This document shows, in pieces, positions 1 to 64,000 of a stretch of DNA of 64,000 nucleotides (position 1 is the first letter of the stretch; the number at the start of each line of letters is the position of its first letter). The position numbers and the translations under genes were made by a program. This DNA comes from Alligator mississippiensis (lineage: Eukaryota > Chordata > Crocodylia > Alligatoridae). The stretch is from positions 349,902,203-349,966,202 of the forward strand of contig NC_081824.1 in assembly GCF_030867095.1 (NCBI RefSeq), written 5' to 3'. The notes below the pieces were generated by a model. The model ran no database searches. It had not been told where the DNA came from and worked only from the letters and a program-made list of their open reading frames with translations.

Positions 1-244
1 TCATAGAGTCATTGGAAAAACCGCACATACAGAACTGGGGGCAGAGAGTAGGCTGCAAGATTGCCAATCCAAGATTTTTTCCCCCTGAAATTCTGCAAAC
101 TTTTTACTGGCAACCAATGTTTTTTTACTGGCACACATTTTCATTTAAATATGTTTTACATAACATATATATAACTCTTGTCAGGCCCCACCCTGCTGCG
201 AAGCCCCAGTTAGAAGGACTGGGTTCAAATTCAGGGTTTTAACA
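1..244. other. Unassigned sequence before the first element
   Basis: No gene or recognisable repeat is seen. Short runs of TTTTTACTGGCA and, beyond the inserted hAT-like element, AACAGTAAAAAGTTTTCAG look like remains of one older repeat split by that insertion, but the family cannot be named. Confidence 0.4.
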
Positions 245-1254
245 CAGGGGTGGCCAATTATTTCAACTGGAGGGCTGCTTAATGAGCTTTGGTGAACTGT
301 CAAGGGTCACACGGGTAGCCCCACCCCTTAACAGGTGCCCTGCCCCCCTGGTCACCATCTTGGGGCCAGAAGTTCCACCCCTGACCCCCGACCTTTACCA
401 CCAGAAGTCCCTCCCCTAACCCCTGGAAGTACTCCTTTTGGGAGGTGAGGGTTGCCATCTTAGCACCAGAAAAAAAAACAAATCATATACTAAAAGTCAA
501 ACACTTACTATATTTTAATTTTATTATATTTTTGTCATGATTGGTGGTTCCCCACCATGTCTGGCAGAGTCCTGGGATCTGCACAGCAGGGGGTGGGGAA
601 GGCAGCCGGCTCCATTGCGCGGGGGTACCCCCACTGGTGTGCGAGTGCCAGGAGCTGAATGTGGCTGCGGGGAGCCTTGCCAGCACATGCAGCACTGCCT
701 GGAAACACACACCACTGGGTGGCAGCACCTGCATAGGCCATGAGCACCCTGAGGGCTTGCCACCTGCTGCTGCTGCTGTATGCCATGTGGGGGAGTGTAT
801 GGGGGGTCCCCACACCTCTCTACCCTCCCTCATACCCTACCCTGCCTACTCAAGCTCTGTGCTCCTTTTACCTTTTTGGGCACAGGCTCCATGCTCCTGC
901 CAGGCCCAGCCCCATGCTCCATGCTCCTACCCAGTTGCAGCTCTCCCCATCCTGTCACTTCCCTACCTGCTCCCTGGAGCAAGGACTGCAGCAGGGAGAT
1001 GAGGAGCTTCTGGACACTGGGAAAACTGAGTAGATCCCCAGCAGCTGCAGCAGTGGCAGCAGCAGCCCTGCCCGGAAGCTGCATGCTGGCTGGGCTGGGC
1101 CCTTCTTGCACCAGGTCCTTCTCACTGGGCCACCTTTGCGCACAAGGGTGGGAGCAATGCACGTGAGCTGGGCAGGGTGCAATTAGTTGGTGGGTGCCTG
1201 TGGTCTGTATGAAATTGCCTGGTGGGCCTCTGGGCTGTATTTTGCCTTCCCCTG
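245..1254. mobile_element. hAT-like non-autonomous DNA transposon, ~1.0 kb
   Basis: The left end begins CAGGGGTGGCCAATTATTTC. The right end, read in reverse complement, begins CAGGGGAAGGCAAAATAC, so the ends are imperfect terminal inverted repeats of hAT type. The flanks are TTTTAACA on the left (237-244) and GTTTAACA on the right (1255-1262), a 7-of-8 match to the 8-bp target duplication expected for hAT. No transposase frame is visible inside; the open frames here are GC-rich chance frames. It looks like a deletion derivative mobilised in trans. Confidence 0.65.
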
Positions 1255-1262
1255 GTTTAACA

Positions 1263-1881
1263 CCATTCAAAGTAAAAACATTTGGTTAACAGTAAAAAGT
1301 TTTCAGTAAAAAAACATTCCTTGGGTTGGCAACCCTGTTTGATTTGAGCAAAGGTTTTATATCATGCTGCCCCTCTGCAGGACTCCCCTATTCACCCACA
1401 TGCCTTGTTGCCCCCAACCATATCCTGTACCATGCTGTTCCCCCAGCTACCAGTCTTACCCTCCACTAACCCCATTCCCCCTGTTCTTGCACAGGCCAAC
1501 AAAGAAGTCTACCTGTGATCCAGCAGCATTATAAGAAGCTAAAAGGATTCAGACAGCAGCAGCAGTAACTGCATATGGCTGGGGGGCAGGGTCTACAAAG
1601 CACTGAGAGAATGCTCCCTGCAGGGTGCTGCACTCATGCTCAGACATCAGACATTTGCTCTGTCTGTCCTTCAACACTGAGGCCAGCTTCTTTTCAACCA
1701 GGGATCTTCAGTCAGCTCCAACTGCTTAGAGATTTATTAATAGCTGACTTTTTTACTGAATTTACAGACACGCATTTTTAGCTTGATTTTCACTGACTGT
1801 CCATAAATTTCACTGAGTGTCCACAGACTGAGGATCTCTTCCAGCCCATATGGAAGGAGTTTCAAGCAGATAGAATACTAT
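1263..1881. other. Unassigned intergenic stretch
   Basis: No coding potential, RNA gene or named repeat is visible. The first ~80 bases look like the other half of the repeat seen at 1-236. Confidence 0.4.
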
Positions 1882-1901
1882 GGATACATCTACATGTACA
1901 A

Positions 1902-1961
1902 TTAATGTGCCTGAATTTTCTTCACAGAAAATTTTCTGTGAAGAAAATTCAGGTGCATTAA
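1902..1961. repeat. Near-perfect 60-bp palindrome
   Basis: Positions 1910-1953 form a perfect 44-bp palindrome with no spacer, centred on AAAATTTT at 1928-1935. It extends to 1902 and 1961 with only two mismatched pairs. It lies next to the left end of the surrounding transposon derivative. Confidence 0.9.
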
Positions 1962-2344
1962 ACTGTGCCCCCTCACTCATGTGTGCATACTCCTGTCAAG
2001 AGCAAATTTGCTCCTGATAGCTGTGTCCAGACATGCATGGACGTTTGGTTCCCCGGGAACAACTAGTGGCAATGCACCTTGTGCCGCCACTAGTTGTCCC
2101 CAGGGAATGCCTGTGCCACAGGTGCTATGGCATGTGGCAAGTTATCCTGAGTGGGGTAGGGGAGGCTGGGGTCAGAACTGGGTTTAGCAACCTTACTTGG
2201 GGTCCTGGGGGTCTCCTGGAGCTGCAACAGTGGCAATCCTGCCACAGAGCCTGGCCAGCAGCTGGAGTGTGGTTCTAGCCAGCTAGACTCCTGTACTGAG
2301 TGGCACACGCTGCCCCTATGTAAGCCATTGTGGGGTTTTTTGCA

Positions 2345-2382
2345 GTTTTTGTTTGTTTGTTTGTTTGTTTGTTTGTTTGTTT
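2345..2382 (+). repeat. (GTTT)n microsatellite
   Basis: About nine consecutive GTTT units are visible. A frame through it gives a leucine/phenylalanine/valine/cysteine run with no meaning. Confidence 0.95.
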
Positions 2383-2963
2383 ACTCCCATACTGCTCCCT
2401 TGGAGCACAGAGAACAGCTGAATGTGCAGTATGTAGTACCACAGACACATCTGCGGTGCCACATACCGCATGGCTGTGCTCATCTGGACATGGCCAATGG
2501 GAGAAGTTCACTCCAGATCTGCTCCTGTCCTACTCTGCCCCCCTGCAGCATCCAGGGGGAGCTCCAGTCTCCCCTGGGTGCCAACCCAGGACTGTCAGGG
2601 GGCTGGGGTCAGAACCTGATCTCCACATGGCTGGGAGAGCTGCCACAGCACCCAGGACTGCTCCATCCCAGCCACATGGAGATCGGGTCAGGACTCAGCC
2701 AGCACTGGGGCTTAGCCAGGCAGCAGAGGGCCTGCTGCTGCCTGGGCTGACCAAAAGCAAATTGCACACAGTCAGCATCTACATGTGTGTTATTGCACAG
2801 TAGCTAATGTGCTGTTAATCTAGTATCTGTATTTTCTGGTACTAGCAAATGGTGCATTAGCCTAATTTACTGTGCAGTAAATTCTGTGCACATGTAAATG
2901 GTGAAAATTTACTGCACATTAGATTAGTTTAATATGCAGTAAAGCATCTCATGTAGACACACC

Positions 2964-4057
2964 TTGTGTGAAGTGGCCTGTCAGTGTTGGATTGCTGACT
3001 GTTTGAATATTTAAAATATGAGGAGAAATGTACATATTGATATAATGTAATAGCACCCATGGAATCTTTCTCTAATCCTACCCTCCTCAGCTTTGCTTAT
3101 TACACGGGAACTGTGAAATATATGCAACATCTGTAGCCTACTTTATGAAAATATCATATAAAAATATATACAAGAATATACCATTCCTACCAAGTGCATT
3201 AATGTTGGTCAATTTCTTCATAGCTATTCATGATTTAGTGTCCAATATTTTATGCAATGTATCTTATCCTGTGCACTTTAAATAACTATTCAATATCTTT
3301 GATGAAATGCACAAGAGACACAAATGGAATCTATTTTTTTTTTTCTTTCCTATGGAGAAGCAAGACTCCAGTTTTTGCATGCTCAAGAAATAAATCAAAT
3401 GACTATCAAAATATCCATGATCATTACATAAATATATGAATGAGCATTTTGTTGATGTTTACCATTCAGCTAATGACCCACAAGAGTGTTGCTTTTGCCT
3501 CTAGCTTTAAACTGACTGGTAAAGACTTTAAAATGGGTCACTGATGAATGTTTCATGATCAGTCTTAAAGCCAGACATCTACTGGAATAATTATTAGGAA
3601 ATTAGTTCTTTTTAATGTCACATTACAAGCAATCTTGTAGTTATGGTTCTGTCAGTTCTTTCACTGGTGTTAAGATACAAAGTGGATAGGCAGAAGGAAG
3701 CATGGCTCTCTGCTGGCTCATGTGCTCATAACCCATTTTTTATCTTCCTAACAATGACTCCACACAGCCCCAATCAAGGAAACTGCCACACTCTCACTTT
3801 CTTGGGGAAGTAGGTTGAGGAGCCTGCTTAATTAAACAATAATTGAAGCACTATCTTGGTAGGCTGTGAGCTGAATGATGCATACACTCTGACACACAGA
3901 GTCAGACATCATGGATGAAAGCTACTAAGGTTTCCATCCCACAGGACTTGACCTCTTGAGAAGCAGCAACCATTAGGTAAGGACTAGGAACTAACCAGAC
4001 TCCCACATGAACTCTAAATGGGCTGCCTGTTTCTCTTCATTTCAAAACCCCTTTTTG
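2964..4057. other. AT-rich intergenic stretch without a gene
   Basis: No open frame with family character, RNA gene or clear repeat end is seen on either strand. Confidence 0.5.
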
Positions 4058-4433
4058 TGCATGGGCAACTGGTACCACCTCAGTCAGGGGGGGGCACGTG
4101 CCCCCCCCCCCTCCCAGCGACCAGTCAGTGACTGGCAGGGGATCCCCTGAAGCCAATCTCGCCGACCAGTAGGGGGGAAGGTCCCCCGTGGCAAAACTTA
4201 GTAACCTGTGAGTGGCTGTGGTGCTCCTGGAAGTGGCTATGGTGCTTCTGGAAGTGGCCACGGCCTGCATCCAGCACTCCCACTCCTCAGCTGGCACTCA
4301 CAGAGGGGCACTGGCACTCCTGCCTGCTCCCCTTGCTCATTGCCTAAGTGCAGAGTGCGACTGGTCAGGGGGTGCACCAACACTCTTAGGGGGTGCATGT
4401 GTCCCCCCGTGCACTCCCTACTCATTGCCACTG
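4058..4433 (-). repeat. Dispersed GTGCACCCCCTGAGAG-type repeat, copy 1
   Basis: This is homologous, in opposite orientation, to 60645-60945, and in the same orientation as the two halves at 34727-34850 and 36926-37098. Shared blocks include GGCACGTGCCCCCC, the GACCAGTCAG motif, AAGTGGCCACGGC and GGGGGTGCACCAA. It contains no coding frame shared between copies, so it is a non-coding interspersed repeat, probably a DNA-transposon derivative. Orientation is set relative to the 60.6-kb copy, which is called +. Confidence 0.7.
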
Positions 4434-4488
4434 AAGCCTGCTATTTAGCTGTGGGGATATTTGTCTTCTTCTCTTATCAAGATAACTC

Positions 4489-4595
4489 TTCCAATACCTG
4501 AAGAAGGGTGTTTGTGCCCAAAAGCTTGCAAAGAACAATTTTTCCAATTATTTAGTTGGCCTAATAAAACATATCACATTTGCCCAAAAAGCCTT
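4489..4595 (-). repeat. Dispersed repeat with TTTTATTAGACCAACT / CTTTCGGGCACAAA core
   Basis: Read on the - strand it carries the same core as 40871-41040 and 52640-52745: TTAGGCCAACTAAATAATTG, then AAGCTTTTGGGCACAAACAC, then CCTTCTTCAGG. This short family is common in reptile genomes. I do not assign a name. Confidence 0.6.
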
Positions 4596-5352
4596 GTCTG
4601 GTCTTATCAAGATAATTCACTCACAGCATTTTCACTAGCTGGAGGGTATTAGAAGTAATCATTCCCAGATACCTTCTTTATTTAGATACCTTCCCCATTT
4701 AGATGACATAGGAAATGAGATGCTACAGTGTGCTGTGTTATACTTTCCCTGGTATCCCAGATTACTTCAGTAACAACATTTTTTAAAAGACAAATATTTC
4801 CTTTGAGACTCATCCCTCATTCTTTACTCAGGCATAATTATTAAACTGTCTTTGGCTTTGGGAGAGTTACCTGGAATTGGGCCCAATGTGTCATAAGCTT
4901 TAGTGACTTAACTGACATTACTTCTGATTCAGATTGGTTTGGAGTGGAATGGAATATCAAATCCAAACACTCTGAGCTATGGGGAAGACTGAGTCTATAT
5001 CCAATCCACAATTGGACTGAACTTTACAATTGAACTTCATAATTTAGGGCTCATGTTTGCTGGCAATCAGACCATAAACAAACACAGAAAAAAGAAATCA
5101 ATATTGCCTGACCCTCTCCAACATTGTGGAAAGGTCCTTTATGATACATCTAAACATTTTCCATTGACTAGCTATGGAAAACCCAACTACTACTGAAAAA
5201 TGAATCTGGGTCTGAGATCTATAAATACAGAATGGGTTGTTTGCAGGGGTACTCTTTTGTGCAACATGACCCAGGTTGTATACACACTTTCAAATAATCT
5301 AGGAGAATTTTCCCAGTTTTGTTCTCCCAGTAGAAAAACTCACCCAGAGACA
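4596..5352. other. Intergenic stretch, nothing recognised
   Basis: No gene, RNA or repeat end is seen. Confidence 0.45.
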
Positions 5353-5610
5353 CTGGGGGTACAGACAGAGGTGTAACTCCCAGCTGTAACTCAGAATGAT
5401 TTTTGCAAAGCGTTCTGAGTTACAACATGATCCCAGACCAAACAGAAGTTTACTGTTGGTTCTAGTGGGGAGGGGAATCTAGCTGCTGCTGGGAGCCTGA
5501 AGCCAGGTTCCCATAGCAATGGCCAGGCTCTCTACCCATGCTTGCTGTTTTCAGAACGGGAGCGGGGAGGGAGGAAGGCAGAGCACTCTAACTGGGAGCC
5601 CCATAATGTG
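5353..5610 (+). repeat. GGGTACAGACAGA-type repeat, copy A
   Basis: This matches 12480-12712 in inverted orientation. Shared blocks are GGTACAGACAGA, CCCAGCTGTAACTCAGAA, GTTCTGAGTTACA, CCAAACAGAAGTT and GCTTGCTGTTTTCAGAA. The end resembles the GGTACAGACATTACAC ends of the elements at 13.6 and 49.3 kb, which suggests related DNA transposons. Confidence 0.65.
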
Positions 5611-5744
5611 GAGGCACAAAGCCATGTGACTGGACAGCTGTGTATGTGGAGAGGGGAGCTCCTGCCTGCAGAGGAGGAGGTGGGCATGGGGGTGTGTAGG
5701 TGTGTGTGGGGTTTGTGGGTATATATGGGCTATGAGCCATAGGG

Positions 5745-6700
5745 CCGGCTAACTCTGTGCCTCCTCATGGGGCTTCCAGCACTCCAATGGGAAGCTGCAC
5801 ATGGAGGCAAGCAGAAGCCCACCTGGCCCGATGGCATGCAACTCCATACCTCTGTGTGAGGCTTCCTGCTGGAGTGCTAGAAACCCCAAATGGAGGGCCA
5901 GCCTGGCCCGATATAGTGCGTGGATCAGGAGCCGTGCATCATTGGGCCCTGCGGAAAGATGCACGTGGAGGCATGGAGTCACACGCCATCAGGCTGGGCA
6001 GGCTCCTGCTTGCCCCCACATGCAGCTTCCTGCTAGAGTATTGGAAACTGCAAGCAGAGGCACAGAGTCCACCCAACCTGTTGGCACATGGCTCCCAGTC
6101 CATGTGCCATCGGGCTGGGTCAGCTTGCTGTGTGCTTCCATGTGGGGCTTCCAGCACTTCAGTGGAAAGCTGCACATGGAGGCATGGAGCCTGCCTGAAC
6201 TGATGGCACACAGCTCCTGCCTGCAGGGCTGCAAACCCCATGTGCTGGCACAGAGCCAGCTCATTCTGGTGCAAAAGCACAGGCCAGCAGGCCAGGCATA
6301 AAGCCGCACATGGAGGGACAGAGTTGCATGACATTGGGCCAGGCAGGTTTCTGCTTGCCCCCACATACAGCTTCCCAATGGAGTGCTGGAAGTCCCACAC
6401 AGAGACACAGAGCTGGCCCATCCTGATGGCACACAACTCTGTGCCCCCATGTATGGCTTCCCACCCAGCCCAATGATGTGCGGCTCCCAGTCCATGCACC
6501 ACTGGGCCAGGCCAGCCCTCCACATGGGGCTTCCAGCACACCACCAGGAAGCTGCACATGGAGACATGGAGCCTGCCCACCCTGGTGGTGCACAGCTCCC
6601 ACCTGCAGTGCTGCAAGCCCCACATGCTCGTATGGCACCAGCCTGGTCTAGTCTGAAGGTATGCACCAATGGGCTGAGCCAGCTCTGTACCAGCATGTAC
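5745..6700. repeat. Degenerate tandem array, unit about 75-90 bp
   Basis: A motif of the form GGGGCTTCCAGCACT, then GGAAGCTGCACATGGAGG, then CAGAGCCTGCCC, then GATGGCACACAGCTCC recurs roughly every 75-100 bp, for example near 5769, 5858, 6022, 6143, 6366 and 6525. Copies differ by substitutions and indels. Because the unit lacks stops in several frames, long frames occur on both strands (up to ~235 codons), but they follow the repeat and are not genes. The array lies beside repeat copy A and may be part of the same element. Confidence 0.75.
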
Positions 6701-6779
6701 AGGCCTCGGGACTCAGCCAGAAGTGTGCACCACCAGGGGCTCTGCCTGCCATGGCCATGCTGCTACTGAGCCACTGGCT

Positions 6780-6965
6780 CGGTAGCAGCACAAACCCTGA
6801 ACCCACCCACAAACCCCACATACTCCCATATTCACACCCACCCACAAACCCCACATACCACCACACCCCTTCACAACTTCCCCCACAAACCCCACATTCA
6901 CCCACAAACCCTACATACACACCCAAATCTTCACAAATCCTGCCCACACGCACACCCCACACACC
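6780..6965 (+). repeat. CCCACAAACCCCACATA minisatellite
   Basis: Irregular tandem copies of ACCCACAAACCCCACATAC are interleaved with CACACCC runs. Purines are almost only A, so one strand is pyrimidine/A rich. Confidence 0.85.
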
Positions 6966-7097
6966 CCCATCATACAAAGTACCTGCATATATTTCTAAGG
7001 AAGCTTCAAATAGTGTTATACTTAGTTTAATTAAAAACAAATAAAAGTAATTAATTTTGTATAATTTTAAAATTTTCTCTGCATAATCCCCTGGGTG

Positions 7098-7099
7098 TA

Positions 7100-7144
<45 letters not shown>
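7098..7144 (+). repeat. (TAA)n microsatellite
   Basis: About 15 uninterrupted TAA units are visible. Confidence 0.97.
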
Positions 7145-7146
<2 letters not shown>

Positions 7147-9370
7147 GTAAACCAAACCACAGTAAGGACTTCCTAATCCAGGCCTTCTATCTAGTGGTTT
7201 AGTCTGTATGCATGACTCTAGGCATACTAAGGATCCTCCCTTTCAGAAGGCAATTTTTTGTGTGATTGGATTTTTATCTATAGCAGTCTGCAATTCCTGG
7301 TCTTACAATATTAATTTAAAGGGCAGTCATTATGCATAATGAGATGTAATTAGCTCTCTTAAATAAATCTTTGGTGTCTCCCATAAATCCAGCCAATCTA
7401 AGTCTTTGATGCCATTAGTTTTTTTACAAAGGGATCAATGTGTTTATTAATTTGATATATAGGAGCTTCTGAGTTATGTGAAAGGAAACTAAATGTACAT
7501 ACTTTAAGTTACCCTACTGTATACATGATTCCTCTGTCCTTGACCAGTTTTGAGATTTACAGCAGGTTAATTTCACATCATAAATATTATGTATGGAAGA
7601 GAGACAAAGCAGGCTTTGAATATAGAGAGGTAAATATATTTCTAGATTCACATAAAAATAATATCCTACATCAGAGTTTTAGACATTAAAATATCTTTCA
7701 GGAGTTGAACATGTTTAGAAACTCAGCTAACCATAGAAAGATTTAATGTTAAATTAAAATAATCTGCTCATACAGATGATAATTTAGTCTCCTTTACTAA
7801 ATGAAATGCCTATCTCTGAAAAAAAAGACAGACAGTAATTTGAATAGTAAAAAAGTATTAATATCTCTAATTCTGCCTCACAAGATATTACAGTCAGAAT
7901 GAATTACTGAAAGAAATAACAAGAAAGAAGGCTCATTGTAATTTAAATTGTAAAATATTCTTCATATCACTAATTCTACTTCCATTATTTTTCTGTGATA
8001 AGCCATTTATCATTAGAATTACTTCAATCAGCAATGGCAATAAGTGGGCCTGGATTTAATGAAAGGATATAGTAGGGTTACTACTACTGGGTGTAAATAA
8101 GGCTCTAAATTATATCAGTGTTCTTTAATTTTGCATTTTTGTAAAACTGCTTCCCCCTTAAATTGGTTGTTCTTTGTGTATTTGTCCACATGGATTCCAC
8201 TTCTGAGGTGCAAATGCCTCATGCACATGAGATCAAATCCTATTTGACTAACAGTAGCCACTGGGGCTGCTGTGGGATCCAAAGGTCCTTGGGCCAGCCT
8301 CATCCTCACAGCAAAAGGATCAGAAATGGCCCAGTTGTTTCTCAGTTCCTTCTTACCACTCCAGGCAGAGAAATCGTATTTCTGTAGTGTCCCCTTATTC
8401 TGTGTGATCTCTTGCTCGGGTATCTAGCAGAACTCAGTAGTAATTTTGGTTCAGTTTTTATCATGCCTGTCAGAGATAAAGATTAGAAGTAATCATCTTT
8501 GGTACCAGGCCCCAGCTACTATGGCTGAATGAGACTTGCTGGGGTTTAGAGCTTGCCCCACTGTGACTCTACCCTACTCCATGATGGGTACTCTATAGTT
8601 GTGGACAAAATCCTTTTTAGCCATTTTAGAAGGGAAAAGGGACCTCCTTCTTGGAAGTTCACATTGGTGCTCATGTTACATTTGCATGAGTCTGTAGTCA
8701 TACAAATCAGCCACATCACATTGTCCCTGAATTAAACTTAGAACAGTTTTAAATACTTGTATTGCCACAGAAAACAGTTGCATCCCAACAGCTTACATCC
8801 ATATCCTTTGATATAGATAAGATTGGTATGTCTGTTCCTACTCTGTATAATTTTTGCCTTGGTGATGGGCACATCCCTGAGAGCTGTTCAGTCTGTGGCT
8901 CATTTTCTAAAAAGACACAAAAGCCTGTGGTGAGCTCTTCATGCTGGAGCGCTTGATGAGAGCTTCCTCAGGGCCTGAAAGAGGAGATCTTGCTAAGCCT
9001 TTTGGGAAGTCCGCTTCTAGATGCAGCTCTTTTCTGAGCACTCGGACTCGTTCACTCCAGAGTCACGCAGAGCAGTTGAAGCCTCCTCCATCCAGCTGCC
9101 AGAAGGAGGGTTGAAAAACTGAAGGCGGGTCAGAGAAGACCCCTGGGAATAAATATAAAGAGAGGAATATATTAGATTCAGATGCATTGTTAAATGGCAA
9201 TTAAAGCAGGGCAAAATATTTTTGTATATCAGCAATGTCCTGGCTTGTTTTGGCTTTAAAAAAATGGGAAAAGTTGAATATTTTGTTTGAGCCAAGATTT
9301 CTTTCTTTATTATTGTTTTGGTTTGTCTGGAGAACAGAAAAATATCAATTATTCCCACAGCCTAAATGGT
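7145..9370. other. Intergenic stretch without a gene
   Basis: AT-rich. I see no coding exon with splice signals, no RNA gene and no clear repeat termini. Confidence 0.5.
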
Positions 9371-9530
9371 GGTGTATGCCCATAACTGGAAACTCTTAAA
9401 TCAAGTGCCTGTTTCATTTTAGAAGATAGTATCTATTCAAAATAGAATGGGATTCAAGGACACCCTCTTGTTTGTGGGATGCAGGAATTCTTAGTAGATC
9501 GTCACAGTGGTTCCCTTTGGTATTATCATG

Positions 9531-12287
9531 TGTAACCCTTCTGCTGGGCACCGATTGGCAGCAAAAAGGTCTAGGTTCACCTTTCAGGGTACCCCATAAA
9601 TTATACTGGTGGTGTGAGCCCTCACCCAGAAATCTGGGAACACTAAATTTACTGGGGCATCCCAGATAAACAAACAAAAAAACCCCAACCCATCTTGCAA
9701 GCAGTATAAACACAAACACCTAAATTTATTACAGAGAATAAAACCAAACAAAATAAAACATTAAATATAATTTTAAAATACTATTAACTACAAAACAAAG
9801 TCTACAGGTGGCATCATCTTTGGGGGGCTTCACCCATACCCAGGGAGCCTGGGACTTGGGGCTTCCCAATGGGCAGTTCTGGGGGCCTGCACCCCTATAC
9901 CTGCCCTTCAGCAATGTTCCTTGGGTTCACTGTGCCATGGGGAACTGATCAAGAGTGTGGGCCCTCTGATTTGCAAGGGGCTTTGTTGCTCTTGGAGAAG
10001 TGGTGGAGCACTGATCTTTGCTCCCACAGAGAGGCTGTGTGGGGTGGTGGTGGTGGGTGACTGTGGCTCCAGCCAGCATGCACTCACCCCGAAACTTCTG
10101 GGCTGAATTATATGGTCTGCTGAAATGAAACTTCAGGACAAACTCCAAAAGGAGCCAGGTTGATTAATGGCTACAGCTGGCCCAACCACACAGCTTGACT
10201 GGAGCAAAGGACCATCAAAAGAAACAAAGGAGGAAAAAGCCAAGCTTACCCTCTAGGCCTTGGTTGCAGGTAGTTTGGGTCCACATCTCCACTGGGAGCA
10301 GAAAGTTGCAAACCTCAACCCTGTCCCAAAACTGGCAAGATTAGAAACTCTTAGGGTGCATCCAGATGAGCCCGCACATGCATCTTGCAGCATCTCGAAT
10401 GAGAAAATGATATGCAGGGGGTCAAAAACCCCTGCAGAAAATAAAAGTAACCAGAGGCTGTGTCCTCCACAGAGACACTCTGGCTGCCAAAGTATCTCTA
10501 TGGTTAGCCCTTGCCCTGGTGCTGAAGCACTCTGCCTACCCATGGAGGGCAGGCAGTGTGACAGCAGGGAGCTGGACCCAGGCTCCACTGCCAGTAAGTA
10601 AGTGGTCAGGGGGCCTGGAGGAGGGGACCCCTGCTGGGCCTGCCCACTCCCCCGAGCCCCCCAATCTCTGCCCCACCTGACCCCACCCCCCACCTGACCC
10701 CTAAGCTCCCCCCAATCCCTTCCATGCCCAGCCCAGCCCTGTCTGCCCCTGAACCCCCCCGATCCCTGCCCCCCACACCACAGCATCTGAGGGGGAAAAA
10801 ACCAACCGCCTCGGCACTTACTGGCAGTTCTAGCTGCCGTCTGGTCACTGGGGCCCCACCCACACAGTGCAGGGCCGGATGACAGCCCCAGCTGCCCGAG
10901 CCCAGGCCCTGCTGCCCCCCACTGCCCTGTGCTGTCTGGGGGTGTTCTGCCAGGAGGCCCCGGAGCCCCCCCCAGCCCCTGCTTCTATGGTAAGTAGAGG
11001 TTTTGGGGGTTTTTTAAGTGCCAGAAGCTGGCACTTTTTAAGTGCCAGAGGCAGCCATCAGGGCCTGGAGGTGCAAGTGGGGGTTGGGGCTGGGTGGTTT
11101 AGCCATTGTGGGGGCTGCAGGAGCTGGTGGGGATTGGGGCCAGGCAGGACAGTAATCCAGGGGGCTGGGAGAGCAAGTGGGGGTGGGGCAGGGCATGTGC
11201 GCCCTGCAGGGGGGCCATGGCCCCTGTGGGGGGATATGGCCCCTGTGGGAGAGCTGTAGCCCCTGTTGAGGGCAGCAAAACATATATTCATGTATTCATG
11301 AATTCATGAAACATGTATTTATAATTCATTTTATTATTATGATAGAGACACTGGTAGTCTTCCAAATTGCTTTAACACAGTAGATATAACAATAAAATAT
11401 TGCCCAACTGATCGCTGTCTCGTTATCTCTCTTTATAGTGGTACCAATTGACTGGGCCTCAGAAGCTCCTGAGAGCTAGTAGCCCTGAGCTACTACCAGG
11501 GCGACTTTTTATACTGCTGGGGCCAGGACAGGATAGCTTTTTATACTGCTGGGGACAGCATAGGTGCTGGCCCCGTACGCTAGCTCCCCTGGCTGCAGAT
11601 CCGGGAGGAGCCAGGCAGGGTTATTTTGCCCCAAGTAGCACAATTTGTTCCACAACAAAGTGCATGTCTGAGCACGTGCGCTGAGGCAAATAGCCCTGAC
11701 TCAAATTTGCACTGCTTCTATTTGAGCTGCTGCAAGTGCACATGCCTGCATGTGTGGACCCGCCCCTAGATTTCAAACCTGTTTAAACTGCCAGGCCAAA
11801 TTCCCAGCCAGCCAATCCAAGGAACCAATACCCTCGTCTCTGGTATTAAGTTCTTAAACCCTTAGAAAAGAGGGAAAGAAAAGGAGGAGAGAGGAGTTCC
11901 CAGACTGTGGGGCACTTCTCCTCTCTCTTTTTTCTACCTGAGTTTCCCCTTTTGCTATCTGCAAATTCCTTATCCCTTGAAGGAGAATTCGCTCTTCAGC
12001 AGCCCCTAACAGCTTCTCCTCCTCCCCAAACCAGCCTAGCTCACCTTATGTCCCTTTGCATGACCTCAACCTGTCCGCGTCCAGTCAGGGAGTGCCACAC
12101 CCCAGTCTTTCTCCCAACCAATCTGCATGAAGGATCCTCTGCTTCTTTTGGGCAATGAGGCCAGAGGGTTTTACCCAGATATAGGCCTCAGTACATGGCC
12201 AAAACAACAGGGGTCATCTTGCCCACATGAAAACATACACACACACAAACCATGATACATAACCCAAGTATGCGTGTGGGTGTCACA
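9531..12287 (-). repeat. Possible LTR-like block interrupted by a DNA element
   Basis: Outside the insertion at 10353-11768 the sequence reads as one unit. On the - strand it begins TGTGACACCC near 12287 and ends GGGTTACA near 9531, with an AATAAA signal around 9730. These are LTR-like traits. I find no convincing target duplication, no second copy and no adjacent internal region. It may be a solo LTR fossil or another kind of repeat. Confidence 0.28.
10353..11768. mobile_element. GGGTGCATCCAGA-type DNA-transposon derivative, GC-rich
   Basis: The left end is AGGGTGCATCCAGATGAGCC. The right end in reverse complement is AGGGGCGGGTCCACACATGC. The interior is strongly GC-rich (CCCCACC and GGGGCTGG runs) with no transposase. 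It sits inside sequence that looks contiguous on both sides. Target duplication is unclear. Confidence 0.45.
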
Positions 12288-12479
12288 TATAGATGATAAT
12301 ATGGTCAGAACTTATATTGGATTCAGTACCATTGCAGGTGCTAACAGAAGTGATAATTATAGTCCAATTTGGCTACAGAAATCAGTTTATAGCTGTGACC
12401 AAACACAAGCACATAGCTGCAGATGGCTTAAAAAATGGGCCTTTCAGTGAAAATCTGACCAGCTGGGGAGCCCCAAGAA

Positions 12480-12712
12480 CGAGCTCGCTCTACTGCCTTT
12501 CCCCCCTCCCATTCTGAAAACAGCAAGCACTGGCTGAGAGCCTGACTATTGCTATGGGAACCTGGCTGCAGGACCCCAGCCCACAGCTAGATTCCCTTAC
12601 CCCCCGGAACCAACAGTGAACTTCTGTTTGGTCCAGGGTAATATTGTAACTCAGAACACTGCAGAAATTGTTCTGAGTTACAGCTGGGAACTGCACTTCT
12701 GTCTGTACCCCA
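12480..12712 (-). repeat. GGGTACAGACAGA-type repeat, copy B
   Basis: This is an inverted copy of 5353-5610, about 7 kb away. It starts on the - strand at GGGGTACAGACAGAAGTG and carries the same order of blocks through GCTGTTTTCAGAATGGG. Confidence 0.65.
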
Positions 12713-13210
12713 TAAGTGACAACCTGGAGGCTGGCTAGGTAACTGAAGAAAAGCAGCAGCTCAATTAATGGAAAGAAGAACATTTAAGTACATAGCAGAA
12801 AAAATTTCTAGTAGGCTGACTTATGCAGCAAAATGGAAGCAGGGTTTTATTTTGGCAACATGGTGTGGAAGCCTATGTTTCTATCTTTTGCCATCTACTA
12901 GCCGTAAAACATTTGGGATTGTCTCTCAGATTTATGAAGATGTATTTAGGAGTAATATCTGCCTGAAATCCTCCAATCTAGTGCTGCACAACATTGTTCC
13001 AAAATACACTTCTTCAAAGGTTTCTTTTAATTTTTTTTCTAAACTTCAGCTCCCTCTTTCTAGGCTTGTAGCATAGTGTTATTTGACTTGTTAGGAACCT
13101 TCCCGAATTTCTACATACTGTACCTGTTATTTTTACCTCTATAGGGATAGCCTTTTTAGTAACTGTAACATCAACTATAAGGTAAGGAAAATTTGGGTTT
13201 TTATGGTTGC
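12713..13210. other. Intergenic stretch, nothing recognised
   Basis: No gene or repeat end is seen. Confidence 0.45.
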
Positions 13211-13443
13211 AGGGATCCTGGTTTTCTCTGATAAAAAAAATCCCAAATTTTTGGATTAAAAAAAGTAACCCAATATCGACATTTTTATGTGATCAAAATG
13301 AAACACCACTATATATACGTATATATGGATGGATGGATGTCTTAGTGTCATTTCATTTTAATTATGGGAAAATGTGGATTTTGGGTTATTTTTTTTAACC
13401 TGAAAGTTGGGGATCTTTTTTATCAGAGAAAACCAGGATCCCT
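13211..13443. mobile_element. Hairpin MITE, 233 bp
   Basis: Almost the whole element is an inverted repeat. The outer arm is AGGGATCCTGGTTTTCTC at 13211 against GAGAAAACCAGGATCCCT at 13426-13443, and pairing continues with few mismatches for about 100 bp through AAAAAAAGTAACCCAA / TTGGGTTATTTTTTTTAA. The loop is ATATATACGTATATATGGATGGATGGATG. A transcript through it would fold into one long hairpin. Confidence 0.85.
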
Positions 13444-13590
13444 ACTTACAAGTGTTCCAGAAAGGTATGGTGATACTTAGGTAACAATCCAGTTTATGTC
13501 CAAGATTGTTTCTAACTTTCTTTTCACAAATCCCTCTCGAAGCAGAAAGCTGGAGCTCTTTTGTGCTGCCCAGACAAGAAAAGGTCCTTA

Positions 13591-14057
13591 AGGCTAGGGA
13601 CAAACATTACACATAAACCTGTATAAGTGATTGGAAACCAGTTCAAATCTGTAACACAACAGAAGTTCAGTGCTCATAAACTATTTCCAAAATGGTTGAA
13701 ACCTATATAAGATAAACCTGGATGGATGCAGTATCAGACTTAACTGATTTAGGTTAAAGCAGTTTATTGAAATTCTGTCTCAGCATCCCAGGATGCTTTG
13801 CACCTGCCCCACAAACCCCTCCCTTGCAGGGTGGCCAGGCTAGCCTTGGTCCAAGCTGCCTACTCCAGCCAAGCAGGGAGGCATGCTCTAGCAACCCCCA
13901 GTTTCTGGTCTGAGCCACTGCAGGTATATGGATGCATATCCAGAATCAAAAGTAAATGTCTTTTTACTTGCTGATCAGTTCAATCTATGCAGCTTAGACT
14001 AGCCTGCAAAGATTGAATTGATTCAGCCTTAGACTTTTTGACTGTCTCTAGTTAACC
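13591..14057. mobile_element. GACAAACATTACAC-ended MITE
   Basis: This is homologous to 49272-49542. Shared blocks are the ACA-ACATTACAC left end, TACAAGTGATTGGAAACCAG, AACAGAAGTTCAG and the right-end AGATTGA-TT-GCCTT / TTTTTGA-TGTCT. Ends are inverted (GGACAAACATT against AGAGACAGTCAAA). No coding content. Confidence 0.55.
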
Positions 14058-14635
14058 AAAAGGTGAAACAAAACAAGATTCTGATCATATGCTTCTCTTG
14101 AGACTCCCCATGCATGTACTAGAATAGGAAATCCCATAAAAAGTGGCAGCACAGTTTTTTTCAATAGTCCCACTCCTGGAAAAGCTTTGAGTAGCAAATA
14201 AAATATTTAAAACCCAAAGAAAAAGTTTAGCCTTAAAATAGAAATGCAAAATTAACTGTGATTGACATTGTTCATCAAGGAGAGAAACTGACACCTGGAC
14301 TTTTCCTTAGTCTTTCTAGTAGGGGTGTTCTTGTTCTACTTTTCTCAGTGATTTTTTTCTGGTGTGACCTCCTCTTCCTCATAATAATTTCACAATTTCT
14401 AACCATATTATACTATTATTTGAAAACTGTTCTTCAAGCATGCCTCTTCATTATCTACCTGTTTACTTCCTGCCAGTTTCCATACCTGTTTTATCATATC
14501 ATTGTCTCACTTTGTCCCTCTTCTGTAACCATAAGCACTGTCTACCCTATGCTGAAGAAGCTGGAGGCTGTGTGTTGGCTGGTTTCCCATAAACTCACTT
14601 GTTGAGGTTAGTCTCAGTAAATCAAAACTATCAGA
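14058..14635. other. Intergenic stretch, nothing recognised
   Basis: One open frame at 14258-14605 (+, 115 codons) is hydrophobic and T-rich. It has no family features and reads as chance. Confidence 0.5.
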
Positions 14636-14637
14636 TA

Positions 14638-15192
14638 CAGGCAGTCCTTGACTTAAGACATTTTGAGTTACAACAAACAACACTTACAGCGTTTATAAAT
14701 TGACACCCTGTTTCGACTTTCTGATGTCAGTTTCAACTTTACAATGCTTGATCCGACGCGATGCCATACCAGTGAACAAGTTCGCTGTATCACCAATCTC
14801 CCTGGAGAACATCTGTCCAAACTTCCTTGGACACATCCATTAAGACAGCAGACAAGACTGCAGAAAAACCTGGAGCCAAGACTCCTGAGAAGACTCTAGC
14901 CAAGAGCCCTTCAAAAGGTCCAGCAAAGTCACCTCAAAGAAGTCCTTCCAAATCAATATGATTGCTATTTACAATATAAGTACATTAATGTAGCTATATT
15001 CCTTATCTATAATTGATTGAGTACAAAATTCTGGGTTATTTTTGGTGAAAATAGGGTATCGGGCCTTGGTTCAGGAACCAATCCCCCATTTATAACGTTG
15101 TTCCTATAGGAAAATCATTTCTGAGTTACAACATTTCAACTTAGGACGCAGTTTTCAAGAACCAATTGTGTCATAAGTCTGAGGACTGCCTG
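14638..15192. mobile_element. pogo/Tc1-type DNA-transposon derivative with TA duplication
   Basis: The left terminus is CAGGCAGTCCTTGACTTA at 14638. The right terminus in reverse complement is CAGGCAGTCCTCAGACTTA, ending at 15192. Both are flanked by TA (14636-14637 and 15193-15194), the target duplication of the Tc1/mariner/pogo superfamily. Between them lies a short reading frame (about 14809-14962, +) rich in Lys, Pro, Ser and Thr, with repeated SPSK/AKSP-like motifs ending at a TGA. It is probably the C-terminal tail of a pogo-like transposase left after internal deletion. The tail assignment is inference; ends and TA flanks are direct. Confidence 0.7.
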
Positions 15193-15194
15193 TA

Positions 15195-17830
15195 ACTGAT
15201 ATTGTGAAAACAAGTCATCTCGAGTTGTCTGTGCGGATGGCAGAGATCTGTGCTCCCAGGAAAATCTGCAAGGTAGTGCGCCAAGGTTTATCCATCACAT
15301 TTGTCTAATGCCTGTTTCAGTGTTTGCACAAAATACTCCACCATCCTATTTCATGCTGGGTGATCCAATACATTGTACTAAATTTTGCCATAAAATGCCT
15401 AAAACTCGTACCCAGTAAATTGTGGGCCATTAGCTAAAATGAACTCCTCAGGCAACCTAAAAGAGGCAAACATGTTTTGAAACATTATGATTGTTTTTAC
15501 AACAGAGATTGTCATCACATGCACCATCTGGCCACCAAGAACTTGCATGAACCACAAGTAAGTTGTTGCATTTCCTTTTTTTCCCCTGTCATTTTGAGTT
15601 CCTCTAGGAAAGAGAGTGTGTGGACAAATGTACATTTTAGCTTCTTTTAAAAGTAGAGAGAAAGTTACTGCTTAGGAGTGCACAGCAGCTGTGGCTCTTA
15701 GCTGTTAGGTTTGTCCTGTTGTATCTGCATGATTCTGTAGAGACTAAATTGGCCTGACTGTGACCCTGGATGAGGCAGACTTGAAGTCGGGGTGGTTTGT
15801 TACATTTTGATATTGTACAATTGTTACATTTGTTAGGTCTGTTATACAATGAACCAATAAACGTTATTTCCTTCTCTATAGGCTTGTGTATACATTGTAG
15901 GCAGCCAGGGAGTATGGGCCTAAGCACTTCCCATTCATTCCTCACTCACATTATCACTTGTAGACCCATTGGAGACCTTGGGTTCAAGAGCAGGCATTTT
16001 GGATGAGCCCTGAGCAGCTTCACTGTTGAACTTCCACCACTAGACTGCATCAGTAGACTTGGGTGGACAGGGCATGCTCAGCTCCACGCTCCCTGTGATA
16101 TGCTGCAGCCATACTATAGGCAAGCCCTTGTGTTTTCCTGTGTTCAGAGGTTACTTTCCATCTTTATTAGTATGATTTTATTTTGGTGAGCTGTTAAGAT
16201 GAAGGTCCTTCTCTACAGGTGGGATGCTGCTAGAAGGACAGCGGCTACCTTTGGCCCTAGTATTCCCATCAACAGTTTATCATTTGTGATGGGGCTAATA
16301 TTGTTCCCGAACAAGCATTTATAGAATGTAATTAGCTCTATGAGGTCAAACCATTTTTCTCTGTTTTGGAGTTCTCTCAGTGTCTGATATTTTGGAAGCC
16401 GATAATATGGGTTTTTCACTCCCATCATTACACATGTGTGAAAAGATAACTTATTCCTACAAGAGTGGCATCAAAGGCTTGTGGTAACTCCAAATTAAAA
16501 TGTACCAAAAGGATGGAAATACTCAGGTATTTTTTGTTCTCTTCAAAGCTTTACTTCCCTCTTCTGCCCAAATCAACTTCATATTTTCCACAACATAGTA
16601 GACATCAAGCTGATTAGTTCATAAATAAATCTTCCACACTAGCTTAAGATGGACAGAAACAATCTCAGCTCTGACACATTCTGTGATACTGGTATATTCT
16701 CAGCATACATTTGTCTTCTCCTTTGATAAGTATATCCCTTATTACAATGCCCTCAACTAACCCAATTTTTAAGAAAAGCACACTTATCTTTGTTAACTTT
16801 AAAATTAGATCTTTGCAATCTCTTTAAAACCTCTTCTAGGTTTTGTAAATGTTCCTCAAAGTCCCTTACAGTTATTAGCATGTCATCCAAATAACAGACA
16901 ACACCATTTACCCCCTGCAGTACCTGGTCCATTATTCTTTGTAACACAGCAGGGGCACTGGCTACCCCATAGAGTAATCTTTCATACTTAAACAGTTCCT
17001 TATGTGTGTTCACTCTCTTTTTTTCCCTCTTTTGTCTCTGACTTGAATGCCACCTGCTGGCAGCCTTGGGACAACTGTAGTTTGGTAAACTCCAATCCCA
17101 CTGACAGTTTTGCAAATAAACCTTGTGGTTTAAGGTTTGGATATTGATTCACTTGCAGTCAGGGGTTTTCTGCCAACTATATAGCTTCCCACGAACTCTT
17201 ACATTGCCACCAGTCTCTGGAACACACATCATCACTGAATTCCACACGTAAAATCATGCCCTGCTTTTGCAATTTATCTGGATGCTTTTTCACAGGCTCT
17301 CTTAGAATCTATAGCAAAGTCTTAGCCTTAAGGAGTTTAGGAATAGCCTTGTTGTTATGCCTTTTATAAAACTCTTGTGTGGACTAAATGCAGCTTTGTA
17401 TTTTTCTTTCAATTTTTCAGTTCTGGTGTGTAATGCAGAATGTTAAGTGTATATAGCCAGATTTTGCCCAAAAGGAGGAAAGAAGGGCATATCCTTCAGT
17501 TACAATTAAGTCCAAGAGCATAGAGAGATTTTTCTGCATTATGCTGACAGGGAGAGTGTATAATACCTCTATCTGCTCTTTGCTGTAATTGTGTAAAAGC
17601 ACATTCATTTCCAATAATTTTACCTTGGGAAATATTCCTTTGTACGCACCTCTCAGAAATCACAGACAGTGCTGGTCCTACATCTATTTTGAATTTTAGT
17701 AGCATATCATTTATGGTTGTATTAACATAATATGGGTCATGGTATGTCTTTATTTTTCACCACATACAGTTCTGTGAAGTGGCAAAACTCCTTCCCGTTT
17801 TCCTCCAGGGAACTCAGTTTCTAAGCCCAG
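15195..17830 (-). mobile_element. Ty3/gypsy-type LTR retrotransposon pol fossil
   Basis: On the - strand, in pol order, there are: a retropepsin-like stretch near 17.6-17.7 kb (FKIDVGP..SVISE), a reverse transcriptase stretch at about 16.75-17.1 kb with the YLDD active-site box followed by the EEHLQNLEEVLKRLQ pattern typical of Ty3/gypsy elements, and an integrase core stretch near 15.3-15.6 kb with a LANGPQFTGYEF-like box. The order protease, RT, integrase fits Ty3/gypsy. No LTRs are recognised. The copy is old and heavily broken, with many breaks across pol. The TA-flanked DNA element abuts it directly. Confidence 0.75.
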
Positions 17831-18159
17831 CTCCATCAGTCATATAGGTAGTTTGGTGATTCATAGTGGCTTTAAGTGTATTCTTTGTTCTACTGTAGTG
17901 TACTGTGACAAATCTGGTCTGGGATGTGAGCTACACGCAGTGCTGGCTCTGCTAATCCAGGATGCGTGCCACAGGCAGCATCTGTACCAGCCAGTCTGGG
18001 ACCCATGCTGCAGGTGGCTCACGTCCTTGACTGGGGTGTTTACTTCAGAAACAAATACTCTCTGACAGCTTATTTAAAATACCCAAACAACAGGGAACAG
18101 ACAACTATGGGTTTTTTATATTCACCAGAAGTTCAGAGGTATTTCTGCTTAACTGGGAA
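17831..18159. other. Intergenic stretch, nothing recognised
   Basis: No features are seen. Confidence 0.4.
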
Positions 18160-18562
18160 CATCTACACAAGACACTTACTCCAGAGCTGCCTAATTAGCT
18201 CCACAGTAAAGTCTCAACGTCTACATGTGTGGCCCTGCTAGGCCACAGGAAACTAATGAACTCTGCCACAGGTTAGTACTTGTAAATACAAGTACTGTCT
18301 TGCTGCACTGTTCTTTAGCGCACAGCAACACATGTATAGATGCTGATGAGGGTGCCCCTGATGACTAGCCCTGCACTGAAGCACCCTCATGCCCCAACCA
18401 GCCCCTCTGCAGCACATTGAGCCAGGTCAGAGCAGCCCCAGGCTGGCAGGCTGACCCCCTCGCTCAATGTGCTGCTATTACGGGTGAACATTCAAACATG
18501 GCAATCAGGACCAATAAACTCTGGTGTGATATGCTAATAGCACATGTAGATACACCCACTGA
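18160..18562. mobile_element. CATCTACAC-type MITE, copy 2
   Basis: The left end is GGGAACATCTACACAAGACA. The right end in reverse complement is TGGGTGTATCTACATGTGC. The interior shares, inverted, the GCACCCTCATGCCCCA, CAGCACATTGAGC and CCAATAAACTCTGG blocks with 40186-40583. Non-coding. Confidence 0.6.
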
Positions 18563-19084
18563 TTCCCAAGATGGAACTTACATGATCCTGTTGCAAAATT
18601 TGTGGCTGGCAAATCATTTTTAGAAGCTCTATTGCTTCTTTATGTGCCATCTTACAACATGCTCATGGAAACACAAGCCTTAAAATGCTATAAATATGGC
18701 TTTCCCTACCAATATTAGGAAAACAGCCTTTTGTTTATATTCTATAGCATTTGAGCAAAATTAGTGTTCATTTCTGAGTCTATGTTGCAAAATGTTTTCC
18801 CCTGACTTGAAAACTGTCCATATTACCAAATGTAATAATTTTATCTTTGCACAGGTTCATTTCTCCTAACATCAGTCCTCATCCAGATTTTCTGTTATGC
18901 TTCTGCCATAAACAGAAGTTAAAACAAGAATACTAATACATTTTCTGAAGGAGTGACAGAACAGTCCTTTATTTTCTTAAAATCCTTACCTCTCAAAATG
19001 GTTCTCAATACCCCCCGGAGTAGTAAATGACACTGGTAGTCCTTTGATAAGAGAATGACAGTCTTCTAGTAAATAGGGAAGTCA
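18563..19084. other. Intergenic stretch, nothing recognised
   Basis: No features are seen. Confidence 0.4.
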
Positions 19085-19603
19085 TCAGTAAATCCAGAGA
19101 TGATAAATGAGGCCAATCTGAGATCTACATATTCGACTGCAGACAAGGCAAGTAGTTTTGGGAAGAAAAAATGGATCTTGATGAGTCACAGCTCTTTTCC
19201 TTTTGTCTTATCTATCCACCTCTATGGTGAGGTGGATAGATGCCTTATAGTCATAGCGACACGAGTCTCCCAGGTATTAATGTTAAGAACGTATTTCTTC
19301 AGTTTGGCCTTCAAGTTGTCCTTGAATCTCCTCTTTTGCCCAACCCTGGAGTGGTAACCATTCATGAGTTAGGAATATAAGGCCTGTTTCAGGATCCTGT
19401 TGTCAGGCAGTTTCATGACATGGCATGTCCAATGGAGCTGCTGCTGTATAACCATGGCTTTGAGACTGGTAGCGTTTGCTCGGTATTTGTTTTTCTGTCT
19501 TTCCAATTGATATGGAGGATTTTCTGAAGACATAGCTGATAGCAACATTTCAAGGCTTCCAGGTGTTTCTGATGTCATCCAAATTTCACGCCCATACAAC
19601 AGG
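19085..19603 (-). pseudogene. Old LINE reverse-transcriptase protein, C-terminal part
   Basis: On the - strand the frames read LLYGREIWMTSE (just after the RT core), then TSLKAMVIQQQLHWTCHVMK.PDNRILKQALYS, then RRFKDNLKAKLK......TWE, and finally a zinc-finger-like CLVCSRICRSQIGLIYH. This order is the well-known C-terminus of one widespread class of non-LTR retrotransposon proteins, with a GHV..MPD.R..KQ block, an RFKD block and a CCHH-like tail. Clade not assigned. Several frameshifts and stops break it. The upstream part continues beyond the inserted CR1, at 22986-23200. Confidence 0.65.
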
Positions 19604-19912
19604 AGAACCCCCGATCACCTGATGGCAGACTACAGTGCTCTGGGCGGCGTGCTGAGGGAGTTCGGTGCACAGGTGGTATTCTCTTCCATCCTACCAGTGA
19701 ACGGACGCAGAAGATGGCATGAGAACTGCATCAGAGAGACCAACTGGCGGCTTCGGCAGTGCTGTCTCGAGGCAGGCTTCGGCTTCCTGGACAACGACCC
19801 GCACATTACAACGAGGGACATGCTCAGTTGGGATGGGCTTCACCTGTCCCCCAAAGGTAAGCGTGTGTTTTCTTCTAGGTTGGTGGATCTCCTCCGGTGG
19901 GCTTTAAACTAG
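19604..19912 (+). pseudogene. CR1 ORF1 C-terminal fragment (SGNH esterase-like domain)
   Basis: CR1 ORF1 proteins of birds and reptiles carry an esterase-like domain. This fragment begins at the 5' truncation point, in frame (RTPDHLMADYSALGG), and continues FGAQVVFSSILPV, then GFGFLDN, and the terminal DGLHLSPKGKRVF, in which Asp and His of the D-x-x-H block are the expected catalytic pair. It ends at a TAG at 19910. The upstream Ser-containing GDS block lies in the missing 5' part, so no enzyme activity is possible. Within the visible part there are no breaks. Confidence 0.75.
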
Positions 19913-20160
19913 GCTCATCGGGGGGAGGGGAAGATGAGGGCGGGGGAAACTGTGGACCACCAAACCATGTGGTACCCACAAGGACAGCCCAGCCTGGAGA
20001 AGGAGAACATTAGGAACCTGCAAGCCATGGGGCGGCCAGCAGTACAGCACAGGTAAGCAACAAGAAGGTAAGAAATACGGGGCCCCTTGGGATTCGGAGC
20101 GGGGGGGAAGCAAAGGCACCAGTCACAGGGCTCAAGTGCCTATATACTAATGTTAGGAGC

Positions 20161-22891
20161 ATGGGGAATAAGCAGGATGAACTAGCGCTCCTGCTTGCAG
20201 AAAACACCTATGACTTAGTAGGGCTAACGGAAACCTGGTGGGATTCGTCCCATGACTGGGCGGTACATATTGAGGGTTATAGGCTGTACAGAAAGGACAG
20301 GGTGGGAAAGAAAGGGGGAGGGGTTGCGCTCTATGTCAATGAGCAATATACATCGACCCTCATCAAGATGGAATCGAAGGATGAAGAAGTAGAAGGATTG
20401 TGGGTTAGGTTACATGGGGAACAAGGAGAAAGGGATTTGGTGCTAGGGGTCTGCTACAGACTCCCACACCAAGGGGAAGAACTAGATTTGGGGCTCCTGA
20501 GGCAGCTCTCGGAGACCATAAAAGCTAAAGAGGCGGTAGTCATGGGGGACCTAAACTACCCAGACATCTGCTGGGAGACGCAGACGGCAAAGTCCCACCA
20601 TTCACGCAGGTTTCTAACCTGTGTACAGGACCTCCACCTGACACAGGAGGTACACGGTCCCACTAGAGGGAATGCCTTACTGGATCTGGTATTGGCAACA
20701 GGGGATGACATGGTAGGGGACCTACAGATCGGTGGCCATCTGGGGGACAGTGATCACCTAATAATAGAATTCTTCATAAGACGTCAAGTGGGTAAGGTAA
20801 CTAGTAGGGTGAAAGTGCTAGACTTTAGGAAAGCTGGTTTCAATGAACTCAGGCGATTAGTCAAGCACGCACTGCAGAGTAGGAGTTTTGAAGTGATGGG
20901 AACCCAAGTGGCTGTGCCTTAAGGAAACGATCCTTCGGGCACAAAGCGAGACGATCCCGATGCAAAGAAAAAGAGGAAAAGGGGCCAGGAGGCTTCCTTG
21001 GCTGACCAGAGAAATCCAGGGCAGCCTAAGGGCCAAAAGGGGAGCACATAAAAAGTGGAAACAGGGAGAGATCACCAAAGACAAATATACCTCCTCTGCT
21101 CGCACTTGTAGGGAGGCAGTTAGACGGGCCACAGCTACCATGGAGCTGAGAATGGGATCCCAAGTAAAGGACAACGAGAAATTGTTCTTTAGATATATAG
21201 GGAGTAAAAGGAAGGCCCAGGGAGGAATAGGACCCCTGCTAAATGGGCAGAAGCAATTGGTGACGGACAGGGGGGACAAGGCTGAACTCCTCAACGAGTT
21301 CTTTGCCTCAGTGTTCCTAAGAGACGGGCATGACAAGTCTCTCACTGGGGTTGTAGAGAGGCAGCAGCAAGGCGCCAGACTTCCATGCGTAGACCTTGAG
21401 ATGGTGCAGAGTCTCTTGGAAGAACTGGATGCCTTTAAGTCAGCAGGCCCGGATGAGCTCCATCCGAGGGTACTGAAGGCACTGGCTGACATCATTGCAC
21501 AGCCACTGGCGGGAATATTTGAACGCTCGTGGTGCACGGGCCAGGTCCCGGAGGACTGGAAAAGGGCCAATGTGGTCCCCATTTTCAAGAAGGGGAGGAA
21601 GGAGGACCCAGGCAACTATAGGCCAGTCAGTCTCACCTCCATCCTTGGCAAAGTCTTTGAAAAAATTATCAAGGCTCACATATGCGAGAGCCCAGCAGGA
21701 CAAATTATGCTGAGGGGAAACCAGCATGGGTTCGTAACAGGCAGATCGTGCCTGACCAATCTAGTCTCTTTTTATGACCAGGTTACGAAACGCCTGGACA
21801 CAGGAGGAGGGGTGGATGTCGTGTACTTAGACTTCAGGAAGGCCTTCGATATGGTATCCCACCCCATACCGGTGAACAAGTTAAGAGGCTGTGACTTGGA
21901 TGACTACACAGTCCGGTGGGTGGCGAATTGGCTAGATGGTCGCACCCAGAGAGTCGTGGTGGATGGGTCGGTTTCGACCTAGAAGGGTGTGGGCAGTGGG
22001 GTCCCGCAGGGCTCAGTCCTTGGACCGATACTCTTTAATGTCTTCATCAGCAACTTGGACGAGGGAGTGAAGTGTACTCTGTCCAAGTTTGCGGATGACA
22101 AAAAGCTATGGGGAGAAGTGGACACGCCGGAGGGCAGGGAACAGCTGCAGGCAGACCTGGATAGGTTGGACAAGTGGGCAGAAAACAACAGGATGCAGTT
22201 CAACAAGGAGAAATGCAAAGTGCTGCACCTAGGGAGGAAAAATGTCCAGCATACCTACTGGCTAGGAAATGACCTGCTGGGTGGCACGGAAGTGGAAAGG
22301 GATCTTGGAGTCCTAGCAGACTCCAAGATGAACATGAGTCATCAGTGTGACGAAGCCATCAGAAAAGCCAATGGCACTTTATCATGCATCAGCAGATGCA
22401 TGACGAACAGAACCAAGGAGGTGATACTTCCCCTCTATCGGGCGCTGGTCAGACTGCAGTTGGAGTACTGCGTGCAATTCTGGGCACTGCACTTCAAGAG
22501 GGATGCAGATAACCTGGAGAGGGTCCAGAGAAGGGCCACTCATATGGTCAAGGGCTTGCAGGCCAAGCCCTATGAGGAGAGACTAGGGCACCTGGACCTC
22601 TTCAGCCTCCGCAAGAGAAGGTTGAGATGCGACCTTGTGGCTGCCTATAAGTTCATCACAGGGGCACAGAAGGGAATTGGTGAGGTTTTATTCACCAAGG
22701 CGCCCCTGGGGGTTACAAGAAATAATGGCCATAAGCTAGCAGAGAGCAGATTTAGACTAGACATTAGGAAGAACTTCTTCACAGTTAGAGTGGCCAAGGT
22801 CTGGAATGGGCTCCCAAGGGAGGTGGTGCTCTCCCCTACCCTGGGGGTCTTCAAGAGGAGGTTGGATATGCATCTAGCTGGGGTCATCTAG
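20161..22891 (+). pseudogene. CR1 ORF2 (endonuclease/reverse transcriptase), two breaks
   Basis: ORF2 nicks target DNA and copies element RNA from the nick. The conserved frame is already open before the first Met, as LKCLYTNVRS then MGNKQDELALLL, back to about 20014 without an ATG. The AP-endonuclease domain runs from there to about 20800 (GLTETWWDSSHDW, KGGGVALYV, VVMGDLNYPDICWE, GNALLDLVLATGD, GDSDHLIIEF). RT blocks follow: DWKRANVVPIFKKGRKEDPGNYRPVSL, QHGFVTGRSCLTNL, VDVVYLDFRKAFDMVSH, SGVPQGSVLGPILFN and the catalytic FADD. The end is typical CR1 (WNGLPREVVLSPTLGVFKRRLDMHLAG). Two breaks: a one-base gain near 20916-20920, after GTQVA, and a TAG at about 21980, where STW is expected before KGVGSGVPQ. 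Otherwise open for roughly 900 codons, so the copy is young. Confidence 0.92.
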
Positions 22892-22985
22892 ACCCAGCAC
22901 TCTTTCCTGCCTATGCAGGGGGTCAGACTCGATGATCTATTGAGGTCCCTTCCGACCCTAACATCTATGAATCTATGAATCTATG

Positions 22986-23200
22986 AACAGGGTAGGGATG
23001 ATAACAGCCTGGTAGATGAGTATTTTGGTTTGGGTACTGATGTCAGGACCACTGAAGATTTCAGAGATGTCCAAAGGCAGCACCAGCAGATTTTATCTGG
23101 TGCTAAATATAGCCATCTAATATTTACTTTTTTGGGAAAGATAGCTACCCAGGTAGGGAAAATACACAACCTTTTCCAAGAACTGCCCTCTAATTGTAAT
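22986..23200 (-). pseudogene. Old LINE reverse-transcriptase protein, upstream part
   Basis: This is the continuation of the split LINE on the other side of the CR1. On the - strand it shows LGSYLSQKSKY, then SAGAAFGHL, then ISTQTKILIYQAVIIPTL, matching the YLGS.LS / A..AFG.L / IS..TK..VY.AVV.PTLLYG region that precedes the LLYG at 19.6 kb. At least one frameshift and two stops are visible in this piece. It fades out beyond 23200. Confidence 0.65.
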
Positions 23201-23509
23201 ATGCCTCTAATATAATATACTCCAGGCCATCTTCCTAGTAAAAATGAGGTAACGCCACTGTAGACTATAAAGATACACTGGAGTAAAACTAGAATGAATG
23301 AACAGGGGATCAAGCACTGAGTGTCTAGTCATACACAGGCTTTAGTAGGAACTGGACGCTCTTTAGCACTACTTGTATAGCATATTTCCAAGGCGGTGGA
23401 CGACAGGGTAAAATAAATGTTATTCCTTTTTGCCTTTCTTGCTCATCAAACTAGAGCTTATGAATCAGAGTGGATTTTATTATGAATTCTTTTGGCCAAA
23501 TGATTATTA
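23201..23509. other. Intergenic stretch, nothing recognised
   Basis: No features beyond the left target duplication GATTATTA at 23502-23509. Confidence 0.4.
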
Positions 23510-23808
23510 TAGTAATTCTCAGCCAGGGTGTCATAGCATCCTGGGTTGCCATGTGATACTTTTAAGGGTCTTGAACGATATTAGCACAGTAAAGCATGTA
23601 AACACCTGTACATGATTCACAAGGTAAACCCAGAGATTTCAAATAGGAGCCTGTAGTGTTAAAAACACTCTGACTAGTTGTGGTGTTTCTGAGTTCTTTG
23701 CAACAGAAGAATTACTTTATTATTTTTCTGTATTAAAAAAAAAGAGTTAAAGCTAAGAGTGGCATATTCTAAACGGTACCTTGAGTCTTAAAAGGTTGAG
23801 AACCGCTG
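23510..23808. mobile_element. hAT MITE with exact 8-bp target duplication, copy 1
   Basis: The ends are TAGTAATTCTCAGCC and GGTTGAGAACCGCTG, degenerate forms of the CAGTGGTTCTCAACC terminus widespread in vertebrate hAT elements. The 8-bp GATTATTA is repeated exactly at 23502-23509 and 23809-23816. The interior matches 42939-43195 in the same orientation (CAGAGATTTCAAATAGGA, ACATTCTGAC / ACACTCTGAC, TTTCTGAGTT). Non-coding. Confidence 0.92.
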
Positions 23809-23816
23809 GATTATTA

Positions 23817-24866
23817 CATGGTTGCCTCTGGTAAACGGGACTCACTGGAAAGGACTTCCTGGTGATTTCCATATCCTTATGTACATGTCAAGACTTTCTC
23901 ATATGGTAAGTTTCCACCTCCCACATTTTGATATTCAATTATTGACAAGTCAGTATTTTTATCCTGGAAACCACATTGTCTACATACAGACTTACAGAAT
24001 GCAAATAATGTGAGTGTTTTCTCATGAAACTACCTTGAAAATAAATGCAAGTGATAGGACAAACACCATAGGGAGATACCTAATTCCAGATGTGAAACAC
24101 TTGTTTCCTGTTTTTACATACAAAAAGTGTGGAAGCTTTTAAGCCAAATGGAAGCCTGAGAGAAGGTATAGATGTGGGTAGTGCACCTGTAAAGCTGTTC
24201 AGCTGTACTAAGGGAGCTTGTATACCAATGTCACCTTTGATCATCCATACACCTTCAAAGACTTGGCTTGGCCCATTCTACCATCTGATGAAAATCAAGA
24301 GTCCATAACATGATTTGTGATCAAAGATCATTCAAAAAGAAGGAGAAAATTTCAATCCATATCTAAGATCCCCAAAGATATAGGTATGTGGAATATTTGA
24401 ATCTTCTAATTATAATCTGGAGTTCAAAGCTGCCAGATATTGTTTATAAAATAAAGTCCTTGTATGATGCTTGAACACCGTCAATGAAAGGACCATCCAG
24501 AAGTACCCATGTATGTATCAAATGATGCTGTAATAATGGCTAGTGTGCCCTTATTGAAACGGAACTCTCCAACTTATATCTTCATGTATTATTCATGACT
24601 ATATTATAGTTCCTTTAAAAAAGTATACCCTGAATCTGTAATATATAATGTAACATAGTAGAAACAAAATGTACTTGTCTAATTATACAAGTAATGAAAA
24701 AAGGACAAACAATGTATCTATGGCAAAGTGTTACATTATAGATTAGAACAACACAAATATATAGTAGTTCATCATTTGTTTCACTTCTGCTTGATGTAGT
24801 TGCTAAGAAACAAAACTGAAAAAAGCTGTTTTGAACCTGAAATCTCTTGGAAGCATGGTACTGTGT
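23817..24866. other. Intergenic stretch without a gene
   Basis: AT-rich, with no features recognised. Confidence 0.45.
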
Positions 24867-25742
24867 GGGTGCATTTGCACATGTGCTTAACTGCTCAGTA
24901 AACTAATTTGCTGAGGTGTAAAGCAGCACAGTCTACACATGCAACACTATTAGATAGCAGAAAATTTATTTTCACTGCCATAAGATAGCACTGTCAAGGA
25001 CACTACTTTCTTACAGCAGTGAAAATAACTGCATCTAAATGCATGTGTAAACCCTGACCCAGTTGTACATTGCACCTGGTCACCCTAGGCAGCAGAGGAC
25101 AGACCCTTGCCTGCCACCTAGTCACAGGACTCCACACTGGGGCACTCTTGTTTCCCAGTCAGCCCTTCTGCCTCCCAACGCTGCCTCCTGGAACCCAAGG
25201 CTGACTCCCTTAGGTCCACTGCCTGCCCTGGGCTGCTCCACCCTGGCTCAAACTACTGTGTTTCTGGTCACAGCATCTACACATGTGCCCTGGACTGCAG
25301 GAGTTTGAGCAGCTACATGTGCCATTCAGGCATGGCTGATGAACTCAGACTAGTAGGGCGGGTGGAGCATCCCACAGGAGTGGCGGGGGGATGGGGGTTT
25401 GTAGCCAGCTGGGAGCAGGGTGGGGTTTGCAGCTGGCCAGGAGTCGGGGTGGGGAGGTTGCAGCCAGCTGGCCACTTCGGCCGGTAGCAGGGAGGCTACA
25501 ACCCCCTCCCTCCCCCCCCCTCCTGGCCAGCTGCAACCCCCGTTCCCCTCTCCCAACCTGCACTACCAGCTGGCTGCAAACCTCTCCCCCCACCCCCTCC
25601 CACTCCCATGTGATGCTCCACCCTCCCCACCAGTCTGAGTTCACCAGCTGTGCCTGGTGCCATTAAGGCACTGTGATAAACTGTGGTGGAAACTTCCCTG
25701 TGGTTTATCCTATCACCTTAATGGCATATGTGGATTGCACCC
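24867..25742. mobile_element. GGGTGCA...CATGTG foldback-type DNA element
   Basis: The left end is GGGTGCATTTGCACATGTGC. The right end in reverse complement is GGGTGCAATCCACATATGCC. Two internal inverted repeats are visible: TTATTTTCACTGC against GCAGTGAAAATAA (24966-25031), and a much longer one at 25320-25665. No protein is encoded. Confidence 0.6.
25320..25665. repeat. Long imperfect palindrome, arms ~150 bp
   Basis: The left arm starts around GCCATTCAGGCATGGCTGAT, then GAACTCAGACTAG, GGGTGGAGCATCCCACA and TTTGTAGCCAGCTGG. The right arm gives the reverse complement in order: CCAGCTGGCTGCAAACC, TGTGATGCTCCACCC, CAGTCTGAGTTC, ACCAGCTGTGCCTGGTGCCAT. The centre, near 25490, is G-rich then C-rich. 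Confidence 0.8.
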
Positions 25743-26814
25743 TGTGTATCTACACGTGCTTTTAATGTGCTTTAGGCTTACTATGCAATAAAATACTGCA
25801 CAATAATCCTTCCCTGGGAGCATGTCTACATGTGCACCCTGTTGGGAGCAACCCCCTACAGGGCTGCTTCTGCCCTGCTCTTTCCCCTGCAGCAGCCAAG
25901 GAGAGTTCCAGGCTCCCCCGGGTGCTATCTCGGGGGTTGGCAAGGGGCACATGGGTGATGTTGATGTGCCCAAGGCCAGGAGAGCTCTGTTGGCTGCAGT
26001 GGCAACTGTCTCCTGGCCCTGTGCATATTGAGACAGGACCTGATGTGCATGGAGCTGGGAGATAGCCCTCCTGGCCCCATGCACACTGGGACACACTGCT
26101 GCTAGGTGGGGCTTCCCTACCCTGCAGGGGGTTCACTAAGAGCTTTTTCAGGTATGGGGCAGCTGCTGGTGAACCTCCTGCTGGGTAGGCCCCTCTGCTC
26201 ATTGGGAGCTGCCCAGGAACTGTCCTGCAAGCAGGGCAGCTTCTGGCAAGCCCTGTGCCCTCCCGCTTGGCAGGGGGCTCGCTGGCACCTGCCCTACTTG
26301 CGTGATAGTTCCCAGCCAGCCCACTGCTGAGCAGGGGGGGCATGAGGCTTGCTGGCAGTTGCCCTGCTTGGGTTCCCAGCCTCTGCTTGCCCCCTGGAGC
26401 AGCTCTGTGCCATGCTTGCTCTCTGGAGTTCCCAGTTCCATGCTGAGAGTTGCGAGCCTAGTCAGGGGACAGAGACCACCCCAGTCCCAGTGCTGATAGG
26501 CTCCTGGCTCCTGGGGAAGTCAGGACTTGAGTAGCACCAGGACTGGGAATAGAGAGCTCCCCATCCCCTGTGGCTCCCTGCTACCTAGGCTGACCAGGAG
26601 CAATTTTTTTCCTAGTCAGTGCCTACATATGCACTACTGTACAGTTGCTACTGTGTAGTTAATCCAGTGCCTGTATTTACAGGTACTAGTTAACTGTAGA
26701 GTAGCTTAAATTACTGCACAGTAAATGTTGCGCATGTGTAGATTGTGATGCTTTACTGCACAGTAGATTAAAGAACTGTGCAGTAAAGAATCTCACGTAG
26801 ATGCACCCGGTATG
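25743..26814. mobile_element. CATCTACAC-type DNA-transposon derivative, copy 3
   Basis: It begins right after the preceding element with TGTGTATCTACACGTGC and ends CACGTAGATGCACCC at about 26814. Subterminal TTTACTGCACAGTA palindromes at 26690-26790 match those at 2850-2950. The middle is GC-rich filler without a transposase. Confidence 0.55.
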
Positions 26815-27028
26815 TAGTAAAAACCCCTTTTTAATGAAAAATTAAACTATGGGCCAAGAGAAGCTGAGGTTTATTCATATTCTGTGTTTTCCAGACCACT
26901 ATCCCTGAGCCAAGCTACAGTAGTGGTAACAGCTATCTAAGCAATATTAGATAGTTTTGAGCTGAAGTATTGACAACTGCTTGTTTGAATAATAATAATA
27001 TCTACTGAGTTGTATTTTAGTTTTAGAC

Positions 27029-27922
27029 TGTGCGGGCCGGGCCCCGATCCCGCCACCAAGTGCGAGTCGGGAGGGGCAATCAGCGGCCCGTCTTTTGTGC
27101 ACGCGGGCTGTGGCCAGCAGCCCGGGCACGCGGGGTCGGAGAAAACCGGTGGCGAGCTAGAATTAGTCACAAACGCGTAGTGGTTGATTGAAAAGATTGT
27201 TTACCTACACCCAAAGATGGTAGTGGTGTAGGCTGGACAGGTTTCCAGGTGCAGCTCCGCTTAAATCCTCGCTAGAGGACTACGACAAATTCGGTTGCTC
27301 CCACGGAGTTGTTTAGGCTCCGCAGGTTCGGTTCGGTTCCCTGGTCCCCCGGAGTTGTTTAGGCTCCGTGGGTTCGAAAATTGGGTTTACAGGAAAGGGA
27401 TACGTCTGGGATTGCGATCGGCGACGGGGAGAGGCTAGAAGCGAAAGCTCCGCGGGTTCGGTTATTAAGCTTGAGAGAGGCGCGTTGGGTCTGCAAGGGT
27501 CCGCAGCGCTTGGAGATCTTCACACAGCACGAAGTCTCCTCCTCCTGGCGAGTTCTATCTCTCTCCAGTTTTCTCTCTCTCCCTCTCCCTCTTCAACTTG
27601 GGCGGAAACTACCGAAGCCTTTTGTACAGCTAGCAAGCCAATAGCTAGCCGCCACGTGTGCCTACATTTGGAACTGGCCAATAATGTGGCGCGAATCCAA
27701 ATACAAATGGCGGGAACTCCTTTGCAACGTGCATTACCAGTATGCAAAAGAAATGCACCCTGCAAAGAAGCTGTAATTTGGTGGGAAATCCCCCGTTGCA
27801 CCAGAGTGCTCTCCTGCAGCAGAGAACTCTATCGTGCAAAGAAAGCTACAATCGGCGGGAAAATAATTTAGCAGTGCCGAAGCACACACAAACAAAAAAA
27901 CCCACAACTTTGGGTTGTGACA
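27029..27922 (-). repeat. 3' LTR of the gag-only element (894 bp)
   Basis: TG...CA ends on the - strand. It matches the other LTR along its full length. Its CT-rich run is shorter than in the other copy. Two GGAGTTGTTTAGGCTCCG blocks (27305-27325 and 27351-27371 region) form an internal direct repeat. Confidence 0.93.
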
Positions 27923-27935
27923 TCCCCCCTGCTGA
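27923..27935 (-). promoter_or_regulatory. Polypurine tract of the gag-only element
   Basis: On the - strand AGCAGGGGGGA stands directly before the TGTCACAACC start of the 3' LTR, the expected position for plus-strand DNA priming. Confidence 0.85.
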
Positions 27936-28300
27936 GAGCATAGCTAAATTATGCCATACTCTTCTAGCAATCTAGAATTTTGTCGTGAGTCGTCAAACGA
28001 GTAGATAAGCAAACAAACAAATAAACAAACATAAAATTCGCTGCCCTGGGATTAGGTTACATAACAATCAAGAAATAATAATCAACACAAACATATAATC
28101 TGATTCATAACAAAATTGCATGATCAGGGCTTCAGTGGGCGTCGTGGCGAGGTCATACGTCAGGCCCTCACTTCTCCCGGTGATGTCATCCCTCTCAGGG
28201 CTCCTCTTTGCCACGTGCTCTGAATTCCAGATCTGTAAACAAAAAACTCTCAAAAACAGATTAATGATCTTATTCAACAAACTTAAACAATTTTCACGGC

Positions 28301-30274
28301 TCAATTAGACAAAATCGTTGAAGATTCATCATCTGGTTCTTCTAAATAATGGAAACCTAACTCATAAGCTAATTGCCATTGGCCTGCGTCTCCTAAAATC
28401 CGAAGCTGCTGCTTGTTAAGTCTGGAACGCTGTAGGAGAAATCCAAACATGTATCGCTCCTCTAGGGTTCTCGGTGGCAGTGGTGGGAGATCGGATCCAC
28501 GTCGTCTGGTGTCTTGAGGTCTGGTCGGGTGTTGATAGTCCCGATCAAAAGACAATCTTGGCTCCATCAGGATACGCAGTCGTGGCAACTGACAAAGAAG
28601 ATTACTCATGGGTTGATTTACCATTGGACTGAGCAGAATCCGAAGGACGACGATATTCTTTTGCCCATAAATCTCGAGGCAACTGTCTAGACTGTGAGAG
28701 GTTAGTGGAACAGTTCCAGGATCTCGCAAGTGACGGTGAGGCCATGGTCTTATTCTCTGGAGTGATGTCAGTCCCAGCACACATGCTCTCGGGTTCCAAG
28801 CACAATACAAAACACCAATAATTGCTAGCATAAGATGCTCTGCGCCGGTATATTCTGGCCGTCCTGCATGCCACACGTGGGCCTTTTGACTAATCAGTCC
28901 TGCAACAAGCGCTGGCAGTGGAATAGGCCAGTGAGTATTACATGTTATCATGTCGATGTCAGGGACATGTCCTCTACTCCACAAAGCTTGTCCCACTAGG
29001 AAGCTTGCTTCTTCTTGGTTCAGCAGGTCGGATCCAAGTTCTATGACTAAACATCCTAACCATACAGCTAGAGTCTCTTCAGGTTGAATTCTTGATGCTC
29101 TACATAAATTCTGCAACTCAGTTCTGGTGCGAGCATAATAAGTAGTAGCAACTCGGTTAGTTGTTATTGTAGAATAAGCTGCTCCTTCGGGAGTTGATGT
29201 TGTAATAGGCTGAACTGCTGTTGCGGGGGTTACTGCTGCTGTTACTGCTTCACGCAGGAGGGGCGGATGCACTCCTCCGCTTGACTCTGTCCTTCGTCGG
29301 CAGGAAGGCGTGGTCGGTAGGGGCGTTGCTGCGTCACTAGGCGGAGTTGCCGGCGATGACGCTGTGTCGATGGGCGGAGTCGCTGACCGAACTCTCGCGG
29401 GTTCTTCAGAAGCTCCACCCTTCTTTTCCGGTTCTTCCACGCGGTCTCCCTTTTGCTCGGTGCCATCTTGGACCGGCGTTTCAGGCTCCTTTTTCTCAGC
29501 CGCTTCCTTGACCGCTCGGATTGCCATCTGCAGCTGGGTTTTCAAACTTAGGTTTTTTTGCATTAAATCCATCACAGTATGAAAAGTTGTACCACATTCT
29601 CCCTCCTTGTCGTACCGCAAGGCCACTCTTTCATCCGTGGCGCGTTCCTCTGTCTCCAGATCTTTGTGGAGCTCGGATGGAAGCTCGCGACCCCGTAATC
29701 TAGGCATTACCATACACGGGGAGAACCAGCCGATTGGCTCCGGTTCTTTACTCTCCCGAGCATATCGTAGGCATCGGGCACACTCCCGGGTGAAAGTCGG
29801 GTTTGTTTCGCCCCCCAGGTTGGGTCCGGCGAGGGACACAGTATCGAGGGGCCTAAACAGGACCCACTCATCTCTCATTATACACCCGAACGCCATGAGG
29901 AGCAAGTACACTTCCCTCTCTCTCGGGGCTCCATCTTTGGAGACTCCCTCTTCTCCCTTTAGCGACAGACGTCCACTCACAAATCTTTCACCCGTTCCAC
30001 CCACCTGGTGGTAAGCGATATGCACCTCCAGTTCCTCAAAGCTTTTCACTTGGCGTTGGTTATCATGCCAAGGGCAGTTCTGAACCAACTCTAGCTCTAG
30101 CGTGTTTTCTCCTGATCCCATCCTCGTCGCCATGTGCGGGCCGGGCCCCGATCCCGCCGCCAAGTGCGAGTCGGGAGGGGCGATCCGCGGCCCGTCTTTT
30201 GCGCACGCGGGCTGTGGCCAGAAGCCCGGGCACGCGGGGTCGGAGAAAACCGGTGGCGAGCTAGAATTAGTCAC
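28301..30274 (-). CDS. Gag-like protein, 657 codons, frame begins in the LTR
   Basis: One open frame fills most of the internal region. Residues 1-47 are encoded by the LTR end (MTNSSSPPVFSDPACPG). A second Met at residue 48 (MATRMGSGENT) straddles the LTR/primer-site junction. Residues 48-200 form a mixed globular region containing YLLLMAFGCIMRDEWVLF. About 203-262 is a charged, probably coiled-coil helix (MDLMQKNLSLKTQLQMAIRAV). About 262-375 is a low-complexity Glu/Lys then Pro/Thr/Ala linker. About 380-530 is helix-rich and may be the capsid (ETLAVWLGCLVIELGSDLL). The acidic tail ends DDESSTILSN. No CCHC zinc knuckle and no protease motif are seen. Gag identity rests on position after the primer site and on domain style, not on a diagnostic motif, so the family is open. 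Either Met could start translation. Confidence 0.7.
   Translation of the reverse strand: MTNSSSPPVFSDPACPGFWPQPACAKDGPRIAPPDSHLAAGSGPGPHMATRMGSGENTLELELVQNCPWHDNQRQVKSFEELEVHIAYHQVGGTGERFVSGRLSLKGEEGVSKDGAPREREVYLLLMAFGCIMRDEWVLFRPLDTVSLAGPNLGGETNPTFTRECARCLRYARESKEPEPIGWFSPCMVMPRLRGRELPSELHKDLETEERATDERVALRYDKEGECGTTFHTVMDLMQKNLSLKTQLQMAIRAVKEAAEKKEPETPVQDGTEQKGDRVEEPEKKGGASEEPARVRSATPPIDTASSPATPPSDAATPLPTTPSCRRRTESSGGVHPPLLREAVTAAVTPATAVQPITTSTPEGAAYSTITTNRVATTYYARTRTELQNLCRASRIQPEETLAVWLGCLVIELGSDLLNQEEASFLVGQALWSRGHVPDIDMITCNTHWPIPLPALVAGLISQKAHVWHAGRPEYTGAEHLMLAIIGVLYCAWNPRACVLGLTSLQRIRPWPHRHLRDPGTVPLTSHSLDSCLEIYGQKNIVVLRILLSPMVNQPMSNLLCQLPRLRILMEPRLSFDRDYQHPTRPQDTRRRGSDLPPLPPRTLEERYMFGFLLQRSRLNKQQLRILGDAGQWQLAYELGFHYLEEPDDESSTILSN
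30115..30132 (-). promoter_or_regulatory. Primer binding site for tRNA-Ser(GCU)
   Basis: Directly after the 5' LTR the - strand reads TGGCGACGAGGATGGGAT. Its reverse complement, ATCCCATCCTCGTCGCCA, is the 3' end of vertebrate tRNA-Ser(GCU) plus CCA, an 18-base match as I recall that tRNA. Serine-tRNA primed elements are known among class III-like endogenous retroviruses. The site is also coding: it lies within the gag-like frame. Confidence 0.85.
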
Positions 30275-30672
30275 AAACGCGTAGTGGTTGATTGAAAAGA
30301 TTGTTTACCTACACCCAAAGATGGTAGTGGTGTAGGCTGGACAGGTTTCCAGGTGCAGCTCCGCTTAAATCCTCGCTAGAGGACTACGACAAATTCGGTT
30401 GCTCCCACGGAGTTGTTTAGGCTCCGCAGGTTTGGTTCGGTTCCCTGGTCCCCCGGAGTTGTTTAGGCTCCGTGGGTTCGAAAATTGGGTTTACAGGAAA
30501 GGGATACGTCTGGGATTGCGATCGGCGACGGGGAGAGGCTAGAAGCGAAAGCTCCGCGGGTTCGGTTATTAAGCTTGAAAGAGGCGCGTTGGGTCTGCAA
30601 GGGTCCGCAGCACTTGGAGATCTTCACACAGCACGAAGTCTCCTCCTCCTGGCGAGTTCTATCTCTCTCCAG

Positions 30673-30711
<39 letters not shown>

Positions 30712-31049
30712 TCCCTCTCCGACTTGGGCGGAAACTACCCAAGCCTTTTGTATGGCTAGCAAGCCAATAGCTAGCCGCCACGTGTGCCTACATTTGGAAC
30801 TGGCCAACAATGTGGTGCGAATCCAAATACAAATGGCGGGAACTCCTTTGCAACGTGCATTACCAGTATGCAAAAGAAATGCACCCTGCAAAGAAGCTGT
30901 AATTTGGCGGGAAATCCCCCGTTGCACCAGAGTTCTCTCCCGCAGCAGAGAACTCTATCGTGCAAAGAAAGCTACAATCGGTGGGAAATTAATTTAGCAG
31001 TGCCGAAGCACACACAAACAAAAAACCCCCACAACTTTGGGTTGTGACA
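30133..31049 (-). repeat. 5' LTR of the gag-only element (917 bp)
   Basis: This is the upstream LTR in transcription order. It carries a (CT)n run near 30676-30710 on the + strand, expanded relative to the other LTR. No clear TATA box is picked out by eye. Confidence 0.93.
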
Positions 31050-31054
31050 TAGAC

Positions 31055-34000
31055 TATAGTCATGAAATTACTGAAATTATACCTTGTAGCCAGACATTAT
31101 TAAGCCATTTCTGTATCTTTGTGTTTCTAAGAATTATGGGTCAGATCATATGCCACTTATTACGCATATTATTGTAGTGGCACTTAAGCTATATGTTTAT
31201 AATGCAGCAGTAGTATGACTCAGTTAGGCTTCTTTGGAAGCACACCCCACTTCAACATGCACACTCCAAATGATGTGCATCCCCCCCCCGACTGCTCTTA
31301 AGCGTGCTGAGGGCAAGGTCTCAAGAGAAACCCCAGAAGCATGACCCAGAGGAGCCTCCCTGGCACATTTCCAGGTTAGAAGGACATCATTGGTAGTGTG
31401 TGGATAAGGAGTGGGGAGGACATCCTAGCCAGGACACACTGCCAAATGTCAAATGCTAAATTATTTCAGAAGTGGCTAAAAACTATAAAAGGTCCTGGGA
31501 TGATGTCAGGTTTCATCAAGTTTTGGACTTTTCCCAACTCCTCAACTTAAGGCTATAATACTGCAGTGTAGTTGTATTCTTAGTGCTATCCATTACTACC
31601 CTGCTTGATACTCAAAAAGCTGATGATCCATCTGCTTGTTTTTTCATTTTAGGCTCAAGATAAAAATCACTAGAAGTGGTGAGAAGGAGGAAGACCCACC
31701 CACCTTTTTATATTCATATTTTTTCAGGCACACTTCACTCAGATACTTTAGGTGAGTGCTTAACAGATGGATTAGGATCTGGCTTTCTATGCCTGTCTGA
31801 AGAAACAGAGGTCATTTTGTTCTCACAGTTACTGCACCCTTTTACAAAGAAGGCAGCTTCACAGTAGTCTGTCAGATTTGTCTTTTAGTGGTGATGGTTG
31901 CTCTTTTCCTTTGTCTAAAATAAGTTCATTTAGACTGGAAATGCAGAGTATTTTTCTCTTTGTAGATATCAACTAATGCTTATACAAAGCCTTTAAGAAG
32001 TAGAAGTCAATTAAGAGTTGATGCTGAACCATTATGAGGGCATCATTTGAGAACAAAAGATATTTCTTATGATTTTTGTAAAATTATAAACAACTTTTCT
32101 GACCCCAACATTGAAACTGCAACCCTGAAAAAAAATCTAGAATGCCCAGGAAATCATATTAAGCAATAGTTTTAGATTAGCATTCTTTTTTCTGTTTTGC
32201 TGATAAAATATTAAAGAAAAAATAGTTGCTGGAAAAGAACTGCACTCTGTAGAATTAACAGTGAGGAATACAATTTTTCTAATTCAATCTTCAGCTACAG
32301 ATGGTTGGTCACATGGTGAGTGATATTATAAATATAGTAGCAGTTTCCACTGGCTGATTTCACTAATAAAAAACTGAAGAAAGCAACAAACTGGCTGGTC
32401 ACTTATAGTTGTATTCTGAAAGATACAGAGAAGTACCAAGCATCTCCCATTGAAATTTTTCTTATGTATATGAGGGCTAGTAAAGCTCCTGAGAAATCCA
32501 TGTGCTGAGCTTAAACTATTAGAGGCTGGACCTTGGAGAATGGCTAAAATACAAGCAGATAATAACACAGATACATAATAAATAATAAATTAACTCTGGA
32601 AGAAGTAAAGGCTGGGAATCTCTTATTCCCTGCACTAAGATGTTCTAAAAACACTGAACTGGCTCTACGTTATCTCCATAGAGAACCTATCTATGCAGAA
32701 GGGAGAGTTGGATCTCCTGCTTTACCTTACTTGCTGATGCACTCCTTGCTGGAGTTCATCATGGATGAACTCTACGGAGTCCAGGAGTAAAGGTCAGATA
32801 TGAAACGAAGGTGTCACAACCCGTGAGACCCTTTCTTACAGAGGCTATGCATCATAGGTTCTATATTTCCTCCCATGCTTGCTTCTGTTGGACAGAACCA
32901 GTGACATCAAGTCTTTTGTAGGGAGGATAGGAAAAGCAGCAGAGTTTCAACGTTTTCTTCCAAGTTGTCTTAACTCTAGTGGGAAAAGTTTCATTCTTCA
33001 TGGATGTTGGTTTTTAACCCTAGTAAAGTCCAGTGGTTCCAAGCTTGTTTGTTATGGACACAAACTAGCATGGAATTCTTTATTTGGAAAACTACTTCTG
33101 CCCCACAAAAAAATTCCTGTGATAGTAATCTGGATTGCCTAGCAAAATGAAGTGGACCTGTAAAGTTCCTCCTCTTAACATAACCATTCCACAAGGGAGT
33201 AAAAAGTGATTAGTTGGAGATAATTCCTCAAAGGGCCTATAACAGGGTGAGCTGTCCCTTTAAGAAGGAACAATCAGCCTTATTGAATAAGTCTAGCTGT
33301 GAGGCATATGGATGTCGGAATTGACCCACTGGAGTTTTAAAAGTTCTCAGAAGAGTAACCAGGAGAGAGGAGGAAGTCAGCTGCTTGTGTAACAGTACGC
33401 TGCAAGGAAAGGCTAGGCTGGTATGCTGGGACCATAGCCAAAGGGGCTCCCCTTCTCAGGCCTGGGACACAGCAGAAGGTTTGGTTCTGTTTGATTGTTT
33501 AAAAGACACTGATTTACTTGGGAAGACTGGCTGAGAAGCTCCTCTGGGAGTGAATCCACTTGAAGAACTAAGCAACCCACTTACAGGGCCATTCAAATAT
33601 CAGTGTAATTCAGATATCTCTGTAAAAGGGGAATTTGCTTCAGCAAGGAAACATGTCTCACTTATCAGTCAAATAGAAAGACTTTTCTAGGCTAGATTTG
33701 TAGTATAGACTTCTGTGAAGGCTGCCATGGTGGTGGTAGGTGTGATGAGGTATGATTTGCAGTTGCTGTACCTATGGCAGAGAAATCCCTCATGTATTCC
33801 TTTGGTATTCTTGTAGTGGTTACGCACTCCAAGAGCAGACATAGCCTTAGATTGCCACATAGAGCTTTAGATTTCACAAGTGCTTCAGTAAGAAGGATTA
33901 TTGTGAGGGAATAACATGAGCAAATCAATATGCTGACAAAAGTATTTCAATAAATGTGTAAGTGGATTGCACCATTAAGCAAAAACTGTTCTTTCGATTT

Positions 34001-34726
34001 GTAAGAAAAAGCTGTATAGGCAAGAGAAGACAGTTTAATCAAAATTGCAATTCTATCAAGGAGAGTAAGGAAGAAAATGTATTTTTGTCATTTTAAAGGA
34101 TTTTAAATAATTTCTAGGGAGGGCACAGATCTAACAGTCATCACTGCAGTTATGATCTAAGTAAGATCCCTAAGACTAGACTAGCATTCACTTGACCCCT
34201 TTGAAGCCATCAACATAACTTCTGTCCAAGGTTAAAAGCCACTAGCTACCTTTTCATTATTGTTGCACAATTTATCACAAAAAAGGGAAGGGAACCTAAT
34301 AAATGTCTGGAGGCCATCTGCCAGTCTTTTCAAACAAAAAAATGGAAAGCCCGATAGTAAATGCTAAAATCTGTAAATTTACAATGGGCCAGGACCTATA
34401 CTGAAATCCATTTAAGAGTAATACATTGAAATTGTCACATTGAAAATACAGCTTTATATCAGGAGGAATCGATGCATCCAGACAGCTTCAGTTTTAACTG
34501 GGTTCTTGCTCTTAAAAAACAAAACAAAACAAAAAGCCCAGCTGAACTACATAAGTTGTGCTAAAAATTACAGAGAAATTGTTGCTGCTGAATAGGTTCG
34601 CCACGGATCCAATATATTGTCAGAAGAAGTTTAACAGTGACAATCCTATTCACATCATCTTGGGAATAGTTTCTGTACCTGGCCCTGAGCTGTTCTGCCA
34701 GAATTTTTGGGTTTGCATCATGGCTG
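31055..34726. other. Intergenic stretch without a gene
   Basis: About 3.7 kb, mostly AT-rich. I see no coding exon, RNA gene or repeat end I can support. Confidence 0.45.
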
Positions 34727-34850
34727 ACTGGTGCCACCTTAGTCAGGGGGGGCACATGGCCCCCAGCAACCAGTCAGCAACCGGGAAGGGGCGGGGGCGG
34801 GTTACCCCGTTGCCAATTACGCCAACCAGGAAGTGGCCACGGCGCTCCCG
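34727..34850 (-). repeat. GTGCACCCCCTGAGAG-type repeat, copy 2, first half
   Basis: GACTGGTGCCACCTTAGTCA, then GCAACCAGTCAGCAACC, then GCCAACCAGGAAGTGGCCAC match the 4.06-kb and 60.6-kb copies. The repeat is cut at 34850 by the solo LTR and resumes at 36926. Confidence 0.8.
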
Positions 34851-36925
34851 TGTTACGCCTCAGCTCTGTATTCTTGGGCCACCCTGGCACAGGATGCAGT
34901 CTGTCTGACTCACAAAGGACTCACCCCCCCCCACTCCCTCCCCTCCTCTGCCTAAACGAAACTGATTAAGATGCAGTGAGAGACGCACCTAAAACTCTCC
35001 AGATAAGGGTGATAAGAGTGAACAACTGCCCTCGGTCTCATTTGCATCTGAGATGGAACCAGATGACCATTCATTTACATGAGAGATGGAAAACAGAAAG
35101 CCTGAAGCAGAGACTGCAGTGAATTCTGGGACCAGAGAAGCAGGAGAGCACTGCATGATGGGAAATCTGTGCTTCCAATGTTAATCAACCCATGTTCACA
35201 CACACCCAGCTCAGCATTTATCAGACCAGTTCTAATCTGGATTTGCTAAGGACTTTTCCCCCCCAGACACACACACACAGCTCTAAGTTTAATAGGCATC
35301 TCGGGCCGTACATTCCCCGGTCCCACTATGGGAGGCCTATTTAAACTTGATTGACTAAAACTCGGTTGCCGGGTTAGGGAATGCTGAGGCAAGAGACCGA
35401 GTCAGAGGGGTATGGGCAACATTTGAACAATGGTTAAGGGTTCATCACAGCATCCAGCCTGCTGGAGCCCTAATCCCAGGTGTTGTCATATCTTTCCCGA
35501 GATGACTGGTGGAAGTCCTCTCCACAAAAGGTTATGAGCACCCCAGTAATTGCTTTAAGTCTGTTAAAAGACTATAGTAAGATCTGGAAAAGTCATGCTA
35601 AGCTGAGGCTTGTGCACAACAAGTAAAAATCCAAAATCCTGATGCTGCAAGCTATCTATTGTTCCTGAAGAAACCATGATATATCCCATCAGTATATCTG
35701 CCATCCATAGGAATCTCAAGCTGGCTCCCAAGTATTTGGGTTACTCCCTAATCTTAAGTGTTTCCTGATTATCAATCAGTTTCCTGAGATGGTCCAAACC
35801 AGATAACCCCTTGTCAATAGAAAAGACAATGATTTACACTACTGAGGGTGCTTCGAAGCAGCTGAACTGAGGGTATAAAAATCTGTAAGTGTATGTGCTG
35901 AAGAAGGAGAAAGAAAAAGAAGAAGCAGGAGGAAAGGAGAAGGAGAAGAAAAGGAAAGAAGAAGAAAACTCCTGTGCTGACACCATCCCCTGTCGTTCTT
36001 GGGATGCTGGAAGAACAGATCGTCTCTCTCTTCAAGGATTGTGCTACGGACTGTGCCTGTCAGCTTTGCAGCCTGAGTACCGTGGACTAGGTGAGATTAC
36101 AGTGTTCTCTCTTCTTTCTAGGCATAAACTTCTGAACCTGAACTGTATCAGTTAAGCTTGAGCTAAGTTTCCCCAAATACTTAGTGAAACCAGGGTAGTA
36201 TTGTCATTGTTTGTGTTTGTTTTTCTTTTGCATGTCTATTACTACTAGTACTATTATATATTTCATATGCTTAGCAATAAATAACTTTTATAGTCAAACT
36301 GGTAGTAATTGGGTATATTTTTCCTTCTCTGCTTCTTTTTCCTCCCATGCTCTGCAGCAACGCTTCTTTTACCTATGCTAAAGATCCCTGTGAAGCCCAA
36401 ATTATTGTGGGGTCTGCTCATCAAGAGGCCAAAGATTGGGACGTGCTGAGTTTGAAACACATAAGGGGATCAGCTTGTACAGGCTGATTGACCCAGTTTG
36501 ACTCAGACGTGCCCTTATGAACTGAATGCTGGCCCATGAGGGTGCCAGCTGGACACCCAGCCGGATTCAGAGGGATTCTGTTTACCTGTGTGCTTGTGTC
36601 TGACTGCATTTTATTGTTGCTCTTATGAACTGATTCTTGGCATATGAGGGTGTCAGCCTATCCATGCTGATCAGCCCGGCCAGGTCAGGCGTGTCACGTT
36701 AATTTGTGTGTGTTTGTGTGTATGACTGATTTGGTGACTGGAGGAACCCAGTCCCATTGAGATTGAGTCCTGCAAGATAGCTCCACTGGGGGTGAGGGCT
36801 TGCAGAAGGGAGAGATACAGCTCGGTATAGTAACACAAGCAGCGCATTGACAGAATCACCAAGACCCTAGAAACTATCCTTTAATAAATGAGCACACTCC
36901 AAAGTAATGGGCAAATTTGGTAACA
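34851..36925 (+). mobile_element. Solo LTR, ~2.1 kb
   Basis: It begins TGTTACGCC and ends TTTGGTAACA, a TG...CA pair with a 6-bp inverted terminus TGTTAC/GTAACA. The tetramer CCCG flanks both sides (34847-34850 and 36926-36929). Taking out the LTR and one CCCG rejoins the interrupted repeat exactly as in its other copies (GGCGCTCCCGGAAGTGGC). A TATAAAA box lies at 35874 and an AATAAA signal at 36276, so transcription would be on the + strand with a start near 35.9 kb. There is no internal region, so it is the product of LTR-LTR recombination. Family not assigned; a 4-bp duplication and long LTR point to an endogenous retrovirus. Confidence 0.85.
35874..35880 (+). promoter_or_regulatory. TATA box of the solo LTR
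   Basis: TATAAAA lies about 1.02 kb into the LTR and about 400 bp before its AATAAA, the usual U3/R arrangement. Confidence 0.6.
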
Positions 36926-37098
36926 CCCGGAAGTGGCTGCGGCACTTCATCTGGTGCTCCCAGGGATGGCACCGGTGCTCCTGCCTGCTCCCCCTGCCCA
37001 TCACCTAAGTAGAGAGTGCAGCCTGTCAGGGGGGGCACCAATGCTCTCAGGGGGTGCATATGCACTCCCGTGCACTCCCTATGCATTGTCATTGGTTT
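36926..37098 (-). repeat. GTGCACCCCCTGAGAG-type repeat, copy 2, second half
   Basis: It resumes with GAAGTGGCTGCGGCACTTCA and runs to GTGCACTCCCTATGCATTG, matching the second part of the other copies. Confidence 0.8.
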
Positions 37099-37654
37099 GC
37101 ATATTATATTTTTTTAATTGTTTTTTTTTCCAGCATTTTTCTTTCCTAGGTTGAGGTACCAAAAAAATCACAGAAGTAAAAGGAGAACCTTCTTTACTGG
37201 AGAAACAGTGAAGCTTATGCACAGGGCTGTCAGATGCACAATATAAACTGAAAACCAGAGATGTTTCCCCTTTAATTTTTCAATTGCTGGAATCTTAGTT
37301 TTTACTTGTAGTTATAGTAAGTTTCAAAATACTTAGATAGAAGCAGTATAGTCTTGCAGTAAACACCATTTCTTTAAGAATCCAAAGTTTTGTGGCTCTG
37401 ATTTCAACAAAGTAGTTGTCCTCTGCCTACTTTATGCATAGGTGGTGGGTTTAAGGGACCAGTTATATGCTTAAAGTTAGATACATGGGGACATATTGGC
37501 AGAACTGGGGATTATGTGAGGTCAATGGAAAGAAGGTAGAGTGTGTTTTGAGCTTTCTCCCCTTTCTTTTTTCAAACTTTGTCTAACACAAGGTAAGTAA
37601 AAAGTTTTTCAATTTTAAAATAAAATCAAAAGGGTGACACACCTTCCTTTAACC

Positions 37655-38017
37655 CTGTGGTTTTAGATCTTTTTAGACTTGAGGCACCCCTTGTTTGACT
37701 CAAGGCACCCCTCTATAACTTGACAGAGGGTGCACCGGCGCTCTGAGGGGGTGCACATGCACCCGCTACGCATCTCCCCTGACCAGGCGCATGTTTAAAT
37801 GGCATGCCCAGGAGCAATAACGTCCAAAGCAATAAGCTTCAGAGTTTATTTATGCACAGTAATAGCACATGTAGACACACTCACAGTGCTCACTTACTTG
37901 CAGAGGGGCTGCACAGCAGAGATAGGACGGCAGAGCTTAAGCCTGCACTTATCTCCTCACACCTGCTTAACTTCCCTCACCCCCTGGTACCCTTTAGACC
38001 CTGGTTGAGAATCACGG
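37655..38017. mobile_element. hAT MITE with exact 8-bp target duplication, copy 2
   Basis: The ends are CTGTGGTTTTAGATC and GGTTGAGAATCACGG, degenerate CAGTGGTTCTCAACC termini. CTTTAACC is repeated exactly at 37647-37654 and 38018-38025. The interior carries a GGTGCAC block like the dispersed repeat above and a GCACATGTAGACACAC block like the CATCTACAC family, so other elements have inserted or been captured. Confidence 0.88.
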
Positions 38018-38025
38018 CTTTAACC

Positions 38026-40185
38026 CTTTACTTCAAGTGAAATTCAGGAAGTCCATACAGGCATTAGGTCTGGAATCAGGCTCAAGTACCAATGTCTCAG
38101 CTAGGATAGCTGATGGGTGGTACTGCCCCTCCATTGCTGCAGAAGGATTGTTGGCTGTTGTTCCAGTTAATAATTCCAGCTAAATGCTCCCATACCTGAT
38201 AGTCTATTATGAGCCAAAAGATATGCCCACCTTTCCAACACGCAATAACTGCAAAGAACAGCTTAAAATGCTGAAAGGCTACATCAGTGCTTCCATAATT
38301 GTCTTCTGTAACCCTCCCATAAAGTGGTGACTACTGTATTGCCATATGATATTACCATCAATAAGCCATGGTAAAGATCATCCTTGAATCAAGGGATTGT
38401 CGCTGCCACTGATTACCATATATCAGACAGAATGGAAGACATGCCTTTGAATTTCCCTGTTTAATATTTACATAACTAAGATGTCAAATGGCACTTTTAA
38501 ACATATTTACATCTAAATGTAAATAACACCAGTGGCGTAAGTGTAGAGCCAGCATCATTTAAAACAGACACAGGAAATACTGGAATAAGAATAGGTTTTT
38601 AATGGGCTGTTGTTTGCTATGCTGCAAATTTAATTACATTGATAGTTTAAAAAATAGCAATAATGCTTAGCATTCTTGTTGTACTTTACATTTTTGAAGT
38701 GCTGTACAAATATTAGTTGCTCATTATTCATTTCTTGGTAGTAAAACTGTTCATTAGCTGTGTGATATGAATATTGTATCACTGGCCTCTACAAGCAGAG
38801 TAAGAACATATTAGGCAAGATGTGAGAGAAAATTATGCTTAATCAAATGCAGTTGGTATAGTAAAAGACTGGAAATAAGTTGGCTAGATTTAGTAACATC
38901 ATGTAAGAATATAAGGGTGAAGCTGAGAACTTAAGTACTTTCAGTGCTCTCTCAATAAACTCTCCCATGGCAAAACTACTCTTACCCAAAAAGGGTAATT
39001 TATTAAAGAGTAAAAGCCATTGCTTTTTCCTGCTCTGGGACCAATTAAAAAAAAAAAACTCCAAACCCTAGTATTTTCTTTTAAAGTGAGGAACTGAACA
39101 ATTCCCTTGCAATTCCCCCCCATCTGTTGTTAGTGTACAGGTGCAAACAAAGCTTACTTCCTAAAATTTTGACTTATTCTCCACATAATAATATTTTGCT
39201 TTTGTAAAGTTATTTTTGTCCTAAATTTATTTTTAGACTTAAACTATAAAACAGAATACCTTCCAGAATACCTTCCAGAGCCACATCCAGAGTTCATACA
39301 CAATAATAGTTTAACAGATCACTTCTAAAATGTCCTACTGTGGAAATGTGTGACTTTACTTTGTCAGTGTGTGTAAAATCAAACCTATTTTCAAGAATTA
39401 TGTTAATCACATTACTTAATTAGTTTACAAATAATTACTTGACACTTGCAGTCTGCAGCCAGATGTTTTGGCAGCTGAGACAGAAGAATTAATCATAAAT
39501 AAACCCACATTTTTTCATTATAGTAAAGCCAAAAATGCTGTTTCTTTCTATTTTGTTTTCTGCTCCCCTTCCCATTTCTTTCTTGATATTTTCCCTCAGG
39601 CATTTGTGGGTTTCTTTTTTTCCTTCCATTTAAAATAAAAAGTCCTATATTTTAATCTCTTTCTAATATGATATTATTTGTGTCATTTGTCTCACATACT
39701 TTTCCTTGTCCCTAAATGCTTCTTTTTGTCCTTTTTTTTAGGTCTTACCTTAGCTTTTTCACGCCGAAATTCAGGACGTACAAATAGATAATTTTAAGTA
39801 GGAAAGAACTCCCACTGAAGTCAAAGGCCACAAGCATCCTTAATTATTTTTCTGGAATTGAACCCTTTTGCTTCAAAACCTGTCTTTTTTATCAGGTACC
39901 CAACCTCCTCCAATTTTTCTATCAGTCATTTTTTTTTTCTTTAGTTCCTTTAGTTTTGTCCTTCTTCTCTCACTTTTCTCTCTCCCTCTTCTAGTTCCCC
40001 CTCATCCCACTTTCAGGTCTTGCTCCCTTGCATGCCTCTCAGTCCTGCCTCAAACAGTTTCTCTCTCTCTCTCTAGCTCTCCCTTATTGTGCCCTTTGGC
40101 TGCTTTCAGAGAGTCATAGGTAGTGAAGGCAACAAAGCTGCAACCAGCTTTGCCAGAATCCAGAGGACTTACAACAGTCCTGCCT
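38026..40185. other. Intergenic stretch without a gene
   Basis: AT-rich, with pyrimidine runs at 39.6-40.1 kb and a short TCTCTCTC tract near 40060. No gene is seen. Confidence 0.45.
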
Positions 40186-40583
40186 GGGCACATCTACACA
40201 TGCAATTAATGGACTTAAATAAACTCTGGGCCTTATTGCTTATTCCTACAAAGTTTATTGTTCCTTGGTGTGCTGTTTGAATACGCACCCTAGAGCAATA
40301 AACTCTGGCACAATAAGCACCAGAGTTTATTCATGTGCAGCACGTTGAGCTGGGTCGGAGCAGACTTGGGTGGCAGGGAGACCAGGGAGTCAGCCTGTCA
40401 GCCTGGGGCTGCTCCTTCCCACTTAACATGCTGCAGAGTGGCTGGCTGGGGCATGAAGGTGCTAAAGTGTGGGGCTAGCCACCAGGCAGCCCCTGCACTA
40501 AAGTATCCTCATGCCCCAGCCAGCAAATTAGAAATTAGAAAATTAGTGTACTCCAGCCTAATAAGGTCACAAGTGTAGATGTG
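40186..40583. mobile_element. CATCTACAC-type MITE, copy 4
   Basis: The left end is GGGCACATCTACACATGCAA. The right end in reverse complement is AGCACATCTACACTTGTGAC. Internally AATAAACTCTGG and CCAGAGTTTATT form an inverted pair, and GCATGAAGGTGCT / CCTCATGCCCCAGCCAGC another. Shares blocks, inverted, with 18160-18562. Confidence 0.6.
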
Positions 40584-40870
40584 CTATGTTTACTGAGCAG
40601 CTAATTAGTCAACTGCAGTAAATGTCTCAGACGCGCTCCCCTGACTGATCAGGCGAATGAAAGTCATCAGTTATAGCCCCATTCTTTTGTCACTGTTGTA
40701 GGCTCAGTGTGAGTGATCATTCAAGTAGGATCCATGTTGATGTCCCTCCTTTCCCAGAAGAAGGACTGGTACATGGCTTGTTTGTACTTGCTGAGGGCAC
40801 CCCAGACCAAGGAGGCTGTACAGCAGGGATATCTGCTGCTCTGAGCCCAAAAATCCAATGAATGTCAGCT

Positions 40871-41040
40871 CATACAAGGGTGTAGGTTGTAGCCATGTTG
40901 GTCTAACAATATAGGGAGACAAGGTTCTTTGGGTAAATTTGATATCTTTTATTAGACCAACTCAAATAGTTGGAAAAATTATTCTTCTTTACAAGCTTTC
41001 GGGCACAAATACCCTTTATCAGGCTGAGGAAGCATCTGCA
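40871..41040 (+). repeat. Dispersed repeat, TTTTATTAGACCAACT / CTTTCGGGCACAAA core, best copy
   Basis: TGTAGCCATGTTGGTCTAA, ATCTTTTATTAGACCAACTC, AAGCTTTCGGGCACAAATAC and CCCTTTATCAGGC appear in order. It also occurs at 4489-4595 (-), 52640-52745 (+) and, more diverged, at 53180-53290 and 48640-48825. Confidence 0.65.
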
Positions 41041-42938
41041 GTTGGTGTGTGGTCTTCTTAGATGAATAGTAAAGAAGCCAGAGGCTGGTATGCATGCAAG
41101 AAATGCATGACTGGCTTTCTTTTTTTTTATTTGGTGTGAAGAAAGTGTAGTGAGTAGTAGCAATGTATGATCTTTCAGAGAGGAGGTTATATTTTTATCA
41201 TAGGACTCTCCTTCTGTCTTGTTATGCAGGAAGGTTAATAGAAGTATTATCAATGCATAGATTTTGTGCTGGCAATTCTATCTATTGGCAAATGACAAAT
41301 ATCAAATTCATATCTTCTAAGGACTGTAGAATTTTTAGAACAATTTTATGAGGTAAATACCCCTAAAGTGTTTTTTTTTTTTTCTGGTTGCAGAGATGGA
41401 GAAACTTGGAGAGGCTGGCACTGGCACTCATCATAGCAAGGTTCTGTCTGAATTGTGACACTTGATGGGATCTCAGCCAGGAATGGCTCAACCATGAGCT
41501 CTAGAAAAAAACTGTGGATATTAAAGCTGCGCATCTCTGATTCATTTTGCCTGGACATTGCACCTCTTCCCTGCCTTCTGGGGATATAAAAGCAAATTAA
41601 GATCTCCTTAGGAGTCACAGGAGTTACTTTGGATCTGCTCTGCTGTAACAAAGTAGAATTTGACCCAGAAACTTTGATGTATTTGAGTTTCCACTTTGGA
41701 CAGGAACTCTGAAATTCAGGAAAGAGTTTCATATTTCCCTACATACCTTTCCAGTATTTTCTTCTCCCCCTCAAAGCAATGCAGAAGACCCTTAAACACT
41801 CTGCCATAATCATATTCCTGAGACTGACAGTTTTAGTTGAGTGAAAACCTGAGCCCTTGATAGAGTACTTCATGTTTCTCTAGGCACCGGTATTATTTAT
41901 TGTCTAAAATCTTTTATTGGATAGTTTAAATCTCTTTCTCCAAGGACAAGGGTTGGATTACTGACCATTACAGCAACAAATGGTCACATGACTGCACCAA
42001 GAACTTGTTTTCTTTAGGTTCCGTGCTTATTCTTTTTATTTTAAAGTTACAAAAGAGCAGTGATACTGGTGTTTTTTGTGTGTAGACAATTTCAACAACT
42101 CATTTTATCAATGTGCTGAATATGTGCAATGCCGAATATGGAACTGTCAAAGAAGAAAGAGTCTCTCTTATTCTGTATGCACTCAAAGTCAAGTGTACAG
42201 TTATACAAGCAGACAGCACAGTTGTGCTTGATATTCAGACATACATTTAATGAAAAAAGTGATTTTTTTAAATTTTTTTTTTTAGAGAATGATTTGAGAG
42301 AGGAATGAGAAAGATTTGAAAATTGGGCAGTTCTTCCAAGCATGAATCTTGGTGCAGAAGAATGCACAGAGTTGATATTGGGCAAGGAAAATCAAATTCT
42401 GACTGAGTCTGGTCCTATTCATTGCACGAGAGAAGTCCCATTTTCACATCAGTGGGAATGAGATTTGTTCATCCATTTCCTCTCTTAGCAATACAAAAAT
42501 GAGAAGCTTTGAAGAAGGTTGGTCTTTGATTTCAGTAATAGGCTTTGGATCAGGCCCTTAATCTTCTTACCACCCAGGTGCCAGCTGGTATTTTTTTAAG
42601 AAACACTTCTCTGGAAAGAGGAGGCTCCTCCTGCTGTTTCAAGCTAGCTAAGTAGATTTCTGAATGTTTTATTCCAGGGAAGCTTTTGGCTACATCAATT
42701 TCCTCTTTCTTTCTGCATCTAATAGGGGCAGCAGAACAGTAACTCATGGAGAATGCAGTAAACTTAGGGTCTGGCTTCTTTTAGCAATGCATAGATAAAA
42801 GTGTCTGTGGTCTAGCTGTTTTCCACCACTGCTTGCTTTGGCTTGTGGATATTGGGTTAAATTAGATTCTGTCATAATAAAAAATATAAAATACATGCTT
42901 TAAACTAAAAAAAACCCAAACCCACAGAACGTGCAGAG
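41041..42938. other. Intergenic stretch without a gene
   Basis: No gene or clear repeat end is seen. The open frame at 41346-41732 (-) has no recognisable domains. Confidence 0.45.
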
Positions 42939-43195
42939 CAGTGATTCTCAGCCAGGTGCTGTGAGATCCTTTTAAGTATATTATGCAATATTAGGTGTGC
43001 AAACACTAAGTAAGCCCAGAGATTTCAAATAGGAATTCCTAGTGTAAAAAACATTCTGACCTGTTGTGATCTTTCTGAGTTCCTTGCAATGGGAGAATTG
43101 CTCTAGTATTTTTCCATTATCAAAAAATGAGTGAAAGCTAAGAGCTGTCATTTTCCAAGGGGGTGCCCTGAGTTAAAAGAGGTTGAGAACCACTG
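42939..43195. mobile_element. hAT MITE, copy 3
   Basis: It has a CAGTGATTCTCAGCC left end and GGTTGAGAACCACTG right end. Flanking octamers GTGCAGAG and GAGGAGAG agree at 6 of 8 places. Same family and orientation as 23510-23808. Confidence 0.82.
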
Positions 43196-43410
43196 GAGGA
43201 GAGAAACTAAATGCTTGTCTTTATTTATTTTTTTAATTAAAAAAATGAACTGGGGTTGTGTTAAATATTTAGGAGCCAAATTGAACTGTGGTGTCCTTCA
43301 AAGGCCAGTCATTCAACAGCCTGTTTGGCTGCCTTAGATACCCTTGGTGTTAGATTTAGATGTTATATTTCAGGGTAAAGTTAGAGTTAAATGTCCGGTT
43401 AAATGTATAA

Positions 43411-44205
43411 ATCATAGAATCATAGGAAATTAGGGTTGGAGGGGATCTCAGAATGTCACCAAGTCCAACCCCCTGCTCAAAGCAAGACCATTCCCAACCA
43501 GATCATCCCAGCCAAGGTTTTGTCTAGCTGGGTCTTAAAATCCTCCAAGGGTGGAGATTCTACCACCTCTCTGGGTAACCTGTTCTAGTGCTTTACTACC
43601 CTCTTAGTAAAGGTTAGGTTAGATAAAGATTTTCCTAATATCTAAGCTAAACTTCCCTTGCTGCAATGTGAGACCACTGCTTTATGTTCTGTCACCTGCC
43701 CCCACTAAAAATGGCCTACCTCCATCCTCTTTTGAACCCCCCTTCAGGTAGTTGAAAGCTGCTATCAAATCCCTCCTCAGTCTTCTATTTGCAGACTAAA
43801 TAAGCCCAGTTCCCTCAGCCTCTCCTCAGAAGTCATGTCCCCCAGCCCCCTCACCATTTTTGTTGCCCTCTGCTAGACTGTCTCCAACTTGTCCACATCC
43901 TTTCTGTAGTGGGGGCCCAAAACTGGGCACAGTACTTCAGATGTGGCCTCACCAGTGCTGAATAGAGGGGAATAATCACTTCCCTCAATCTGCTGGCAAC
44001 ACACCTACCAGTGCAGCCCAGGATGCTGTTAGCCTTCTTCACAAAGGCACACTGGTAGCTCCTATTCAGCTTCCTGTCCCCTGTAACTCCCATGTCCTTT
44101 TCTGCAGAGCTGCTGCTTAGCCCGTCAGTCCCTGGCCTGTACCGATGCATGGGATTGTTCTGCCCTAAGTGCAGGACTTTGCACTTGTTCTTATGTGCAA
44201 CAAGT
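43411..44205 (-). pseudogene. CR1 LINE 3' fragment
   Basis: The left edge carries the CR1 3' tail in reverse (ATCATAGAATCATAGGAAAT, then GGTTGGAGGGGATC). Upstream on the - strand the ORF2 end reads [53 protein letters not shown], then the DKLE..QR..RAT region out of frame. This is the C-terminal quarter of ORF2 with several stops and shifts. It is an older CR1 subfamily than the copy at 19.6 kb, since the tail repeat differs. Confidence 0.85.
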
Positions 44206-44495
44206 GACCCAACTCGATGGTGGTAGGTTTCAAAGCCAGCCCTTCAGCTTTCTGCGTGACTGCCCTAGCCTCTCTTAATGTTAAAGTTGCGTTTCAGGTT
44301 AAACTCCAGCATTAAATGTCTTCTGAAATGTATGACTGTGCAACAACTCAGCACATTCAATGGCAGGGGCCTTTCAAGGCCAGCTTCAAAGGGCAGTCCT
44401 TCATGAGATCGCCTCAGCCTCCCTCAGTGTCAGACTCAGACGTTCCCTTTCAGGCTCCATTTGGTGCTAAATGCCCAGTGACCTGGCAACTAAAG
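44206..44495. other. Intergenic stretch, nothing recognised
   Basis: No features are seen. Confidence 0.4.
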
Positions 44496-44877
44496 CAGCG
44501 GTTCTTGACCCAGGACTTGCGACGCAAAAGGAGAAGAGTGGCAAGAACATCCAAAAGGGTCACGAACAAACTTTAAAAATGGATTGTCCTTTAAAGGAGA
44601 GAAACATAGGAAACCAGTGGCTTTTCCCTCGCAGCCTGCCAAGGGGCTGCTTGGGGCCGGCCAGGCCGCACACACCTGTGCCACACACTGGGCGGCTGGG
44701 GGCCGTTGGCGACACGGAGGGGGTGCATGGGCTCACGTGGCAGTGCACCCCCTGAGAGAACCGCTGCTGCTGGCGGTGTCTGCAGGTGGTCGCCAATTGC
44801 AGCTCAGTGCTGGCCACCCTCCTCACTGCTGCCACCGCCTGCGGGCAGTTCACACTGGTGCCACTGGGTCAAGACTG
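44496..44877. mobile_element. hAT-like MITE upstream of the CpG island
   Basis: It starts CAGCGGTTCTTGACCCAG, and the right end in reverse complement is CAGTCTTGACCCAGTGG. An ACTTGCGACGCAAAAGG block after the left end is common in such elements. The interior holds a GGGGGTGCATGGG / GTGCACCCCCTGAGAG pair as in the dispersed repeat family. No target duplication is evident. Confidence 0.5.
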
Positions 44878-45278
44878 ACCATGGGTGTTTACAACTGGGG
44901 CCCGGTCCCCCCAAAAAAGGCTTGAAGTAAAGCAGGGAGCGGTCTCATGCAGGGGCAGCAGCGCGGCGGAAGGGGCCGCTTGGGGGCGATCTTCTGCAAG
45001 GAATCTTCCCCCTCCGTAAACTTCGGCAAACTTCCCCCGCTCCTGCGGCGGGGTCGGGGGCACTGCCGTGCAGACGGCGGCCCCCAGCGCGCGGGGAGGG
45101 GTGGCGCCGAGCGGGGCGGGAGTAGCGAGCGCCGCTAGCACCGCCCCGCGCCTGCCTCCGGCTGCCCCGCGGGCGCGGGAGTGAAGGAGGGAGCGCTTGT
45201 AGGCGGCGGCAGCGGCGGCGGGGGCTCCCCGGCGGAGGCAGCAGCGGCGCGGCGCGGCGCGGCGGGGCGGGCCGGGCC

Positions 45279-45347
45279 ATGGGGCGGTGGCAGCAGCGGC
45301 GGCTGGGCCGGGCGGAGGCGGAGGCGCGGAGGCGGCGGCGCTGCTGA
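45279..45347 (+). other. Upstream short frame in the SH3RF3 leader (22 codons)
   Basis: The ATG at 45279 lies in CCATGG context and reads MGRWQQRRLGRAEAEARRRR and on to a TGA at 45345. It is in the same frame as the main ATG, so this TGA is the in-frame stop that rules out an N-terminal extension from this ATG. It is a possible uORF only if transcription starts upstream of it. Confidence 0.5.
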
Positions 45348-45406
45348 GGCAGCCCCCGGGGGCGCTGCGGCCGGCGCGGGACAGGTGCGCGCCCGGGGCC
45401 GGCCCC

Positions 45407-45433
45407 ATGCGGGCGGCGGGGCGGTGGGGCTAA
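45407..45433 (+). other. Upstream short frame in the SH3RF3 leader (8 codons)
   Basis: The ATG at 45407 reads MRAAGRWG and stops at TAA 45431, 25 bases before the main ATG and in a different frame. A terminating uORF this close could reduce initiation at the main start. Confidence 0.5.
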
Positions 45434-45458
45434 GGGCTGCTCGCGGCGCGGGGCGGCG

Positions 45459-45902
45459 ATGGACGAGGCGTCGCTGCTGGACCTGCTGGAGTGCTCCGTG
45501 TGCCTGGAGCGGCTGGACACGACGGCCAAGGCGCTGCCCTGCCAGCACACCTTCTGCCGCCGCTGCCTCGAGAGCATCGTCAGCTCCCGCCACGAGCTGC
45601 GCTGCCCCGAGTGCCGCATCCTGGTGGGCTGCGGCGTGGACGAGCTGCCCGCCAACATCCTGCTGGTCCGCCTGCTGGACGGCATCCGCCAGCGGCCCCG
45701 GCCCGCCGCGGGGGCAGGGCCCGGCCCCGGCCCCGCCACCCCCGGCAGCGGCGGCAGTGGCGGAGGGAGCAGCTCGGCGGCGCCCCCCGCCTACCAGCCC
45801 GCGGCGGCCGCGGCCAGCGCCTCCCCCGCCGCGGTCGCCGCCGCCGCCGCCGCCAGCTTGCGGGAGCTCGCGGCCGCCAGCCGCAGCGCGCTGCTCGGAA
45901 AG
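45459..45902 (+). CDS. SH3RF3: SH3RF3 (POSH2) first coding exon: RING-type E3 ligase and JNK scaffold
   Basis: SH3RF3 is an E3 ubiquitin ligase and Rac1/PAK-binding scaffold for JNK signalling; the full protein has one RING and four SH3 domains. This exon gives 148 residues. The C3HC4 RING is complete: C12, C15, C28, H30, C33, C36, C49, C52, in [30 protein letters not shown] and [20 protein letters not shown]. The wording ([41 protein letters not shown]) matches SH3RF3 rather than SH3RF1 (ECPVCLERLDASAK). Residues 77-133 are a Gly/Pro/Ala/Ser linker, then SLRELA near the end as in SH3RF3. The exon ends in phase 0 after GK at a GTGGGT donor. The start at 45459 is the first Met before LLDLLECS; an in-frame stop lies 112 bases upstream. 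The remaining exons are outside the window. Confidence 0.94.
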
Positions 45903-45908
45903 GTGGGT
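45903..45908 (+). other. Splice donor of SH3RF3 coding exon 1
   Basis: AAG|GTGGGT fits the donor consensus and falls exactly where SH3RF3 homology stops. Reading on gives CpG-poor, CA-repeat-encoded sequence. Confidence 0.85.
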
Positions 45909-45964
45909 GCAGCCCGCCGGGACCCCCTGCCCTGCCCTGCCCTGCCCCGCCCCTTGTCCCTGCC

Positions 45965-46430
45965 CCAGCACACGCAGGGACACATGCACCCTGCACATGC
46001 CCCCCCCCACGCACACATGTGCGCCCTACGCACACAAGCACACTGCACACACACCCTCTACACACATGTGCACCTCACCCGCACACGCAACTGACACGCA
46101 CACGCACCTAGCGCACGCACACCCCTCCTACACATACACACATGTACCTGACACACATGCCGGTTGTGCATGCGCCTTGTACACACACACTCTGCCCACA
46201 CATGCCCTGTACGTGTACCCGATGCACACACGCACCCTACATGCACATGTGCTACACCCACCTACACCCCTACAAGCATCCTACATGCACACATTCATGT
46301 GTTCTGTATGCACGCATACATGCATCCTACACACACGTATGTGCATCCTACACCCCCCTTACATGCACCCTTGCACGCACATGTGCGCACACACACACGT
46401 GCATGCACATGCACACACACCACACACTCC
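45965..46430 (+). repeat. CA-rich irregular microsatellite
   Basis: ACACGCAC, CACACATG and TACACACA units run almost without break for ~460 bp just after the splice donor. In several frames this gives long His/Thr/Cys-rich open frames with no meaning. Confidence 0.9.
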
Positions 46431-47139
46431 TTTCCTCCCAGAGGTGAATTCTCCTCCCCATCAGGGCCCTGCTGTCATCCTTGCTTTGCAACCCCTTTGC
46501 TTGCCCACAGCTGAGGGAGGCCTTAGAATTGCTGCACGGGACAGGTGTGAGCAACTCCTGCCAAAGTTGCCCGAGAAGGGGAAGAGGACACAGCGGGATG
46601 GGGGCTGCTGGCAACACTTGGGCAGTGCCCGCCTGAGCCTGGCTGTCCCTTGCCTGGGCAGAGCTCACATTTCAGCATGGGGTGGCACAATTCATTTCTC
46701 TCCCTGCGGATGCTGCCTCATGCAGGTCGCAGAGGTTGTTTGCTGTTGCTCTTGGCCTTCCTCAGCCTCTAAGGACCCCCTTGGCTTTAGGCTTTGTGGA
46801 AAACTAGAGCCTTTTTGGTGTCAGCTTGCCAGGGCGCCTAAAGTGACTAGTCTCTGAGGGCAGCGTGCTTGAGGCAGGCGTAGACAATAGCAGCTAAATG
46901 TGAAGGTTTTGAAACGCAGCCGTGGGTACTGCACTCTCCCAAACTGTTATAATACCGTGCTGCATAATAAGCTTGCTTAGGAAAAGAAAAACCAACAAGG
47001 AACGTTCTTTGGCATCTCATTGCAAGTCGTGTCGGTTTGGCTTGTCTCTGCTGTTAGCATTGAAGGTACATGTAGCTGTATGGATGTGTCATTCTGTACC
47101 CTAGCCTATGGAAGTGTCATTCGGTACCAAAATAGCTGT

Positions 47140-47190
47140 TCTAGACTATTACCATTGCTGTATCACTAGACTATTATCATTGCTGTATCA
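47140..47190 (+). repeat. Two tandem ~25-bp copies
   Basis: CTAGACTATTACCATTGCTG followed by CTAGACTATTATCATTGCTG, each then TATCA. Confidence 0.85.
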
Positions 47191-48639
47191 TTTTGTTGTT
47201 TAAACAAGATTTTTAAAAGAAACTGATTTCCCGACATGATTTGTAAACCCTGTATACAAGTCTATTTTGCCACAATCAGGAGTCAATTTGGGTACCCCTT
47301 GTAAGTTTCTTTGTGTTTTGGGCTGTGGCTTGGAAGATGTGTGAGAATATTATTTCTTAAGTTGTTCCTAGACAAAATGTATGAGACCAGTCTTGCTGTC
47401 ATTTGAAGTAAAAATAGGGAGTACTTCCATGCAGTATAATGTAATAGGAGCATCACTCAGGATTGATGCTTGGCTGTGCTGTGAAGGAAAGTGTCTGATT
47501 TGCTGGTGTCACACCTACTTTTGTTGTTGTGTAATTGAATGCATGAGTCAGGAGGGATGGAGATTTGGCTTCTGAATGCTTTAAGTTGCTCTCCGGGCCC
47601 CCTGGCTACTGAAAGAATTTCCTTGTGTAAAGAGCATCCCTGAGCGGCACTAAAGTGCCAGGCCGTGGCAGAGGGAGGCATAGCAGGGCGTTGCTGTGTC
47701 TTGTTGATATTTAGTTGCTTGACTATCCCAGTGGAGCTGTAGGCTTTAAAACATATCTTTAGATTGAAAATCAAGCAGCTCTCAATTATGACAGAGTTTG
47801 ATATGGCTCCCGGACTGAAGGAATACAAAAGGTGAATTAAAACCTCTTCTCACCAATCCCTCCAGCTCCCTGAAGCATGTGTCAGCTGTAGTTGAGGACC
47901 TAGCTCTGTGTCTCCCTTGTTACATAGGATAACTACTTAGGAAACATTTACTTAGTCCATTAATCCTGCAGTTAAGGGTAATCTTATTAGTTTTTTCTTC
48001 AGTTTGTGGGGTGGGATAAATCCAATTGCGCACACATTCAAAATCAACCTCCCCTTCAGAACCATGATCCCCAGTAGAGTGTAACTCATTTACTACATAA
48101 AAATAAAATTGTACTTGTACAATATTGCAGTGCATGTTAGAAGGAACTTGCAATCAGCTTTCCAATCTCGCTCCTTTTGAAATCAGTGGCAGGGGTTTTA
48201 GTGATTTACATGAGAATGGGATTAATTCCTCCCTGTTGTTCAATATTATGTAATTTGATATAAAAAGTGTAATTTGACTCTTTACTAGAAGGTCTTGGAA
48301 AAGAAGCAGCTGAAGATTTAGAGTTGTTTCTTACCTCTAACGTCATATATTTAAAGATGCATGCAATTACTTTCTAAAGCTACATAGAGTCTGTTTGACC
48401 ATATTTTACTATGCAGCCAGACAGAAGGTCAGGGCTGAGGTTTCCTGTGAAGTTTTGTAGCCCTAATAGACATTTCAGTTAGTTAATTTTCTTTTTTTCT
48501 GACAAAAGTGAGTGAGGCTTTCCTTGGGACTCATTCCAGGGTTTTGAAGTTGTGCCTGCAGGAAATGATGGGGAATTTTGTAAGTGTGTGTGGTTTTTGG
48601 TTGGTTCTTTTTTGGTAAGTGGTAGTGTAAGAGTGATGT

Positions 48640-48825
48640 GGTAGCTGTGATGGTCCAGAAAGACAAGGATTTCTTAGGATGCTATCTTCTATTGGAACCA
48701 AATGTGTAGTTGGGATAGCATTAGACAAGCTTTTCAGTGCATGACCTGCACTTGAAAGCTTGTCCCACCTCTTTAATTGGACCAATTGTGTAGTTGGGAT
48801 GGATATTACCCTAAGAAATCCTTAA
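48640..48825 (+). repeat. Diverged dispersed repeat with inverted ends
   Basis: AAGGATTTCTTAGG (48665-48678) and CCTAAGAAATCCTT (48810-48823) are perfect inverted copies. Between them TATTGGAACCAAATGTGTAG and AATTGGACCAATTGTGTAG repeat directly, each followed by TTGGGAT, and AAGCTTGTCCCACC-like sequence recalls the family at 40.9 kb. Confidence 0.6.
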
Positions 48826-49271
48826 CTTTTGATTTTTGTTTTTATTTGTAATAATTGCCATTTTGAAATTTGACTGTGAAGTATGGGGGTTTTTTTTCTA
48901 ATTTTTTTAGGAGGGATGGGGAGAAGCTAGGTCTTTATATATTAGGTAACATATGGTACCTTGATGATCTAGTATTTTAATGATCCCTACTAATTTACTT
49001 TAAAAAATAGCCCTCCATCTTTAGGAACTATTCAATTACTTAAGGATAGGCATGTTACTTCATGATTTCAGAGTAACTCTTGTGACCAAACTTTATGAAT
49101 TATATAGCTAAAAATACTGTATACACTGATTATGAAACTCCTTTGATCATCTGAATATGTTTTGATTGGGAATACTCTGTTCTTATGGAAACTGGGAACC
49201 ACTGTGGGCCCTGAACAAGGTTATACAAATATATAATAAACCGGCATGTCTACCATGAAGAATTCATAATC

Positions 49272-49542
49272 TAAGGCCAGGTACAGACATTACACTTTTA
49301 CCGGTACAAGTGATCGGAAACTGGTCTACACCCATAACAGAACAGAAGTTCAGCACACACAGACTGGTTTAAAAATGTCTGGTCTAAACACACATAGACA
49401 GCATGGACAGACTAGTCTAAGATTTGCCCCCCTTCCCAAGGACAAATGTGTGTTCTGTTCACTACGATCTAAACTTCATTGATTACGGAAAACTGTAACT
49501 TTAGATTGATTCTGCCTTGGGCTTTTTGAATGTCTGTAACTT
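49272..49542. mobile_element. GGTACAGACATTACAC-ended MITE in intron 1
   Basis: The left end is TAAGGCCAGGTACAGACATT. The right end in reverse complement is GCAAGTTACAGACATTC. Homologous to 13591-14057. Confidence 0.65.
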
Positions 49543-52500
49543 GCATAAGTGAAACAAGATGCATTAGGTGAGTGTGGTACACAAGTTTGTGAAAGGGAGA
49601 CTAAAATAACTGTAACTGTGATAGGAACACATGATTATGTAGACTGCGTGCATTATTTGTAGGCTTGGATTTTTAGTTCTATTACTATCAAAGATTATTT
49701 TTTAAAGATTTTCAAGTCCCTATTGTAGCCATAAACAAAATGTGTTGCACAGTAAAGCACGTGTTAATGTAGAAGCACATTATACAACTGTTTTACAAGG
49801 GTGCTCACTTTGACTGACCAACGCTTTCATGCTGGTATTTTTCCTCAACCCTCTTTATCTATCTCAATTTGATAGAAGATAATAATATGGCTCACCCTTA
49901 GAGTCACATTCTGGCTTTTATGATTAACGACTACAATCTTTTCCCTTGCTTCAGCTAATGAGTGCCTGAGCTGAGTGCTTCCATGAAACTGTTTGTTTAG
50001 CCTTTTGAATGACCTCACAGTTTTATCTTGGAAATCAATGCAATGTTCCTGATCCTTACAAGGTTTATTACAGTGAAAGAAAGTCTGAACTAATCTGCTT
50101 TTTAAAAAAGCAGCAGGGGAGAGTAATCCTCCTTAGAGCTGCTGATACAGCTGACTGCCAAGCTTTCCTGAAAACAAAATACAGCACCTCTATCTGTGTT
50201 AAACAATGGATGGTACAGAAGTGCTTCGAATTAGGCTTTTAGCAGCCTGGCTGTAAAACACAGTTATGTCTGTTCTTTATGTTAAGTATGTCTTTGACAC
50301 CTTGTCTGTCTTGAACATTGTCAAGTGGTTTCTTACTTCAGCGCTTACTCTAGACTTGATTTTCTCAGAGTTTAAGTGCAGATTAACTGCAAATTACACT
50401 ACAGGTTTCCCTTGCTTTATGTGGTACATATATTCCCATACTTGTACAGATTTCAGTCACTTTTATTTTGGGAGGTGCAGTATTAAAAATGAGGCATGAT
50501 TACTTTTAGTTAGGAATGAACACAGTTTATAGGTGTAGTTGATTGAACTTGGAGGGGCTACAATCAGCTCTATCAAAATGTATCATGGCTAAGAAGATCC
50601 CCAGACTGAAAATTTGGTTGCAGAGGTGTGTTCTGTCAAAATGTTAATTAATCTTAAAAGAAAGAGAAAAGTCAGTTAAAGTCTTCATACACTTAGGGCA
50701 AGGTTTTTAATTAAAAAAAAAAATATTTTCTTCCCTGCACCTCCCCAAATTTCAGATTGTGTTTTTCAAACTCACAATGGTTACTATAAAGTGAATAAAT
50801 CTGGGGCAGAACTCTGGGTTTTTTGTACTGCTTTATCTTCTCTTTAGCAGCTATTTTTCAACAGCCTTATAAATAGGTAATAACATTCTACTGAGAGTGC
50901 TGAAGCCTAGCCCAAAAGGGAGTTGTTATGGCTTGGAATTGCAGGTTTATCTCTAGGATTGACCAAACTCTAGAAATATTCAAGATATCCTAAGGTATAT
51001 GGTGGAATTTGCTGCTTTAGAGCTTTGGAAATGACTTTTACCTGTAGAGTAGATCTTAAAGAGACGCATTGGATTCTGTTCACATTTAATTGTGTGACCT
51101 TGGACAAGTCATTTACCCTCTCTTTGCTTGAGTTTCAGTCTATAAAAAAGATGATAGTGTATTTCCCACCTTTGTAAAGTGTTCTGGAGTAATCTGATTA
51201 AAGATGCTACGTAAATGCCAAGTATCATAGGTACTTTATTATAAAAGGGCTTGGAGCGGACAGAGTGCACAAGAAGAATAAAGGAGAAGGAAGCTCAGAG
51301 ACGGGTGGAAAGGATGCCCAAGGGGAGAGTGGTTTATAATGGCAGCTATATTACATACAAGGTTATACTATATTGGCTCTTCTGCTTGCAGTCGCATATA
51401 GAACTGAGTAGGAAATTCAGAATTTTTCAAAAGTGACTACCTTATTCCTAAAATTTAGATTTTTTTCTTAAAATTTTAAGAAATTATATGGAGGCATCAG
51501 TCAGGTAACAGCCAACTACCAAACAGTTATGTGCACATGACTCGGTATCAAATTCCGCAAGATCAGAGTACCACCACACACCTCAATGCCTTTTGTTCTA
51601 CACATCTTTTACCTGTCTTTTGTAACATATACATTGCCAATATGTCCAGCAAGCAAAAAAGATATACTAGATTTTATCAAATTAATAACACCTTCAACAT
51701 ACATAATACTTTTTCACCTCGTATGATTCCAAGGCTGTTGAATAACAACTTTGTCCTTATATAACTCACCTTTTGTCTGAAGATCACAAAGCCTCTAAGA
51801 AGAAAAAGTGTTATTAACTGAGGTTTGCAGAAGGGGAATTCAGCATTCCAAATATTCATGCAGCTTGTTCAAGGTCAGTGGTAGAGCTGCGGATATAAAC
51901 AATGAACAGCATTTTGAACAATACAACAACAAAACATTTTGGGTAGTTCTTCCTGTTAAGACAGTGTGAGAGACAGAGCAAGCTCAGTTGACAGATGTTA
52001 GACACATCATTTAGTGCACTGCTGGAAGGCACTCGGATACTAAGGAGATGCGTGTGATATATGAACAGATATAGAAGAGAATGCACAAATGGGGCAGAAC
52101 ACTGATGCTTGCAGAGTTGTGGAATAACTGACATTTACCTGGTTTTTCATTGCATGGTTTTTTAATGTGTCAGATTTGTAGGACAAACGTCTGTAGTTGA
52201 CAAGCCTCTTCTCCTAAAAGAAAGCTCAGTACCCTGGGATTTTTTGAATTTCTGCTAGTGAAAGGAGTAGCTTTTAATTGTGGTCATAGTTCCATGGGAG
52301 AAACTTCATAGAAGATTGATTAAAGCAGCTTTTTATTTGGATGCCAAGAGCATGTCCAAATACTTTCTGTTTATGTGGCCAAACTTGAGCCTCTTGTAGA
52401 GTGGAAGTTGAAGTAATGCTGCAGTACTTTGCTTTCTGTCTGTATGGATATTTTTCTATGAGGGTTGCTTGGCTTGAGGAAGCAAATATTTGCATCTCTG

Positions 52501-52639
52501 GATCTTGGAGGGCTAGATATTCTTGGATGACAAAGAGTTTTTTGGTTTCTTTTAAAAGGACTCTCAGAAGCTTGGCTTAACATTTTATATATCCAAATCT
52601 CACACCTCGTACCTGTCTTCCTGAGATACTTAAGGCAGG

Positions 52640-52745
52640 CAAGGTTCTTTGGATAGATGTAATATCTTTTATTAGACCAACTAAATAATTGGAAAAAAGT
52701 TCTTTACAACCTTTCGGGCACAAACACCCTTCTTCAGGCAAGGGA
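52640..52745 (+). repeat. Dispersed repeat, CTTTCGGGCACAAA core, copy 3
   Basis: CAAGGTTCTTTGGATAGATG, TATCTTTTATTAGACCAACT, ACCTTTCGGGCACAAACACC and CTTCTTCAGG appear in order, as at 40.9 kb. Confidence 0.65.
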
Positions 52746-53179
52746 GACTCTGCTGATGTTATGAGTTCTCCCTAAAGGGCATTCTTCAGACCATGAAAGC
52801 TAACCTGTATCTTAAAGCATGTTTTAAAAAAACAACAAGAAACCCTGGGGATTTCATTTGCATTTTTATGTCCCAATCCCATTAGAGAGAGAGAGCTGTG
52901 GCAGCATAAGCATGTGTGTTGAAGGACAAGGGGGAACGCTGAGGAGATTAATCAGATGAATTCACAATACCCAAACCATTACATATTCAAGAATGTTGTA
53001 ACAGATGCCAACTTTAAATCATTTTTTTTTTTTTGCAACGCTCCCCTCCCCCACCAAAAAAACCCCAAAACAAAACAAAAACCCAACCAAATAGTTTTCA
53101 GGTATTGATATTACTTTTGAGTAATAGGGAAATGTTTGAGGTTTGAAGTGTTTTTTTAGTGGTGATGGTCCTAGAAGTA

Positions 53180-53290
53180 TATGAGAGGTGAGGATTTTTT
53201 GTGATATCTTTTATTGGACCATCTGTACAGTTGGGAGAGTTGCTAGACAAGGTTTTTGGACATCAAGTGCCCTTCTTCAGGTGGATTTGA
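53180..53290 (+). repeat. Dispersed repeat, diverged copy
   Basis: ATATCTTTTATTGGACCATC, AGACAAGGTTTTTGGACATC and GCCCTTCTTCAGG keep the family order with many changes. Confidence 0.5.
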
Positions 53291-55934
53291 TATTAGATTA
53301 ATTTTGATATGTTTGAGGAATTAGACATGGAATATTGTTGATACTTTCCTTGGAGTTAGTTTACTTCGGATTGGAATCACTAACAGTAGTCCGGGTCAAA
53401 GTGAACATAGAATAAAGAGAGCCATAGAAGGACTTGGAACACTGGCTGAACTTAACCAGTGTATATAGCTGCTATATTAGTCTGTGAATCACTGGTGACC
53501 ACTCTAACAGAAACTGTAAGCAATGGTACTGGAAACAACGGTTGCCGACTTGTTTGGTCATGTAAACAAAATCTTTAAAGTGTGATGAATAGTATCAGTA
53601 CTACTAGGACTATCGTACATTCTTCTCAATACTTCAAGTTTAGGTGTATCAGCGTTTAGTTACTGTTGCTCAGTAAACAGCTGCTTGCTCCATCTAAGCT
53701 AGTGCACCTACTGCACAGATAGCCATTACATTTAGAATGCCTGTGCGTACCCTTATAAGATACCTCCAGTAACATTATTGGTGGTTTTTCTCGTTTGGGA
53801 GGCAGGCTGACTCAGGAGGGGTCTATGATTAAGTAGTGAAAAAGAGTCTTAACGAAATAGCTTAGTAAGTGGAGAAAGCTGCATGACCTTGGATCTACCT
53901 CAATACTTGCTGCTTCCAGGAAGAAAACAAGAGGTACCAGTGTGCAAAGTAGGAGCAGGATGCTTTTCTCCTATCCTGGCTGGTCTATTTTCAGTATTTT
54001 TCTCTCTTGGCTTTTACAAATCATGTCTTTTCTTGGTGTTACTGATCCCTTGATCCTTATAATCGATTGACACTGTCACACAACAGTAACACTTGCACTC
54101 CTGTTTGTTCCTCTTTGCAGAAAGTATCCTTTTTATTGCTCCAAGAAAAAAATGAAAATTCTCTTTAAATATATCAAGAAACTAACTGTGTGTGTAACTG
54201 CGCACTTGACATACAATCACTTACTGGTTGGATGAAATCATAGTCTATCACAGGCTTGATGGTTTTAATTCTTTTTAAAAGACTAGTTTAAAAATAAAAT
54301 TGCATATAAATATCTAAGTACTTAGGTTAAACCTAGTAGATTTGGATTTTAATACCTTTGTTCTGTTCCTCGTAAATGTTTGGATTCCAGTCTGGATTTT
54401 CATCTTCCTGTTTTATCAGCATAGTTTTGATTTTAACAATGTAATTTCCATTGCCCTGTTTTGTTTTGTTTTTCTGGCTATGGAATGGCAACATTCTTTG
54501 AAAAGTCTCTTCATCTGTGAAAATAATATTAAAATTTCCACAGTAAATCACTATCTTATCCTGCTTTGGAGATGACAGAGTTAAGTAAGCCTATATGAAG
54601 ATGATTCAAGAGAGAACATTATGGTACATATTAATTTTTAAAGAAATAAATGGAGTGCTGTTTTCTTCTATTCTGTTAATAACTTGGTGTTGTTTGATGA
54701 AATGAGACTTTAAATTGGAATTTTCACATATGCGTGAGATGATTATCAGGAATGGAAGTGGTCTTTTAGATGTAAAACTATTTCCTGTTTTGATGCACAC
54801 GAATAGCATCTCATTTTTGGAGATGCCTTGATGGCATCAGGTTAGTGAAGCACTTGCTCCTCTGTCTGCTGTCAGCTGGGGTTTGATTTACCGTACAAGT
54901 GAAATAAATGCTGTTTGTGGTTTAGCGTGAGTGTATTTCCATGTGTATAGTCAGTAATTATGGGAAGAGATTTGTGCTTAGAATGTCTCTCCATTATTAG
55001 AACAACATGCAAAAGACACTGACTTGATCAAGTTAGCATTAATATTTCTTTTCAAGCCTTTTCAGAACCGGGTACAAAATCATGCATAATTTTCCTTTGT
55101 GAATTTTAAAATGACCTGCTTGCATGAGAGGATAAACTTTGTTTTCAGTTTAAGAAAATGTTCATACTGAACTAAGAGCTAGCTAGATTGCTATCAAAAT
55201 GCTAATGGCTAGCACCACCGCTTCAACTCTTGTCTGAGAGAGAACTAGAATAAACACCGCCTATGAATAATATTGATTTTAATATGTATTAATGTTTCAG
55301 TGAGCTTTAAGGATCTTTTGCCTGGTGGGTGGAAGTTTGTTGATGCTTTATTTGAAGTGGAGGTTGAAGGAGGTAGATAATGTATCCCTTTTGTAGCCAA
55401 AGATATTGCAACCCTACCAAAACAAGAAATGGGACTGAGCTTGGCATATTTCATTTTGATTGTGTTCTTTTTATAAAAAAAGCCAATGTCTGTGTTCTGT
55501 AATTTTTTTCTAAACAGATAATTAAACTTATGTTAACAAGTATGTGGGATAATATTATTTAATGTATGTTTATTTTAGATTCAGTTTAAGCTAATTCAGC
55601 CTAAAAACCCTTTTTGTGAGTTAATGTAGTGAAGACAGTGTTATATGTTTTTTATTTGTAACCACCTGTATTTTTTAGGCTACCTAACTGCTTATGTACT
55701 TTGAAAGGCTTATTATTGCAACTTATCAGATTGCCACATTTTTATCTGCTTAACCATACCAATATATTTTCTTTTTACATTGATTATTTGAGCATAATAC
55801 GTACAGAGTTTTGGTCTTTTCATTCTTTCTTTCAGGTGATTTTTATTTTTCATTTTCTTTACCATAAACAGTAGCTCGCTTCTGATATCTATGTCATGTC
55901 TTTTATTGGTTCTATGTACAATGTACAAATTCTA

Positions 55935-56720
55935 TGGCAAGGTGACAGGCTCTTTGGATGGGGAAAAGCAGTGGATGCAATATGTTTTGATTTAGCAAGA
56001 CTTTTGACACCGTCTGCCATGGCAGTCTCATGAATAAACTAAGGAATTACAGACTAGATGAAAGCACTATAAAGTTGATACACAACTGTTTGGATCCTTG
56101 TGCTCAAAAAATAATCATCAATGGCTCAATGTCTAGTTGGGAGAAGGTATTGAGTAGGATTCTCCAGGGGTCTCTCCTGGGTCCAATATTGTTTAATATC
56201 CTCAGTAATGATTTGAAGGATGGGATTGAGTGCATGCTTAGGAAATTTGCAGATGACACCAAGTTGGGTGGAATTAAAGACACTTGGGAGGATATAAGTA
56301 GGATTCAGACCTGGATAAACTAGAAAAATGGTCCAAAATCAATCTGATGCAATTTAACAAGAACAAATGCCAAGTCCTTCACTCTTGACAGAATGACCAC
56401 ATGCACACAGACTTGTGGAAGGACTAACTAGGTTGCAGTACTGCAGAAAAGGATGTGGGGTTTACAATGGACCATAAACTGAATTTGAGCTAGTATTGTG
56501 CTCTTGTTGCAAAAAAGGTCTAGAAAATGCTGGGCCGTAGTAATAGGAGTGTTACCTTCACATAAAGGGAAGTGATTCTCCTGCTTTGTTGTGCCCTGGC
56601 TAGACCTTACCTGGAGTATTGTGTCCAGTTTTGGACCCCTCACTTCAAGAAAGATGTGGACAAATTAGAAAGACTCCTTCAGAGAGTGACAAAAATGATC
56701 AGGATGGGAGGGGCAGAGGC
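55935..56720 (+). pseudogene. Old CR1 ORF2 fragment in intron 1
   Basis: In order and across several frames: GKAVDA, YRLDESTIKLIHNCLDP (RT middle), INGSMSSW, LQGSLLGPILFNILSNDLKDGIEC, KFADDTKLGG, INLMQFNKNKC, LARPYLEYCVQFWTPHFKKDVDKLE. The catalytic FADD is present. Many stops and shifts, truncated at both ends and without the 3' tail. Same strand as the host gene. Confidence 0.85.
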
Positions 56721-57329
56721 TGCTGGGGGTGACTGTCCCTGACCTGGGCTCAAGTTTGCAGCAGTCTCCTATTCCCCACTTCCTTTGTCGGTGACTATAA
56801 GACAAGGGGCTTTTTTCCTCATGCTGCTTGGAGGGAAAACCCTCATCTTATATATGAGTAAATATGGTAAAGTGTTGTTTCCTAAGACCAGAGTGCAGAA
56901 CATCTGACTTATTTCCAGGTAAAAGTAGTCAGGTAGGATTGTAAAATCTGACTTGCTAACAACTTTTTAATATTGAAAAATCAGTATGTCTTCTAAAATA
57001 AAAAGTACCGTGTTGACAGTTTGCAAGCAGAAAGGTAAGTTTAAACACTCTTGACTTGCACTTTTCCCATTCTTATGGTAAAGAAAAATCTTCAATTTCC
57101 AGAGGTGCTGAACTACTTTTATATATAGTAATTCCTAACTGAACATAAAGGATGTCATTGTGGTCAGTAATAAGTGAAAAGAAACAAACATGCTTCATAT
57201 AGGTGTGGGCTTCAAAGGATTGGATAGCTATAATAATATTAAATGGATGAGAATTGTATCTTTTGGGAGAAGTTGCTTTGAGGAATCAGGTCTAAACAAG
57301 GTTACCACCTTGAAAACTAGCAGAAGGCA

Positions 57330-57420
57330 GGGCAGGGTAGCACCTTAGAAACTAACTGTGTTCTGCTCCTGCCTTTGCCTGCCTTCAGCTAACATGGCTA
57401 CTCTGCTACTCTAACTCCTC
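57330..57420 (-). repeat. Short dispersed repeat (GTTTCTAAGGTGCTACCCTG type)
   Basis: Read on the - strand, GTTAGCTGAAGGCAGGCAAA on one side and AGTTTCTAAGGTGCTACC on the other recall a reptilian interspersed repeat with a TTAGTCTCTAAGGTGCCAC core. Family unnamed. Confidence 0.4.
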
Positions 57421-60400
57421 TACTAAAAAACTGTGAGAGTTGGTGATAGTCTTAAGAAAATACCGTCTCTAATTCTTTTTCTCATTTTAAGTAGTTACTG
57501 AAATCAAGTACCCCAAGAACAAGCACAAACTTCAGCAGCAACAACATAAATTCAACCAAGGGAAGGACTCTGTATCATCACTCCCTTCCCAAAATGTTCC
57601 TTAGTTGACCTGAACTGCCAGAAATTTGATACAGCTAGAAACAGCTGCAGATGTAGGGTGCACATCCCTGCAAGGCCATCTGATTTGCCAGTGTCTGTTC
57701 CTCTTTCAGTGCCTCCATCCATCCACCTTCCAGGATTCCAATGTGGAAAACTTGCAAGTGTATTGAAAAACATCTAGGGCAAGTCCAGGGTTTGAACTGA
57801 TGACCTCCAATAAGTATGGAGCTTTACAACTTGTGCTTTCTAACTGGGAGCTATTGTAGACTTCTGTTTTTTCTTTGGATTGGGCATGGAGAGGGAAAGA
57901 CAACATATCCACGGTTTACTAGTGGGCAGTAGACTACTTATGATCATCTTGGACTCTGTCCCTGGCTCTAGGAGATGAGTATAGTTTTTAGTGATTAGTG
58001 AGAAGATAATCCTAACCCATTTCTCTGGGAAAGGGAGTGTGGAGCAGTGGAGAAGTCTGGGGATTGTGAAGTTGGAGATTTAGGTTCTCTGTTTATAGTG
58101 ACTTTTGCATGAGCTTCTCCAGCTGGTGGAAAAGGAGTATTCATCAGCTCTTCCTGGACTGCCTTCTAGATTGGATTCTTGGTGGTAACCAATAATAAGA
58201 GTCAGAGGTGTAGAAGGCAGCTCCACAAAGCACAATTCCAAGAGATCAGTTTAGACTGTGCAATTCTTAGGTATTTTGGAAGTCTGTAGCAGGGAGGCCA
58301 GACTAAGGCCTGTCTTTTTGCAGCTATACATTTTTGTGTAGTCAGGTGGAGGCTTTTCATTATTCCTTTCCTTTTTCATGTCCTTGTGACAAGGTATTTA
58401 GCAGAAGTCACAAATTTGTTGGAATCTGACAGGGCCATGCCATGAGTACTTTGAACTTACCAGCTTTGTGCTGTCAACTGTGTACCTTAGCACCCACACC
58501 ACCCCAGCCTTCTTCATCATTATTGACTAAGGGTGATATTTTTAAAGAGCCCGAATCAAATTTAAAAAAGCATCTGACTTAGGATAGTAAAAATATATAT
58601 GTATTGTCTTTTCTGAAGAACATCTACTGCTGAGCAGAGTAAAATTATTTTCTGTAGTTGCTGTGATATTGAACTGCAAATAAATTAGTTTTTATGCTTT
58701 TCTTTGTGATTAGCAAAGGATAAAAGAGGTATTGGTCCTTGGTAGTACTGGCTAGACACCTGAGCCAAAAACAGTAAAAGTCTCCCTATAGTCAAAAGGG
58801 TGAATAAGCTCTTTTTCTGTTCCTTTTCCCCTTCCTCCTTCATCTCAGAGAGTGGGGAATTATAAAGATAAGAATGAAACAGATATATTGTCAAAGCTGT
58901 CCATAAGGGTCATGTTAGAGAGCCTAAGGAACCTATTACTCTTTCAGATTATGGCTCCATTTCTGGTGCTGTGAGGAAGGTAGGTAGGTATTAGCGGTTG
59001 TATTAAGCAGTAGTACAGCAGGACTCAGCAAACCAGTTTTAGGAGTCCTGCTGCAGAGAAGAATACCCTTCATAAGCCATAAAACTCCAGGAAAGGAATT
59101 TGAATAGTTTTGCTTCAGTGACCTGGCACAAATATTACCCAGAATATAGTATTGATGGGATTGCTGAGTTTCTTCCCTTCAGATCTGCTCGATGGTGGTC
59201 TTTTTGCTCTGCTTTCCAGGAAGGGATTTGCTTTTATGTTTATCGTCTTCATGCTTACAGAACTAAAAGGAACAATTTCACTTGTGAGTTAACTATCACA
59301 CTAAGAGGTAATGTAGAAACCCTGAATCTCCACCTCTGGGCTACCTATGTACTTGGATTGTCTGGGGCTTAACCAGCCCCTAGTGGAAGGGAAAGCACCT
59401 TTACTGCAGCCCTATGTTACTCATGTATAGCCGAGACTAGGAAAAGTGCAACATGATCCATCTTGTATGTTTCAGGACCTCTCTTAGACCTCCTTCAAAC
59501 TCTGATGTAATGTTCCTGCCTCTCAGGATTCAGGTTTTTTAAATGAATTTTTGTTTGTTGATCAGTTTCCTAATATTAAATGGTCAGAAACCTAACTGGA
59601 ATGCCACTGTTAGCCCATTTCCTTTTCTTGTTCTCACTTTCTTTTGGTCGGTGCATTTACATCTCATATACCTACTAAGGTTTTATTCCTTATCTGTGAT
59701 GGCACTGACATGAAAAGCAACTAAATACAGTATTCCTTAATTCTGTCCTACGTGAAGCGCCAGCTTTAATGCAGAACAGTGATTGTATTACAAGTCTGAT
59801 GTGCCCTCAGTACCACTATGATATGTGGAATAAAAGCTAATTTAATGGAGACAGCAGACTATTTGAAAGTTCACTTCATGAAAATTGTTTTTTTGCGGTT
59901 TTTTTATTTGCAATGCACCTTATTCATATTTAAGGCCACGGGGATTATCATCCTCCTTAAATGGCCTTATTTGATAAAGAGTTTGCATTTCACAGCATGG
60001 GATCTGGTGTGGACTTCAGTGCATTATCCTGAATTCAATTAACTAGCTTTGGCTTCAATTGCCCTGTATATCCTATAAATATATCTAAATAATTAATTTG
60101 TTTTCTCTGAACAGTAGTGACTGCTTGTAAATATGACTGTTACATACTCAATTCTTGCACGGTACCTGGTATTTATAATAAACATTGTTTTGTTTTTCTT
60201 TATTGAGTAGCAACTCCATTATTAATGCTGTGGTCACTTTTTCAGCTGAAGTAGAATATATATCCCTTTGACAGGCACAGGGAAAAAAACCCACCAGTGA
60301 TAACCTAAATCTCACTGTTTACTTTTCAGGTAGATAGACTGTTTGAGAGACTTCTGCACTATATGAGTCTGATTTTAAAATGACTCTAAAAGGTATAGGG

Positions 60401-60444
60401 ATGGTACCTAACATTTTCTGTTATTCCATATAAAATTACTCTTT

Positions 60445-60461
60445 CCCCCCCCCCCCCCCCC
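60445..60461 (+). repeat. Poly-C tract (17 C)
   Basis: Uninterrupted run of C. Confidence 0.95.
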
Positions 60462-60644
60462 TTCTTCTCTCACCCCACACAAAATTGTTACTTTGAAGTA
60501 AAATTGTCAGGAACCCAGGAAATAGTTAAGGCTGCATGTCACAACAAACTACCAAAGTCACCTCTTTGCCTGGAGAGAATCATGAACACTATATGGTGGT
60601 TTTACAGCTTCTGTCTCGGATCAGCACATATCTATTCCCATGTG

Positions 60645-60945
60645 CAGTGGCAGTGCATAGGGGGTGCATGTGCACCCCCTGAGAGCACTGGTGCACCCCC
60701 TGACAAGCTGCGCTTCCTGCTTAGGCAGTGGGCAGGGGGAGCAGGCAGGAGTGCTGGCCAGGGAGTGGGAGCACTGGATGAAGTGCTGTGGCCACTTCCA
60801 GGAGCGCCGGGGCTGTTCCCTGGTCAGCGTGATTGGCCTGGTTGGTGAGATTGGCTGTGGGGGGCCCCCCTGGTTGCTGACTGGTTGCTGGGGGGGGCAC
60901 GTGCCCCCCCTGACTAAAGTGGCACCAGTTACCCATGCCCATGTG
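60645..60945 (+). repeat. GTGCACCCCCTGAGAG-type repeat, copy 3
   Basis: GGGGGTGCATGTGCACCCCC, GAGAGCACTGGTGCACCCCC, TGGCCACTTCCAGGAGC and GGGCACGTGCCCCCC appear in order. Reverse orientation to the copies at 4.06 and 34.7/36.9 kb. Confidence 0.8.
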
Positions 60946-61315
60946 CTGTTTGTTCACCATCTTAATTGTTTCTCTTTTTATGTATGTTCTCTAACTTCAT
61001 GATCAGGACACATAAAGGTTGAATATGTAGATACCCAGTTGTCTATTGACACTTGGACCATGGGTGTACACATAGTCACAAAACTTAGTGCCATAAGATA
61101 TTCAGCTTCTCTTAGGAGATGCTCTCGTGGATGTATGGTCCCAGTGTATGGCGGTATTGAGCCAGAGTAAACATTGCGCATTGACTGCCTGCATCATACT
61201 ATTCAGAAATAGGTAAAATTATTGTATGTCAGACTATAAAGAACAACATAGGTAATATGATCATTATTTGGTTAAGATTCTGGCATTCAAGATTTTTCTG
61301 AGAATTGATGAAATG

Positions 61316-62074
61316 TAGGGCTGTGCGAAATTTCAGCAGCCATTTCATTTCAGAGGTGTTTCGGGGCTCGAATTACAGAATCCGGATTGAAACGGAAGGT
61401 TCCAAAACATCTCCAAAATGAAATGAGGTATCCAAAAGGTTTCAGAAATGTTTTGGAATATGTTGGCATTTCAGAGCCAGGCTTGCAGGTAAACAGCCGT
61501 ATGCTGCTGCCCTGCTATGCAACTTGGCTCCGCAGGGAGCAGAGATTTGCACTAGAGGTCTCCTTGATGCTACTGCCTGCTCTGTGCTGCCTCAGCAATG
61601 TGGGGCTGCACGGGGCGGGCAGCGGTGGTGAGGAGACCCCAGTGCAGATCTCTGCTCCCTGTGGAGCCAGGTCATGTGGCAGGGACCAGCAGGCTTGCTT
61701 GCCTCTCTGTGCTGCTTCCCTGCTCCGTGACCCAGTGTAACAGGGAGCAGAGATCTGCGTGGGGGTCTCCTTGCCTACACACAGGGAGCAGCCCTCCCCC
61801 TCCCCCAGACAAGCCACCCATGGTCCTGTCCTGCTCCCCGCTGGGGCTCTGCAGCCCCTGGCCCTGCAACCCCACCTGGTTGGGTAGTAGGGCGGTGTGA
61901 AGCTTGCAGCCCGTCCCATACAGATTTGGAGGAGATTTGGCAAAGCCAATTCTCCGAAACAGATTTGGCCAAAACGAAACAGGACAGTGATCCAATATAC
62001 TGAAACAAATCACTGTCCTCTGAAGTGACCGCATCCAAAACCAAATCGAAACATAGCCATTTCGCACAGCCCTA
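61316..62074. mobile_element. TAGGGCTGTGCGAAAT-ended DNA transposon derivative
   Basis: Terminal inverted repeats TAGGGCTGTGCGAAAT and ATTTCGCACAGCCCTA are perfect over 16 bp. Subterminal repeats of the GTTTCGG / CCAAAACGAAAC type lie on both sides. GAAATG occurs next to both ends, a possible eroded target duplication. The interior holds GC-rich filler with inverted GGGAGCAGAGATCTGC / GCAGATCTCTGCTCCC blocks and no transposase. Confidence 0.8.
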
Positions 62075-62419
62075 AGAAATGCTCCTCTTTGTTAGGGATG
62101 GCTACAATCATAGACCCTATAACTGGCACTGAAGTACTGGGCTTTGTTGTGTGGGAATGTCCTTTAATGAAAGTTGCTGTTTTTCACTGTTGCAAAACTT
62201 TTGCATCTATACTTTCACCCTGAAGGGAATAAGAACAAATACATTTTGGGGTTGAGAGGGTAAATACTATTAATGTGGTGCGAGCATGTCATACTCTTGA
62301 CAGTTCTATTTTTTTGGTGAAAGGAAAGGATGAGGCACAGCCTTGATTTACGTCACTTGCTATGTGACTATTCTTTTGTTGTATATAACTGGTCTTTAAA
62401 AAGCATTTTCATACCTTGG

Positions 62420-62720
62420 GGAAGCTGAGACAGTAGAAGAATCCCAGCGATTGAGCAAATGGGGAAGTAAATGGCAGATGAAATTCAGAGTAGATAAGTG
62501 TAAAATGATGTACCTAAGCAAAAATAATCCAAACTATACTTACTCTGGACTCTGCATTAGCTGTTACCGCACAGGTAAGAGATCTGGGAGTCATTGTAGA
62601 TAGTTTGCTAAAAACATCAGCTCCGTGCTCAGCAGTCATCAAAGACAAACACAGTGTTAGGGGCTATTGAGGAGGGAATTCTTCGGAAAGTATCATTATG
62701 CCCTTAAGACCCAGCAACCT
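62420..62720 (+). pseudogene. LINE RT fragment (CR1/L2-like C-terminal region)
   Basis: The frame reads RLSKWGSKWQMKFRVDKCKMMYLSKNNPNYTY, then a break, VRDLGVIVDSLLKTSAPCSAVIKDK, the pattern that follows the RT core in CR1/L2-type LINEs. Short, broken, no tail. Confidence 0.7.
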
Positions 62721-64000
62721 ATGAACATCATTATCCTGTCAAATATTCCAATGAAGCTGTGCGGCTGGGAGCTGCTGTACTGGTGGCAGGCCACAGAACT
62801 TGTCAGGGGGGATTCTTGGGCACAGAAAGTGCTCTATATGAGAGGTAATTTGACCTGTGCTATCTTTTGTGCAGACATCACAGAACTTGAGATGGAGATT
62901 CGTAGATCTCCACATCTTCCTCCCTTAGTTCCACATCTTTTGGTCCCCCTCTCACATGTGCATACAGTACTTCGTGAAGGATTCTCTGCAGGGATCAAGG
63001 AAGGAGCATGGAGAAGGGCCAAAAATGAAGTTTTTCTGCATCCTTTCTGCGTAGGAAGAGCCAAGGCAGAGCATGAATATTGAATCCACAATATAATGCT
63101 ATTAAATATTAGGCCCAGATAGTTGGTTCATCTGAATCAGTGACAGTGAAAGAATGCCAATATACAGCAGTTGAAGCTGTGGCTTATTTAAAATAAAAAG
63201 CTCTACCGCAGTGACCTTCAGCTTTTGTGTTGTCAGCATGAACTGTAGCTTCCTTTTTGAAAGCTTCTTAAGAGGGTACTGACCAGTTTTCTAATTTGTT
63301 TTGGTTTTAATCTTCCTTCTGTCATATCGGAGGTTGTGGACAATGGCTGTAGAGCAACCATCATTAACACAGCTTAGTTGAAGGAGCTTCTCCTGACCCT
63401 TAGATATCAGAAATTATCACCTGTCCTGAAAATTTATAGCATGTCTTTGCTTTGTGGCTACTGTGACTTACAACTGGAGTATTTATAGCTATTGTAGTGG
63501 TTTGACAAACAGGTTCAGCCAAAGAAGAGACCACAGTAGAGTAGATTAATAGCAGGGAGCCCTTTATTTAACTTGGCAGAGCTCATCACAACCCATCAAA
63601 GAAGACAATCCCTTAGTCAGTGGCGTTACCTGGATGAATACGATAAACTAAGAGGTCACAAAGCCTGAAAGCTGACCTTACCCTGGAAACAGAAATAAGA
63701 GGAGCTTTCAGAACAGTTTATGTAGGCTCAAAACCAGTGTTCTAGGTATTCAGTGTATACAGATCTTATGACATTGCTCTCTCATATCTATGTATTTCTT
63801 ACATCCAGGCATTAGATGGGTTGTTAAATTAAATGCTGCATGTCATTTAATTGCAAAAAATCAATGTATGTTTTTAAAGTTATTATGGTGCATTTAGAAA
63901 CAGACTGTTTCAAGGATTATTCAGGAGAGGGAGAAAAAACTAGCAGTCTCTTGTAAACATGAGTTTTTCCTCCATTGAAAGCAATTGTCAAGGCCTGGTT

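What the first reader, a model, noticed from the sequence alone, without database searches (positions are those of the whole stretch)
27024..31054. A complete-looking LTR element that carries only a gag-like gene
Two ~0.9 kb LTRs, an exact TAGAC duplication, a primer site and a polypurine tract are all present, but the 2.2 kb internal region holds one 657-codon gag-like frame and nothing else. Gag-only, pol-less elements are known in plants and are rarely described in reptiles. This suggests a mobile parasite that brought its own shell protein and borrowed RT and integrase.
Basis: partly seen in the sequence, partly recalled or inferred. Interest (0 to 1): 0.75.

Follow-up and report, generated by a model that had tools for sequence, protein, structure and literature searches.

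The report
Gag-only LTR family in alligator
This is one copy of a dispersed family of retrovirus-like elements in an alligator genome that carry a gag-position gene but no polymerase genes, so they must be copied by enzymes from elsewhere, much like the well-known MaLR elements of mammals.

Summary
On the minus strand lie LTRs of 917 and 894 bp, an exact TAGAC duplication, a primer site matching tRNA-Ser(GCT), a polypurine tract, and 2,210 bp with one 610-codon frame and no pol or env.

The window's own genome, by record length Alligator mississippiensis, answered late. Of the 20 best other copies fetched, 15 have complete LTR pairs. All 15 have interiors of 2,188-2,212 bp; their 5-bp duplications all differ, 14 exact and one off by a base. 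So this is a pol-less family, not a private deletion. Window-to-copy pN/pS is 0.46 in the gag frame, 0.69-0.78 in wrong frames and LTRs: source copies kept the protein working. All 20 other copies now have broken frames.

The frame matches no known Gag; "gag" is positional. Its ATG is formed at the LTR/primer-site junction. Six of 20 copies carry a foreign 156-nt cassette; in four it ends the frame early. No helper was found: searches for one did not complete. A reptile counterpart of ERVL-MaLR; interest 0.48.

The parts
27024..27028 (.). left target-site duplication TAGAC
   Evidence: exact copy at 31050-31054
27029..27922 (-). 3' LTR, 894 bp, TGT...ACA ends read on the minus strand
   Evidence: 40 scored genome matches of the 5' LTR at 91-100%
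27923..27933 (-). polypurine tract AGCAGGGGGGA directly next to the 3' LTR
   Evidence: similar tract in sister copies
27923..28300 (-). 378-bp non-coding 3' part of the interior, shared with the sister copies; no pol or env trace, no unusual RNA fold
   Evidence: 6 of 6 peptides without Pfam match; z -0.11; present in 20 of 20 copies, partial in L016 and L024
28301..30133 (-). gag-position ORF, 610 codons plus stop; the start codon straddles the LTR/PBS junction
   Evidence: relatives; sister copies and selection
30133..31049 (-). 5' LTR, 917 bp; its last 57 codons before the ATG are open in the gag frame
31050..31054 (.). right target-site duplication TAGAC

Best explanation
A member of a multicopy, non-autonomous LTR retroelement family of Alligator that carries only a Gag-position protein and moves in trans. 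Shown: the same LTR-PBS-gag-tail-PPT-LTR structure without pol in 16 complete copies (this one and 15 others) at independent sites; past purifying selection on the frame. Inferred: the transcript is translated from an ATG made at the LTR/PBS junction (or from the second in-frame ATG at codon 5); the Gag-like protein packages this RNA with Pol from an autonomous, probably class III/ERV4-like crocodilian ERV; RT is primed on tRNA-Ser(GCT); the borrowed integrase makes 5-bp duplications. This copy is about 31 My old and the 15 others about 42-76 My at the rough crocodilian rate of PMC4299795.
For: 15 of the 20 best other copies have complete LTR pairs; interior 2,188-2,212 bp in 15 of 15; 14 exact 5-bp duplications and one 4 of 5, all 15 different; LTR K2P 0.033-0.059. 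The other 5 of 20 are truncated but show gag and tail joined the same way. First looks found 1,483 gag and 5,081 LTR candidate places, of which 40 each were scored. Three further LTR places fetched are solo LTRs with exact 5-bp duplications, 3 of 3. pN/pS of the window against 20 copies: 0.27-0.66, pooled 0.462, against 0.76 in both wrong frames and 0.69-0.78 in three frames of the LTR (17 copies). The zero-spacer ACATGG junction is in 17 of 17 copies where it was printed with a complete 5' LTR end. TGT...ACA ends, 5-bp TSD and no zinc finger agree with class III/ERV4 (PMC4299795 section 8; PMC8278194 passages). 23 related protein models, 35-84% identical.
Against: No helper was identified; mobilisation in trans follows from the missing pol but was not observed. 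The 20 copies were chosen as best matches to a gag piece, so pol-bearing relatives with more diverged gag are not excluded. No sequence search or fold comparison confirmed a Gag or capsid. None of the 20 other copies has an unbroken 610-codon frame today. Six of 20 carry a cassette; in four of these the frame ends early at a shared stop, so a full-length protein may not be needed in every copy. The window is one side of every pN/pS comparison, so these are not independent, and wrong frames also lie below 1.
Confidence: 0.85

Rival explanations
1. The frame is not a Gag but another element-encoded protein in the gag position; the family is still non-autonomous.
For: No match to any Gag model in Pfam, to PDB sequences or to folds. 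No late-domain motif and no zinc finger by pattern.
Against: It starts inside the PBS where gag lies and was under selection. A low-confidence layout of N-terminal strands, a long helix (177-214), a disordered linker and an all-helical C-terminal part. Zinc fingers are also absent from ERV3 and ERV4 Gag (PMC4299795). No other protein related at E<=1 in the searches made, which are capped and length-limited.
Confidence: 0.12
2. Private deletion: a full gag-pol-env provirus lost pol and env in this single copy.
For: Chong et al. describe ERV4 groups with pol and env in crocodilians (PMC4299795 section 8).
Against: 15 of 15 other complete copies have the same interior length, at different sites with different duplications.
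Confidence: 0.01
3. A host gene made from a retroviral gag (domesticated).
For: Unbroken frame in an old insertion; related models are annotated as Alligator genes.
Against: Both LTRs and the duplication are intact; dispersed family; only 0.83 stops are expected by chance since insertion, so the unbroken frame needs no host selection.
Confidence: 0.02

Closest known systems
ERVL-MaLR elements of placental mammals (THE1, MST, MLT, ORR1, MT)
   Same: Multicopy LTR elements without pol and env whose interior is related to a class III gag; one THE1D copy is predicted to keep a 464-aa frame (PMC11359688 passages).
   Different: Mammalian and related to ERV-L gag; here no relation to any known gag was found. 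LTRs and frame here are longer (about 0.9 kb; 610 codons). PMC3915180 calls active mouse MaLRs purely non-coding inside (passages).
Crocodilian/turtle ERV4 class (Chong et al. 2014)
   Same: 5-bp TSD, Gag without zinc finger, crocodilian host (PMC4299795 section 8).
   Different: ERV4 is defined by pol phylogeny and carries pol and env; this family has neither, so it cannot be placed.
XtERV-S, class III ERV of Xenopus
   Same: tRNA-Ser primer site, TGT...ACA ends, no zinc finger; related copies have a 5-bp TSD (PMC8278194 passages).
   Different: 8 kb with gag, pol and env, a tRNA-Ser(AGA/TGA) primer and a 158-bp leader; here tRNA-Ser(GCT) and no leader.
Plant TR-GAG elements and gag-only Athila families
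   Same: LTRs plus only a Gag frame; in Athila, pol-less families with purifying selection on gag and recombination between families (PMC6022998; PMC2410132; passages).
   Different: Plant elements with recognisable Gag; no homology seen.

Membership tests
Gag-only non-autonomous LTR element (functional class) | two LTRs, TSD, PBS and PPT intact | tested here: met
Gag-only non-autonomous LTR element (functional class) | gag-position frame present, no pol or env | tested here: met
Gag-only non-autonomous LTR element (functional class) | many copies share the pol-less structure at independent sites | tested here: met
   15 of the 20 best other copies are complete; 15 of 15 interiors 2,188-2,212 bp; 15 different 5-bp duplications, 14 exact
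Gag-only non-autonomous LTR element (functional class) | the frame is a Gag (homology or capsid fold) | tested here: inconclusive
   no family or PDB match; models pLDDT 36 and 53, no fold match
Gag-only non-autonomous LTR element (functional class) | a helper supplies Pol | not tested
   17 requests with diverged relatives (P0018, P0008, P0019) to find pol-bearing kin did not complete
ERV4 (crocodilian/turtle) | 5-bp TSD | tested here: met
   Table 1 of PMC4299795
ERV4 (crocodilian/turtle) | no zinc finger in Gag | tested here: met
   no CX2CX4HX4C in the frame, no Pfam match
ERV4 (crocodilian/turtle) | pol clusters with ERV4 | not testable with these tools
   the element has no pol
ERV3/class III | TGT...ACA LTR ends | tested here: met
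   window; most sister copies too, with single-base exceptions in L018 and L025; criterion from PMC8278194
ERVL-MaLR (mammalian family itself) | interior related to ERV-L gag | tested here: inconclusive
   23 relatives found, 21 from Alligator and 2 of unnamed source; no ERV-L gag was compared directly
ERVL-MaLR (mammalian family itself) | placental-mammal host | tested here: not met
   21 of 21 relatives with a named source are Alligator
Plant TR-GAG | recognisable GAG domain of a Gypsy or Copia element | tested here: not met
   no Gag model in Pfam at E<=1

The most novel reading that the evidence does not exclude
Alligators host their own MaLR-like radiation: a diverse family of pol-less LTR elements with an orphan Gag whose start codon is created by the LTR/primer-site junction, so that the primer site is also the first coding stretch. 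The family exchanges Gag cassettes, one of which splits the frame in two, and moves on the Pol of a crocodilian class III/ERV4-like virus.
Probability: 0.5. Interest if true: 0.6.

Novelty: new member of a known kind. Interest (0 to 1): 0.48.

Why it matters
[quoted passage not shown] An independent counterpart in a reptile makes it testable whether keeping Gag while dropping Pol is a repeatable strategy of class III-like retroviruses, why selection keeps the Gag if Pol can be borrowed, and which Pol accepts it. The related 23 predicted proteins have no Pfam family.

Tried and rejected

Rejected: private deletion; chance ORF (0 of 2,000 simulations reached 609). Foamy-virus-like asymmetric end processing as the reason for the missing LTR/PBS spacer: PMC1180852 (passages) disputes the need for it, so no claim is made.

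Literature: listings (20 of 29 listed; 20 of 21; 20 of 81; 19 of 19; 15 of 42) show no paper whose title or abstract opening describes gag-only LTR elements in crocodilians. Repbase, Dfam and paper supplements were not searched, so the family may already be listed there. Abstract and outline only: PMC6669660, not used. Passages only, not used for a claim: PMC5753468, PMC11905727.
Full report
WHAT IS THERE. The element lies on the minus strand. LTRs 30133-31049 (5') and 27029-27922 (3') flank 2,210 bp (27923-30132), with an exact TAGAC on both sides. The LTRs read TGT...ACA. Over 894 aligned sites there are 15 transitions and 6 transversions (K2P 0.0239), plus gaps of 1 and 22 bp; 12 of the 21 substitutions touch a CpG. 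The element's CpG observed/expected is 0.82 against 0.28 for the window.

PRIMER SITE AND START. With no spacer, the last A of the LTR and the first TG of the primer site make the ATG of the 610-codon frame, and the primer site encodes MATRMG. The junction ACATGG is present in 17 of 17 sister copies where it was printed with a complete 5' LTR end. Of 23 related protein models, 12 carry MATRMG or a variant; the other 11 begin further downstream. That translation starts there is inferred.

THE FAMILY. A 600-nt piece of the frame, searched in the window's own genome (2.35 Gb), gave 1,483 first-look candidates; the 40 scored are 93-100% identical and lie on many chromosomes. One contig has the very length, 75,951,454, of a named Alligator mississippiensis record, and others come close, so the window is taken to be A. 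mississippiensis. I fetched the 20 best other copies (ranks 2-21 of 40) with about 10 kb each. Fifteen of 20 have both LTRs complete. Their interiors are 2,188-2,212 bp in 15 of 15. Fourteen have an exact 5-bp duplication and one (L014) matches at 4 of 5; all 15 differ from one another. LTR K2P is 0.0331-0.0590; the window's 0.0239 is the lowest seen. The remaining five are truncated or broken: L009 and L020 at the 5' side, L016, L024 and L028 at the 3' side. None of the 15 complete copies has room for pol between its LTRs. With the rate 3.9e-10 used by Chong et al. (PMC4299795, passage; they call it rough) this copy is about 31 My old and the others 42-76 My (my arithmetic).

LTRs. An LTR search gave 5,081 first-look candidates; the 40 scored are 91-100% identical. 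Eight of these form four pairs 3.1 kb apart, all among the copies above (window, L010, L012, L013); no pair is 5-15 kb apart. Only the best 40 are listed, so this is a weak test against longer elements with this LTR. Three unpaired places were fetched: 3 of 3 are solo LTRs with exact 5-bp duplications.

SELECTION. Window against 20 copies, leaving out gag nt 951-1149: pN/pS 0.27-0.66, pooled 0.462. Controls: the same sequence read in the two wrong frames gives 0.761 and 0.758; the LTR of 17 copies gives 0.69-0.78. So part of the divergence arose while the protein was under purifying selection in source copies; later neutral decay dilutes the signal. The window's unbroken frame needs no selection since insertion (0.83 stops expected by chance). 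None of the 20 other copies keeps it; the longest ATG frames are 525 and 466 codons (L013, L024).

TWO GAG TYPES. Six of 20 copies (L009, L010, L012, L014, L017, L018) carry, in place of the window's 169 nt at gag nt 966-1134, a 156-nt segment that is 93-100% identical among the six but 59-67% identical to the window, while the flanking gag is 92-96% identical. In four of the six the frame ends there at the same place (gag nt 1122-1123...MEFK[RC]D), like the models P0014 and, less closely, P0006; five of the six have a further frame of 149-216 codons for the C-terminal part starting at nt 1161-1168, and L017 one of 176 codons from nt 1288. In protein trees, P0014's N-terminal part is the window's nearest neighbour (85% identity, support 96/92; 16 of 24 rows), its tail only 30% identical, and 65% identical to that of P0006, which lies outside the window's N-terminal cluster. 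This is a discrete cassette exchanged between lineages, as in Athila (PMC2410132 passages). That split copies spread at all suggests that a full-length Gag need not be encoded in cis.

THE PROTEIN. No Pfam, NCBIfam, PHROGs or PDB match of weight; no CCHC zinc finger, no PPxY, PTAP or PSAP, no D[ST]G. Protein searches gave 8, 16 and 15 proteins (searches scored only the 7,990 and 7,993 candidates sharing most words), 23 distinct: 20 Alligator mississippiensis, 1 A. sinensis, 2 unnamed; 35-84% identical. No other named animal appeared, within those limits. Seventeen of 23 models have at most 4 residues aligned to the last 80 of the frame. Of the six that reach it, P0008 and P0016 end at the matching place and P0017 and P0019 within about 10 residues. 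Models are too weak to show a capsid. 'Gag' stays a positional name.

WHAT IT RESEMBLES. 5-bp duplications and no zinc finger fit ERV3/ERV4 (PMC4299795 section 8); TGT/ACA ends and a tRNA-Ser primer also occur in XtERV-S (PMC8278194 passages). Membership in ERV4 needs pol and cannot be tested. Functionally the nearest group is ERVL-MaLR (PMC11359688 passages).

OPEN. The helper. Seventeen requests with diverged relatives did not complete. Whether Repbase or Dfam already lists the family was not checked.

Noticed in passing
window 20161-22891 (+): Non-LTR retrotransposon with an endonuclease frame and a reverse transcriptase split over two frames (Pfam Exo_endo_phos, RVT_1); CR1-like from recall.
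   Followed up: partly
window 45459-46094 (+): Exon with a RING finger in a GC-rich stretch (Pfam zf-C3HC4 1.3e-09; best PDB match TRIM2); resembles the N-terminus of SH3RF proteins from recall. The element lies about 14 kb upstream, antisense.
   Followed up: partly
L009, L010, L012, L014, L017, L018 (gag nt 966-1134 of the window's frame): Discrete 156-nt foreign cassette in six of 20 copies that replaces part of the gag-position frame; in four it ends the frame at a shared stop, and the same tail appears in models P0006 and P0014.
   Followed up: partly
relatives P0019 and P0023: Two relatives come from short contigs (2,013 and 2,347 bp) of an unnamed source; their DNA could show what follows gag in diverged lineages.
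   Followed up: no
window 30676-30719: TC dinucleotide run about 22 bp longer in the 5' LTR than in the 3' LTR.
   Followed up: yes
window 5742-6628: Diverged direct and inverted repeats (63-77% identity) with long frames on both strands, probably a decayed satellite-like array.
   Followed up: no
L025: 717 bases of this stretch read N; where they lie was not looked at, and the copy was counted as complete because both LTRs, interior and duplication could be read.
   Followed up: no
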